44,886 nt of DNA. Origin: a virus. The position numbers and the translations under genes are program-made. Below are positions 1 through 44,886 of the stretch, piece after piece. The notes below the pieces were generated by a model. The model saw only the letters and a list, made by a program, of their open reading frames with translations. It was not told where the DNA came from and ran no database searches. Every line of letters begins with the position of its first letter. Position 1 is the first letter of the stretch. The DNA lies in IMG/VR virus record IMGVR_UViG_3300044712_000601, positions 1 through 44,886 of that record; one strand, given 5' to 3'.

Positions 1-127
1 CAGTTAGTGTTGCACCCTTAGCTCCACCACCGCCAAATAAATATGAACCTGAAGCACCTCCATTTGAACCTGGCTTAGATAGATTTGTAGTACCTAATGC
101 TTCGCCAGCTCCACCTCCACCACCTCC
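1..127. repeat. Terminal direct repeat, left copy (contig closure overlap)
   Basis: Identical base for base to 44760-44886. The repeat lies inside a coding frame that continues correctly through the join. It is therefore best read as an assembly overlap of a circular molecule rather than a biological terminal repeat. The length of 127 equals a common maximum k-mer size. Confidence 0.93.
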
Positions 128-748
128 AAAAATTGAACCAGCTCCTTCAGCAGATGCTGCGGTACCAGTAGTTGTATTATTAGTAGAAAATCCTCCTCCT
201 CCACCGCCGTATTCTGCTACCCCTGTATTCGATGGGGAAGCTGCTCTAACACCTCCACCACCTCCTTGACCACCTATACCATTTGCTCCAGCTACATTAG
301 CAGGTAACCCACCTAAAACTGCCGTAAGAGCCCCGACAGTTCCATTACTACCAGTACCACCACCTGAAGCCCCACCACGACTAAATGCTTCACCTCCACC
401 GCCACCATAAGCCACAAGATAAGTCCCAAAGGATGATTGAGTGCCATTTGTTCCTGGATTACCATTCAATGTTGAACCTGTGCCATTAGTACCAACAGTT
501 ACTGTTACAGTTGTAGATATATCACTAGCTCTAAATGTCGCAACAGCATATGCACCACCTCCCCCGCCAAATCCACTACCTCGTAATTGTGCAGTAGTAC
601 CTACACCTCCTGCACCTCCGCCTCCGCCTCCGCCAATACAAACTACTTTTACCCAATTTATATTATTGGGTTTTGTCCAAGTTCCATTAGCAGAAAATAT
701 CTGTAAATCAGCAGTTTTATTTATTGTATTTTGATTTTTAGTAGCCAT
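1..748 (-). CDS. Glycine-rich tail adhesin, 5' part (continues across the contig join)
   Basis: The ATG is at 748. The frame runs off the left edge and resumes at the right end, stopping with TAG at 44542-44544. On the 44,759-bp circle the gene is 966 nt, or 321 aa. It starts MATKNQNTINK, has a short N-terminal beta-type segment, and is then almost entirely poly-glycine and Gly/Asn/Thr/Ala tracts. It ends with a GYGCGDGGGGG block and EVRVFCW. It is a close paralog of the 316-aa gene directly upstream (750-1700), one base away after that gene's TAA. Glycine-rich proteins of this kind occur as receptor-binding tips of phage fibres; the polyglycine-sandwich gp38 adhesins are an analogy, not a demonstrated homology. 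Expected role: tail tip or host recognition. Confidence 0.8.
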   Translation of the reverse strand, partial: MATKNQNTINKTADLQIFSANGTWTKPNNINWVKVVCIGGGGGGGAGGVGTTAQLRGSGFGGGGGAYAVATFRASDISTTVTVTVGTNGTGSTLNGNPGTNGTQSSFGTYLVAYGGGGGEAFSRGGASGGGTGSNGTVGALTAVLGGLPANVAGANGIGGQGGGGGVRAASPSNTGVAEYGGGGGGFSTNNTTTGTAASAEGAGSIFGGGGGGAGEALGTTNLSKPGSNGGASGSYLFGGGGAKGATLT

Positions 749-749
749 A

Positions 750-1700
750 TTACCAAGAATATACTCTAACTTCAGCTCCACCTCCAGCACCTCCAGCACC
801 GCCAGTTGAAGTTCCACCTCCTCCACCGCCACCACCTCCGCCAGGAGTACCCCCATTGCCACCAGCACCTCCTGTTGTTGTATTACTTCCAGCTCCACCT
901 CCACCACCATCACCACATCCATAACCTATTCTATTCGTTCCATTTGAACCAGCCCCACCAGCAGTACCAGCAGCAGCACCTCCGCCAGCTACATATGAAC
1001 TATATTTTCCCCCAGCATTAGCAGTTCTTTCTAAGTTAGTTGTTCCAAAACTACCACCTCCACCACCACCAGCTCCACCAAATAATGAAGACCCTCCAAC
1101 CGATGCTGATGCTGTCCCAGTAGTTTGGTTGTTACTACAAGCTCCACCTCCTGCACCCCCAAATTCAGCTTGAGCTCCTGGATTTGGTGTAATAGCTTGT
1201 ATAGTTCCACCAGCACCTTGACCAGCAACGCCATTAACACCAGCTGCGGCTGATGGTATTCCACCAGCAACACCAGCCAGAGCTCCAACCAAACCATTTC
1301 CTCCAACACCAGCACCACTACCACCTTGACCAGCAGATCCACTATTTCCACCTCCTCCACCATAAGCAAATAGATATGAACCAAAATTGGCTGATGGACC
1401 GATGCTACCATTTGTTCCACTAGGACCACCAGTTGCACCAGTTGGAGCAGTTACAGCAACAGTAGTTGATATATCACTAGCTCTAAATATAGCAGTAGTA
1501 ATACTACCACCTCCTCCACCGCCGCCACCGCCGCGATTAAAACCAGCGCTACTACCACTTCCTCCACCGCCAGAACCTCCTCCTCCAATACAAACAACCT
1601 CAATAAATTTTATATTATTGGGTTTTGTATACGTTCCATTAGCGTTAAAGATTTGTAAGTTCGCAACTTCATTTATGCCATTTTGATTTTTAGTAGCCAT
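750..1700 (-). CDS. Glycine-rich tail adhesin, tandem paralog
   Basis: 316 aa. It starts MATKNQNGINEVANLQIF and then has a segment shared with its downstream neighbour (TKPNNI...VVCIGGGG). The rest is dominated by poly-Gly blocks separated by Asn/Ser/Thr/Ala. The C-terminus repeats the neighbour's layout: GYGCGDGGGGG, GGTPGGGGG, then EVRVYSW. The two genes look like a tandem duplication that has diverged in the middle while both ends stayed conserved. No membrane segment or enzymatic motif is visible. It sits directly downstream of the collagen-like fibre gene in the leftward late operon, so a virion adhesin or fibre-tip role is likely. The high-frame glycine codons create long spurious frames on the other strand, which I did not annotate. 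Confidence 0.8.
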   Translation of the reverse strand: MATKNQNGINEVANLQIFNANGTYTKPNNIKFIEVVCIGGGGSGGGGSGSSAGFNRGGGGGGGGGSITTAIFRASDISTTVAVTAPTGATGGPSGTNGSIGPSANFGSYLFAYGGGGGNSGSAGQGGSGAGVGGNGLVGALAGVAGGIPSAAAGVNGVAGQGAGGTIQAITPNPGAQAEFGGAGGGACSNNQTTGTASASVGGSSLFGGAGGGGGGSFGTTNLERTANAGGKYSSYVAGGGAAAGTAGGAGSNGTNRIGYGCGDGGGGGAGSNTTTGGAGGNGGTPGGGGGGGGGGTSTGGAGGAGGGAEVRVYSW

Positions 1701-1704
1701 AATT

Positions 1705-3381
<1,677 letters not shown>

Positions 3382-3385
3382 TTAG

Positions 3386-4285
3386 TTACTCATTTGTTTC
3401 TTCTGGTAATCGTTTGTCGACCAAACGTTCAGGACGAACTCGTTTTAATGAAACCGGACGTTGTAATTCAAAAATCCATCGAGGAAGTTTCTCTAAGATT
3501 ACATTTGCCCCATCTGCACTTTCTTTTCCCTTCTCCATTACCTCTGTAAGTTTAGTTCCTATTTCTGAAAACATTCCATGAAGTTCAGCAATATTTTTAT
3601 CACTAACTTCTTTTACATTTCCTACGATACCCTCCATCTCATGTACATTAGAAAATACCTTATCGTAAATCTGAGTCAATGTATCAATTGCCTCGAGTAA
3701 AGTTTGTTTTTTAGAATTCAAAGATTCTAGGACAACTTGTTCCCGTGAAACTTCGACTTCCAATTTAGATTTTTGTGATAGTAAATCAGAAACTTCAATA
3801 CCTACAACTTCTTTGTAGGCTTCTTCTGATTTATCCATCTCTTCCATCCGACCTTGAGCTTTGCTAATACGCGATTCAATATCTGAATTAGATTCAGATA
3901 GTTCTCTATTTTTCTTTTCGAGTGATTCTATTTCAGTTTTTAAATCTGCAATAGATTTTAGAAGTTGATCTCTTTGTGCAACCCAAGATTGTAAACCTAT
4001 ACTTTCTTCAGCTTTCAATATAGATTCTCTTAGAAGTTTTTCTTGTGTCGAAAGATTTACAATATTTTTTTGAATTTGAACTACATCACCAAGTAATTTC
4101 TTTCTTTCATCAATCCTACGGATAAGTTCATTTTCATCTTGTCGTAAATTAGGAATATTTTTCTCAAGTCGATTATTTTCTTCGACAAGATCTTTATTCT
4201 TTCTTTCGTTGATAAGAAGTTCCGCCAGCACAGAGTCTCGCTCAGCTTTCTCGGCTTTGAGTTGTTCTGGTGTTGGATATTCCAT
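3386..4285 (-). CDS. Coiled-coil structural protein
   Basis: 299 aa from the ATG at 4285 (MEYPTPEQLKAEK). An upstream in-frame TTG exists but overlaps the previous gene, and the ATG lies 5 nt after that gene's TAA. Residues about 8-190 are almost continuous heptad-like sequence rich in E, K, L, I and R, predicting a long coiled coil. A second helical stretch runs to about 280, followed by a basic tail (RPVSLKRVRPERLVDKR). No enzymatic motif is visible. It lies between the small beta-sandwich protein and the collagen-like fibre, so it could be a fibre-attachment, tail-needle or neck component. Function is not assigned. Confidence 0.7.
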   Translation of the reverse strand: MEYPTPEQLKAEKAERDSVLAELLINERKNKDLVEENNRLEKNIPNLRQDENELIRRIDERKKLLGDVVQIQKNIVNLSTQEKLLRESILKAEESIGLQSWVAQRDQLLKSIADLKTEIESLEKKNRELSESNSDIESRISKAQGRMEEMDKSEEAYKEVVGIEVSDLLSQKSKLEVEVSREQVVLESLNSKKQTLLEAIDTLTQIYDKVFSNVHEMEGIVGNVKEVSDKNIAELHGMFSEIGTKLTEVMEKGKESADGANVILEKLPRWIFELQRPVSLKRVRPERLVDKRLPEETNE

Positions 4286-4290
4286 AATTT

Positions 4291-4617
4291 TTAATATCTT
4301 AAAGAATAATGACAACTTCCATTGAATGTTCCACCAGTGACAACTAGAACAAAAGCTTCACCTGGTTTACATTCAAATCTAGGTCGGTTATCTTCACCCG
4401 GCTCATCTTGCAAGGTTAAACCTTGTCCATCCCCAAGTTCAAAGTAACCCAATTCGCGACTACCAGCTTTGACTGTAACAGTTCCAGAAGCTGAAAGGTC
4501 TCCTATAAGTTCATGGATATAAATCCATGCGTTTGATTCAGCGGCAATAATAGTATCAGTTCCAGCAGCTGCTGTAACTTTTATAGATATTTTGCGGCTA
4601 TGTGCATCTTGTAACAT
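4291..4617 (-). CDS. Small beta-rich virion protein
   Basis: 108 aa. The sequence alternates short beta-strand patterns: KISIKVTAAAGTDTIIAAESNAWIYIHELIGDLSASG followed by VTVKAGSR and AFVLVVTGGTFNGSCHYSLRY. This resembles the small beta-sandwich proteins often encoded beside phage capsid genes (ASGTVTVTFKSG-like core, then GEAF.L...G...VSG..TY). It follows the major capsid gene after a strong hairpin and has no Shine-Dalgarno sequence. Likely a head decoration or fibre-base protein; the exact role is unknown. Confidence 0.65.
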   Translation of the reverse strand: MLQDAHSRKISIKVTAAAGTDTIIAAESNAWIYIHELIGDLSASGTVTVKAGSRELGYFELGDGQGLTLQDEPGEDNRPRFECKPGEAFVLVVTGGTFNGSCHYSLRY

Positions 4618-4652
4618 TTTTTTTAATAATTAAATTAATAATAGAACAACTT

Positions 4653-4704
4653 CTACCTAATGAGGATCTCATCTTGTCGAATAAGATGAGATCCTGATAG
4701 GTAG
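4653..4704 (-). terminator. Strong hairpin after the capsid gene (terminator or processing site)
   Basis: A perfect 13-bp stem (4663-4675 with 4683-4695) with a 7-nt loop is extended by a 7-bp outer stem, CTACCTA (4653-4659) with TAGGTAG (4698-4704). It begins 8 nt after the capsid stop codon. No clear U-run follows on the minus strand. It may therefore be a partial terminator or an mRNA-stabilising element that raises capsid expression. A hairpin with the same flanks lies at 40336-40359. Confidence 0.6.
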
Positions 4705-4711
4705 ATTACTA

Positions 4712-5746
4712 TTAAGTAGTAGTACCATCTCCAGCTGACCACATCCAACCACGAAGGTCAGAAGCACCCAAAACTGCGAGTGAGTTGAAGTTTAGAACTA
4801 GATCTTGGTTACCCAATAGATCGATAACTGCTGGCTCTGCACGAGTAGCAAGTGCTTCGATGTATAGGAATCCATAATCTTGATTCATCATCTTCGAATC
4901 AAACATACCCCACATTAGACCATCAAGACCTAGATTTTGGTATGCACCAAGTTCAACGATCTTAAATGTATCTGTAGCAGGAGCGTTATTGAATAGGTTT
5001 GTCTGTTGAGGAGCAAGACCTTTATCAATAGTACCCTTAATAGTCTTAGCATATTGAGCGGTTGTAGAACCAGATCGACATACCAAAGTATCAAGTGTTG
5101 ACATCAAAGGAAGACTTCGTCCATCCTTCTTCAAACTCTGTTGTCTGCGAGCAGCCAAAAGAGAAGAATAAGTGAATTGTGGAGAAGGAACAACGTCCAC
5201 AATAACGTTTGACCAAGCTGTACCACCATCTTCTTGAGGGTGAGTAGTTGACCAGTAAGCAACCGCATCCGCACCCAAAGTTGAGATAGGAGTTGGAGTA
5301 CCTACGTTATTAATAGGATACCAAGTAAAAGAAGTACCGAAACCTTGAGCTAGAAGAGATTGCGCTAGGTAATTCTTCGCGTGCTCAATAGCGTTCTTTC
5401 CATCCAAAACTTTGGATTTAACTGCACTCTTGATCTTAGCTGCTGGGCTTTCGAACAAGAAGAAGTTAGATTGGAAAGTCAAACGAACTTTTTTAGTAAA
5501 GTGCATTTGTGTATAATTCTTAGAATATCCTTGAATAGGAGCATCAGATGCGCCTACAGAGCCGTCAGGAATGATTTCAGCCATGCCTAGACCAGTGACT
5601 CCGGTATCAGAATAGATTCTTTGATTATCTTCGACTTTATACATGAAGTCGAGATACTCCGATCGAACAGTTGGAGCTACTTTTGGAGCGATGTGCTTTA
5701 ACACATTGTTAACGATCACCGCATAATCTTGTATAGTACCTGTCAT
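4712..5746 (-). CDS. Major capsid protein
   Basis: 344 aa. The position after the scaffold-like and decoration genes, the size, and the sequence style (long N-terminal helix, SEYLDFMYKVEDNQRIYSDTGVTG, then QMHFTKKVRLTFQSNFFLFES, then LPLMSTLDTLVCRSGSTTAQYAKTI) fit an HK97-fold coat protein. The helix DGKNAIEHAKNYLAQSLLAQGF would be the spine helix. The C-terminus is Thr-rich. It has an A-rich leader with no Shine-Dalgarno sequence. A strong hairpin follows it. Confidence is high from synteny and moderate from motifs, because HK97 folds have no invariant residues. Confidence 0.85.
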   Translation of the reverse strand: MTGTIQDYAVIVNNVLKHIAPKVAPTVRSEYLDFMYKVEDNQRIYSDTGVTGLGMAEIIPDGSVGASDAPIQGYSKNYTQMHFTKKVRLTFQSNFFLFESPAAKIKSAVKSKVLDGKNAIEHAKNYLAQSLLAQGFGTSFTWYPINNVGTPTPISTLGADAVAYWSTTHPQEDGGTAWSNVIVDVVPSPQFTYSSLLAARRQQSLKKDGRSLPLMSTLDTLVCRSGSTTAQYAKTIKGTIDKGLAPQQTNLFNNAPATDTFKIVELGAYQNLGLDGLMWGMFDSKMMNQDYGFLYIEALATRAEPAVIDLLGNQDLVLNFNSLAVLGASDLRGWMWSAGDGTTT

Positions 5747-5776
5747 AATTTTGATTTAAAGTTACTAATAATAATA

Positions 5777-6196
5777 CTAAGCGGTGTTCAAGAATCGAAC
5801 AAGAATTTTCTTGTCTGAAGCTGTACCAAATGTACCGACCTGTTGAACAATACCAGTAGCACTTGTAGTACCAGTGTTGTTAACTATTCCACCGTTTGCA
5901 CCAAGGATCATTTTTTGACCATTATGTGCTTCGTTCGAATTATTTGTCGAATCCACAAGCCAAACATCGTTTTGGAAGACTTCAATTACAGGGACTTGAG
6001 TGAGTGCTTCTCCAGCAGTTATGCTTTGATTGCAAACACCGATAACATCAGCCACAACAGTTGAGTTAGTACCTAGAATTGCAAGGCCTGATGACCAAGC
6101 TAGAACATATCCAGCTGTCATAACAGTACTTGATCCCTTAGGAACATTCTTCAAAGAACGAGTTGGGTTTTTGATTATTGATTGTACAAAACTCAT
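5777..6196 (-). CDS. Capsid decoration (head-stabilising) protein
   Basis: 139 aa. Beta-rich with the pattern SSTVMTAGYVLAWSSGLAILG...VADVIGVCNQSITAGEALTQVPVIEV and a C-terminus KKILVRFLNTA. This layout (an initial loading region, then a compact beta domain with a GIVQQVGTFG segment) matches small head-decoration proteins such as the gpD/SHP class. It lies immediately upstream of the coat gene in the order scaffold, decoration, coat. No Shine-Dalgarno sequence. Could alternatively be a minor head protein. Confidence 0.65.
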   Translation of the reverse strand: MSFVQSIIKNPTRSLKNVPKGSSTVMTAGYVLAWSSGLAILGTNSTVVADVIGVCNQSITAGEALTQVPVIEVFQNDVWLVDSTNNSNEAHNGQKMILGANGGIVNNTGTTSATGIVQQVGTFGTASDKKILVRFLNTA

Positions 6197-6219
6197 ATCT
6201 TTATTTATTTATAGAGATA

Positions 6220-7134
6220 TTATTCCGAAAGTAGTTCAATCGCTTTTTCTTCAGACATTCCCGTTGCTTTCAGTTCATCTACTGACCTGCGCAACTCTGG
6301 AGACAATCCTTGACCAACACCACTGTTTCCTCCAGGGAAACTCATAGCATTGATTTTTTCTTGAACATTTGCACCTTTGATAACTCTTTCCTGAATAGAC
6401 TCAGATGGCCTAAACATATTCTCTCTTGCTAGTTCCAGAACTGTAATAAGTTCCTTCCCAGTTTTGCCTTGCCAATTATAGTTAGCATCAACAAAATCAA
6501 AGAATACATCGCGCATATCTTCGTCCTTAAATTCCGCATAACGATTCACGAAATTTGTCAGAGCATTTTGAGTTTCTTGGGCCAAACGTTCTTGTCGGAC
6601 CATTTCCTGAACATCCTCTCGAGTAGTCCCCCCGAGCTGTTTTAATCGCTCGCGGTCTGCTTTAATAGCAGGATCTTCATCTACAACCGGCTTAGTATCA
6701 TCTACTTTATTAAGCGGGTTAATAATTTTATCTGATCCATTCAAATTCTTCAGGTGACCCTTAGTTTTTGAAATTTCATCAGATAACGCTGCTTTAGCTT
6801 CTGGAGTAGTAGCTGCTTTTCGTCTTTTAACCAAATCCATTAAGCTTATACGAAGTTCGTATGACTCATCAGATTCAAATTTACCTTTATTAGGGATACG
6901 AAACTCAGATTTATCCGTATCTTCAGCAACTTGAGGATTGCTGGGATCCTCCACCTTAGTATCTGGTTGTTGGTCTGCTGGCTTCTCAGCTGGCTTCTCT
7001 TCAACTTTTGTTTCCGGGGTAGTTGGAGTTTCCTCCAACTTATTTCCAGCTTTTACTGCATTGATAGATTCCGCTAACTCTTTGTCAAGTTCTGCTTCAT
7101 CATCAATTGGTACTTCTTTTTTATCTTGGTCCAT
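6220..7134 (-). CDS. Capsid scaffolding protein
   Basis: 304 aa. Highly charged and acidic at the N-terminus, with low-complexity segments (EETPTTPETKVEEKPAEKP). A helical, coiled-coil-prone middle (residues about 105-200) follows, and the C-terminus is helical and mixed-charge (RRSVDELKATGMSEEKAIELLSE). It lies two genes before the coat gene, with the same composition and place as podovirus and siphovirus scaffolds. No protease motif was seen, so assembly may be protease-independent or use a host or unrecognised protease. A promoter-like element (7179-7207) lies upstream and the 5' leader can form a weak CCGG-based hairpin. Confidence 0.7.
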   Translation of the reverse strand: MDQDKKEVPIDDEAELDKELAESINAVKAGNKLEETPTTPETKVEEKPAEKPADQQPDTKVEDPSNPQVAEDTDKSEFRIPNKGKFESDESYELRISLMDLVKRRKAATTPEAKAALSDEISKTKGHLKNLNGSDKIINPLNKVDDTKPVVDEDPAIKADRERLKQLGGTTREDVQEMVRQERLAQETQNALTNFVNRYAEFKDEDMRDVFFDFVDANYNWQGKTGKELITVLELARENMFRPSESIQERVIKGANVQEKINAMSFPGGNSGVGQGLSPELRRSVDELKATGMSEEKAIELLSE

Positions 7135-7178
7135 ATAGTATCCGGTAATTTCGCTTCCGGGGGCGATGGTTACTTATA

Positions 7179-7207
7179 ATTATATAATGAGAAAATTTGT
7201 AATGCAA
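7179..7207 (-). promoter_or_regulatory. Putative promoter before the scaffold/coat genes
   Basis: On the minus strand TTGCAT (7207-7202) and TATAAT (7184-7179) are separated by 17 bp. The -10 is perfect and the -35 is weak. The element starts right after the stop of the 195-aa gene and lies 45 nt before the scaffold ATG. Confidence 0.45.
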
Positions 7208-7795
7208 CTAATTCTCTTCAAACTTTATCGTTGCAGCTACTCTTTTTAATCTCATTCTCAATGTGTCTAGGTTGACTGAACCTTCTCCTATGAAAGAGAT
7301 AGCGTGTTTATGGAAATCTCCAGGCATAGAATCATTTTGTACACCAATTTCTTGAGAATACTTCAATGGGACAATAACTATATACAATTCGCGGTCTCGC
7401 AATTTATAGAATAGGATTTTCTTTTTTGGATCAAAAGTCTTATTAAAGACTTCGAGTAAATCTTCACGATCCACAGGATATCCACAGGCTCTATTAAAAT
7501 ATGATGGAGCGTAAGTTACTTTACCATCTGTAGTTTTACCTGGCATGAAGTAATCTTTTTCATCTACATCATTACCAAAAACATCTTTTAAAACTAATGA
7601 GGATTTTACTAGATTCTTTTGTGCTTGTTCTTCAAGTTCTTCTTTTTTAGTAGATTCTTCTTTTAAAAAACTCTTCTTATCTTCGATCAAAGTAGCTATT
7701 GTATCAGCTGAATCATCTTCCTTAAATGGAACACCTAACTTAGTAGCTTCTTTTCGAACTTTATCTAAATTCTTCTCCTCTTCTGTCTTCGCCAT
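7208..7795 (-). CDS. Uncharacterised late protein, 195 aa
   Basis: Not recognised. The N-terminal third is charged and helical (EEEKNLDKVRKEATKLGVPFKEDD, then ATLIEDKKSF). The second half looks globular with mixed alpha/beta character, including YAPSYFNRACGYPVDREDL, KKILFYKLRDRELYIVIVPLKYS and a C-terminal VNLDTLRMRLKRVAATIKF. It is a minus-strand gene between the 157-aa protein and the scaffold. The position suggests a minor head-assembly or virion role, but nothing in the sequence proves it. A short hairpin (ATCCC/GGGAT) lies in its leader. Confidence 0.6.
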   Translation of the reverse strand: MAKTEEEKNLDKVRKEATKLGVPFKEDDSADTIATLIEDKKSFLKEESTKKEELEEQAQKNLVKSSLVLKDVFGNDVDEKDYFMPGKTTDGKVTYAPSYFNRACGYPVDREDLLEVFNKTFDPKKKILFYKLRDRELYIVIVPLKYSQEIGVQNDSMPGDFHKHAISFIGEGSVNLDTLRMRLKRVAATIKFEEN

Positions 7796-7828
7796 ACTTT
7801 TTAGTGACTATCCCGTCACCAGGGGATC

Positions 7829-8302
7829 TTATTTTTTTAATAAACCTTTGAAAAATTCATAAAACCTTCGAACAAATTTCTTTTGTTCTGGGGTTACTTT
7901 TTTCATTACTTCATCTAAGTACTCTTTTGTTAAAGTAAATACAGGAACGTCCATATTAATTCTTGCAATACCCATTCCTTGCTCAATTAATGCAAACTCC
8001 ACAGGATATGGATGTCTGTATTCAACTCTTATCTCATCTCCAACTTTCAAGTCTTTTGTTACCTTCAAAGCAATCTGACGTGTTACTTCAACTACATTTA
8101 CTCGATCTGTTTCGACAAATGATGCTGACAACAATTCAGAATTTACTTGACCTACCAGCATAGTCATTATTTCATCAGCGCTAATTTCAAATTCATCTCC
8201 GGATGGAGTTATGAATTTCATCAATTTTTTATCTATAGCTTCTTTTGAATAATTAGCTCGTACTGTGTACTTATCCTTCTTCAATTCTACTGATTTTTTC
8301 AT
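7829..8302 (-). CDS. Uncharacterised late protein, 157 aa
   Basis: Not recognised. The N-terminus is basic and beta-like (KKSVELKKDKYTVRANYSKEAIDKKLMKFITPSGDEFEISADEIMTML). The middle (ALKVTKDLKVGDEIRVEYRHPYP) looks like a small beta-barrel or SH3-like strand series. The C-terminus is a basic helix (KFVRRFYEFFKGLLKK). Its ATG overlaps the TGA of the preceding gene (ATGA), so the two are translationally coupled. A virion or assembly role is inferred only from position. Confidence 0.6.
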   Translation of the reverse strand: MKKSVELKKDKYTVRANYSKEAIDKKLMKFITPSGDEFEISADEIMTMLVGQVNSELLSASFVETDRVNVVEVTRQIALKVTKDLKVGDEIRVEYRHPYPVEFALIEQGMGIARINMDVPVFTLTKEYLDEVMKKVTPEQKKFVRRFYEFFKGLLKK

Positions 8303-8544
8303 TTTACATTATGCAATTTACCATTTCTAATATCATCCAAGTAACCGACCACATCTCGCATGAGAGTACTTGTAGTTTCCATAGTAATCGCATTCACTAA
8401 AGTTTCGAATTCTGTCTTTCCGAGTAGTGGTACTTTCTGAGCACAGTCACGAATAATTTCAATAACTACAGGAGCAAACTCACTCTGTGCTAGAGCAATC
8501 TTCTTCTGTTTCATCGTTTGATTTTCTAATATTTCTTCAGTCAT
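8299..8544 (-). CDS. Small helical late protein, 81 aa
   Basis: Mostly helical, with no cysteines grouped for metal binding and no membrane segment. It overlaps the next gene by 4 nt (ATGA) and follows the SleB-like hydrolase gene, so it belongs to the same late operon. Function unknown. The size and location are compatible with a minor head or assembly factor. Confidence 0.55.
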   Translation of the reverse strand: MTEEILENQTMKQKKIALAQSEFAPVVIEIIRDCAQKVPLLGKTEFETLVNAITMETTSTLMRDVVGYLDDIRNGKLHNVK

Positions 8545-8548
8545 ATGT

Positions 8549-9064
8549 TTATGATGCGAATAATTTTCTCAAATTATCGTACTTTATTTTACCATCTTTT
8601 TCATGGATATAATAATAGGCTCCTTCAGTATTATCTACAAATTCACCATTTTTAATACGTTCTCTAATATCATCGACCATTTTATCAATCTGCTCTTTTT
8701 TCTTTTTAGATGGAGCATCCATTGGATTATAGTACTGTTGATATTGTGGACTATTATAAGCTTGATATTGATTAGGCATTGAAAATACTTCAGCTAGTGT
8801 TTTAGGTTTTCCGTGTGCGCCATAACCTTGCATTCTATTTAAACCAGTATTCATTATCACATTTGCCTCAAGCATTTGTTTATCAGCTGGTCGGTTACTT
8901 ATTTCACCATATAAAATTGGTTTAGCAGCCTCAAAATCTGCATCAGTTAATTTTACACCACGATCTTTTAAATAATACTCAGAGATTGGTTTAGGTGCAG
9001 GAGCAGTATACTCTACGGGAGAGAGTGCATTTTTTACTGATTTGTAAAGATTTCCAAGTCCCAT
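8549..9064 (-). CDS. Virion-associated cell-wall hydrolase, SleB-like
   Basis: 171 aa. The core from residue about 38 reads DADFEAAKPILYGEISNRP...EANVIMNTGLNRMQGYG...PKTLAEVFSMPNQYQAYN. This matches the SleB/Hydrolase_2 pattern: a catalytic Glu in the first helix, a V-x-x-V-I-x-N-R-like helix, then the loop before the residues equivalent to Q-F. The C-terminal TEGAYYYIHEKDGKI segment follows a lysine-rich linker. SleB-like enzymes cleave the glycan strand of peptidoglycan. Placed right after the portal gene, it is likely a virion-borne enzyme for DNA entry rather than the lysis enzyme, which is encoded elsewhere. It could be an inactive structural relative, because the Glu assignment is by eye. 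Confidence 0.55.
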   Translation of the reverse strand: MGLGNLYKSVKNALSPVEYTAPAPKPISEYYLKDRGVKLTDADFEAAKPILYGEISNRPADKQMLEANVIMNTGLNRMQGYGAHGKPKTLAEVFSMPNQYQAYNSPQYQQYYNPMDAPSKKKKEQIDKMVDDIRERIKNGEFVDNTEGAYYYIHEKDGKIKYDNLRKLFAS

Positions 9065-9065
9065 A

Positions 9066-11183
9066 TTATTGACCAGGGAAGAATGGTAAGTTTGCAGCGC
9101 GACCTAGACTTGCATCGGTGGCAGATCCCATTGGACTTTGTGGACGTGCAACTTGATTATCACCCTTTGGTGCAGTTAAGTCTGGGTTATCAGTTACTCC
9201 AGGAGTTCCGGTTGGCATTCCGTCTGGACCTATAGCAGGTACAATCGGAGATGGTTGTAAAGCTATGATAGCATCATATTGATCTTTTGGAATATAGTCA
9301 TAAATATCTTGTCGTTGAATATCCAACAATTGTTCCAGTGAACGTAATTGAGAAGCGGCAGCTTCAGGATCAGTTTTTCGTAAAGCGTAGATAACATTTA
9401 TTTGATTAGTTATCACAGGGAATAAGGCCATGTATGTTTGCTTTTGAATTTCCAATGATGGAAGCAACATTGAGTCTGGATCGATTATGATTTCTAAGTA
9501 GTCAGACTTATGACCATAAGTTTCCATTTCATTAAATAATTTTTTAGCCGAGATAGTTCTTGTTGGAACATTTTCTAACATCTCACCATCTGGTGTGAAA
9601 TCAAAATTTAATCGAAGATTTCGAGAAGCTAAAGCCATGTATTTACCAGTAGGTTGTTGTTCGTCATTTACAACTTCTTGAGACTCGATAAAGTAGTCTG
9701 GATTTTGTTTTGCAAATTCAGCTAATTTTCGGTCTGAATCAATCATAAATACTTTATCCAGTGGATATGTTTCTTTGATCCAAGATAATGCAATATGTGC
9801 ATCAGTTTGCAAAGCATTCATCATAGAATTCTTTGGAGGTGTTAGACGATTATATGCTGCTTCTTTTAGGATAACTGTAGATCCCAAAGTGTTTTCAGCA
9901 TTATTACCAGCAACGATATTGTTGATTCCGGTATTCTCTTCAATATCTTGTTTTTGCTTATCAGCATATGCAATACCTTGTTGAACATTACCTGTAGTTC
10001 GTACTACATCAATAGTAGTTCCAGGATTCTTTGGGTTAACATAGTTTGGACTTCGCTTGTATGTTGAAGTTCCATTTTGTACTTGAGGTCCGAAAAGAAG
10101 TGGGTAAATTTCTGCTTCAACTTGTTGAGCATTCAATGAGTTGATATAAGTATACATTGCTGTATTACCTCGCATCATTTCATACAATCCAACACCATAT
10201 GGATCATTCAAATCTTTAGCAAAACATCGTGCTACGAGCACTGATCCATAGCTATCATCGTTAGGCATTTCACCATCATAGATGACGAGTTTTCCACACT
10301 TGATTATAAATCGATTTAGTAAAACATTTTCATAATAACCAATAGTTACACTCAATCGAGATTTTTCTTGATTTTGGTCTTGCGCTTCAGTAGTAGTAGA
10401 ACAGTACTCTAGTTTGCGTTTATTCTTTTCTGCATCAGGATATTTAGCAAAGAACTCATCCTTAAGCATGTCTTTTTCATAATAGACTTCAAATTGTGAC
10501 CAGTAGTCACCCATAGTGAAGCCAACACCTAGCCAGGTTCGTTCTGGGTCTAGTGGTTCACGATAAATATCATCAAATAGGAGTTTATCCACACCCTTTC
10601 TTTTTACAGAAACTCGCTTAGGATATACCCGCCATGCCGCCCATCCACAGGTCAATAAGTTTTGGTACGTCAAGGACAAAGTATTCTCACCATTCGCTCC
10701 TTTGAGTGTCCATGTCCTTTTCCATAATTCATAAGCTGCACGAGCGTATATCTTGTCATCAGCCTCTACTCGAGCATCTGGTAATTTACCAGCAAGCACT
10801 GATGTAGCAATAAGAATCTTAGAAAAAGCAATAGGTTCCTGGGCTACAGGAACTCCGGATCTATTTTGGTCACGATCAGTAATTTTCTGGGGATAAATAT
10901 TATAATCGTATGCCCCGTTAGACATTTTATTATAAAAAACCATCGAGCCCCATCCGCTCGACTCATAAAGCTTCTGTCCGTAAGAGACATTAGTATTTAC
11001 TATGTTGTCCTTTATCTCTTTGTACAATGTATCGAACTTTTGTCGATACATAGACTTTTTCATATTCTTTTTCTTCTCATCAACGAAATTTACAGTATCT
11101 TTACTGGTGTCAACTGCTTTTTTAGGACTTGTTCCGTCATCAAGTGTTGGTTTACTATTTGTATCTAGTGAATCATCTTCCAT
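9066..11183 (-). CDS. Portal protein
   Basis: 705 aa, close to the P22-type portal in size. The N-terminal region is charged, followed by KSMYRQKFDTLYKEIKDNI and a SYGQKLYESSGWGSMVFYNKMSNGAYDYN segment. The middle contains repeated helix/loop patterns and NNAENTLGSTVILKEAAYNRLTPPKNSMMNA, a helix reminiscent of the portal clip/stem region. The C-terminus is low-complexity (IGPDGMPTGTPGVTDN...). It lies directly after terminase in the canonical order terminase-portal. The portal is the dodecameric DNA gate at one capsid vertex. A promoter-like element (11193-11221) ends 9 nt before its ATG. Confidence 0.85.
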   Translation of the reverse strand: MEDDSLDTNSKPTLDDGTSPKKAVDTSKDTVNFVDEKKKNMKKSMYRQKFDTLYKEIKDNIVNTNVSYGQKLYESSGWGSMVFYNKMSNGAYDYNIYPQKITDRDQNRSGVPVAQEPIAFSKILIATSVLAGKLPDARVEADDKIYARAAYELWKRTWTLKGANGENTLSLTYQNLLTCGWAAWRVYPKRVSVKRKGVDKLLFDDIYREPLDPERTWLGVGFTMGDYWSQFEVYYEKDMLKDEFFAKYPDAEKNKRKLEYCSTTTEAQDQNQEKSRLSVTIGYYENVLLNRFIIKCGKLVIYDGEMPNDDSYGSVLVARCFAKDLNDPYGVGLYEMMRGNTAMYTYINSLNAQQVEAEIYPLLFGPQVQNGTSTYKRSPNYVNPKNPGTTIDVVRTTGNVQQGIAYADKQKQDIEENTGINNIVAGNNAENTLGSTVILKEAAYNRLTPPKNSMMNALQTDAHIALSWIKETYPLDKVFMIDSDRKLAEFAKQNPDYFIESQEVVNDEQQPTGKYMALASRNLRLNFDFTPDGEMLENVPTRTISAKKLFNEMETYGHKSDYLEIIIDPDSMLLPSLEIQKQTYMALFPVITNQINVIYALRKTDPEAAASQLRSLEQLLDIQRQDIYDYIPKDQYDAIIALQPSPIVPAIGPDGMPTGTPGVTDNPDLTAPKGDNQVARPQSPMGSATDASLGRAANLPFFPGQ

Positions 11184-11192
11184 ATATGAATA

Positions 11193-11221
11193 ATTATGAA
11201 CTTATAAAAATTAAAAGTCAA
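11193..11221 (-). promoter_or_regulatory. Putative promoter for the portal gene
   Basis: On the minus strand TTGACT (11221-11216) and CATAAT (11198-11193) are separated by 17 bp; each is one base from consensus. The -10 ends 9 nt before the portal ATG, predicting a 5' leader of only a few bases. It overlaps the end of the 59-aa gene. Confidence 0.5.
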
Positions 11222-11390
11222 ACATTTCTGCATCTTTTCCGTATTTTTTTTGTATTTTCCACTTCCGAAACTGTAAACTGTTCGGTTTTTGAAAATTTCT
11301 GCCCTTTTTTGATCGATGTTCACGATGAAACACCACATTTTCGCCCTCATTTAGGTTAAAGTGCAAACTTTTGATTCTTCTTGCCGTCAT
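11211..11390 (-). CDS. Small basic protein between terminase and portal
   Basis: 59 aa: it begins MTARRIKSLHFNLNEGENVVF and ends KYGKDAEMFDF. The ATG at 11390 overlaps the terminase TGA (ATGA), and the stop TAA is at 11213-11211. It is strongly basic, with Lys/Arg making up about a quarter of residues (FHREHRSKKGRN, then FRKWKIQKKYGK), so nucleic-acid binding is plausible. It fills what would otherwise be a 200-bp gap in a tightly packed operon. The overlapping start is the main argument that it is real. Function unknown; a packaging accessory would fit the location. Confidence 0.6.
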   Translation of the reverse strand: MTARRIKSLHFNLNEGENVVFHREHRSKKGRNFQKPNSLQFRKWKIQKKYGKDAEMFDF

Positions 11391-13111
11391 TGTTCTCCAA
11401 ACATTACTTTTGATAATGAAAACCCCTCACCAGATTGTACATCTCCAATGTATTTCCCTTGTTCTTGAAGAATTGCATATCCAATTGCGGCCGCCATCAC
11501 CACGTCGTCATTCTTCCCAGCTAGTGCTTCAGGTCGTCCTTTAGCATTTCTCAAAAATGTAATCATCTCTGTCAGCAATTGGGTTGGGAACCCTTCATTC
11601 TTTCTTAAAAATACTGCTTTCAAAGCAGCCAAGCAAAATGGCCTGGTAGAACTTGTAGTCTTCCAACCGAAAAACTTGGTAATGTTTTTCGTTATATCAT
11701 CAAATACCTTTCGATAATACAAATTAACATATCCCAATTTATCAAGCCCATCATTTACCCATAGCCCATCCTTGTTGGATTCTATACCCATCAATCCCCA
11801 GTTATAAAATTTCCCCACATTAAACGCATCTGTAATAAATTCATCAGGTGGAACATTCGATCGGTAAATTGCAGCACACTCCTCTGTCTTGTGATTTATA
11901 ACATATAAAACTTGGGCATCACCATGTGCCAATCCTTCTGCGGTATCCCCGCCTATAACATATTTCACTCCCGGTTCAGGTTTATTAAATATTTCCAATC
12001 GACCTGTGGATAATTCCTGAAAATACACATCCCCTTTTTCATTTCGTATAAGTTCCCCTCGCGTACCTTTCAATGGATTCTGAAGCATAGAAAAAACTTT
12101 CGATGTTGGAAAGTATGTCTGACCTGTCGATAAGAATGCCTCCTCTGGAGTCGTAGGATACTCCTGGTGCAATTTATGTACTGTATCTGTACCACTCTTC
12201 CCTCCGAGCTGTAACCACTTCATGTAGTAGTAAGTAATCTCCTTATCACTCAAGTTATGCTCCTTCTGATATTCCGCAAAGTCTATCTCACCAATTTCCA
12301 TTTGAGATACAGGAATAATTTCAGTGATCTTCTTCATTTCCATGTCGTCATACTGCCAGTTGTAAAAATGTGGCAGGAACATAACTCTGGATTTCATCCC
12401 GGATATCGTATCCCTCACAGCCCAGTTATCATGGAACATTTCATAAAATCTCCCGGCCATACCTTCCGCAGTACCTTCGATAAAAATAAATCCATCAAAA
12501 GGCACAGCTGGAAATGTACCAGTCTCCACCTCCATCGCGTTCTTTGGATACATAACACACATCTTCGCAAACTCCGAAATGTGCACATAAAAATAAGTTC
12601 CGGAACGTCCCGAACTTGAAACCTGAATAGAACTCGTAGACCCGGCATCCGGTCCATAATCCACCACCACCTGAATTTTCTTAGCCGAATTTCTTTGTAA
12701 TTTAAAATACGCCCCCTTAATCTCCTCCGCCATATTTCTTATCGCAAAATCAATTTTACGATCGAAAATCTCTCTCGCATCTTCCACCTTGTGCGCAACA
12801 ATCAATCCCTCCCGGTTAGAGTTAAAAAGTATTTCATCTAAAATGAATAAGTCGATAAAAGTAGTAAACCCCAGCTGACGACTTTTTAAAATAATATGCC
12901 GATGATATATATCCTTAGAATCCGAAAGATAGTTATCAAAAAAATGTCTCTGCGCACGATTCATCTGGAACAGTTCTTTTGTTCCATCCTTAGTAATAAT
13001 CCAGTATAAATTGCACATCCTCCACAGCTTGTTTTTTATCAAGTCTGGGTTTGCCACTAGCTCATTAATGATCCGTTCATTATGCGCCTTCTGTCTTGTA
13101 AAATCAGACAT
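11387..13111 (-). CDS. terL: Terminase large subunit (packaging ATPase and nuclease)
   Basis: 574 aa. ATPase domain: the Walker A-like KSRQLGFTT is at residues 76-84 (the RQxG(F)(S/T)T variant used by many terminases). The Walker B-like FYVHISE, with acidic E180, is followed by the coupling motif GTA at 213-215. RNase H-like nuclease domain: D389 in YVIGGDTAEG, E444 in MGIESNKDG and D535/D536 in GKNDDVVMA form the metal-binding triad. It pumps DNA into the procapsid through the portal and cuts concatemers. The ATG overlaps the last base of the small-subunit TAA, indicating coupling. All key residues are present. Confidence 0.95.
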   Translation of the reverse strand: MSDFTRQKAHNERIINELVANPDLIKNKLWRMCNLYWIITKDGTKELFQMNRAQRHFFDNYLSDSKDIYHRHIILKSRQLGFTTFIDLFILDEILFNSNREGLIVAHKVEDAREIFDRKIDFAIRNMAEEIKGAYFKLQRNSAKKIQVVVDYGPDAGSTSSIQVSSSGRSGTYFYVHISEFAKMCVMYPKNAMEVETGTFPAVPFDGFIFIEGTAEGMAGRFYEMFHDNWAVRDTISGMKSRVMFLPHFYNWQYDDMEMKKITEIIPVSQMEIGEIDFAEYQKEHNLSDKEITYYYMKWLQLGGKSGTDTVHKLHQEYPTTPEEAFLSTGQTYFPTSKVFSMLQNPLKGTRGELIRNEKGDVYFQELSTGRLEIFNKPEPGVKYVIGGDTAEGLAHGDAQVLYVINHKTEECAAIYRSNVPPDEFITDAFNVGKFYNWGLMGIESNKDGLWVNDGLDKLGYVNLYYRKVFDDITKNITKFFGWKTTSSTRPFCLAALKAVFLRKNEGFPTQLLTEMITFLRNAKGRPEALAGKNDDVVMAAAIGYAILQEQGKYIGDVQSGEGFSLSKVMFGEQ

Positions 13112-13590
13112 TAGAAATCTAAGTCAGGTTCTTCCTCCTTAGTACTTATAACCGGTTCGACTGCTACATCTCTCACCGCCGGCTGTGTATTAATCGTTTG
13201 ATTCTCCACTTGTTGCATTATCACCGCTCGTAACCGATTCCCCTCCGGGGTCCGTATCTTATCCGGTGCCCTCTGCTTATTAAATCTCTCCCATCCCTGC
13301 GATATCGCATTCATCGCCCCGTTTAGATCTTTGTTAGAAAAATTCTTCAACCCCCGAGCTTTATACTCCGTCATCACCGCCAACACCAAATTATTACTCT
13401 CCGCCGCCAAAGCAATAACCGCATTCTTAAATCCATCCGTATCTTCAATTTTTATTTTAGCATTTTCAGCCATGCTCTGAGAATAATTCACCGACAAAGC
13501 AATGTCTCTTTTATTTCTGCCATCCGCATTTAATAACTTTCTAGCATAGGCAAGTTGTTTCATTGTCGAACCATTCTTAGTTCTTTTCAT
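13111..13590 (-). CDS. terS: Terminase small subunit
   Basis: 159 aa from the ATG at 13590 (MKRTKNGSTMKQLAYARKLL). An upstream TTG in the same frame overlaps the -10 box and is rejected. The N-terminal 50 residues look like a helix-turn-helix (ARKLLNADGRNKRDIALSVNYSQSMAENAK). Central helices fit oligomerisation and the C-terminus is acidic (TKEEEPDLDF), as in small terminases that contact the large subunit. The location directly before terL with overlapping stop and start supports the call. The -10 box sits exactly 6 nt upstream of the ATG, so the message from this promoter is probably leaderless. Confidence 0.75.
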   Translation of the reverse strand: MKRTKNGSTMKQLAYARKLLNADGRNKRDIALSVNYSQSMAENAKIKIEDTDGFKNAVIALAAESNNLVLAVMTEYKARGLKNFSNKDLNGAMNAISQGWERFNKQRAPDKIRTPEGNRLRAVIMQQVENQTINTQPAVRDVAVEPVISTKEEEPDLDF

Positions 13591-13596
13591 AAATCT

Positions 13597-13625
13597 ATTA
13601 TACAACGTAAAGACAATGTGAGCAA
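13597..13625 (-). promoter_or_regulatory. Putative terminase promoter (leaderless)
   Basis: On the minus strand TTGCTC (13625-13620) and TATAAT (13602-13597) are separated by 17 bp. Six bases (AGATTT) separate the -10 from the terS ATG, so the expected start site is the A of the ATG. The same 6-nt spacing recurs at 42159 and 44531. Confidence 0.6.
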
Positions 13626-13695
13626 CTATAAAGACATTTTAAAAGGGGAGCAGAGGATCGTCAGATCATACTCCCCCTTATGTGCCCGATATGGG

Positions 13696-13932
13696 CTATG
13701 GCTTGGTCCACCAGTCACGAAGAAGAATGGCACAGCACTCTTCATACGAACCAGCGTTGGAAAACAACTGGTGATAACTCGCGTGGTCAATCCGTCGCTT
13801 GACCAACAGGAACCCATTGGTCGTGTAGTATCCGTTACTCCGAGGAGGAACGTGATGCAGGTCGGTCTGATGATTTCTCATCTTGCGTGCGAGGCGCTGG
13901 GCCTTGCGTTGAAGTCGGTGCTGGCGGGTCAT
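13696..13932 (-). CDS. Small HNH-like protein
   Basis: 78 aa from the ATG at 13932, which overlaps the TGA of the preceding gene (ATGA). The N-terminus is basic and helical (RQHRLQRKAQRLARKMR). The core is TDLHHVPPRSNGYYTTNGFLLVKRRIDHASYHQLFSNAGSYEECC. The order His-His-Pro-x-Ser, then Asn, then HAxYHxLF followed by a peE-like helix resembles small HNH-fold proteins. The catalytic state is uncertain because the last zinc or His position is not obvious. HNH proteins encoded beside terminases often assist DNA packaging, which fits the location 106 bp upstream of terS. I associate this sequence style with uncultured candidate-phyla genomes (memory, not a search). Confidence 0.6.
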   Translation of the reverse strand: MTRQHRLQRKAQRLARKMRNHQTDLHHVPPRSNGYYTTNGFLLVKRRIDHASYHQLFSNAGSYEECCAILLRDWWTKP

Positions 13933-14075
13933 ACATTCCACCAGTACAGGATATTTCCGTTGGGCTGAAACTCAGCTTTCTGGAGGAGGCCACATCTCCT
14001 GCAACGACGGCGCAGGGTTGCTGGGTAGTACCAGCGATGACCATTCCACATGCAGAGGAAGTCAGTGATCTTCAT
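13929..14075 (-). CDS. Tiny Cys-pair protein, 48 aa
   Basis: Starts MKITDFLCMWNGHRWYYPATL and continues RRRCRRCGLLQKAEF. The ATG at 14075 is chosen over a longer alternative start because AAGGAG lies 7 nt upstream. A CxxC pair (CRRC), an earlier Cys and a WNGH segment suggest a small zinc-binding knuckle. It overlaps both neighbours (14 nt with the upstream gene, ATGA with the next), forming a coupled three-gene unit ahead of terminase. Function unknown; a small nucleic-acid-binding accessory factor is possible. Confidence 0.6.
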   Translation of the reverse strand: MKITDFLCMWNGHRWYYPATLRRRCRRCGLLQKAEFQPNGNILYWWNV

Positions 14076-14205
14076 TAGGGGGCTCCTTCTCCTTTGGGGG
14101 TTCAGACGAGTTATAGATGAGATTACCACAGTGGATGGCGATGAAGCCACCAGCGTACGAAATGACTACGGCATCATTGTTACAATGCGGACAAGTTATC
14201 GTCAT
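14062..14205 (-). CDS. Tiny zinc-ribbon-like protein, 47 aa
   Basis: Begins MTITCPHCNNDAVVISYAGG and contains HCGN near residue 26, followed by an acidic, Pro-rich tail (SSEPPKEKEPPNEDH). The CPHC...HCG pattern is that of a minimal zinc ribbon. The start is supported by AAAGGAG 4 nt upstream, one of the few clear Shine-Dalgarno sequences in the genome. It is the first gene of the leftward arm, downstream of an extended -10 promoter at 14236. Function unknown. Confidence 0.6.
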   Translation of the reverse strand: MTITCPHCNNDAVVISYAGGFIAIHCGNLIYNSSEPPKEKEPPNEDH

Positions 14206-14235
14206 TGTTCTCCTTTCGATGAGCTGTCTATAAAA

Positions 14236-14244
14236 ATTATACCA
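14236..14244 (-). promoter_or_regulatory. Extended -10 promoter of the leftward arm
   Basis: On the minus strand the sequence is TGG-TATAAT, an extended -10 (TGn) with no good -35. It lies 30 nt upstream of the 47-aa zinc-ribbon ATG. The same TGGTATAAT occurs at 44539-44531. Confidence 0.5.
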
Positions 14245-14330
14245 TATTTTTTTTAAGATACTTCTTTTTTAAATTAAAGGTGGGGGGGTAATTTTTAATT
14301 AGAGCTGATCAGATTAAAAGTTGGAGGGAT

Positions 14331-14417
14331 GGGATCCTAATAGAGGGGGAAATCCTAATTGATGGATAGATGGGATCCTAATAGAGGGAGGGATGGAATA
14401 CTAATTGAGGGAGGGAT
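14331..14417. repeat. Four iteron-like repeats, about 22-bp period
   Basis: Copies begin at about 14331, 14349, 14372 and 14395. The consensus is GGRATMCTAATWGAGGGRG; copies 1 and 3 share GGGATCCTAATAGAGGG exactly. Spacing of 18-23 bp puts them on nearly the same DNA face. This resembles binding sites for a replication initiator or repressor. Confidence 0.6.
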
Positions 14418-14426
14418 GTTTTAATG

Positions 14427-14449
14427 AAAGGGGTAAGGAATCCCTTTTT
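14427..14449 (+). terminator. Small intrinsic terminator, rightward
   Basis: The stem AAAGGGG (14427-14433) pairs with TCCCTTT (14441-14447) around a 7-nt loop and continues into TTA and TATAT. The orientation would stop rightward transcription before the early promoter. The stem is short, so efficiency is doubtful. Confidence 0.35.
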
Positions 14450-14651
14450 ATATATTTACCCGGGGGTACTCGTGAAGGGGCTATCCCCCCCCCGGCCGTC
14501 TATCCGTCGCGCCTAAAAATCCTCCCCGTTTTCCCTCAAAAATCTACTAAGCCCGGCCTTAGCCTATATCACCCACAAATATGCCAAAACTGGTCAATTA
14601 TCCTACCTGACCTTTTCAAAAAACATCACCAAAAGATGGCAATGGTGGCGG

Positions 14652-14958
14652 GTGGCAGGACTTTTTATAAAGTCTTTCACTTTTTAAAATAATTTCTGTA
14701 GAACTTTATGTCAAAATATGTGCCACCCTGCCACCACGATTTTTAGAAATGTCAAATATCCTTATTTTACAAGGGTCAAAAAGAAAAAAATCACGGTGGC
14801 AGGAAAAGTGGCAGGAAAGTGGCAGGAAAATCTGCCACCAAAAATATCCTTATTTTACAAGGGGGCGGTTTTTTCCTGCCACCAGAGCCCCTCCCGGCCA
14901 CCCCTCCCTTTTCTGTAAAAAGGTGGCACATCCCCCCTCCTGCCACCCGTCCTGCCAC
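14652..14958. repeat. Array of GTGGCAGG motifs in both orientations
   Basis: Perfect GTGGCAGG occurs at 14652, 14796, 14808 and 14819. Its complement CCTGCCAC occurs at 14727, 14875, 14939 and 14951. Near matches are at 14645 and 14831. Eight perfect copies in 307 non-coding bases cannot reflect coding constraint. Likely a cooperative protein-binding array for replication or for the early/late switch. Confidence 0.7.
14754..14863. repeat. 22-bp direct repeat with internal dyad (two copies)
   Basis: Identical 22-bp copies lie at 14754-14775 and 14842-14863. Inside each, CCTTAT and ACAAGG form an imperfect dyad around TTT, as in an operator. The copies are 88 bp apart and bracket the three clustered forward GTGGCAGG motifs. 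Confidence 0.65.
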
Positions 14959-15000
14959 CACCACCTAAAAAAATTCCCGTCCTACCTTATAGCCTTTGAT

Positions 15001-15051
15001 TTAGTTATCCACATCCCACCGCTTGACACCGACACCGACACCGTATATACT
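15001..15051 (+). promoter_or_regulatory. Early promoter 1 with DnaA-box module
   Basis: TTAGTTATCCACA (15001-15013) contains the perfect DnaA box TTATCCACA. After 9 bp comes -35 TTGACA (15023-15028), a 17-bp spacer made of CCGACACC-type repeats, and -10 TATACT (15046-15051). It drives the first rightward operon and is one of three copies of the module. Confidence 0.85.
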
Positions 15052-15115
15052 CGATAGTAGGAGTGGTGGCCGATACACTCAAACATTATAAAAAAGCTAA
15101 CTTAAAAATAACATC

Positions 15116-15166
15116 ATGAGATACACTTTTACAGACGGTAGCTATATAGAAGAAAACAAAAAGTGA
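15116..15166 (+). CDS. Possible 16-aa leader peptide
   Basis: ATG AGA TAC... encodes MRYTFTDGSYIEENKK and ends in TGA, 28 nt before the first clear early gene. No Shine-Dalgarno sequence. It could be a leader peptide or chance; no other evidence supports it. Confidence 0.25.
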   Translation: MRYTFTDGSYIEENKK

Positions 15167-15193
15167 AAACTATTAATCAATAAAAATAAACCT

Positions 15194-15400
15194 ATGAAAA
15201 AATACAACGTAACAATAGAGCAACCCATGGCCAAGACTTTCGAAGTAGAGGCCGACAGTATAGAGCAAGCCGAAGAGATAGCTAAAGAGAAATATAATTC
15301 TGGTGAGTTTGTTATCGGTTCAGACGATTTCGGTACAGACGCACAAGTACAAACCGCGAGCGCCGATGATAGTGAAATTGGCGATTGGCATGATTTATAA
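15194..15400 (+). CDS. DpnD/PcfM-like small protein
   Basis: 68 aa. Pattern: KKYNVTIEQPMAKTFEVEADSIEQAEEIAKEKYNSGEFVIGSDDFGTDAQV. This matches the small DpnD/PcfM-like fold (beta strand, E-x-L/M, VEAxSxEEA helix, then Y..GE.VL). The exact function of the family is unknown; members occur in phages and mobile elements. Acidic C-terminus. First substantial gene after early promoter 1, so it is expressed immediately on infection. No Shine-Dalgarno sequence; the leader is A/T-rich. Confidence 0.7.
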   Translation: MKKYNVTIEQPMAKTFEVEADSIEQAEEIAKEKYNSGEFVIGSDDFGTDAQVQTASADDSEIGDWHDL

Positions 15401-15418
15401 GATTAATAAAAAAATATT

Positions 15419-15730
15419 ATGATAAAAAGAATAAACCAAAGCGAATTTATAGACTGGTTTAAGAAGAGTGACATATATAAGAATAATTTTTCTTATTATG
15501 GTTTGGTAGCCCTCTTTGATTATCTCGAAGAGTACGAAGAAACCACCGGGGAGGAAATAGAATTTGACCCGATAGCCCTATGCTGTGAATATACCGAGTT
15601 TGATAGCTTTGCAGACCTACAAGCGCAATATCCAAATATCAAAGACTTTGAAGAGCTAAACGACAAGACCACAGTTATACCCGTCGACAATGCTATGAAG
15701 ACCGAGAACTTTATTATCGCTAATTTTTAA
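15419..15730 (+). CDS. Conserved phage early protein, 103 aa
   Basis: Acidic and helical. The core FSYYGLVALFDYLEEYEETTGEEIEFDPIALCCEYTEF is a pattern I recall from many small phage proteins of unknown function. The C-terminus (TTVIPVDNAMKTENFIIANF) is also typical of that group. The gene follows the DpnD-like gene in the first early operon. The acidic character would fit a host-factor inhibitor, but that is speculation. Confidence 0.7.
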   Translation: MIKRINQSEFIDWFKKSDIYKNNFSYYGLVALFDYLEEYEETTGEEIEFDPIALCCEYTEFDSFADLQAQYPNIKDFEELNDKTTVIPVDNAMKTENFIIANF

Positions 15731-15740
15731 CTATCACCAC

Positions 15741-15902
15741 ATGCAACCAAAACAAAAACAAAACCGCAAAGCAACCCCGTGGACTATTGAACCAAACGCG
15801 CGCCGGTTTCATTATTGGCGGGGGTTCATAGTTGGCGGTATAGTAGCCGGTGGGCTTATGTTTATTATCATGGCCAATATAGTGATATATGTGGCTCGAT
15901 AA
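15741..15902 (+). CDS. Small single-span membrane protein, 53 aa
   Basis: MQPKQKQNRKATPWTIEPN begins a basic cytoplasmic tail, followed by a transmembrane segment FIVGGIVAGGLMFIIMANIVIYV (residues about 29-51). It ends ARstop. It starts 10 nt after the preceding stop. One of several tiny membrane proteins in the early arm. Function unknown. Confidence 0.5.
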   Translation: MQPKQKQNRKATPWTIEPNARRFHYWRGFIVGGIVAGGLMFIIMANIVIYVAR

Positions 15903-15956
15903 CCACCCAGTAATTAATTATAGACTTCATTTTTACTAAAATGCAGTCAGCTTATG

Positions 15957-16004
15957 CCCTGTTATCTCGCTCGGTTTTCATAAGCACCGGGCGGGATAAT
16001 AGGG
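15957..16004 (+). ncRNA. Long early RNA hairpin (19 bp)
   Basis: 15957-15975 pairs with 15986-16004 in 19 consecutive pairs around a 10-nt loop. Three pairs are G-U wobbles that would become C-A clashes on the other strand, so the structure belongs to rightward RNA. No U-run follows, so it is not a terminator. It could be an RNase III site or a translational control element for the 42-aa gene 12 nt downstream. Confidence 0.55.
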
Positions 16005-16016
16005 ATTAAAAAAACT

Positions 16017-16145
16017 ATGAGAATACATTATCTAAATTTTATGGAGGTCTGGATTGTATACAAGAACCAAAAGCCCGTCGGGGTTGGCAATAGCATAGCC
16101 GAAGCTATTGGCCACGCTTTAACAGTAATTAATAATAATAAATAA
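16017..16145 (+). CDS. Small early protein, 42 aa
   Basis: Begins MRIHYLNFMEVWIVYKNQKP and continues VGVGNSIAEAIGHALTVINNNK. It looks like a compact beta-beta-alpha unit with a C-terminal helix, similar in layout to the 52-aa protein at 16566. It follows the 19-bp hairpin directly. No recognised family. Confidence 0.45.
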   Translation: MRIHYLNFMEVWIVYKNQKPVGVGNSIAEAIGHALTVINNNK

Positions 16146-16149
16146 AATT

Positions 16150-16398
16150 ATGACAAGACATATTGACCAAGTTTGCGATATCAAAGATTGCCGAAATAAT
16201 GCAGAATACTGGATTGACTCGAACGTGCTAGGGATTAGCATGTCACAAGATACTTTTTATCTTTGTGATGACCATATGACCACATTATCAGAAGACGGGG
16301 AGACTATAAAACAAATCAACCCGGAAACTCTCGATGTCGACGAGATAGAGATAGCATCATACGCTTGTAGTGATACTTGCGATGTTTGTAATAACTAA
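16150..16398 (+). CDS. Small Cys/His protein, 82 aa
   Basis: Contains CDIKDC near the N-terminus, then LCDDHM (C-x2-H) and a C-terminal CSDTCDVCNN cluster, so at least one zinc site is likely. The protein is acidic overall (ETLDVDEIEIAS). A/T-rich leader, no Shine-Dalgarno sequence. No recognised family; perhaps a small regulator. Confidence 0.55.
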   Translation: MTRHIDQVCDIKDCRNNAEYWIDSNVLGISMSQDTFYLCDDHMTTLSEDGETIKQINPETLDVDEIEIASYACSDTCDVCNN

Positions 16399-16402
16399 CT
16401 AT

Positions 16403-16564
16403 ATGAAAAAAGAAGACATAACCATATTACCATTTCAATTAGAGGGGTTAGAAAATAGTTTTACAGTTTTAACACCTACCGGAATTAAAACTTTTAAGTA
16501 TAAAACTAAAGAAGACATGGAGCGGAATAGAGCTAGACTTATTAAACTAATATCTAAAAAATAA
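16403..16564 (+). CDS. Small early protein, 53 aa
   Basis: Starts at the ATG at 16403 (MKKEDITILPFQLEG); an upstream alternative start overlaps the preceding gene and is less likely. Beta-rich N-terminus (FTVLTPTGIKTFKYK), then a basic helix (EDMERNRARLIKLISKK). No recognised family. Confidence 0.45.
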   Translation: MKKEDITILPFQLEGLENSFTVLTPTGIKTFKYKTKEDMERNRARLIKLISKK

Positions 16565-16565
16565 C

Positions 16566-16724
16566 ATGAATTTATATCAAATTACAATTGAAGTAGATGG
16601 AATAGACAAGACGGCTAGATGGTCGGGCTATACCGCGCAAATGGCTATCGCTCAATGTTTTCTATACGAAGCACAGAACGGGGCTAGGTCGATTAAAGTA
16701 ATAATAATAGATAGATTATACTAA
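16566..16724 (+). CDS. Small early protein, 52 aa
   Basis: Begins MNLYQITIEVDGIDKTARWS and ends SIKVIIIDRLY. The layout is beta strand, helix (TAQMAIAQCFLYEAQNGA), beta strand, suggesting a compact alpha/beta fold. It starts 1 nt after the preceding TAA, so the genes are tightly packed. No recognised family. Confidence 0.5.
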   Translation: MNLYQITIEVDGIDKTARWSGYTAQMAIAQCFLYEAQNGARSIKVIIIDRLY

Positions 16725-16740
16725 CTTAATAAATAACTAT

Positions 16741-17040
16741 ATGCAAACACAAACATGCGATTATTGCGGAAAAGATAAATTAAAAGTGTCGCCCATGCTT
16801 TCAAACGGCTATCACATATGCCAAGAGTGTAGCGATGAGCCGATCGAAAACAAATACACAATGGCACAGAAAAACGAACGCGATAGGTCAGACAGACAAA
16901 AAGAAAACATGCTATTTAAAATAGTAGATGAGACATGCAAACATTTTGGTATAAGGCCAAAAAGTAAAAGAAAAAACGACATACGAAAGTTCAACGAAGA
17001 TATCGCTGATTTAGTAATGCTTAACTTAATTAATAAATAA
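16741..17040 (+). CDS. Zinc-finger early protein, 99 aa
   Basis: CDYCGKDKL (C-x2-C) and ICQECSDEP (C-x2-C) within the first 35 residues form a four-Cys zinc ribbon. A charged helical C-terminal region follows (NERDRSDRQKENMLF, then RPKSKRKNDIRKFNEDI). Plausible nucleic-acid or protein-binding regulator. Its leader (TTAATAAATAACTAT before the ATG) is identical to that of the next gene. Confidence 0.6.
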   Translation: MQTQTCDYCGKDKLKVSPMLSNGYHICQECSDEPIENKYTMAQKNERDRSDRQKENMLFKIVDETCKHFGIRPKSKRKNDIRKFNEDIADLVMLNLINK

Positions 17041-17044
17041 CTAT

Positions 17045-17254
17045 ATGAAAAACTATTTTATAACCTTTGAAGTAGCGGAAGGCGTACCAGATTATGATTT
17101 TGTTATCAGAGCAAAGACAGAAAAAAGCGCTCAAAATATTGCACGCAAAATTATCATGCAAGATTACCCAATGGAGTGGGAAATACAGAAAGGAGATTTT
17201 GGTTGTAGTGAAATAACAGCAGAGCAATTATTAAAACAAATGACTTTAAACTAA
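17045..17254 (+). CDS. Small early protein, 69 aa
   Basis: MKNYFITFEVAEGVPDYDFVIRAKTEKSAQNIARKII resembles the beta-(loop)-beta-helix arrangement of the DpnD-like gene at 15194 (FEVEA...S.EQA). It may be a distant relative of it. Starts 5 nt after the preceding stop with the duplicated A/T-rich leader. Function unknown. Confidence 0.5.
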   Translation: MKNYFITFEVAEGVPDYDFVIRAKTEKSAQNIARKIIMQDYPMEWEIQKGDFGCSEITAEQLLKQMTLN

Positions 17255-17255
17255 T

Positions 17256-17396
17256 ATGACATCAAAACAAATATCAAAAAGAATTGAACAAATCCGGACG
17301 GAATTAGATGAATACATAGCCGGCACGGGTGCGGGGGATTTAATCTCAGAGCTTGTCGAGCTTGAAATAGAACTAGAAAAAGACTGTAACCTATAA
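17256..17396 (+). CDS. Small helical early protein, 46 aa
   Basis: MTSKQISKRIEQIRTELDEY starts the protein and SELVELEIELEKDCNL ends it: two amphipathic helices around a GTGAGD turn, suggesting a helical hairpin or dimer. Starts 1 nt after the preceding TAA. No recognised family. Confidence 0.45.
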   Translation: MTSKQISKRIEQIRTELDEYIAGTGAGDLISELVELEIELEKDCNL

Positions 17397-17401
17397 AACA
17401 T

Positions 17402-17605
17402 ATGGACGAAACACATGCAAAAGTTGAAGAGTTACATATGCGCAAGCTAAGAGACAAAGCAGAACAAAATTTAATAGAAATGGCACAGAAAGACATCATC
17501 AGATTTATTGAAGCTTGCAGAAACGACGGGCTACAGAGAGGGGCGCGGATTGGGTTTATTATCGGAGTTGTATTTGTGCTAATAGTTTATTTAATAATTA
17601 ATTAA
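17402..17605 (+). CDS. Small C-terminally anchored membrane protein, 67 aa
   Basis: An N-terminal charged coiled-coil-like region (EELHMRKLRDKAEQNLIEMAQKD) is followed by a C-terminal transmembrane segment, IGFIIGVVFVLIVYLII (residues about 50-66). The topology would put the coiled coil in the cytoplasm. It could be an early membrane effector or host-takeover protein. Function unknown. Confidence 0.55.
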   Translation: MDETHAKVEELHMRKLRDKAEQNLIEMAQKDIIRFIEACRNDGLQRGARIGFIIGVVFVLIVYLIIN

Positions 17606-17609
17606 TACA

Positions 17610-18170
17610 ATGCCAAAACTAGAATTTTTAAGTAATCTTTTGAAGTTGCAAAAAGAAGAACGGACAAAGAAAGAACCCCGAGAATTGATATGCAAGATAT
17701 GCAAACAGAGGATTGAACGCGTACCATATGCCAATAATGTAAAATTCTGTAAAGATTGTCGGGTAGAGGTGTACAAGTACAAAGAATATCGGTCAAGATG
17801 GCAACGTGATAGAGCCGATCGGAATGCCCGGAACTATGACGCGCGGAAGTTGCCTTGCGTAGTCTGTGGCAAGTATTACATCAAGCCGGTAGCGCATGCC
17901 TGGCAGATACATCAGGTTGACGCGGTACAATACAAAGAATACGCCGGACTAGACAAAGGCCGGGGCGTAATACCAGAATATCACCGGGAGATATTGCGAG
18001 AGCATGCACTTAAAAATAGAGATAAAGTTATTAATGAAAACTTATTAATCAAAGGGCGAAAGTCTCGGTTCACAAAAGGAGATGAACGGGTTGGTCGATA
18101 CACGCGCTCACCACAAACGTTAGAGAGATTAAAAAATCAATTAAAAAAATCACATGGTAACACAAATTAA
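17610..18170 (+). CDS. Ros/MucR-like zinc protein
   Basis: 186 aa with two metal-binding parts. Residues about 28-50 contain CKICKQRIERVPYANNVKFCKDC (two CxxC pairs). Residues about 83-118 read LPCVVCGKYYIKPVAHAWQIHQVDAVQYKEYAGLDKG. The pattern CxxCGK...HxxxxH followed by Y-K-x-x-x-G-L-D matches the Ros/MucR zinc-finger DNA-binding family. Its C-terminus is basic (NQLKKSHGNTN), consistent with DNA binding. It is the best candidate for a sequence-specific transcription regulator in the early arm, possibly acting at the repeat arrays or the shared promoters. It overlaps the next gene by 17 nt. Confidence 0.65.
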   Translation: MPKLEFLSNLLKLQKEERTKKEPRELICKICKQRIERVPYANNVKFCKDCRVEVYKYKEYRSRWQRDRADRNARNYDARKLPCVVCGKYYIKPVAHAWQIHQVDAVQYKEYAGLDKGRGVIPEYHREILREHALKNRDKVINENLLIKGRKSRFTKGDERVGRYTRSPQTLERLKNQLKKSHGNTN

Positions 18171-18417
18171 ATTTAAAACAGGTAATACTTTACAGTTTGA
18201 ATACTCGGCGATATTGAATACGTTCATCACGCCATATGGTAATATGAAACCAGCGAAGTTTTATCAGTGGCTTAAAGACTTTTCAAAGACACAGTGTACT
18301 CATGAAGACACGATCGAGACTAATAAAGGCGCATACAGAAAGTCTCCACGGGGTTATAATCACTTTGTAAAGACGAATTTAAAGCTATGCCAGACATGCC
18401 GTGCCAAAATCAAATAA
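18154..18417 (+). CDS. Small early protein with C-terminal CxxC, 87 aa
   Basis: MVTQIKFKTGNTLQFEYSAI begins a beta-rich segment. A Cys/His pair (QCTHED) and a C-terminal LCQTCRAKIK suggest one metal site assembled from C..H and CxxC. Overlaps the Ros-like gene by 17 nt. No recognised family. Confidence 0.5.
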   Translation: MVTQIKFKTGNTLQFEYSAILNTFITPYGNMKPAKFYQWLKDFSKTQCTHEDTIETNKGAYRKSPRGYNHFVKTNLKLCQTCRAKIK

Positions 18418-18464
18418 CAGATAATCAGGGTCGAAATTATTAAAATTAATTATAATATATATAT

Positions 18465-18527
18465 ATGGGAGATTTACTTTTGGGCATTATTATCGTAGCG
18501 ATTGTATTTACATGGTTAGCTAATTAG
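18465..18527 (+). CDS. Possible 20-aa membrane peptide
   Basis: MGDLLLGIIIVAIVFTWLAN is a single hydrophobic helix that ends in the TAG inside early promoter 2. Other tiny membrane proteins occur in this arm, which makes it worth listing, but there is no supporting ribosome site. Confidence 0.25.
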   Translation: MGDLLLGIIIVAIVFTWLAN

Positions 18528-18577
18528 TTATCCACATAGTTATGCACTTGCACCGACACCGAAGGGAGCTGTATAAT
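18524..18577 (+). promoter_or_regulatory. Early promoter 2 with DnaA-box module
   Basis: TTAGTTATCCACA (18524-18536), a near-box TTATGCACT (18540-18548), -35 TTGCAC (18548-18553) and -10 TATAAT (18572-18577), with an 18-bp spacer that starts CGACACCG. It drives the ssb and primase segment. Same layout as 15001 and 25509. Confidence 0.85.
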
Positions 18578-18648
18578 TACAACAGATTTAACAACCTAGT
18601 CAGTTGATCAAAATCTTGTAGGGATTAACCTACTTATTAATTAAAAAA

Positions 18649-18664
18649 TGGTGGTAGTCCACCA
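18649..18664 (+). promoter_or_regulatory. Hairpin at the ssb translation start
   Basis: TGGTGG (18649-18654) pairs with CCACCA (18659-18664) around TAGT. It covers the first possible ATG (18648) and lies 7 nt before the preferred ATG (18672), so it could control translation. Confidence 0.35.
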
Positions 18665-18671
18665 AAATATT

Positions 18672-19307
18672 ATGGGTCTAGGAAACAGAGAGGGAGGGAA
18701 GTTTGTGAATATCTTGGGGGGGAAATTCTCACAGAGAGTTGATGAGAGTACCCCGGGAGCAGTTGCTCGGGTGAATAAAGAAGGCAAAACTGTCTTCGAA
18801 AAATATCACGATTTCTTTGTAGGAAAATTGATTGATATTAAAACCCAAGACGGCGCGTATGGTAAAAATTGGTTATTTGTTTTTGAAGACGGAGGTGAAG
18901 TTTACAATCTTCAATTGTCTTATAGTAATAGTTATGCGACGGCTTTCTTAAAGATGTTACCAAACATTGATCTCACTAAGGAAATGAAAGTCTCACCATC
19001 ATTAAAAATGGTAGATGGTAAAAATAAATCATCATTATTCGTTGAACAAGATGGTAAAACAGTAAAGCATGCCTATACCAAAGATAACCCAAATGGCTTG
19101 CCTCAAATGGAGCAAGTCCAAGTAAAAGGCCAATTGGTTTGGGATGATACAAAGCGAATAGAGTTTCTTCACAATATGGTACAGACACAAATCTTACCTC
19201 AATTATCACGCAATCAAGTACATGCAAATATTGCATCATCAGTTGAAAGCGTAGATGATCTTGCGAAGAGTCTCGGTGAAACACCAGGAGCTGACGATGA
19301 TTTTTAG
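18672..19307 (+). CDS. ssb: Single-stranded DNA-binding protein
   Basis: 211 aa from the ATG at 18672 (MGLGNREGGKFVNILGGKF); an in-frame ATG at 18648 would add 8 residues. The middle contains beta-rich OB-fold-like segments (DFFVGKLIDIKTQDGAYGKNWLFVFEDGGEVYNLQLSYS). The C-terminus is ETPGADDDF, the acidic tip ending in Asp-Asp-Phe by which SSBs recruit other replication proteins. It is first in the operon behind early promoter 2 and is followed by primase-helicase. Role: coats ssDNA at forks and coordinates primase, helicase and nucleases. The family is divergent from bacterial Ssb, so the call rests on the tail, fold pattern and position. Confidence 0.7.
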   Translation: MGLGNREGGKFVNILGGKFSQRVDESTPGAVARVNKEGKTVFEKYHDFFVGKLIDIKTQDGAYGKNWLFVFEDGGEVYNLQLSYSNSYATAFLKMLPNIDLTKEMKVSPSLKMVDGKNKSSLFVEQDGKTVKHAYTKDNPNGLPQMEQVQVKGQLVWDDTKRIEFLHNMVQTQILPQLSRNQVHANIASSVESVDDLAKSLGETPGADDDF

Positions 19308-19368
19308 TTAGAAAAAATACAACCGCTTATATGGCACATAATACGATCAAAAACATAATAGAATTATT

Positions 19369-19433
19369 AGCAAGAAACACTAGCGGGCGGTTCCCTTTGA
19401 TCGGGGTGTGCCATACCGCTGGTGTTTTTTGCT
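19369..19433 (+). ncRNA. Long structured hairpin between ssb and primase
   Basis: 19369-19386 pairs with 19416-19433: 18 pairs with two G-U wobbles that hold only in plus-strand RNA. An inner hairpin (CCC at 19393-19395 with GGG at 19403-19405) sits inside. The distal half of the stem plus the TTTTTT tract could act as an intrinsic terminator that lowers primase expression relative to ssb. Alternatively it is a processing site. Confidence 0.55.
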
Positions 19434-19471
19434 CGTAATTGGTTTGGGGCGATTATTAATAACACAGTAAA

Positions 19472-21856
19472 ATGCCTAATGTAAACGATAAATTTTTGAA
19501 TAGTTTCCCTGATCATGTATATCGATACATTGACCAGACAGGCGCTGGTAGGCCACCAGTTTCTTCAGCTACTCGCCGGGATGATCTAAACATACAAGGG
19601 TATGAAGCTTATTTTACTGTCAACGGATTTAAAGATGCTATCGATGCTAAGAAAGACCATTGCTCATCACTTAATTCTTTCTTTATTGATATCGATGGCC
19701 GGAAAGATGAACGGGAACTCGAAGAGATAAAGAATAGATTGATGCCGACATTTATTTTGGAGACTAAAAATGGGTACCATATCTATTGGGTACTTGATGA
19801 ACCTATTTTTAAGTCGGAGATATCTCCTGAAGCCTGGGACAAGTCAGTCGCGCGCTGGGAGAAGATTGAAGAGACGATTGTATTGACACTTAATGCCGAT
19901 AAGGTAGTTAAAGATCTCACTCGCATAATGCGCATACCAAATACTTTCTATTGGAAAAAGTCCGGTGATGCCTACAAGAATGGTACTGAATACGCCCCAT
20001 TTAAGATTAAGGGAATACATAAAAATATCTCAGCGAACTATTCTATGGATCAGATGGAAGAAGCATTTCCACCAATATCACCAGAGCTTGAACCATTTCA
20101 GAAAAATAATACAGTCAATAGCTTGAAGAAATACGCTGATGCGGAAAAGAAAGATTTCTTTGATCGGGTGAATGAAGAATATCCTATTGAAGACCGGCCT
20201 AGTTTTAGCAAACTTATCTCGGGTGAGAGTGGCACGTTACCGCCAAATATACGATCGAGAAATGAAGCGCTTTTGATTACGGCTACTTTGATGCGCCAGG
20301 CCGGATGGAAAAAACAAGATGCGATTGAGCATATCAATAAAGTGGGGTGGCATGGGATTGAAAAAGAAGCCGGCGGACGACAAGAGATATTAAATACCAT
20401 CAACAGCGCTTTCAATTCTGGGTACACCTATTCATATAAGAATGAGATTATCTCCTGGAATATGACACCAAAGGAGCAACAGGAGATATCCAAGGCGTAT
20501 ACCGCAGTTGCAAAACAGAAGAAAGAAGTCGATAAAACTCGGTTCTCGAACTATGAGTATGAGATATTGTCACGATATCCACACCTTAGAAAAAATGAAG
20601 TTGGGATTATCTTTAACTATAATGATGGAGTATATAAAATGCTTTCTGATCAGGAGATATCAGACATAGTTTTGAGTTGCCTATATGAAGATATGCTATG
20701 GGGCTATCGAACTAAAAGAAATGTCAGCGACAAGGTGGCATGTCTTTTATCTATTATCCCGGCGTTGGAGCTTACCGACGACAAAGGTTATATATGCAAT
20801 GTAAAGAATGGCCTACTAAATATAGTTACCAGACAATTAATGCCACATACCCCGGACTTTGTTTCTTTAGTTCAGTTCCCAGTAGAGTATAACCGCAATG
20901 CGACATGTCCGACATGGGATATGTGTATGGATGCCTGGATGGATGGCCCTGAAAAAGAGGAGAAGACACTCATCTTAAAACAGTTCTCGGGATATCTTTT
21001 GAGTTCGAGCATGGTTTATGCCAAAGCATTATTTTTAGTCGGAGATGGAGGAAATGGTAAATCTACTTTTGCGGATACTTTGGGAATGATAGTTGGCGAT
21101 GCCGGTACATCGCGGATTGATCTTGAGGACTTATATTCTACTTTTGGATTGAAAGGATTGATTGGTAAAAGACTTAACATAATTGAAGAGGTTTCTGGAA
21201 ACTATTATCAATCTCACAAACTAAAGAAATTGATATCAGGTGAAGAGATAACCATCAACATGAAGTATAAGGATCAGTTCAAGTTCCGTCCACAGGCCAA
21301 ATTTATATTTGCAGTCAACACCATGCCGAGAGTCGATGATAGTTCCACCGCTACAGAACGTCGTATAGCAATTGTAAATTTCAATAATAATTTCCGAGAC
21401 AATCCCAACACCGCTCTCAGGTTTGCTAATGGTTTACTAGCCAAAGAACTTTCTGGTATCTTAAACTGGATGCTAGATGGCGCTGAGAATTTGCGAGAAG
21501 CAAAACAGTTTGTTATCACATCAGAACAACAATCATCTCTTCAAGAATATCGAGAAGAAAATTCATCAGTCGAAGGATTTATTGGCGAATGTTTACTATT
21601 CGAAGAGGGTGAGGTGGCATCGGCTCGAGAACTTTATGAAGAGTATAAACAATACTGCATGAAAGATGGCCGAAAGTTCAAGGGCAATATCGCCTTTGTA
21701 AAAGAAATGAAAGCCTATGGAAAACGACATAATAAATTTCAGTTTATGGAAAGAGGAAATGGAAAAGCATCTTCGAGATTTGAAGGTATAGCAATTAATA
21801 GAGATTGGTCGAAAGATAGTAATTATTCACAAAATAAATTAAATCAAGAATTTTAA
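19472..21856 (+). CDS. Primase-helicase (AEP primase plus SF3 helicase)
   Basis: 794 aa. The N-terminal primase domain contains FIDIDG (D73, D75; the acidic pair that binds metal), ETKNGYHIYWVLDEP (about 97-111) and LTRIMRIPNTFYWK, the arrangement of AEP/RepB-type primases. A middle linker and D5_N-like region follows. The SF3 ATPase has Walker A GDGGNGKS (about 524-531), Walker B (KRLNIIEEVSG) and the FIFAVNTMP...ATERRIAIVNF motif C/arginine-finger region. It synthesises primers and unwinds DNA at the phage fork. Large D5-like primase-helicases with no phage polymerase imply use of host DNA polymerase. The gene follows the long hairpin at 19369. Confidence 0.88.
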   Translation: MPNVNDKFLNSFPDHVYRYIDQTGAGRPPVSSATRRDDLNIQGYEAYFTVNGFKDAIDAKKDHCSSLNSFFIDIDGRKDERELEEIKNRLMPTFILETKNGYHIYWVLDEPIFKSEISPEAWDKSVARWEKIEETIVLTLNADKVVKDLTRIMRIPNTFYWKKSGDAYKNGTEYAPFKIKGIHKNISANYSMDQMEEAFPPISPELEPFQKNNTVNSLKKYADAEKKDFFDRVNEEYPIEDRPSFSKLISGESGTLPPNIRSRNEALLITATLMRQAGWKKQDAIEHINKVGWHGIEKEAGGRQEILNTINSAFNSGYTYSYKNEIISWNMTPKEQQEISKAYTAVAKQKKEVDKTRFSNYEYEILSRYPHLRKNEVGIIFNYNDGVYKMLSDQEISDIVLSCLYEDMLWGYRTKRNVSDKVACLLSIIPALELTDDKGYICNVKNGLLNIVTRQLMPHTPDFVSLVQFPVEYNRNATCPTWDMCMDAWMDGPEKEEKTLILKQFSGYLLSSSMVYAKALFLVGDGGNGKSTFADTLGMIVGDAGTSRIDLEDLYSTFGLKGLIGKRLNIIEEVSGNYYQSHKLKKLISGEEITINMKYKDQFKFRPQAKFIFAVNTMPRVDDSSTATERRIAIVNFNNNFRDNPNTALRFANGLLAKELSGILNWMLDGAENLREAKQFVITSEQQSSLQEYREENSSVEGFIGECLLFEEGEVASARELYEEYKQYCMKDGRKFKGNIAFVKEMKAYGKRHNKFQFMERGNGKASSRFEGIAINRDWSKDSNYSQNKLNQEF

Positions 21857-21857
21857 T

Positions 21858-21989
21858 ATGGACAATAAAGTAAAAAAATTTAGTATTTCTACTACTTACG
21901 ATTCATTTGTGTTTGGATTGGCGTGGAGTAGAGAAAGTATTTCGTTGGTTTTAGGATGTATTGTTTTAAGATGGTCAATTAATAATTAA
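21858..21989 (+). CDS. Small early protein, 43 aa
   Basis: MDNKVKKFSISTTYDSFVFG starts a short polar segment; LAWSRESISLVLGCIVLRW is weakly hydrophobic, perhaps membrane-peripheral. It starts 1 nt after the primase stop and fills the gap to the helicase. No recognised family. Confidence 0.4.
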   Translation: MDNKVKKFSISTTYDSFVFGLAWSRESISLVLGCIVLRWSINN

Positions 21990-21994
21990 TACTT

Positions 21995-23263
21995 ATGATA
22001 CCACTTTACGAACACCAAAAAAATATTCTAGCCGAGAATAAATTATGGCATGGGATTTTTACTGGGACCGGATCAGCCAAGACTCGGACGGCTTTAGAAT
22101 TAGCCGAAGGAAAAATATTAGTAATAATGCCAAAACAGCAATTTCTGGATAAGACATGGGAAAAAAATGCTGAGAAATTTGGTATTAAAAAAGATATCAC
22201 TACAATCAGTAAAGAAACTTTTCGTAGAGATTGGCGAGAATTACCGCGATATGACACTGTGATCATTGATGAATGCCATAACAATCTCGGAGTCCTCCCG
22301 GAGATGCGACAAAGAAAGCGGGTTCAGATACCAAAGACATCGCAGATGTTTGAAGCTACTCTACTCTACATAAAAAAATACCCACCAAAAAGATTGTACT
22401 TATGTTCAGCCACCCCAGTTTCAAAGCCAATGAACATGTGGGCGGTTGCTAAGATATTAGGAGTTGACTGGGATTTTGAAAAGTTCCGAGCAACTTTTTA
22501 TTTCAAAACATTGATGGGGCGACGAGAGGTATGGATGCCCCGAAAAGATGAAGAGACCAAGCAACGGCTAGCCGGGCTAGTCCAGCGTTTTGGGTATACC
22601 GGTGCATTGAATGATTTCGTAGATGTCCCAGCCCAGACCCATAAAGAGGTCTATATTGACCTTACAGAAGAGCAAAAGATTGCCCTGAAGAAAGTCCTAT
22701 TAGAGGAGGCTGACCCACTTGTACGACGAGCCAGACAGCGTACGATCGAGAATGGAGTACTATATGGCCAAGAAATAGAGAATATCAAGCGTGGCGAGCA
22801 GAGAATGGTTAAAAAGACTACTATTTTCCCATCCAAAAAAATTGACTACATCCTGGAGCGAGCTGTGGAATTTCCAAAGCTTTTGATTTTTGCTAACTAT
22901 ACCGCCCAGATTAATGAAATAGCTCGAGTACTTAGAGATGAGGGTTATGAAGTTTCTACTTTAACCGGGGAAACTAAGGATCGCGGACCGATAGTAGAAA
23001 ATGCCGAGAAGTCAAAAGCCCATATTGTCATAGCACAGAGCGGGATATCTGCTGGTTACGAATTGCCTAGCTTCCCCTGTGTTATTTACGCTTCGAAATC
23101 TTTCCAGTATGTGCATTATGAGCAATCACTAGGTCGAGTGTTGCGTATTAATAAATTAAAGAAAAATCTATTTATCCATTTAGTCGTACATGGAGCCGAT
23201 GCTGATTGTCACAAAGCAATCATGTCTGGGGTAGATTTTCAAGAAAAATTATCAACGTTATGA
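21995..23263 (+). CDS. SF2 DNA/RNA helicase
   Basis: 422 aa. Q-motif-like YEHQKN at the N-terminus; motif I is GTGSAKT (about 24-30), an unusual variant of GxGKT with Ala-Lys after Ser. Motif II DECH is at 92-95 and motif III SAT at 138-140. Second RecA-like domain: IVIAQSGISAGYELP and motif VI QSLGRVLRI (about 376-384). The DECH box and layout are those of compact restriction-like/recombination SF2 helicases. It probably remodels DNA at forks or during recombination with the nearby RecU-like and exonuclease-like genes. The ATG lies 5 nt after the 43-aa stop. Confidence 0.85.
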   Translation: MIPLYEHQKNILAENKLWHGIFTGTGSAKTRTALELAEGKILVIMPKQQFLDKTWEKNAEKFGIKKDITTISKETFRRDWRELPRYDTVIIDECHNNLGVLPEMRQRKRVQIPKTSQMFEATLLYIKKYPPKRLYLCSATPVSKPMNMWAVAKILGVDWDFEKFRATFYFKTLMGRREVWMPRKDEETKQRLAGLVQRFGYTGALNDFVDVPAQTHKEVYIDLTEEQKIALKKVLLEEADPLVRRARQRTIENGVLYGQEIENIKRGEQRMVKKTTIFPSKKIDYILERAVEFPKLLIFANYTAQINEIARVLRDEGYEVSTLTGETKDRGPIVENAEKSKAHIVIAQSGISAGYELPSFPCVIYASKSFQYVHYEQSLGRVLRINKLKKNLFIHLVVHGADADCHKAIMSGVDFQEKLSTL

Positions 23264-23442
23264 TGCGTAATCAACAATTAATTAAGATGAAACCCCCGAG
23301 CAATCCACACTCTACAAGGTGCGCGAAATGCTCAAGTGTTATAATTAAAACAAATCATCGGGTAATGTGGTGGATACAAATTAAAAATAATGTTTATTGT
23401 AAAAAGTGCTATGACAAACGAAAAAGAAAAACCAAAATTTAG
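23260..23442 (+). CDS. Small zinc-ribbon protein, 60 aa
   Basis: Starts MMRNQQLIKMKPPSNPHSTR with an ATG overlapping the helicase TGA (ATGA); the longer upstream start is unlikely. CAKC and CKKC pairs about 29 residues apart form a four-Cys zinc ribbon with a VMWWIQIKNNVYC core. Basic C-terminus (DKRKRKTKI). It overlaps the glycosyltransferase start by 32 nt. Possibly a nucleic-acid-binding accessory factor. Confidence 0.55.
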   Translation: MMRNQQLIKMKPPSNPHSTRCAKCSSVIIKTNHRVMWWIQIKNNVYCKKCYDKRKRKTKI

Positions 23443-25171
23443 TATAGTATTGATAGCCAGGAATGAGTCTCAAACCCTGCCGAGACTTATTAATTCTTTA
23501 ACAGAATTTCAAAGCCGAGGTGGTGAGGTATTACTATTGGATACCGGATCTACAGACGATACTGCAAATATTGCTAGAAATTTAGGATGCCGAGTTATTG
23601 AAGTTGGCGATAAATTTAGAAAAGTTATCACCAAAGATTTAGCTGATCAAATCAATGGCAAGTTTATTATCGAAAACGAACCATCGCTATTCAAAGAAGG
23701 TGACTCATTATTTGATTATGCTTCCGCTCGAAACTTTATAGCCGAACATGCCACCACAGATATGATCGCCACCCCAGACTGTGATGAAATCTATACGAAA
23801 TTTGATATTGATAAAATCAATCAAGCTATTGATGAAGGAGCTGAACAATTAGAATATAATTTCGTATTCTCACATGATGAGTATGGAAATCCAGCAATCC
23901 AATTTATCCACTCAAAATTTTACAATCGAAATAAATTAAAGTGGGTTGGGATAGTCCATGAAGTTTTGTCTGGTGGAGCAGTTAGAAAATTCCTTCCAGA
24001 AAGTATTATCAAGCTAGAACATTATCAAAATGAAAAAACTAATCGCTCAGGATATCTTCGAGGCTTAGCCCTAGACTGTTTTGAAAACCCAGATAATGAC
24101 CGCAATTCTCACTACTTTGGCCGAGAGTTGATATGGACTGGGAGATTTAATAGTGGTATTCAAGAATTAAAGCGTCATGTCGCTATGAACCGCTGGCCAA
24201 CAGAACGAGCTCAGTCGATGATATACATTGGTAATGCTTATGGTTTTTTAAATAAACCAGACCAACAAGCTGAATGGTATTTCAAATCATTTTATAGTGA
24301 TGGATCAAGACGTGAACCGCTAATCCAATTGGCCAACTTTTTTATGCACAATAGAAATTATCCAGCATCAATTGCTATGGCTCATGGTGCGCTTCAATTA
24401 GATTACACCGGGTTCTATGGGACTGATATGCGAGACTATACTGTGACCCCACATGAGATACTCTACCGGGCTTATGGTTGGACCGGCAAAATCGATCTGG
24501 CCTATAAACATCTTTTGGAATGTCTCAAGCACGAACCATTAAATGAAATCTTTCTGAGAGATTTGCGTTTCTATTCTACTCTTCCAAAAATATCTGTAAT
24601 CATCCCGACACTTGGTCGTCCCGATGGACTGAAGCGATGTATTAATTCAATCACATCTCAAAATTATCCAGCGGAATTAATCCAGATAGTAGTAAAAGAA
24701 GGTGAAGAAGGTACTGTTATCACAAAAGTAAATGATGGACTAAAAGAAGCTGATGGTGAGTTTATCATTTATGGTTCAAATGATATTGAGTTTGACCGAA
24801 ATGCTTTTATATTAGCTGTATATGATTACTTAATTCATAAAAAGAGATTGATAGCATTTGATACCGGAGTTCGTAATGCTGAAGGATATATCAACGAACA
24901 CTTTATGATCAAAAGAGATTTAATTGATGAGCTAGGCGGATATATTTTTGACCCAGATTTTCATCACGTTGGTGTCGATGATTTACTTTGGAAAAGATGT
25001 GAAAAACGGAATGAAGCTATGATATCTTCTGGCCGAGCTATTCATCACCATTTTTCAAGAATTGGTAGTGGGATTGAACCCGACGAGATCATCAAAAAGG
25101 GATGGGCACATCAAGCCGAAGATGCTGAGCTATTAGCTAAAAAATTAAAAGAATTAAATGAAGGAAAATAA
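23411..25171 (+). CDS. Double glycosyltransferase with TPR-like middle
   Basis: 586 aa from the ATG at 23411 (MTNEKEKPKFSIVLIARNES). Domain 1 (about 10-190): GT-A family 2 signature FSIVLIARNESQTLPRLINSL, LLLDTGSTDDT and the acidic ATPDCDEIY. Middle (about 200-390): helical repeats resembling TPR (FENPDNDRNSHYFGRELIWTGRF, NRWPTERAQSMIYIGNAY). Domain 2 (about 397-560): a second GT-like fold (KISVIIPTLGRPDGLKRCINSI; GSNDIEFD). Two-domain transferases of this kind glycosylate DNA, protein or surface sugars. Among the replication genes, a DNA-modifying or host-surface role is more likely than a virion role. Substrate cannot be told. Confidence 0.75.
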   Translation: MTNEKEKPKFSIVLIARNESQTLPRLINSLTEFQSRGGEVLLLDTGSTDDTANIARNLGCRVIEVGDKFRKVITKDLADQINGKFIIENEPSLFKEGDSLFDYASARNFIAEHATTDMIATPDCDEIYTKFDIDKINQAIDEGAEQLEYNFVFSHDEYGNPAIQFIHSKFYNRNKLKWVGIVHEVLSGGAVRKFLPESIIKLEHYQNEKTNRSGYLRGLALDCFENPDNDRNSHYFGRELIWTGRFNSGIQELKRHVAMNRWPTERAQSMIYIGNAYGFLNKPDQQAEWYFKSFYSDGSRREPLIQLANFFMHNRNYPASIAMAHGALQLDYTGFYGTDMRDYTVTPHEILYRAYGWTGKIDLAYKHLLECLKHEPLNEIFLRDLRFYSTLPKISVIIPTLGRPDGLKRCINSITSQNYPAELIQIVVKEGEEGTVITKVNDGLKEADGEFIIYGSNDIEFDRNAFILAVYDYLIHKKRLIAFDTGVRNAEGYINEHFMIKRDLIDELGGYIFDPDFHHVGVDDLLWKRCEKRNEAMISSGRAIHHHFSRIGSGIEPDEIIKKGWAHQAEDAELLAKKLKELNEGK

Positions 25172-25526
25172 AGCCCAGATTAAGTTTAATCAATATCTCA
25201 GAGAATGTAGACTGGTAGGTTTCTTCGAATTGAAGGTGGCAAAAGGAAATACTTTCAACTTCAAAGATATCGAAGAGCATCAATACGAAGGCCTACAGTC
25301 CACCGCCAAGAATGGTTTAGTCTGGAAATTGAGTGATGAAGATAGGAGGAAAAAGCCGTGTGATACATTATCAATACCACCCCTTCCATCCTATCTTGTC
25401 ATCCAATTTGATGATACTTTTTATCTCATCCGGATTGAGCATATCGTTAAGATGATCGAAAATAGCGAGAGAAGTATTACCAAAGATGAAGCTAGAGAAT
25501 ATGCAGATTTAGTTATACACACATAG
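25158..25526 (+). CDS. RecU-like PD-(D/E)XK nuclease (Holliday-junction resolvase-like)
   Basis: 122 aa. FFELKVAKGNTFNFKDIEEHQYEGLQ carries the E-x-K pair (E24, K26) and the His-Gln that follows it in the RecU-like branch. KKPCDTLSIPP and SYLVIQFDDTFYLIRIEHI match the later beta strands of the fold. RecU-type enzymes resolve Holliday junctions during recombination and concatemer processing. Short for a RecU (the N-terminal arm is missing), so it may be a phage-specific variant. It overlaps the preceding gene by 14 nt and ends inside early promoter 3. Confidence 0.65.
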   Translation: MKENKAQIKFNQYLRECRLVGFFELKVAKGNTFNFKDIEEHQYEGLQSTAKNGLVWKLSDEDRRKKPCDTLSIPPLPSYLVIQFDDTFYLIRIEHIVKMIENSERSITKDEAREYADLVIHT

Positions 25527-25558
25527 CATTTGACACCGACACCAGCACCGATTATAAT
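25509..25558 (+). promoter_or_regulatory. Early promoter 3 with DnaA-box module
   Basis: TTAGTTATACACA (25509-25521; DnaA-box consensus TTATNCACA), 8 bp, -35 TTGACA (25530-25535), a 17-bp spacer beginning CCGACACC, and a perfect TATAAT (25553-25558). It lies 36 nt before the RHH gene. Confidence 0.88.
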
Positions 25559-25594
25559 TAGTATGTCGAATTTATAAATTAATCTAAAAACAAT

Positions 25595-25741
25595 ATGGAA
25601 AAAAATACATTAGTTAGAGTATACCCAGGAGTTAGACGAGACCAAGCCAAAGCTATTAAACAAGAAGCGGAAAAGCTAAAGGTCGGCAATGGTGAAATGC
25701 ACCGCATCATCATTGATTATTACTTTAAGAATAAAAAATAA
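25595..25741 (+). CDS. Ribbon-helix-helix DNA-binding protein
   Basis: 48 aa. LVRVYPGVRR is a beta-strand-like start, followed by two helices (RDQAKAIKQEAEKLK and GEMHRIIIDYYFKN), the CopG/Arc (RHH) pattern of dimeric repressors. First gene behind early promoter 3 and expected to bind an operator, perhaps the CCGACACC-type sequence in the promoters. Small size and early timing fit an autorepressor. Not in a predicted toxin-antitoxin pair. Confidence 0.65.
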   Translation: MEKNTLVRVYPGVRRDQAKAIKQEAEKLKVGNGEMHRIIIDYYFKNKK

Positions 25742-25742
25742 A

Positions 25743-26042
25743 ATGCCCATCTCAAATATTTACGAAGAGTACGCATTGCTAGAGAGTCAGATCGAAGCAT
25801 TAGAATTAAAGAAAGAACAACTTCGCCCCCACATCCTTCAAATGATGATTGATAAAGGTGAAAAGAAAGTCGATACCGGAGTTGGTAGTTTCAGTGTTAG
25901 CAAAATTAAAAAGTGGACATTCCCAGCTCGTATAGTCGAGATGGAAGAAAATGTCAAAGCTGAAAAAGAAAAAGCTAAGAGTACCAATGAAGCTACCTAC
26001 GAAGAATCCGAGTCATTACGATTTACTAAAATGAAACTTTAA
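25743..26042 (+). CDS. Conserved phage coiled-coil protein, 99 aa
   Basis: From the ATG at 25743 (MPISNIYEEYALLESQIEAL); the upstream start lies inside the preceding gene. A helical N-terminal half (LELKKEQLRPHILQMM), then GVGSFSVSKIKKWTFPARIVEMEE and a final ESLRFTKMKL. I recall this arrangement (coiled coil, KxxTxxGxFxxxxxKxW, then a short helix) from small uncharacterised phage proteins. Function unknown. It begins 1 nt after the RHH stop. Confidence 0.6.
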   Translation: MPISNIYEEYALLESQIEALELKKEQLRPHILQMMIDKGEKKVDTGVGSFSVSKIKKWTFPARIVEMEENVKAEKEKAKSTNEATYEESESLRFTKMKL

Positions 26043-26046
26043 TTAT

Positions 26047-26262
26047 ATGAAGAAAGCCACTCAAGTATTCAAATTAGATTGCATCGGCACATCATTTTCT
26101 ATACATGTTCATCCAGGTCAGATGATCAATCGAAAAAAGATGTGCGAAAGATTATTAAAAAATAACTTAGAAAAATACAATGTCAAAAAAGAAAACATCT
26201 CAAAAGGTTACAGTAGACAACAATCCCACCACACGACCCCCATTAGAAATAAAACTTATTAG
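26047..26262 (+). CDS. Small early protein overlapping its neighbour, 71 aa
   Basis: MKKATQVFKLDCIGTSFSIHVHPGQMINRKKM... runs out of frame across the first 83 nt of the next gene before its TAA. The N-terminal 45 residues look coding, while the overlapping tail (KGYSRQQSHHTTPIRNKTY) looks like read-through of the other frame. May be a truncated or recently shifted gene. No recognised family. Confidence 0.45.
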   Translation: MKKATQVFKLDCIGTSFSIHVHPGQMINRKKMCERLLKNNLEKYNVKKENISKGYSRQQSHHTTPIRNKTY

Positions 26263-26692
26263 TTACACAGTTGAAGCTGTTATCCCAACTATGATGTATG
26301 GGAACATTCAACCAAAAATCACTGTCGAAGCTCGCACAATGGAAGATGCCAAGCTAGCAGTATTCCCTCATATCGAAGATCTCTACAGAACATATGCGGT
26401 AGAGCCTATGGATGGCCGTAAACCAGCTTTTATGTCTAAAGCTAATGTATCGGTCAGTGAGCGTACTGTAGATATCGCGCAACCTCAGAATACTACAAGT
26501 ACAGGACCAACAGCATCATCTCAAACTAAATCAGTAGCATTTATGAAAGCTGATGGTGCCATCAAATCTGCTACAAGTCTTGATGCGCTTGATATTATTC
26601 AACAACAAATTGAGAAATCAGTAAAATTATCTGCTGATGAAAAACCAATATTATTAGATGGGATATTAAAAAGAATTATAGATCTTAGCTAA
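26180..26692 (+). CDS. Conserved early protein, 170 aa
   Basis: MSKKKTSQKVTVDNNPTTRP begins a short basic tail, then ISYTVEAVIPTMMYGNIQPKITVEARTMEDAKLAVFPHIEDLYRTY, a pattern I recall from uncharacterised phage proteins. A Ser/Thr/Gln-rich linker (TTSTGPTASSQTK) separates it from a C-terminal helical domain (SLDALDIIQQQIEKSVKLSADEKP). Function unknown; perhaps a DNA-metabolism accessory. Confidence 0.6.
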   Translation: MSKKKTSQKVTVDNNPTTRPPLEIKLISYTVEAVIPTMMYGNIQPKITVEARTMEDAKLAVFPHIEDLYRTYAVEPMDGRKPAFMSKANVSVSERTVDIAQPQNTTSTGPTASSQTKSVAFMKADGAIKSATSLDALDIIQQQIEKSVKLSADEKPILLDGILKRIIDLS

Positions 26693-26703
26693 CCTATAAA
26701 AAA

Positions 26704-26880
26704 ATGAAATATGAACCAGGGAAAAAAGTTAAACATATACTCACTGGAGAATTATTATTACTTCTCCCTACTGATGGTTATAGGGTCACTCTAATTCCAC
26801 AAATTAGAGTTAGAACAACAGACTATAAAGAGTTATGGTTAGACGCATGTGAAGTGGAAGAATTAGATTTTGGTCATTAA
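26704..26880 (+). CDS. DUF2158/YodC-like small protein, 58 aa
   Basis: Begins MKYEPGKKVKHILTGELLLL and ends DYKELWLDACEVEELDFGH. The small beta-barrel pattern (GKKVKHxLTGE..., R..DYKE.WL....E.EE) is like YodC-type proteins found widely in phages and plasmids. Its role is unknown. The downstream 382 nt are non-coding and contain the three-domain RNA. Confidence 0.5.
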   Translation: MKYEPGKKVKHILTGELLLLLPTDGYRVTLIPQIRVRTTDYKELWLDACEVEELDFGH

Positions 26881-26891
26881 AAACAAAATAG

Positions 26892-27216
26892 AAAGTGTGT
26901 CGGTGGGGGAACAAAGACTCAGAACAAAGGACTGGGTTTTCCCTGGTCGGCGAGAATCTTAGTGTTCGCTTCCCCACAGGCACATTTTTACAAAGGTTAG
27001 AGTGGTTCAAGCCGAGAGACAGTTTAGTGAATTTCTAGAATAGTAGCTAAACACCAGAAAGATAAGTCCGCAAGACCCTTTCTGCTCGGCTTAAGCCACT
27101 TTAACCACCAAGGAAGATAGAATAACTGCGATTGAAGGATATTGCGGAAATAATCAATACTGCAGACTGGGCAACCATATATACAAGTCCATTCAATCCA
27201 GTTTCCTGTCTTTCTT
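26892..27216 (+). ncRNA. Putative three-domain structured RNA
   Basis: The 382-nt gap after 26880 has no ORF but folds by eye into three adjacent closed domains. D1 (26892-26988): a 10-bp and an 8-bp helix segment around one G-A mismatch, plus two inner hairpins. D2 (26995-27106): a 22-position stem (26995-27016 with 27085-27106, one C-A mismatch) enclosing hairpins GTTTAG/CTAAAC and CAGAAAG/CTTTCTG. D3 (27110-27216): an 11-bp stem, then 5+7 bp with one bulge, then inner stems including TGG-GCAA-CCA. At least seven pairs are G-U in the plus strand. It could be a trans-acting RNA or the 5' leader of the next gene. Confidence 0.7.
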
Positions 27217-27262
27217 GAAGAGATTATTAGAATAACAGCTCGCAACTTACTGCGGAATAAAA

Positions 27263-28006
27263 ATGTTTACTAAAAAATGTGAGTATTGTGATGAAATTCA
27301 TAAAGATAATAATACAGGTTGTAGCAACTCTGGCAACTGCAACTCTGGCGACTGCAACTCTGGCTACTGCAACTCTGGCAACCGCAACTCTGGCGACTGC
27401 AACTCTGGCTACTGCAACTCTGGCAACCGCAACTCTGGCAACTACAACTCTGGCAACTACAACTCTGGCTACCGCAACTCTGGCTACTACAACTCTGGCT
27501 ACTACAACTCTGGCAACTACAACTCTGGCAACTACAACTCTGGCAACTACAACTCTGGCAACTACAACTCTGGCTACCGCAACTCTGGCTACTACAACTC
27601 TGGCTACTACAACTCTGGCTGGTTCAATACAAACGAACCTAAAATGCGTTTCTTTAATAAAGATAGTGATGTTACATATTCTGAATTTTCTAAAAACAGA
27701 ATAGTTTACCCAGCCCTAAAAATCTGTGCTTGGGTAGACCTAAATGACCTACCAAAATCTGAACAATCAGAAAGTGCTAAGCAAATGGGAGGGCTACTCA
27801 AAACTCTAACCTACAAAGAAGCGTGGGCAGAATATTGGAATCGTGCTAGTGAAGAAGATAAAAAGTGGTTTGAGAATCTACCAAACTTCGATGCGACTAT
27901 CTTTGAAGAAATAACTGGTATTAAAGTAAACGCTCCACAATCCCTTTCAGGAAAAGAAGTAGAAGTTAAATTAGATGGAGTAACTTATAAGGCGATTATA
28001 AAGTAG
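27263..28006 (+). CDS. Pentapeptide-repeat protein
   Basis: 247 aa. CSNSGNCNSGDCNSGYCNSG begins 20 five-residue repeats (N-S-G-x-x, x mostly Tyr, Asn, Arg, Cys) at residues about 22-121, the glycine/asparagine type of pentapeptide repeat that forms a right-handed beta-helix. The C-terminal domain (about 125-247) begins MRFFNKDSDVTYSEFSKNR and ends with a beta-rich SLSGKEVEVKLDGVTYKAIIK. DNA-mimic pentapeptide proteins bind gyrase, but this subtype is better known from secreted or structural proteins, so function is open. It starts 46 nt after the structured RNA. Confidence 0.75.
   Translation: MFTKKCEYCDEIHKDNNTGCSNSGNCNSGDCNSGYCNSGNRNSGDCNSGYCNSGNRNSGNYNSGNYNSGYRNSGYYNSGYYNSGNYNSGNYNSGNYNSGNYNSGYRNSGYYNSGYYNSGWFNTNEPKMRFFNKDSDVTYSEFSKNRIVYPALKICAWVDLNDLPKSEQSESAKQMGGLLKTLTYKEAWAEYWNRASEEDKKWFENLPNFDATIFEEITGIKVNAPQSLSGKEVEVKLDGVTYKAIIK
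27326..27625 (+). repeat. 15-bp tandem repeat array in the pentapeptide gene
   Basis: Twenty units of 15 bp with the fixed core AACTCTGGC and a variable second half (NAYYRC-like; last unit degenerate). They encode the NSGxx repeats in frame. Near-identical units allow copy-number change by slippage or recombination. Confidence 0.9.
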
Positions 28007-28031
28007 GATTATTAGAATAACAATAAAAGAT

Positions 28032-28232
28032 ATGAATAAAGAAACAAAGTATACAGTACAGTTAATGGCTTGTTATGGAATGGCTCAAATGCAACTCTTT
28101 GAAAAAAAAGGAGTAAGCGAAGAATACTTAGGTGATTTAGAATTAGGTAAAGTTGGCGATTTTGCACCTCTTGATAGCGACACAAGACTAGAATTATGGA
28201 TTACTGAGGAAGATTCAGAAGAATTAGAATAA
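28032..28232 (+). CDS. Small early protein, 66 aa
   Basis: MNKETKYTVQLMACYGMAQM begins a mixed helical/beta segment; the C-terminus is strongly acidic (TEEDSEELE). The leader contains a copy of a 16-bp element (GATTATTAGAATAACA) also present at 27222. No recognised family. Confidence 0.5.
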   Translation: MNKETKYTVQLMACYGMAQMQLFEKKGVSEEYLGDLELGKVGDFAPLDSDTRLELWITEEDSEELE

Positions 28233-28242
28233 GTAAATAGAT

Positions 28243-28989
28243 ATGTCTACCCCAAAGAATAAAAAAGAAGAGTGTCCAAATTGCGGTTTAAGTTTCGCTC
28301 ATGGTTCTGTAAAATGTAATTACCCAGATAAAAGCACTTCCACCCCAACTTCAGAGAAATCAAAGAGTGAATGCCAGCACGAAATAGAAAGTAATATGTG
28401 CGAACCATATTGTAGAAAATGTTTAATGCGATACCCACCAGAAGTAAAGAGTGAGGAGAAGGTTTGTAAATATTGCAATACCGAAAATATACACAATAGA
28501 AAAAGTTGCTTTGTGTGTGGTGCAGATAGTTCAGAAGTAAAACCAAGTAAAGAATGGACTTGCCCTTGCGGAAAACCAGCTGAAGAATTTGACCTATGCG
28601 GTTCGGCAGAATGTGAAGAAAAATATACTAGTTCAGAAGTAAAATCTACAGAGAAAGAAGATTGGGCGGAAAAACTAAAACAAGAATATTTAGATTATAG
28701 TGACCAAGCACATTATAATTCTTACCTTTCTCCTGACGAAATAGCTAACTGGTGGGTAGAGAAAATCCGCAAACAGAAAGAAGAGACAACAGAACAATTT
28801 TACTATAATCGTGGATTTTTAGATGCTAGCCAAGCCACTAAGACCTTAATACTGGAGGAGGTGGAGAAGAAGTTAGACGAATATTCAAAATTAGCAGTAG
28901 ATTCAAAAGACACTAAAACTTTAGACGAAAATATAGGAGCGTGTAAGGCTTGTGGTGACATATTAAAAGTAATTAAGGAGGGGAAATAG
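28243..28989 (+). CDS. Multi-zinc-ribbon protein, 248 aa
   Basis: The N-terminal half holds repeated Cys groups: CPNCG, CQHE..., CRKC, CKYC, CFVCG and CPCGK, then C..AEC, i.e. several zinc ribbons in a row. The C-terminal half is a charged helical region ending LILEEVEKKLDEYSKL and CKACGDILKVIKEGK. Serial zinc ribbons suggest binding of nucleic acid or several partners. It sits in the same cassette as the structured RNA, pentapeptide protein and RNA ligase. Ends 2 nt before the next ATG, with AGGAGG close by. Confidence 0.6.
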   Translation: MSTPKNKKEECPNCGLSFAHGSVKCNYPDKSTSTPTSEKSKSECQHEIESNMCEPYCRKCLMRYPPEVKSEEKVCKYCNTENIHNRKSCFVCGADSSEVKPSKEWTCPCGKPAEEFDLCGSAECEEKYTSSEVKSTEKEDWAEKLKQEYLDYSDQAHYNSYLSPDEIANWWVEKIRKQKEETTEQFYYNRGFLDASQATKTLILEEVEKKLDEYSKLAVDSKDTKTLDENIGACKACGDILKVIKEGK

Positions 28990-28991
28990 AT

Positions 28992-29114
28992 ATGAAAAAC
29001 TTTCATCAAGCAATAGGTAATTTATTAGTATTAGGAGCAGTCATGTTGTTCACAGGGGTCGCATGGACTATCTTAAATCACGCATTTTCTGAAATGGGGA
29101 TGTGTTACAGGTAG
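28992..29114 (+). CDS. Tiny membrane protein, 40 aa
   Basis: MKNFHQAIGNLLVLGAVMLF forms a transmembrane helix that continues TGVAWTIL. It is preceded by AGGAGG, one of the clearest Shine-Dalgarno sequences in the genome. A small single-span protein among several in this arm. Function unknown. Confidence 0.5.
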   Translation: MKNFHQAIGNLLVLGAVMLFTGVAWTILNHAFSEMGMCYR

Positions 29115-29188
29115 ATTATTAAATTAGCTAACAAAAAAGAAAATGAATAGAGGGGTCCCCATTACTAGATTTAACACAAAAGGAGGAG

Positions 29189-29746
29189 ATGAAGAAAATT
29201 AAAACAATATTTGAAAGAGAAAATGGAAGAGTTGTGCCAAAAGTAGTTGCTGGCGTTTCTTTAGAAATGCTTGCCTTAGATAGAACTGTGAAAGCCACCG
29301 AGAAACTAGATGGTATGAACGTGCGAGTTACTGTGCGTAGTGGTACTTGTGTGAGGTTAGAAAAACGTAGAAATCCCGACAAGATACAAAAATATAAAGG
29401 TATTATTGAGCCTTGGTATGTAGATACAGCTATTTCTAGCGAAGACAAATGGCTCAATGACGCACTTGCAAATACTGACCTAACACAGCTACCAGACGGT
29501 GAATGGAGTGGTGAAGCCCTAGGCACTAATATTCAAGGAAATCCTTTAAACTTACCAACAAATCGCATTGTATTCTTTACGCTAGGCCAAGCACCCATAT
29601 TTGATAATGTACCCACTACTTACGAAGAATTGAAAGATTGGTTACCGAAGCAAAAATCAAAGTACGGCAATGACTGTGGTATTGAAGGAATAGTGTGGCA
29701 TTGTGAAAATGGTGAAATGTATAAAATTAAAACTAAGGATTTTTAG
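29189..29746 (+). CDS. RNA ligase
   Basis: 185 aa. Nucleotidyltransferase motifs in order: I = TEKLDGMNVRV (lysine nucleophile K39 in KLDG); III = DGEWSGEALG (about 103-112); IV = GIEGIVWH (E166); V = YKIKTKDF (K179, K181). This is the DRB0094/Rnl2-like ligase layout without an added C-terminal domain. It joins RNA ends using ATP and in phages often repairs tRNAs cut by host defence nucleases. No kinase/phosphatase partner is visible here. The ATG is preceded by AGGAGG. An overlapping 19-codon frame begins at 29143. Confidence 0.85.
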   Translation: MKKIKTIFERENGRVVPKVVAGVSLEMLALDRTVKATEKLDGMNVRVTVRSGTCVRLEKRRNPDKIQKYKGIIEPWYVDTAISSEDKWLNDALANTDLTQLPDGEWSGEALGTNIQGNPLNLPTNRIVFFTLGQAPIFDNVPTTYEELKDWLPKQKSKYGNDCGIEGIVWHCENGEMYKIKTKDF

Positions 29747-29817
29747 GTCGAGTAGTTAGGTAAGGTAGGAGAATATTATTAGTTTATTACAAACCTCACT
29801 AACAAAGTAAATAGGAT

Positions 29818-29895
29818 ATGGAAACATTCACAGGGTTGCTTATGATATTGATCGGGATTTTATGGATTATGTGTATAAATTTATTAACAAAATAA
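29818..29895 (+). CDS. Tiny membrane peptide, 25 aa
   Basis: METFTGLLMILIGILWIMCI and NLLTK: a single hydrophobic helix. It lies 10 nt before the Cas4-like nuclease gene. Could be real or chance; other small membrane proteins occur nearby. Confidence 0.35.
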   Translation: METFTGLLMILIGILWIMCINLLTK

Positions 29896-29905
29896 TTAAG
29901 AATTC

Positions 29906-30550
29906 ATGGATCAAGAAGGAAAAAAATTAATACTCCCCAAGCCTCATTTGAGTTGGTCTCAGCTTTCTTGCTGGATCCAAAATCCAAATCGTTACCGAAA
30001 GGAGTATTTTGAGAATGGTACAAAACTAAATTCTAAATATCTAACTTTGGGTAAAAATATAGCTAAATTGATTGAAGATGGCAAACATAAAGAATTGCTA
30101 CCAGATTTACTGACTTATGATACCCCAGAATATAAAATCGAATGTCTGGTCAACGGAGTACCTATCCTTTCCTTCTTGGATAGTTACAATAAAGTTGGTA
30201 CAATAGATACACCAGCAAATGTTTTTCGAGAATACAAAACCGGTATAATCCCCTGGACTAAAGCAAGAGTTCAGAAGCATGATCAATTGGTATTCTATGC
30301 CACAGCGCTGAAATGGAGCATCGGTAAAATTCCAGAATACTGCGATCTTGACTGGATAGAGACAAAAGAAACTACTGAAATGTCAGAAAACTTTTGGCGG
30401 GATGGTAACAAGACAGTCAATGTGACAGGACGGGTCGTATCCTTTCACAGAGAGTTTGATGTTAGAGAGATCGAACGAATGGAGCAATTAATAACTAAGG
30501 TGGCATGGGAAATATCCGATGCCTATCAAGAATATTTAAGAGATATATGA
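29906..30550 (+). CDS. PD-(D/E)XK exonuclease (Cas4/RecB-like)
   Basis: 214 aa. After HLSWSQLSCWIQNPNRYRKEYF (the N-terminal region seen in PD-(D/E)XK_1 nucleases), the metal-binding residues are D92 (ILSFLDSY), E109 and K111 (REYKTG), and Q127 (KHDQLVFYA). Cas4/RecB-like nucleases degrade or process DNA ends, typical of phage recombination modules. No CRISPR array is present, so it is not a CRISPR adaptation gene. A four-Cys iron-sulphur cluster, usual in Cas4, is not visible, so RecB-like is the better label. Confidence 0.72.
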   Translation: MDQEGKKLILPKPHLSWSQLSCWIQNPNRYRKEYFENGTKLNSKYLTLGKNIAKLIEDGKHKELLPDLLTYDTPEYKIECLVNGVPILSFLDSYNKVGTIDTPANVFREYKTGIIPWTKARVQKHDQLVFYATALKWSIGKIPEYCDLDWIETKETTEMSENFWRDGNKTVNVTGRVVSFHREFDVREIERMEQLITKVAWEISDAYQEYLRDI

Positions 30551-30774
30551 CCGAACAAGAAGCACGAGCAAAATCAAGAGATAAGGCCCAACAAATCAAA
30601 GACCTAGCCAAGTCTTTACAGGTTAGTATGGTTGCTCAGCAAATCATTACTAATCAAAACGTGATTGAAAACGTCGTTGGCTTTATTGACCATGAACATT
30701 ATCAAATAGATCCTATCCCATCAGTGGTTAGGGAACCAGAAAAAGATGATACAGATACCACTTTACAGAAGTAA
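30547..30774 (+). CDS. Small early protein, 75 aa
   Basis: From the ATG at 30547, which overlaps the nuclease TGA (ATGA); MTEQEARAKSRDKAQQIKDLAKSL begins a helical, charged protein with a short C-terminal acidic tail. Likely coupled to the nuclease and perhaps its partner. No recognised family. Confidence 0.5.
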   Translation: MTEQEARAKSRDKAQQIKDLAKSLQVSMVAQQIITNQNVIENVVGFIDHEHYQIDPIPSVVREPEKDDTDTTLQK

Positions 30775-30973
30775 AAAGCTATTACTAGCCTTCGAATGGG
30801 GTGTTATCCTGGCCGATGTGGCAAAAAAACAAGGAGTTGAGCTAACTCCTGAGATTATTGCCCGGGCCGAAGAAATAATTTTGAAAGAGTTTAAGACTAA
30901 AAATGCTTCACAGCTAGCCGGTGAGATGGAAATTATCCTACTATCTATCTTTGAAACAAATCTTAGTGTATAA
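30746..30973 (+). CDS. Small early protein, 75 aa, last of the arm
   Basis: MIQIPLYRSKKLLLAFEWGVILADVAKKQGVELTPEIIARAEEIIL is helical and amphipathic, overlapping the previous gene by 29 nt. It ends 108 nt before the terminator. A basic amphipathic start and helix bundle suggest a soluble helical protein. Function unknown. Confidence 0.5.
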   Translation: MIQIPLYRSKKLLLAFEWGVILADVAKKQGVELTPEIIARAEEIILKEFKTKNASQLAGEMEIILLSIFETNLSV

Positions 30974-30987
30974 TTAGTTTGAGTTAC

Positions 30988-31045
30988 TGGTAGATCCCGT
31001 GATAGTTGGAAACCATTACTTGAGAACATCTCGAGAATGATACCA
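30988..31045 (+). other. Structured 3' region of the early transcript
   Basis: TGGTA (30988-30992) can pair with TACCA (31041-31045). Inside, a 7-bp hairpin CTTGAGA/TCTCGAG (31019-31025 with 31029-31035, triloop ACA, one wobble) is extended by 4 bp past an A bulge. May protect the 3' end of the early mRNA or be a small RNA. Confidence 0.35.
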
Positions 31046-31080
31046 TCAAAACGTTTCTCTGGTTTCTCTGTTTGCAAAAT

Positions 31081-31139
31081 AAAAAATACCCATGTCTCGA
31101 TTACATCTTTTTAGATAGTCGCTTGACTGGGTATTTTTT
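31081..31139. terminator. Bidirectional terminator between the arms
   Basis: AAAAAATACCCA (31081-31092) pairs with TGGGTATTTTTT (31128-31139), giving 12 bp. It is followed by a U-run on both strands (plus: TTTTTTTTATTT; minus: TTTTTTATTTT). It ends the early arm rightward and the late arm leftward. The 35-nt loop is long. Confidence 0.75.
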
Positions 31140-33110
31140 TTATTTAGTGCTTTTAGTTTCTACGACTGGAGTAGTTCCGAATAATGGATTTGGAGTATAT
31201 GGTTTACCATTTTGAGTAGGTCCCTGGAATATAGTTTTTGGAGCCGGTAATTGTTTTTGTAACAATCTCATGGTTTCCTGATCACCAAGATATTTTCTGA
31301 ACATATTAAATACCTCCGGCTGTGTCTTTTCAATACTTTGTAGATAATATGCCTTTACTGGATTTGGTAGTCTGGTGAATGAGTCTGTGAGTACTCCACC
31401 TAAATGATACCCAGCGACTCCACCAAGCGTTCCACCCAATTGAGATCCAGTACTAGCTCCCCCAATTTTACCCATAAATTCTATAGCTCTTTGAGCAACA
31501 CTTTGAGGTACTTTTTTCGTATTTAAAGATTCAAGATAATCAGCAAGTTTGAATTTCTTTTCAAGCTCAGCATTAAATCCATGAATATCCAATTCTGCTG
31601 GAGCTTTATCTTCAAGCATTTTACCAAAGACACTACTTTCATATCTACTTTGAGTAGCTTTGAGAGCATCTGATGCTCCAACTCCAAATTTATATTTTCC
31701 GTTATTGCTTTTAGCAATTTTATTATCATGCAAATCAGTCAATGAATATCCGTCTGGATGAGCTTTAGCTTCCGCGGACTTAGGTCCATATTCTTTCATT
31801 ATATTTTCCTTCATTGCGGCCCGTTCAGTAGCAGTAATTTTACTTGCTGGGATACTATCGATTTTAGAAATCAAACTACTTCTTATGTCTGATAGTGGTA
31901 CTTTAGGTACGCTATATTCAGCAATTTTTAGGTTAGGCCGGATAAGATCAAAAGATGTCTTCATGGCATCTTGCCTCAAAGCATCGGCGGTATCGAGAGT
32001 ATTGTATTTACCATTCTCAATAATACTACTATGTTGGATTCCGTTATCCACAGCAACCTTTCCAAGATCAGTACCTGAAGCCTTAGCATCATTGTATATT
32101 TCAGTAGCTTTTTTGTACCCTGCCACTGGCTGAGTAGCTGGCTGAGCAAAGTCATTTTGTTCGATAGTTTTAAATCTTTCTTGTTGAGCTTTAGTAGATA
32201 GGCCAGGGTATTGAGATGTGACAACCTCGCCAGTCTTATTTTTAATACCAGTAAATAGTCTATTGGCACTTTCATCGACAGCATTTGCTCCCTTCTCAAG
32301 TGTTTGTACGGCCGCCTTTCCTACAGGTGGCAATATTTCATGTTGGGCCGCAAACTTAGCAATAGCATCAGCGCCTCCTTCAGCAACTCGTTTAAGAGTA
32401 GCTGGTGTAATAGTACCTACTACTTTTCCTGTAGCATCCAGGAGCGGTTTACCAACCAAATCAAGAACTTTACCAGCACCCGCACCTAGCACAGCATTGA
32501 AAGCAGTTTGGACACTAAATAAATCATTACCTTGTTCCATTGAAGAACCCGCACCAAATAATGCACCACCCGATACTGGGCCGAGACCCAATGCTATAGT
32601 TTCAGCTCCACGTCCTATATCTTTCTTCACATCACCAAAATTCTCTGGAGCTTTGGCTATTACTCCACCAGAAAAAGGTGTTCGATTTAGTACAGGGTTA
32701 GCCTCAGAAATTGTGTTATTTAATACCGATAAATTTTCTCGGATCTGTCGTTCAATATTAGATGTATCACCACCAGCCGCACGAACTCTTTTGAGTTCAT
32801 TAGTCAGCATTTCATTTTGTTTTGTGATTGCAGCGGCATCAGTTTTAAATTTATCTATAGCTGGTGCATCTTGTATAGTTTGTACTGTAGATTGTGCAGC
32901 TTGAAATGGCCGAGCTAACAATGTTGCTGGAGCCGTAATCAATCCCTTTACCAGATTATCTACCTTCCCCGTGAAACCAGTATTTTCTGGAGTAGATGTT
33001 CCTTGTGAAACAGGAACGATAGGAGCACTTCCGAATGCAATTGTCTTTTTAGCGACAGGAGCTATTGGTGTGCTACCGAATGGTATTTTTTTTGGTTTTG
33101 TTGGTTCCAT
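31140..33110 (-). CDS. Large virion protein, probably ejection-type
   Basis: 656 aa, the last gene of the late arm. N-terminus is low-complexity with paired repeats (KKIPFGSTPIAPVAKK, TIAFGSAPIVPVSQ). The centre contains Gly/Ala-rich hydrophobic stretches (GRGAETIALGLGPVSGGALFGAG, GAVGAGKVLDLVGKP-like and near the end TGSQLGGTLGGVAGYHLGGV) that could insert in membranes, and long helical parts. Together with the two genes upstream it forms a set of three large proteins at the end of the structural arm. Podoviruses carry three ejection proteins that form a channel for DNA entry, so this is a reasonable guess. No catalytic motif seen. Its stop overlaps the terminator. Confidence 0.55.
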   Translation of the reverse strand: MEPTKPKKIPFGSTPIAPVAKKTIAFGSAPIVPVSQGTSTPENTGFTGKVDNLVKGLITAPATLLARPFQAAQSTVQTIQDAPAIDKFKTDAAAITKQNEMLTNELKRVRAAGGDTSNIERQIRENLSVLNNTISEANPVLNRTPFSGGVIAKAPENFGDVKKDIGRGAETIALGLGPVSGGALFGAGSSMEQGNDLFSVQTAFNAVLGAGAGKVLDLVGKPLLDATGKVVGTITPATLKRVAEGGADAIAKFAAQHEILPPVGKAAVQTLEKGANAVDESANRLFTGIKNKTGEVVTSQYPGLSTKAQQERFKTIEQNDFAQPATQPVAGYKKATEIYNDAKASGTDLGKVAVDNGIQHSSIIENGKYNTLDTADALRQDAMKTSFDLIRPNLKIAEYSVPKVPLSDIRSSLISKIDSIPASKITATERAAMKENIMKEYGPKSAEAKAHPDGYSLTDLHDNKIAKSNNGKYKFGVGASDALKATQSRYESSVFGKMLEDKAPAELDIHGFNAELEKKFKLADYLESLNTKKVPQSVAQRAIEFMGKIGGASTGSQLGGTLGGVAGYHLGGVLTDSFTRLPNPVKAYYLQSIEKTQPEVFNMFRKYLGDQETMRLLQKQLPAPKTIFQGPTQNGKPYTPNPLFGTTPVVETKSTK

Positions 33111-33111
33111 A

Positions 33112-34518
33112 TTATTTTTCTATCCATTGTGTACCATCTGAAACATATCCAGGGAAACCATAAGCTGTTCCATCGGTCCCGGCAGGGATAACGCCATTAT
33201 CTGTTGAAGAACTAATAGTGTCTGGGTTTTCATAACCACCAATGTAATCATTGAATGGTTCATCAAGTCCGAATACAGAAGCTTGAGACTTGAACTGTTG
33301 CTGTCGGCGTTGAGCTGTCTTAGTCCATTCATTTGCCAAAAGATCAGTAGCGGCCGTAAGTTCTTTCAAAGCTGTAGGATTCAAGATACGTCCTTCACTT
33401 ATTCTGGTTAGACTATCTCCAAATTTACCGAGATATGAATTTGTCTTTTGTGCAAGATCCAATTCACCTTCTCGAACAGCTGAGTTAGGGTCAAGATTTT
33501 TAACCAATGTATATAGGGCAATAAGTTGATTACCAGAAGATCCAGGATTATCGTTAATAGCTTTAGTCAAATTTTTAATTTGAATAGCTTGTAATCCTTG
33601 ATTGATTGTAGCATCACTGGAATATTTATTTGTTATATTCAAAAGAGCTGTTTGTTGTTTAGACGAAAGATTGTAATCTCCGGTACTAACAGATTTGAGT
33701 GCAGAATCATGACGATATTTAGCATCTTCGAGAGTGAGAGCATTGGCTAAATCTCTGTCACTCTTATTTTTATCTCTTTCTTCTTGAGCTTTTAACGCAT
33801 CTTCTTTATTTTTAGCTTCAAGTTTAGCGAATACATCATTTAGAGCTGGGTCATATACTCCAGAATAAGCCTTCTCGATAGCCGAAAGTTCAGCTGGTGA
33901 GTATTGAAGACCAGATTGTGAAGCTACTCCATACGGATCAGTTGCACCAACCGCAATATCATTTCTTTCATTATTCATTGTTCGTGCTCGTCTAGTTAGA
34001 TCAGCAGCTGACATACCAGGATTTGTTATCGCATCACCAGCATACCCAGGAACAGTTCCTCCACCAGCTCGTTTCGCAATCACGTCTGCATATTCTTTAG
34101 GTGTATATAGTCTGCCGGTTGCAGGATTGATTCTATCTTTATATTGACTCATATCCAAAGGAGCACTTGGGGCCGGAGCGGCTGCGCCTCCACCCGAAAA
34201 AACTCTTCCACTTGATCCACCGCCAGTCCCAGTAGGTGCAGGAGGTGGAGTAGTAGTTGCAGCAGGGGTAGCTAAATCAGAACTACCACTTTGGCCATAT
34301 CGAGAATAGATTGGCACATCAGGAGACATATAATCTGGTGATCCGTATACAGGACTTTTCCCTGGGACTGGACTTTGATAGGTTCCACCACCATTAGGAA
34401 GATTTTGGGTTCGAGACTTGAAACCAAATCCAGCTGATCCTGGAGGTATTGGAGGTACATCAAAACCTCTACTTATTAAATTTTTGAAAAACTCTTTTAA
34501 TGATGGTGATTCTGTCAT
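33112..34518 (-). CDS. Large virion protein, probably ejection-type
   Basis: 468 aa. The first 130 residues are Gly/Pro/Ser-rich and probably unstructured (PPIPPGSAGFGFKSR, TTTPPPAPTGTGGGSSG). A helical, charged middle follows (EAKNKEDALKAQEERDKNKSDRDLANALTLEDAKYRH) and helical segments to the end. It starts 6 nt after the PG-binding gene stop. Middle member of the putative internal-protein set. Function inferred only from place and composition. Confidence 0.5.
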   Translation of the reverse strand: MTESPSLKEFFKNLISRGFDVPPIPPGSAGFGFKSRTQNLPNGGGTYQSPVPGKSPVYGSPDYMSPDVPIYSRYGQSGSSDLATPAATTTPPPAPTGTGGGSSGRVFSGGGAAAPAPSAPLDMSQYKDRINPATGRLYTPKEYADVIAKRAGGGTVPGYAGDAITNPGMSAADLTRRARTMNNERNDIAVGATDPYGVASQSGLQYSPAELSAIEKAYSGVYDPALNDVFAKLEAKNKEDALKAQEERDKNKSDRDLANALTLEDAKYRHDSALKSVSTGDYNLSSKQQTALLNITNKYSSDATINQGLQAIQIKNLTKAINDNPGSSGNQLIALYTLVKNLDPNSAVREGELDLAQKTNSYLGKFGDSLTRISEGRILNPTALKELTAATDLLANEWTKTAQRRQQQFKSQASVFGLDEPFNDYIGGYENPDTISSSTDNGVIPAGTDGTAYGFPGYVSDGTQWIEK

Positions 34519-34524
34519 ATATTT

Positions 34525-35577
34525 TTATAATTGATTAAGATATCCGGTGGATAATAACTTATTTCCCTTATTTTTTAATAGGTTTGCAGCTCGGATGTTT
34601 GTATTGGCCATGTTAGATACATTCTTAGTTCCCTGGAAACCATAAGAAGTATTCTTAACCATATTAGCTAATGGACTTGCGCCGACATTATTTCTTGCCA
34701 ATTTTGGGTTATATACATTACCGCCTAGATTAAAATATGATGAAATACTTGGGTTATTCACAGCTTTATCCCCATATTGATATGCAAAATTTCTAGCTAC
34801 TCCACCTAGGTCAGATGCAACTTTATTTTTTGTATAGTCCAAATTTGAAGCGTAATCACTGGCTAGTTTCTTTTCTTTTTCAACCCTTCCCCCCGAGAAT
34901 AGTACTCCCTTATCGGCAGCGTTTTGATCTAAAGCCTTCTTATCTTCTTGAAAATTCTTAGCTTCAGTATCCAAAAATCTGTTATATTCCAGTCCGGTAT
35001 CACCCAAAGTCTTTTCAACATTAGCCACATCATAATTATTTTCTGCTTGAAAACCAGGACGAAGAGCTTTATTAGCTTCAGCATAAGCTGATTCTTGATC
35101 CGCTTGGCTGAATGGCTTGCCTTCTGAATTAAGTAATTGACTAAAATCTCCAGTTGATGAGGCGTAATCAATCATTTCCTGACTATTTCCAGCAAAAACT
35201 GGATGGTTCACCACTTCAGCATTTTGAGCCTTGATATACGCATCGAGCTCTTCTTTTGTCTTTGGTATATAATTCGGATCATTAAAATCTTTACCGCTTC
35301 CAACTGCGCCAGCTGGTTCAGCAGAACTTCCTAGAGTTTGTGCTTTTTGTAGAGAAATTGGACCAAATATACCATCCCCCTTCAAACCATTATCCAATTG
35401 ATATTGCTTTACAGCAGATTCAGTCATTGGACCATAAACTCCATCTGGTTTTATATTTGTGTAACCAAGACCTATCAAGTACTGTTGTAATGCTTTAACT
35501 TGATCGCCAACAGACCCACGATTCAAAGTAGTGTTTATTGCGTTCAACCCTGTTAATTTTTGTTTAGTTTCATCCAT
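34525..35577 (-). CDS. Virion protein with N-terminal peptidoglycan-binding domain
   Basis: 350 aa. Residues about 18-80 match a PG_binding_1 fold: LNRGSVGDQVKALQQYLIGLGY...PDGVYGPMTESAVKQYQLDNGLKGDGIFGP (D-G-x-x-G-x-x-T repeated as two helix turns). The rest is helical, ending NLLKNKGNKLLSTGYLNQL, without a visible catalytic residue. It probably anchors a virion component to the cell wall during infection, in line with its neighbours. Driven by the promoter-like element at 35590-35618. Confidence 0.7.
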   Translation of the reverse strand: MDETKQKLTGLNAINTTLNRGSVGDQVKALQQYLIGLGYTNIKPDGVYGPMTESAVKQYQLDNGLKGDGIFGPISLQKAQTLGSSAEPAGAVGSGKDFNDPNYIPKTKEELDAYIKAQNAEVVNHPVFAGNSQEMIDYASSTGDFSQLLNSEGKPFSQADQESAYAEANKALRPGFQAENNYDVANVEKTLGDTGLEYNRFLDTEAKNFQEDKKALDQNAADKGVLFSGGRVEKEKKLASDYASNLDYTKNKVASDLGGVARNFAYQYGDKAVNNPSISSYFNLGGNVYNPKLARNNVGASPLANMVKNTSYGFQGTKNVSNMANTNIRAANLLKNKGNKLLSTGYLNQL

Positions 35578-35589
35578 GTGCTTATATAA

Positions 35590-35618
35590 ATTATACGATT
35601 ATTTTTTATTAATGGCAA
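35590..35618 (-). promoter_or_regulatory. Putative late promoter
   Basis: On the minus strand TTGCCA (35618-35613; one base from TTGACA), 17 bp, TATAAT (35595-35590), then 12 nt to the ATG at 35577. It would drive the PG-binding and ejection-type genes separately from the upstream tail genes. Confidence 0.6.
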
Positions 35619-35622
35619 TTAA

Positions 35623-36297
35623 TTATTTAAAAACTGATATTACACAATCAAAATCTGTATCTGTTGCAAGACCTACTAAATCACAAGTATTAATAATAAA
35701 ACTATTTAAACCTTTATTTGATACATAACCAAACACATATACAGCCAACCCGCCAGATGTTGTAGCGGTAACATTAACAGCATAATTTAAACTATTCAAA
35801 TTATGTGTAACTGTATATGTGCCAGTACTGGTATGTTCGACTGTCCACGCTACTTCACTCTGTGTTATTTTCGAATCGGCATTTGTACCATACCAAGTAA
35901 GCACTTTGGTTGGAGTCATAGCATATCCAAGATAAGCAGCGCCAATACCAGTCAAAATGAATCCAAGTTTACCTCCTGGACGAAATGCTACCAAATAATC
36001 CAAAGATTTTGCCTGTGAAAAATCTAAATCTCCAATATCTACATTAGATAATATGGAATCTAAATTTTGACCAATTTCTATTCTATCTTCTTGATCAGAA
36101 GATCTAACTAAACACGCTGTTATTACTGTACCAGTTATAACTTCTCGCGCATCTTTCTTATCTTTCTGTGAAGCATCTTGGGAGCTGGCTTCTTTGCGAC
36201 TATAGACCTCAGAAGACATTTCCACAGAGCTATCAGTCACTGGTTTTGGTACCATTTTATAACCAAATCTATTCAAATTTAATTCTTCAAAATTCAT
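35623..36297 (-). CDS. Minor tail/virion protein, 224 aa
   Basis: Begins MNFEELNLNRFGYKMVPKPV with a charged, disordered segment, then a beta-rich region and a C-terminal domain (WTVEHTSTGTYTVTHNLNSLNYAVNVTATTSGGLAVYVFGYVSNKG...FDCVISVFK). That C-terminal layout is common in tail-fibre or tip domains. The start overlaps the previous gene by 1 nt (TAATG), so it is coupled to the adhesin. Exact role unknown. Confidence 0.5.
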   Translation of the reverse strand: MNFEELNLNRFGYKMVPKPVTDSSVEMSSEVYSRKEASSQDASQKDKKDAREVITGTVITACLVRSSDQEDRIEIGQNLDSILSNVDIGDLDFSQAKSLDYLVAFRPGGKLGFILTGIGAAYLGYAMTPTKVLTWYGTNADSKITQSEVAWTVEHTSTGTYTVTHNLNSLNYAVNVTATTSGGLAVYVFGYVSNKGLNSFIINTCDLVGLATDTDFDCVISVFK

Positions 36298-38078
36298 TAG
36301 TTTTGATTAAATCCTTTATCATTAATTGATAAAATTTCAATACCATGTATCACTATTGGTGTACCAGAAGTAAATCCAGAAAGTCGTAATCGTCCCACAT
36401 CGAAATCAGTAGTTTGAGAATTCGGCATCAAAGCATTATTTGCTGAAGTAACCGTACCCAAATCTTCCCAGACATTCGCTGGAGATTTTTGAGCCTGGAA
36501 ATAAATTCTAGTCCCCGCAGCGTTTTCAGTATAGATATTAAGACCACTAATACTTTTATCTTTCGCATACATATCAGTAAATGATCTCCATCTGTCGATA
36601 AGTTCCCAGTATATAGGAGTACCATAATCAGTATATCCAGTATCTAGCGCACCAACTCGGGCTAGATCACTAGCGGTTGTAAATGTTCGATTTTCTCCAT
36701 AACTTATTACACCATCAGCGATAGCATAAGCTCTAACATAGTAAAGTGTAGCTTCAGTCAAAGAATCCATATCACCAGAATATGTACCGAGTGTTCCAGC
36801 TACGATTACTTTATTATCCAATGTAGTTGGATTAGTTGTAAGCGCCCAGACAAAACCTCGTTCAGTGATAGTTTCACCTCCATCATCCATAATTTCACCA
36901 TTAGCTACAGCAGTATTTTGAGTTATTTCTGTGACCGCATATGTAGCTAAAGTTACTGGTGGGAGTGTTGTAAATGTTACTTGTGCGCCATACAAAGTAC
37001 CACTTGTGGCAAGAGTCACAAATGCTCTCATGTAATATGGAGTATTTTCCGTAAGACCGGTTATATTTGAGCTATATGCTCCTTCACCATTTGTTACAAG
37101 AACTTTAGTATCTCCAATAGTAGGATTTGGTGATGTATTCAAAACAAATCCCATTTCAGTGATAGTTTCACCACCATCACTCACTAGATCACCATTACCT
37201 GTAACAGTAGTTTTTGTAACAGCAGTTGGAGTTAGTGTTTGAATTTCAGGTAGAGTATTTACAACAAATGTACCATTAGCTGTAAAAGTATGGATAGTAT
37301 ATGTTCCATTAGTAGTTTTAGTACCACCAGTACATACACCAAATTCAGTTGTAGTATATCGAAGTATTACCACTCCAGAACCTCCATCACCTCCAGTACC
37401 ATTTGGTGAATCTGATCCACTACCACCTCCTCCACTACCAGTATTAGGTGTACCATTTGTAGCATTAACAGAACTTGTAGTTCCGTTTCCTCCACCTCCA
37501 GTTCCTCCAGTTCCACTGTTACTAGCTGAACCTCCACCTCCTCCACCAGCTCTTGTTACAGAACTACCAGTAATACTTGATGTAACGCCAGGGCCTCCAT
37601 TCCCCCCTCTGGTATTATTTGCATTCACCCCAACACCTCCAGCACCTCCACCTCCACCTCCCCTTCTACTTCCACCAACATCAGCTCCAGCTCCATTTCC
37701 TCCAGCATATCCCACTCCTGTAGTAGCATTAGATGCACCTCCAGTACCAGTATTTCCACTTGTACCTCCTGATGCACCTCCACCGGATCCACCAATATTA
37801 CCATTCTTTGGGGCAGAAGCTGTAGCAGCCGCACCTCCACCCCCACCTTTAGCGGTATATCCAAAAGCAGTAGAATTACTACCATTTAATCCATAATCTC
37901 CAGATCCGCCACCAGACCCTCCAGGTCCAATAACAATGTCATATGATTGGGGTAAGACAGCAACGTTATCAGTTTCTATATATTCGCCAGCACCTCCTCC
38001 TCCACCCCGATAGTAAGTACCAGATCCACCTCCACCTCCACCTCCAATTATTAGTAATTTATCTAAAAATAATGACAT
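36297..38078 (-). CDS. Glycine-rich and FN3-like tail adhesin
   Basis: 593 aa. Residues about 8-235: glycine-rich (GGGGGGGSGTYYRGGGGGAG...), similar in composition to the two tandem adhesins. Residues about 275-470: two beta-sandwich repeats of FN3-like type, each containing a G-G-E-T-I-T-E motif (SDGGETITEMGFVLNTSPNP; DDGGETITERGFVWALTTNP) and ending YYMRAFV or YYVRAYA. The C-terminal part (about 475-593) is beta-rich and may be the binding head. Likely a host-recognition fibre of the tail. Confidence 0.7.
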   Translation of the reverse strand: MSLFLDKLLIIGGGGGGGSGTYYRGGGGGAGEYIETDNVAVLPQSYDIVIGPGGSGGGSGDYGLNGSNSTAFGYTAKGGGGGAAATASAPKNGNIGGSGGGASGGTSGNTGTGGASNATTGVGYAGGNGAGADVGGSRRGGGGGGAGGVGVNANNTRGGNGGPGVTSSITGSSVTRAGGGGGGSASNSGTGGTGGGGNGTTSSVNATNGTPNTGSGGGGSGSDSPNGTGGDGGSGVVILRYTTTEFGVCTGGTKTTNGTYTIHTFTANGTFVVNTLPEIQTLTPTAVTKTTVTGNGDLVSDGGETITEMGFVLNTSPNPTIGDTKVLVTNGEGAYSSNITGLTENTPYYMRAFVTLATSGTLYGAQVTFTTLPPVTLATYAVTEITQNTAVANGEIMDDGGETITERGFVWALTTNPTTLDNKVIVAGTLGTYSGDMDSLTEATLYYVRAYAIADGVISYGENRTFTTASDLARVGALDTGYTDYGTPIYWELIDRWRSFTDMYAKDKSISGLNIYTENAAGTRIYFQAQKSPANVWEDLGTVTSANNALMPNSQTTDFDVGRLRLSGFTSGTPIVIHGIEILSINDKGFNQN

Positions 38079-38081
38079 AAA

Positions 38082-40316
38082 TTATACTTTTGTTGATCCA
38101 ACGATCATATTAATTGTGACCCCATCATCATAATTTACCAAAGCTGTGATGTTATTTTTGTGGTAATCATAAATTGTCCAGACTTGGGTAGAGATTGTGT
38201 ATCGCATTACACAGTTTTGATAGTAAACTCCTTCGACAGTGAGAGACCCCACATGCCATTCAACTGCATCAAAACCATTGTATATGCCCTTAACTTCTGG
38301 ATAATAATCTCGTGAAATAGCTTGAACGAAATCTATAACTCTTCGAGAAATTTCAACTGGCTGTGAATCATATGCAAATTTGTAAAAACCAGATGAGTGG
38401 TGGAAATATAATCCATCTTTTGTCTGTACTATTGATTCTTGAGAATATGTGCCGACATTGTAAGCTGGATATGAATCCACTGAAAAAGCCCCGTATATTC
38501 GATAAATACTATCTTGCTTGAATAAAAGAAGTGCTCGAGGGGTAGTGAATAATCCAGTTATAGTCTGACCATTTTGAGGTGAAAAGTTCTTAATGAAATT
38601 TGTCGCTGGATCAAAAGTTAGAGTATATAAATCTGGTGGAGTAAATTGAACAATATCAGTAAAGTAAACTACATCATATAGTTTATCTGCAACCCATACT
38701 CGTCCCTCAAATCCCGCTTGAATATAATCTCCTGGCGGAAAATCAGCTGGGACTAAATCAGTACCAAAGGTTCCTCCATTCGATGTCTGTACCGGATCAC
38801 CAAAAGAAGCATTACCATTTACCATCCAAATATAGTTAAGATACTGAGTAAATCTAGCTTTTTGCTGAGGATTTACTCCAGTTCTTCGTGTCGTCCAAGT
38901 TGCACCATCCCAGTTTAATACATCGCCATCACCTTGTTGAGCATACAACCAACGATGCGATTCTGTGTCTCCATAGACAAAAAATACACTACCATCCATT
39001 GGTCCCGGCTCTGTATTAGTAGTACTCCATAGAGTTAAGATTTTATAGTCAGTAGTTTGTATCACAGCAAAATCAGCAGATGATATATCAGCAATAGTTA
39101 CTTCCGATGTAGAATATGAAACTGCAAAAGTAGTTCCATCAACAGCAAATACTCGCCCTACTACATCTGAATTATTACTTTGCCAAATTGTAAAGAAATG
39201 TAGATCATCAGCTCCAACAGCAACTGTTTTATTACCGGTACTATTATCAGTATCATATTCAAAAGGACTATCTTTAGCAGTAATTGCAAATGTAGAAAGA
39301 TTTACTTCAAATACTTGAGCAAAACCATCACCAGAAACCCCCTTCCAGAAATTTATAAAATGTTGACCATCATTTAATGATGCACACGAATTATAAACAG
39401 CATCTGAAGTATCAAACTCCAACAAAGCCCCGGCTGTTGTAACTTCCCAAGTTCCTGTATTAACGTTCAATACTCTAGCTTTTCCGTCAGTATCTGTATC
39501 AGTCCAAAATACAATAGTATGATTAGTATCTCCTAATGGAGCTGACGTGATGTAGCTTGCTGAGGTTGAATCAAATGTAAGTGGTGTTCCGACTGCTGTT
39601 ACTGCATAGGTCGTTAAATTCACTTCTAATACTTGAGCAATACCATCAGTTCCAACACTAGAGTAGCAATTTAAAAAATGATTAGCATCAATTTGAGTTA
39701 AAGAATTAAAGAAATCATCAGCCGTATCAAATTCAAGTGGGCTTCCAACAGCTGCCACGGCCCAACTGGTTAAGTTTACTGAAAATACTTGCGCAAAACC
39801 ATCTCCACTTGTACCTTTCCATACATTTATATAATGTGTACTATCTATTTTTTGACAAGAATTTTGACTATTAGTTCCGGCTTCAAATGTTATAGCAGTC
39901 CCCAGTGGGGTTATTGCTCCAGTTTGTAAATCTACTTCCAAAACTTGTGCAAAACCATCGCTACCTGTTCCTTCCCAAAAAGCTAGATAATGAGTATCGT
40001 CAATTTTAGATAGTGCATATTGAGCATTAAATTCTCCTAATGATGTTGTCTCAGCTAATTTACTAAGATTATTATATCCTTCCGCTACCACATTATTATA
40101 TAGTGTACCAAATTGTTTGATAGGATCTACTAAATCATCTGCATATTCAGTAATACCCAATCGTGTCTGAATACCACCAACTCGATCAAAGTTAGCATTT
40201 ATAGCTACCTGTACAGAACCCGAAGGAGCTACAGTATCATCTATGGATGCAGTTCGAATTATCCCTTCAGTGGGATATGGAATTTTTATGTTTTTGAAGC
40301 TTTGTGAATTGCTCAT
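38082..40316 (-). CDS. Beta-propeller tail protein (P22 gp10-like position)
   Basis: 744 aa. The N-terminus (1-62) starts with SFKNIKIPYPTEGIIRTASID. Residues about 85-430 hold six to seven repeats of about 52 residues, each with the pattern D-(S/A)-x-H-(F/Y)-I-N-x-W...DGFAQV-(L/F)-x-V-(D/N)-L. They should form a beta-propeller of about seven blades. The C-terminal half (about 435-744) is a second beta-rich region (YAQQGDGDVLNWDGATW, DSIYRIYGAF, VEGVYYQNCVMRYTI). Such propeller-containing proteins close the tail in P22-like podoviruses (gp10) and fit next to the adaptor. Homology is inferred from place and fold, not sequence. Confidence 0.6.
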   Translation of the reverse strand: MSNSQSFKNIKIPYPTEGIIRTASIDDTVAPSGSVQVAINANFDRVGGIQTRLGITEYADDLVDPIKQFGTLYNNVVAEGYNNLSKLAETTSLGEFNAQYALSKIDDTHYLAFWEGTGSDGFAQVLEVDLQTGAITPLGTAITFEAGTNSQNSCQKIDSTHYINVWKGTSGDGFAQVFSVNLTSWAVAAVGSPLEFDTADDFFNSLTQIDANHFLNCYSSVGTDGIAQVLEVNLTTYAVTAVGTPLTFDSTSASYITSAPLGDTNHTIVFWTDTDTDGKARVLNVNTGTWEVTTAGALLEFDTSDAVYNSCASLNDGQHFINFWKGVSGDGFAQVFEVNLSTFAITAKDSPFEYDTDNSTGNKTVAVGADDLHFFTIWQSNNSDVVGRVFAVDGTTFAVSYSTSEVTIADISSADFAVIQTTDYKILTLWSTTNTEPGPMDGSVFFVYGDTESHRWLYAQQGDGDVLNWDGATWTTRRTGVNPQQKARFTQYLNYIWMVNGNASFGDPVQTSNGGTFGTDLVPADFPPGDYIQAGFEGRVWVADKLYDVVYFTDIVQFTPPDLYTLTFDPATNFIKNFSPQNGQTITGLFTTPRALLLFKQDSIYRIYGAFSVDSYPAYNVGTYSQESIVQTKDGLYFHHSSGFYKFAYDSQPVEISRRVIDFVQAISRDYYPEVKGIYNGFDAVEWHVGSLTVEGVYYQNCVMRYTISTQVWTIYDYHKNNITALVNYDDGVTINMIVGSTKV

Positions 40317-40335
40317 GTTTTTAATCTACCCAATA

Positions 40336-40359
40336 AGGTCCTCGGATAACCGAGGACCT
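40336..40359 (-). terminator. Hairpin after the collagen-like protein gene
   Basis: AGGTCCTCGG (40336-40345) pairs with CCGAGGACCT (40350-40359) around ATAA: 10 perfect bp. On the minus strand it is followed by TTATTGGGTAGA, very like the TCATTAGGTAGA after the capsid-gene hairpin. No clear U-run. It sits between the collagen-like gene and the propeller gene. Confidence 0.55.
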
Positions 40360-40369
40360 GATGGAAAGA

Positions 40370-40729
40370 CTAAGCTGGACCAGTGTAACCTGTGTAACCA
40401 GTATAACCTGTATAGCCAGTAGCACCTGTAGCACCAGCGGCACCTGTAGCACCAGTGTAACCAGTATAACCGGTTGGTCCTGTGGGACCTGTAGAACCGA
40501 CTACAGAAGCTGTCCATTCTGGCACAGCTGTTGTTCCAGAGTTAACATAGTTTCCTGCCGCAGTACCCGCAAGGATAATCAAATTTGCATTTGGTTCAAA
40601 GATACCTGCATAAGTTGATCCATCTGGAGTAGCTGATGCAGAATCGATTGAAGCATCCAGTACCAATTGTGTAGCTGGATGAGCAGAAAGTATGTTCATC
40701 AATGAAATTCTTGGTTGTGTGTAACCCAT
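40370..40729 (-). CDS. Collagen-like protein, 119 aa
   Basis: From the ATG at 40729 ([20 protein letters not shown]); the longer frame overlaps the upstream gene and lacks support. The first 75 residues are globular ([34 protein letters not shown]), followed by about 40 residues of Gly-X-Y ([20 protein letters not shown]...) that end the protein. It could be a head decoration fibre, because its hairpin and small size recall highly expressed virion proteins. Start ATG has no Shine-Dalgarno sequence. Confidence 0.65.
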
Positions 40730-40757
40730 AATATTAAAGCAGTAGGATGCTAGCCGT

Positions 40758-42152
40758 TTAACCTGTTTGAATAATGGTTGATTGCCCAGTATATAAATTA
40801 TTGAATAACGCTTCCAAAAGATCTTCAAACTTTTTCAAGTCTGCATCATCGTTTGCAAGTGTTACATCTTTACGATACTTAATCGCATATCGCAAATAAA
40901 ATTTATATATGTCTCTATAATACTCCGGAAGTTCTTGATAGAGATCCGTAACCTCGTCCAATTTTTTGTAATAATCAATATAGAGGTTATTCCCCTGCAT
41001 TGAATCTGGAATTATTCTTTCGAAAAAGAGCTTTCCGTCATAAACTGTATAATATATCGGCTGCGCGATCGATGGGTTCGACCATACCCGCGTCCCGGCC
41101 GGTATATCTCTTGTAACTCCAGTTACCCCGGTCAATTGGTTGGTTGTCAAATCTACTCCTGTGTAAGAAATCTGCATTATTGTCTGATCATAATCTGTAG
41201 TAGCCACATATGCTACTCCACCAGAATTCCCCCAGAAGTCTCCTGCACTATTTAATGTTATGGTGGTATCACCAATTTCAACATCAGTCTCCGCCACTCC
41301 TCCTTGCACATTAAAAGCTACTTGGTTCCAAGAACGTTTATCAATATATCTTAAATTGAAAGGAGCAAGTACATTACCCAACAAAAATCTAGCAGCAAGA
41401 ACTGAACGATCGGTATCAGTGAAATCAATATCATCTGGTAAATCGATATAATTATTACCGGCTAGAACTTTGACTGGATGTTCAAATTCTTCTCTCCATG
41501 CAAAACGAATACCAGATAATCTTCCTTGAGTGAATTTTCTAGCATCGTTCACAGCTGAAATACAAAACTCAGTGTTTATATTTTTATCTTCTGGGGATAT
41601 ACCCATAGCTTTTAATACTGGAGTAATCAAATTAGCCACAGAATTTACGGGATATGCCAAGACACTTATCGGTTCAGATAGGCTAGAAACTGCTCCAGTA
41701 AGTGAGTTTTTCCATTGAACTTTGTAGTAGTCTGTAGTTAACCCATTCAAGTCAAACAATACAGTTTGTTGTTGTGTAACTTGAAATGTTTTAGTGTCTA
41801 TAACAGAATATGACCCATTAATACTACTAGCTTTTTGAAGAACTATTTGATCAAATCGTACCTCTTGGACCATATCACCACGATTATGTGGCATCTCAGT
41901 AGCAGTCACAGTAAATTCTTGATCAGTATGCGATGCTACAATACCAAATTCAGCATTTTCAGCACCCATCGAAGACAACAGTGTCAAGATAGCTCCGTCA
42001 GTAAAGTCAGTAGCATTATCTACAGGTATAATAGTTTCACCAATAGGCAGATTTGTAGAAATATAGGTAAAAGCTCGAGTGACTAATTGATTAGGTACCT
42101 CGATGGTATTTCCTATATTATGTTTAATTTTTATCTGTGGGAAATCTGACAT
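40758..42152 (-). CDS. Probable head-tail adaptor/tail protein
   Basis: 464 aa. The N-terminal half is beta-rich ([38 protein letters not shown]) with Ig-like features. The C-terminal part contains [55 protein letters not shown] and a final helix, a layout like tail adaptors (gp4-like) of podoviruses. Its place near the propeller protein suits a tail-neck protein. The ATG sits exactly 6 nt after a TGA-TATAAT extended -10, so the transcript would be leaderless. Confidence 0.55.
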
Positions 42153-42158
42153 ATATTA

Positions 42159-42167
42159 ATTATATCA
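42159..42167 (-). promoter_or_regulatory. Leaderless late promoter (extended -10)
   Basis: On the minus strand TGA-TATAAT (42167-42159) is followed by TAATAT and the adaptor ATG at 42152. The spacing of 6 nt matches 13597 and 44531. No good -35. Confidence 0.55.
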
Positions 42168-42446
42168 TTATTCTGTTTTGTCCGAAACAACTGTGAATAA
42201 TCCAAAAAATTTACCGTCATTTGTTGTTAATAAATTCTTAACTATTGATATACCAGAAATGAATACTCCTAATACTTTCAAAGAACTAATATCAACTACA
42301 TTTTTCCAATCTACACCAAAAATGCTACCATGCGCGATGACTGCTTCCGATATAGAGATAACAAAAACTACAAACATTGTTAACAACCCATAAACAACAG
42401 CACTCTTTACATTTTCCCAATCCAATTTTAATAGTCCGTTCTTCAT
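42168..42446 (-). CDS. Small membrane protein, holin-like, 92 aa
   Basis: Two transmembrane segments: VVYGLLTMFVVFVISISEAVIA (about 17-39) and SLKVLGVFISGISIVKNLL (about 55-73), separated by SIFGVDWKNVVDI. The LDWENVKSAVVYG start and T-x-x-G-K-F-x-G end resemble small phage membrane proteins I have seen beside lysis genes. With the lysin and the holin-4-type gene next door, it could be a second holin or an anti-holin. Confidence 0.6.
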   Translation of the reverse strand: MKNGLLKLDWENVKSAVVYGLLTMFVVFVISISEAVIAHGSIFGVDWKNVVDISSLKVLGVFISGISIVKNLLTTNDGKFFGLFTVVSDKTE

Positions 42447-42458
42447 ATTTTTATGTTA

Positions 42459-43409
42459 TTACTTATAATAAGTCCACAAAACATCTTGCGGTTTTGTAGA
42501 GTCGATATCGATATGAACAAAATTTGCTCCGATACCTATCCTCCTTATACCATTTGCTTTGGCTACATTAATAATTTTATCACGTTTCGCACTATCTATA
42601 CAATAGATATCGACCGCTAATCTTGAAGTATGCGAAGAATCCGGTACAGCATCTGCTAGAATTCTATTTTCTGCATCAGTTCGATAGCCAGATGTTATCT
42701 TAAAAGGAAAACCACACTCACTGCGCATTTTATCTAGTAATGTGCGGAATGTTGCATCGAGTTCTGAAAATGTATGTCGTCCAGAATTGTCAGTAAATTC
42801 AGACATTGAAAAATATTTATATTTTGTAACAACCAATGGTGGTACAACCATAATATTAGTTATTTTATCCCAGTATGGTTTTATTCTCTCTAGGGCAATA
42901 CTTCTATTAGAAGGAACAGCATCTAAATCTGAATCATTAAAATATTTCATGTATACGCCATCAACAGGAACTATATCCATCGGATCATCTACCATAATTT
43001 GTTGGCGTTGTAATCGATGTATAAAAGTATGAAAAATTTCATGGTTAAGTTTTTTACCACCATCAGTAGTGTGACACAATTGTATCAAATCAGTTCCAGG
43101 GTATAATGGTAGACTTTTTGAAACATTTACTCTAATACCATCAAGTTGATTACCATATATAAATACTACTGCATGATATTTTCCTTCTGGTATAACAGTG
43201 CGAAGTTTTTGATAAATATCATCACCGCAGATTACTCCAGAAAATGTAGCATTACTAACTTTTTCAGTAGTTACATCAAAGTCAGTTACAATTTCTTCAG
43301 TAGTCATTTCAACTGGTGTATTTTTTTTAAACCATTCTAAACCACTAGATATATTGATCTTTCCAGTAAATCTATTTTTTACTATTAGCAGTTTATATTG
43401 ATTACTCAT
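42459..43409 (-). CDS. Endolysin: zincin-like plus peptidase M15
   Basis: 316 aa. C-terminal M15 domain (about 200-316): SGYRT at 240, SSHTSRLAVDIY with H260 and D267, and FVHIDID with H299 and D301, the zinc ligands of D,D- or L,D-peptidases that cut peptide cross-links. N-terminal domain (about 50-190): HEIFH at 123-127 (H-E-x-x-H), preceded by ...GGKKLN, the zincin signature. Thus two independent metallopeptidase-type sites lie in one protein. No signal peptide, so export would need the holin. It overlaps the holin gene by 8 nt. Confidence 0.78.
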   Translation of the reverse strand: MSNQYKLLIVKNRFTGKINISSGLEWFKKNTPVEMTTEEIVTDFDVTTEKVSNATFSGVICGDDIYQKLRTVIPEGKYHAVVFIYGNQLDGIRVNVSKSLPLYPGTDLIQLCHTTDGGKKLNHEIFHTFIHRLQRQQIMVDDPMDIVPVDGVYMKYFNDSDLDAVPSNRSIALERIKPYWDKITNIMVVPPLVVTKYKYFSMSEFTDNSGRHTFSELDATFRTLLDKMRSECGFPFKITSGYRTDAENRILADAVPDSSHTSRLAVDIYCIDSAKRDKIINVAKANGIRRIGIGANFVHIDIDSTKPQDVLWTYYK

Positions 43410-43845
43410 CTCGTAATTTTCTTAATTTCTTAAGAATTTTAATTGGTATAGGATACCCCATTTTACCAGTATTTTCTAATAATGAAATCATCTCAGTCAA
43501 CGTCAAAAAAGCTACGACTGTTTCATCGATAAAATGTACCATGTCTGGTAGAGAGTATTCTGAGATCCGTGCGCCAGTCACTAGCATAAAATAAACAACA
43601 ATTTTTACTGGTGTTCTAAATATCTTTGCACTTTTTATATGGTCACCGGTATGCCTAGCAGCCATTGTGCCAGTCACCCAATCAAAAAGAATAAGTATGA
43701 GTAGACCAAGCATTGCCTTAGCTAACACATCATCCACTAGAAATTCACTGATCACTAATATACCAGTACCAGCACATTTTAAGAATACATCTTTACAGAC
43801 ATTACCAGCTAAGTTTATTAAATATGTAAAATTGTTTTCTTCCAT
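43402..43845 (-). CDS. Holin, phage holin-4-like
   Basis: 147 aa. Hydrophobic segments at about 24-34, 43-60 (AMLGLLILILFDWVTG) and 78-95 (VKIVVYFMLVTGARI), then a helical C-terminus with EMISLLENTGKMGYPIPIKILKKLRKLRDE. The pattern DxxTG...K...K...Y......SLLEN matches the phage holin_4 (toxin-secretion/lysis holin) family. Expected to open the membrane for the lysin encoded next door. Basic C-terminus is typical of holins. Confidence 0.75.
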   Translation of the reverse strand: MEENNFTYLINLAGNVCKDVFLKCAGTGILVISEFLVDDVLAKAMLGLLILILFDWVTGTMAARHTGDHIKSAKIFRTPVKIVVYFMLVTGARISEYSLPDMVHFIDETVVAFLTLTEMISLLENTGKMGYPIPIKILKKLRKLRDE

Positions 43846-43849
43846 CTAT

Positions 43850-44524
43850 TTAGATTCTCCACCTTTTAATAGTTTCTTCTAACATTAATACTTTGGCTGG
43901 ATTAGACATAGCGTATCCATGCAAGAAAAATTCTGCACTTTCTAGCCCAAGTTCTTTCAAAATCATTTTTACTGTTTTGTGTTTCAATCCGTACTTTGCA
44001 ATATTTCTTGAGGTCACATAGTCATCTATCAAATGAGATGGTTCAATTCCACCTAAAAGTTCAGCATTAGTTGGGTGAATGTTTTTTACTGCTTCTTCAA
44101 GAGTCATGTCATCAAGTGGTCGCCATAGGTCAATACACCACTTTGAAGCAATGGCTAGCCAGTTGCCACAGCCAATATTTCTTCCGTCTCGTCTAAAATA
44201 ATCATCATAAGTCCAGCGTATTGGAGCTATGTCATGGTCGTTGTTACCAACCGCATCCATTGGCATAAATTCAGTAAAGTCTATTGTCTCTGGGTGAATT
44301 AAGGCATCGGCATCAATATATATAATCCAGTCACTCTTTCGTTCTTTTTCTAGTTCGTAGATTTGTAACTTTTCATACACCGCTGGAAAATCAGGAAACT
44401 TTCTTTCCGTGATTTCAAAAATCTCTGCACCAATTTTATCTGCATATCTTTTAAGATACGGAAAAGTTAGAGCTCGTATCTCTGGTGCATAATTATCTAC
44501 ATTGAGTGTATATATTGTTTTCAT
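43850..44524 (-). CDS. GT-A glycosyltransferase, late
   Basis: 224 aa from the ATG at 44524 (MKTIYTLNVDNYAPEIRALT); an upstream in-frame start overlaps the -10. The pattern DWIIYIDADALIHP carries the DxD metal/sugar motif, and LYGG-like LLGGIEPSHLIDDYV lies downstream, as in GT34-like (GMA12/MNN10) or alpha-galactosyl-type transferases. It lies just after the adhesin genes and before the holin, so it could decorate fibre proteins or cell-surface sugars. Its promoter (44531) would produce a leaderless mRNA, separate from the fibre operon. Confidence 0.65.
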   Translation of the reverse strand: MKTIYTLNVDNYAPEIRALTFPYLKRYADKIGAEIFEITERKFPDFPAVYEKLQIYELEKERKSDWIIYIDADALIHPETIDFTEFMPMDAVGNNDHDIAPIRWTYDDYFRRDGRNIGCGNWLAIASKWCIDLWRPLDDMTLEEAVKNIHPTNAELLGGIEPSHLIDDYVTSRNIAKYGLKHKTVKMILKELGLESAEFFLHGYAMSNPAKVLMLEETIKRWRI

Positions 44525-44530
44525 GAATTT

Positions 44531-44539
44531 ATTATACCA
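44531..44539 (-). promoter_or_regulatory. Leaderless late promoter (extended -10)
   Basis: On the minus strand TGG-TATAAT (44539-44531), then AAATTC (6 nt) and the ATG at 44524. The stop codon of the glycine-rich adhesin ends 3 nt upstream. Matches 14236 in the TGG-TATAAT core and 13597 and 42159 in spacing. Confidence 0.6.
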
Positions 44540-44541
44540 CA

Positions 44542-44886
44542 CTACCAACAAAAGACGCGAACTTCACCAGGTCCACCATCACCACCATTACCAAAATTAG
44601 CAGCGATTCCTGTTCCTCCGCCACCTCCGCCACCTCCGCCACCAGGAGTACCCCCTTTCCCACCATTACCACCTTTTATACTATTACTTCCAGCTCCACC
44701 TCCACCACCATCACCACATCCATAACCAACACGAGATGTACCGTTTGTACCGTTTGCTCCAGTTAGTGTTGCACCCTTAGCTCCACCACCGCCAAATAAA
44801 TATGAACCTGAAGCACCTCCATTTGAACCTGGCTTAGATAGATTTGTAGTACCTAATGCTTCGCCAGCTCCACCTCCACCACCTCC
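44542..44886 (-). CDS. Glycine-rich tail adhesin, 3' part (same gene as 1-748)
   Basis: Same reading frame as 1-748 across the circular join; 44542-44759 are unique and 44760-44886 repeat the start of the contig. It encodes the C-terminal third: GYGCGDGGGGGAGSNSIKGGNGGKGGTPGG, a poly-Gly tract, then DGGPGEVRVFCW and TAG. The length on the circle is 966 nt, a multiple of three, which supports circularity. Confidence 0.8.
   Translation of the reverse strand, partial: GGGGGGAGEALGTTNLSKPGSNGGASGSYLFGGGGAKGATLTGANGTNGTSRVGYGCGDGGGGGAGSNSIKGGNGGKGGTPGGGGGGGGGGTGIAANFGNGGDGGPGEVRVFCW
44760..44886. repeat. Terminal direct repeat, right copy (contig closure overlap)
   Basis: Exact copy of 1-127. 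Remove one copy to obtain the circular 44,759-bp genome. Confidence 0.93.

Follow-up and report, generated by a model that had tools for sequence, protein, structure and literature searches.

Between two genes of a virus lies a stretch that folds strongly and holds no convincing open reading frame (ORF), and it raises the question of whether it makes a separate RNA or the 5′ leader of the pentapeptide-repeat gene downstream. The stretch belongs to IMG/VR virus record IMGVR_UViG_3300044712_000601, all 44,886 nt of which are referred to here as the window. It occupies 26892-27216 (+), hereafter the block, inside a gap (26881-27262) bounded by the stop codon of a 58-aa ORF (26704-26880) and the ATG of the pentapeptide gene (27263). 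From what was established computationally, namely structure, strand, covariation in the third domain, the order of modules, the lack of a conserved frame, one copy per record and varied neighbours, the block is probably a tight array of three small noncoding phage RNAs (D1, D2 and D3), each folding on its own, which may act in trans; D3 belongs to a newly identified, conserved RNA motif of phages.

Predicted fold of the block

A sequence-only reading had described an ORF-free gap folding by hand into three closed domains. A convincing ORF was indeed not found in the gap, where the only candidates are a 47-aa ORF with a GTG start and, in antisense, ORFs 66 and 73 aa long, and the MFE fold of the block matches the hand fold, with spacers of 6 and 3 nt between the domains and with the stems that had been claimed for each of them (Table 1). 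Its energy of -121.4 kcal/mol, compared with -78.1 +/- 4.9 kcal/mol for dinucleotide shuffles, gives z = -8.88, far from zero; the reverse complement gives -3.93 in the same test. At least seven G-U pairs had been counted in favor of a plus-strand transcript, an assignment that agrees with the 13 G-U pairs among 110 in the computed fold and with the z values of the two strands. Folded singly, D1, D2 and D3 reach -4.2, -5.0 and -4.9 on the plus strand and -2.8, -3.7 and -1.5 in antisense (D2 taken as 26995-27103 and D3 as 27107-27216, with ends 3 nt off). Elsewhere in the record, 325-nt segments have a mean z of -0.74 (sd 1.41; 345 of 400 folded), the lowest being -6.6 at inverted-repeat DNA near 14626 and the next comparable one -5.4 at 15751. 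The block is a plus-strand region with structure far beyond chance. A promoter or terminator that stands out was not found in the array (26892-27216).

Table 1. Positions of the block, its parts and the neighboring genes in the window.
Feature	Position	Strand	Basis
D1, closed rod, 97 nt	26892..26988	+	MFE fold: 10 bp, one mismatch, 8 bp, apical hairpin
D2, closed rod, 112 nt	26995..27106	+	MFE fold: 13+8 bp around C-A mismatch, then three-way junction with two hairpins
D3, 107 nt, member of conserved three-way-junction motif	27110..27216	+	11 bp, bulged helix, GG[GCAA]CC mini-hairpin
D3 core in models R1/R2	27124-27203	+	covariance models
D3 conserved apical loop AATAATCAATA	27149..27159	+	common to window and L015; invariant in nine other members (part of loop forced by search patterns)
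Pentapeptide gene leader segment including CAGCTCGCAACTTACTGCGGAATAAAA	27222..27262	+	88% identical in L015 (blastn, regex)
Pentapeptide-repeat gene	27263..28006	+	Pfam Pentapeptide_2 E 2.6e-20; phrog_14105
RNA ligase gene, 2 kb downstream	29189..29746	+	phrog_14301 E 2e-14; Pfam RLIG1 E 3e-11

The block had not been recognized as a known class, and comparison of the window with 4227 Rfam 15 families, GOLLD and ROOL included, likewise produced no match at the gathering threshold. Neither tRNA nor tmRNA was found in the window (ARAGORN, Rfam), nor any match to the Rfam self-cleaving ribozyme families. Rfam matches at relaxed E were discarded as chance, among them the one in the window, an implausible human lncRNA (E = 1.4).

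Two further features of the window concern other regions. Between the leftward structural and the rightward early genes, 14640-14960 carries repeated GGTGGCAGG / CCTGCCACC units in both orientations, with strong folds on both strands, and looks like an iteron-type replication origin. Structural genes contain collagen-like GYTGYTGP repeats at 1705-3381 and 40321-40480 (-), and the strong fold near 40321 is due to the GYTGYTGP repeat together with a terminator-like hairpin.

A conserved motif in D3

Judged by its homologs, D3 is a member of a previously uncatalogued conserved phage RNA motif. The motif was identified in ten records besides the window: L030, L031, L032 (= L015), L033, L035, L036, L037, L038, L040 and L060. 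The last is a MAG contig that carries terminase genes, and the other nine are viral contigs. Viral and genome contigs were searched with a gapped pattern and then with the 17-mer CCGAATAATCAATAAGG, and matches were kept as members after each had been folded and scored with covariance models (R1, R2). Among the 17-mer matches, 9 of 11 in viral contigs and 1 of 24 in genome contigs proved to be true members; the signal therefore does not lie in the 17-mer by itself, and the motif is an essentially viral one. The matches in L034, L039, L041-L059 and L061-L064 lacked P1/P2 and were dropped, some of them scoring 20-27 bits with R2 through the loop alone. R2 also detected a divergent D3 with loop GACGAAUAA in L007 and a structural relative with a different P3 in L029. 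D3 occurs in a single copy per record (whole-record search). The D3 of the window scores 65.3 bits with R2 (E 7.7e-14), its own sequence being among the model's members, and it shows the P1, P2 and P3 pairing, the GG/CC at P2 and the loop AAUAAUCAAUA by which the motif is defined.

Searches further afield were negative. Two D3 queries of the phage record collection yielded chance matches only, as did the whole block (best E 0.4 in 50,697 phage records and 1 in 72,556 plasmids); a Priestia plasmid match was rejected as chance. In a host search, 297 genomes from the same order as the L060 MAG (most listed at 0.4-1.0 Mb) yielded no further D3, and the window's terminase matched 1 of 148. A 12-nt complement of the D3 loop did not occur at any other place in the fetched loci, and the loop string AAUAAUCAAUAA had no occurrence in the literature searched. 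At the Rfam 15 gathering threshold, L030-L033 gave no match, and L034-L038, L040 and L060 matched tmRNA only, outside the motif.

The motif consists of a long outer helix, P1 with AUUG/CAAU, P2 starting with GG/CC, a variable P4 hairpin and a three-way junction. After P1 comes either an internal loop (GUK/CGU-like) or, in five members with the window among them, a bulged A (GAAGG/CCAUUC), and P3 closes the loop GAAUAAUCAAUAA. The window and L015, which were paired via a neighboring protein and independently of the motif, share 11 nt of this loop; its invariance in the nine other members is to be read with caution because the search patterns forced part of it. The pieces conserved between the window and L015 are GATTGAAGG, AATAATCAATA and AAGTCCATTCAATCC, and the helices around them differ in sequence and remain paired.

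Covariation, proposed earlier as a check on the RNA, is present in the homologs of D3. In alignment A4 of 11 members, 96.7% of cells pair, compared with 73.9% after shuffling, and 14 of 20 base pairs have two-sided compensatory changes. The covariation score is 0.606 vs. 0.165 in shuffles, none of 500 of which matched it, and at most 0.101 with slid partners. A4 was made with a covariance model and is thus fitted to the structure, so the count was repeated on a plain MAFFT alignment (A2) of the five bulged-A members, where 8 pairs show two-sided changes (1 of 500 shuffles) and the score is 0.390 vs. 0.124. Unconstrained folding of single sequences returned the same junction in nearly all members; L040 (z -0.8) and L060 (z -1.7) are weak relative to shuffles.

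Separable modules and varied neighbors

The phage L015 was found by a search with the C-terminal part of the pentapeptide protein. Upstream of its homologous pentapeptide gene are two closed RNA domains, a D3 homolog and then a D1 homolog at 4539-4633, whose outer helix carries three two-sided changes; D2 is absent, and the order is reversed relative to the window. Model R3, built for D1, scores high at the window and L015 only, and the 11 matches to a D1 pattern in viral contigs, L032 (= L015) excepted, lay inside genes or lacked the structure. A homolog of D2 was not found, an exact 19-mer having no match in viral contigs. D3 occurs without recognizable D1 or D2 in the nine other records, and this, together with D1 following D3 in L015, indicates that the domains are separable modules. 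Since D2 has no homolog and D1 has one, the modular reading rests mainly on D3. The three domains first described thus stand, and a single fixed three-domain RNA does not, given the D3-only records and the D3-D1 order in L015. In the syntenic phages L002 and L003, found via a 170-aa neighbor, the RNA block, the RNA ligase and the pentapeptide gene are all missing, which marks this genome region as exchangeable.

The neighbors of D3 vary as well. The pentapeptide gene adjoins it in the window and L015 only, and other members lie beside terminase, tmRNA or various other genes. For example, L036 has TerL upstream, D3 at 2762-2843, a tmRNA at 2846-3220 (2-3 nt downstream of D3) and then tRNA-Tyr; TerS/TerL lie downstream of D3 in L060, and TerL is near it in L031. 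The L036 tmRNA was identified by Rfam (RF00023, 73.8 bits) and missed by ARAGORN. In L033, one closing helix encloses D3 and a tRNA-like element, and in L030 and L035 D3 is part of longer folded noncoding stretches of about 750 nt and 466 nt, respectively. These two viral contigs alone contain a second module, at 11961-11990 (-) in L030 and 7629-7658 (+) in L035, in which GGCGUGGC precedes a covarying stem, capped by the self-complementary loop CUAGCUAG, and GUGUC comes last; this module is absent from the window. Folded RNAs that recall T4 rnaC, with a T-arm-like 3′ part, acceptor-like ends and an odd, enlarged middle, were observed in L033 (about 828-925, -), L027 (6000-6230), L020 (2280-2520) and L007 (5395-5820); ARAGORN, whose scan covered L033, made no call on the one there.

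An RNA ligase cassette had been suggested beside the block. The ligase gene is real, and it lies 2 kb downstream; among ten fetched loci of ligase homologs D3 occurs in L007 only, in its divergent form and 0.9 kb upstream of the ligase. The ligase is a neighbor of the block, with a weak link to it by neighborhood only.

Other observations concern the pentapeptide gene. It is bracketed by a 16-nt direct repeat, GATTATTAGAATAACA, at 27222-27237 and 28007-28022, with a near-copy between genes in L015 at about 3946-3962; the repeat is possibly a cassette-exchange boundary or a shared translation-start context. The phages L016, L026, L029 and L019 have the C-terminal part of the gene in common, and all four contain strong noncoding folds (z about -4.5 to -8) at 4565-4675, 330-920, 8900-9380 and 1270-1760, respectively; except for the D3-like element in L029, none of these folds matches D1-D3.

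Alternative explanations

Of the two options left by the sequence-only reading, a 5′ leader for the pentapeptide gene or an independent RNA, the latter is now favored. As a leader, the domains and the segment 27222-27262 would form one long UTR that controls the gene by sensing or by stabilizing the mRNA. In both the window and L015 the folded domains do lie directly upstream of the gene, with good conservation between the two in the ~40 nt that lead up to the ATG (Table 1), and the homologous gene of L016 also follows a closed RNA rod, though a different one (z -6.6); structured domains ahead of this gene in L015 and L016 too count against an array of separate RNAs, since a role in cis could explain them. 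Against a leader, the fit is confined to the window and L015: no pentapeptide gene was seen adjoining D3 in nine other records, in one of which it sits just before tmRNA, the folds upstream of the L014 and L023 homologs are weak, and the swapped order of D1 and D3 is unusual for a riboswitch. The varied neighbors make a leader role of D3 specific to the pentapeptide gene unlikely, and we consider control of that gene by the block as a whole unlikely as well. It is rather improbable that the domains are parts of one large, GOLLD/ROOL-like scaffold RNA that self-assembles into a particle, with the modules as interchangeable arms. Such a scaffold could account for the longer folded stretches in L030 and L035 and for the self-complementary loop of their second module, which resembles kissing loops, and GOLLD and ROOL are themselves phage RNAs often located near tRNA islands (PMC12286853); however, Rfam gave no match to either, the block in the window is just 325 nt long and shares no architecture beyond D3, and the self-complementary module is missing from it.

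The compact three-way junction with its conserved loop, and the position of D3 just 5′ of the tmRNA in L036, would also suit a self-cleaving ribozyme or a processing signal that separates neighboring RNAs. The tmRNA-adjacent position is seen in one member only, D3 stands at opposite ends of the array in the window and L015, and no Rfam 15 ribozyme family matched, all of which would make this role very unlikely. That the conserved stretch encodes a short peptide (...CRIINKA...) instead of being an RNA is scarcely credible. In 7 of 11 members the frame that crosses the loop has no stop, and in most it reads CRIINKA or RRIINKA, but conserved sequence and chance together would give as much; L032 (= L015) and L035 have stops in all frames, the window, L036 and L060 have 1-nt indels between P2 and the loop, and the helices change on both sides. 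A conserved frame across homologs, which the earlier reading had named as evidence against an RNA, was not found, and D3 fits a conserved RNA sequence lacking one.

An array of three small noncoding RNAs would be transcribed together with the surrounding plus-strand genes, and the transcript may either stay whole or be processed at the short linkers, which would leave stable RNAs about 100 nt long (compare phage tRNA clusters and T4 rnaC/rnaD). These RNAs would act in trans, and the conserved D3 loop on its covarying stem may be a site for protein binding, for docking inside the RNA or for pairing with another RNA. More tentatively, and with our judgment nearly balanced, D3 could found a new class of small trans-acting phage RNA. 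It would pass as an exchangeable module between unrelated phages, use its conserved loop to bind a single partner common to them, and reside in RNA islands where modules of this kind are mixed with tRNA-like RNAs and tmRNA.

Comparison with known phage RNAs

D3 offers a handle on the stable phage RNAs of unknown purpose, such as T4 rnaC/rnaD, GOLLD and ROOL: its motif is short and supported by covariation, has a conserved loop, occurs once per record and already has a covariance model, so that the loop could serve as bait for a binding partner and the module could be deleted. The findings also suggest that phage noncoding RNA islands are built from exchangeable domains, like phage proteins.

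The nearest parallels are T4 rnaC/rnaD in anatomy and GOLLD and ROOL in setting. We know of no function for T4 rnaC/rnaD (species 1 and 2 stable RNAs). They are, as the domains of the block are predicted to be, small structured phage RNAs in tandem; they measure 139 and 119 nt and lie 6 nt apart and 1 nt from a tRNA gene. They are not homologous to the block: R2 scores rnaC at 6.2 bits and does not detect rnaD, and R3 scores rnaC at 3.4 bits. In addition, rnaC ends in a tRNA-like T arm, whereas D1-D3 lack one and the window lacks a tRNA. Phages and prophages encode GOLLD and ROOL, large and ornate noncoding RNAs of unknown function (PMC12286853); the block is much shorter, with no pseudoknotted architecture predicted and no Rfam match to either in the window or the member loci. 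Orphan structured RNA motifs from comparative genomics (e.g., PMC2864571) resemble D3 in conserved structure, covariation and the absence of an assigned function, whereas D3, which has no Rfam 15 match, differs in being one module of mixed multi-domain phage arrays.
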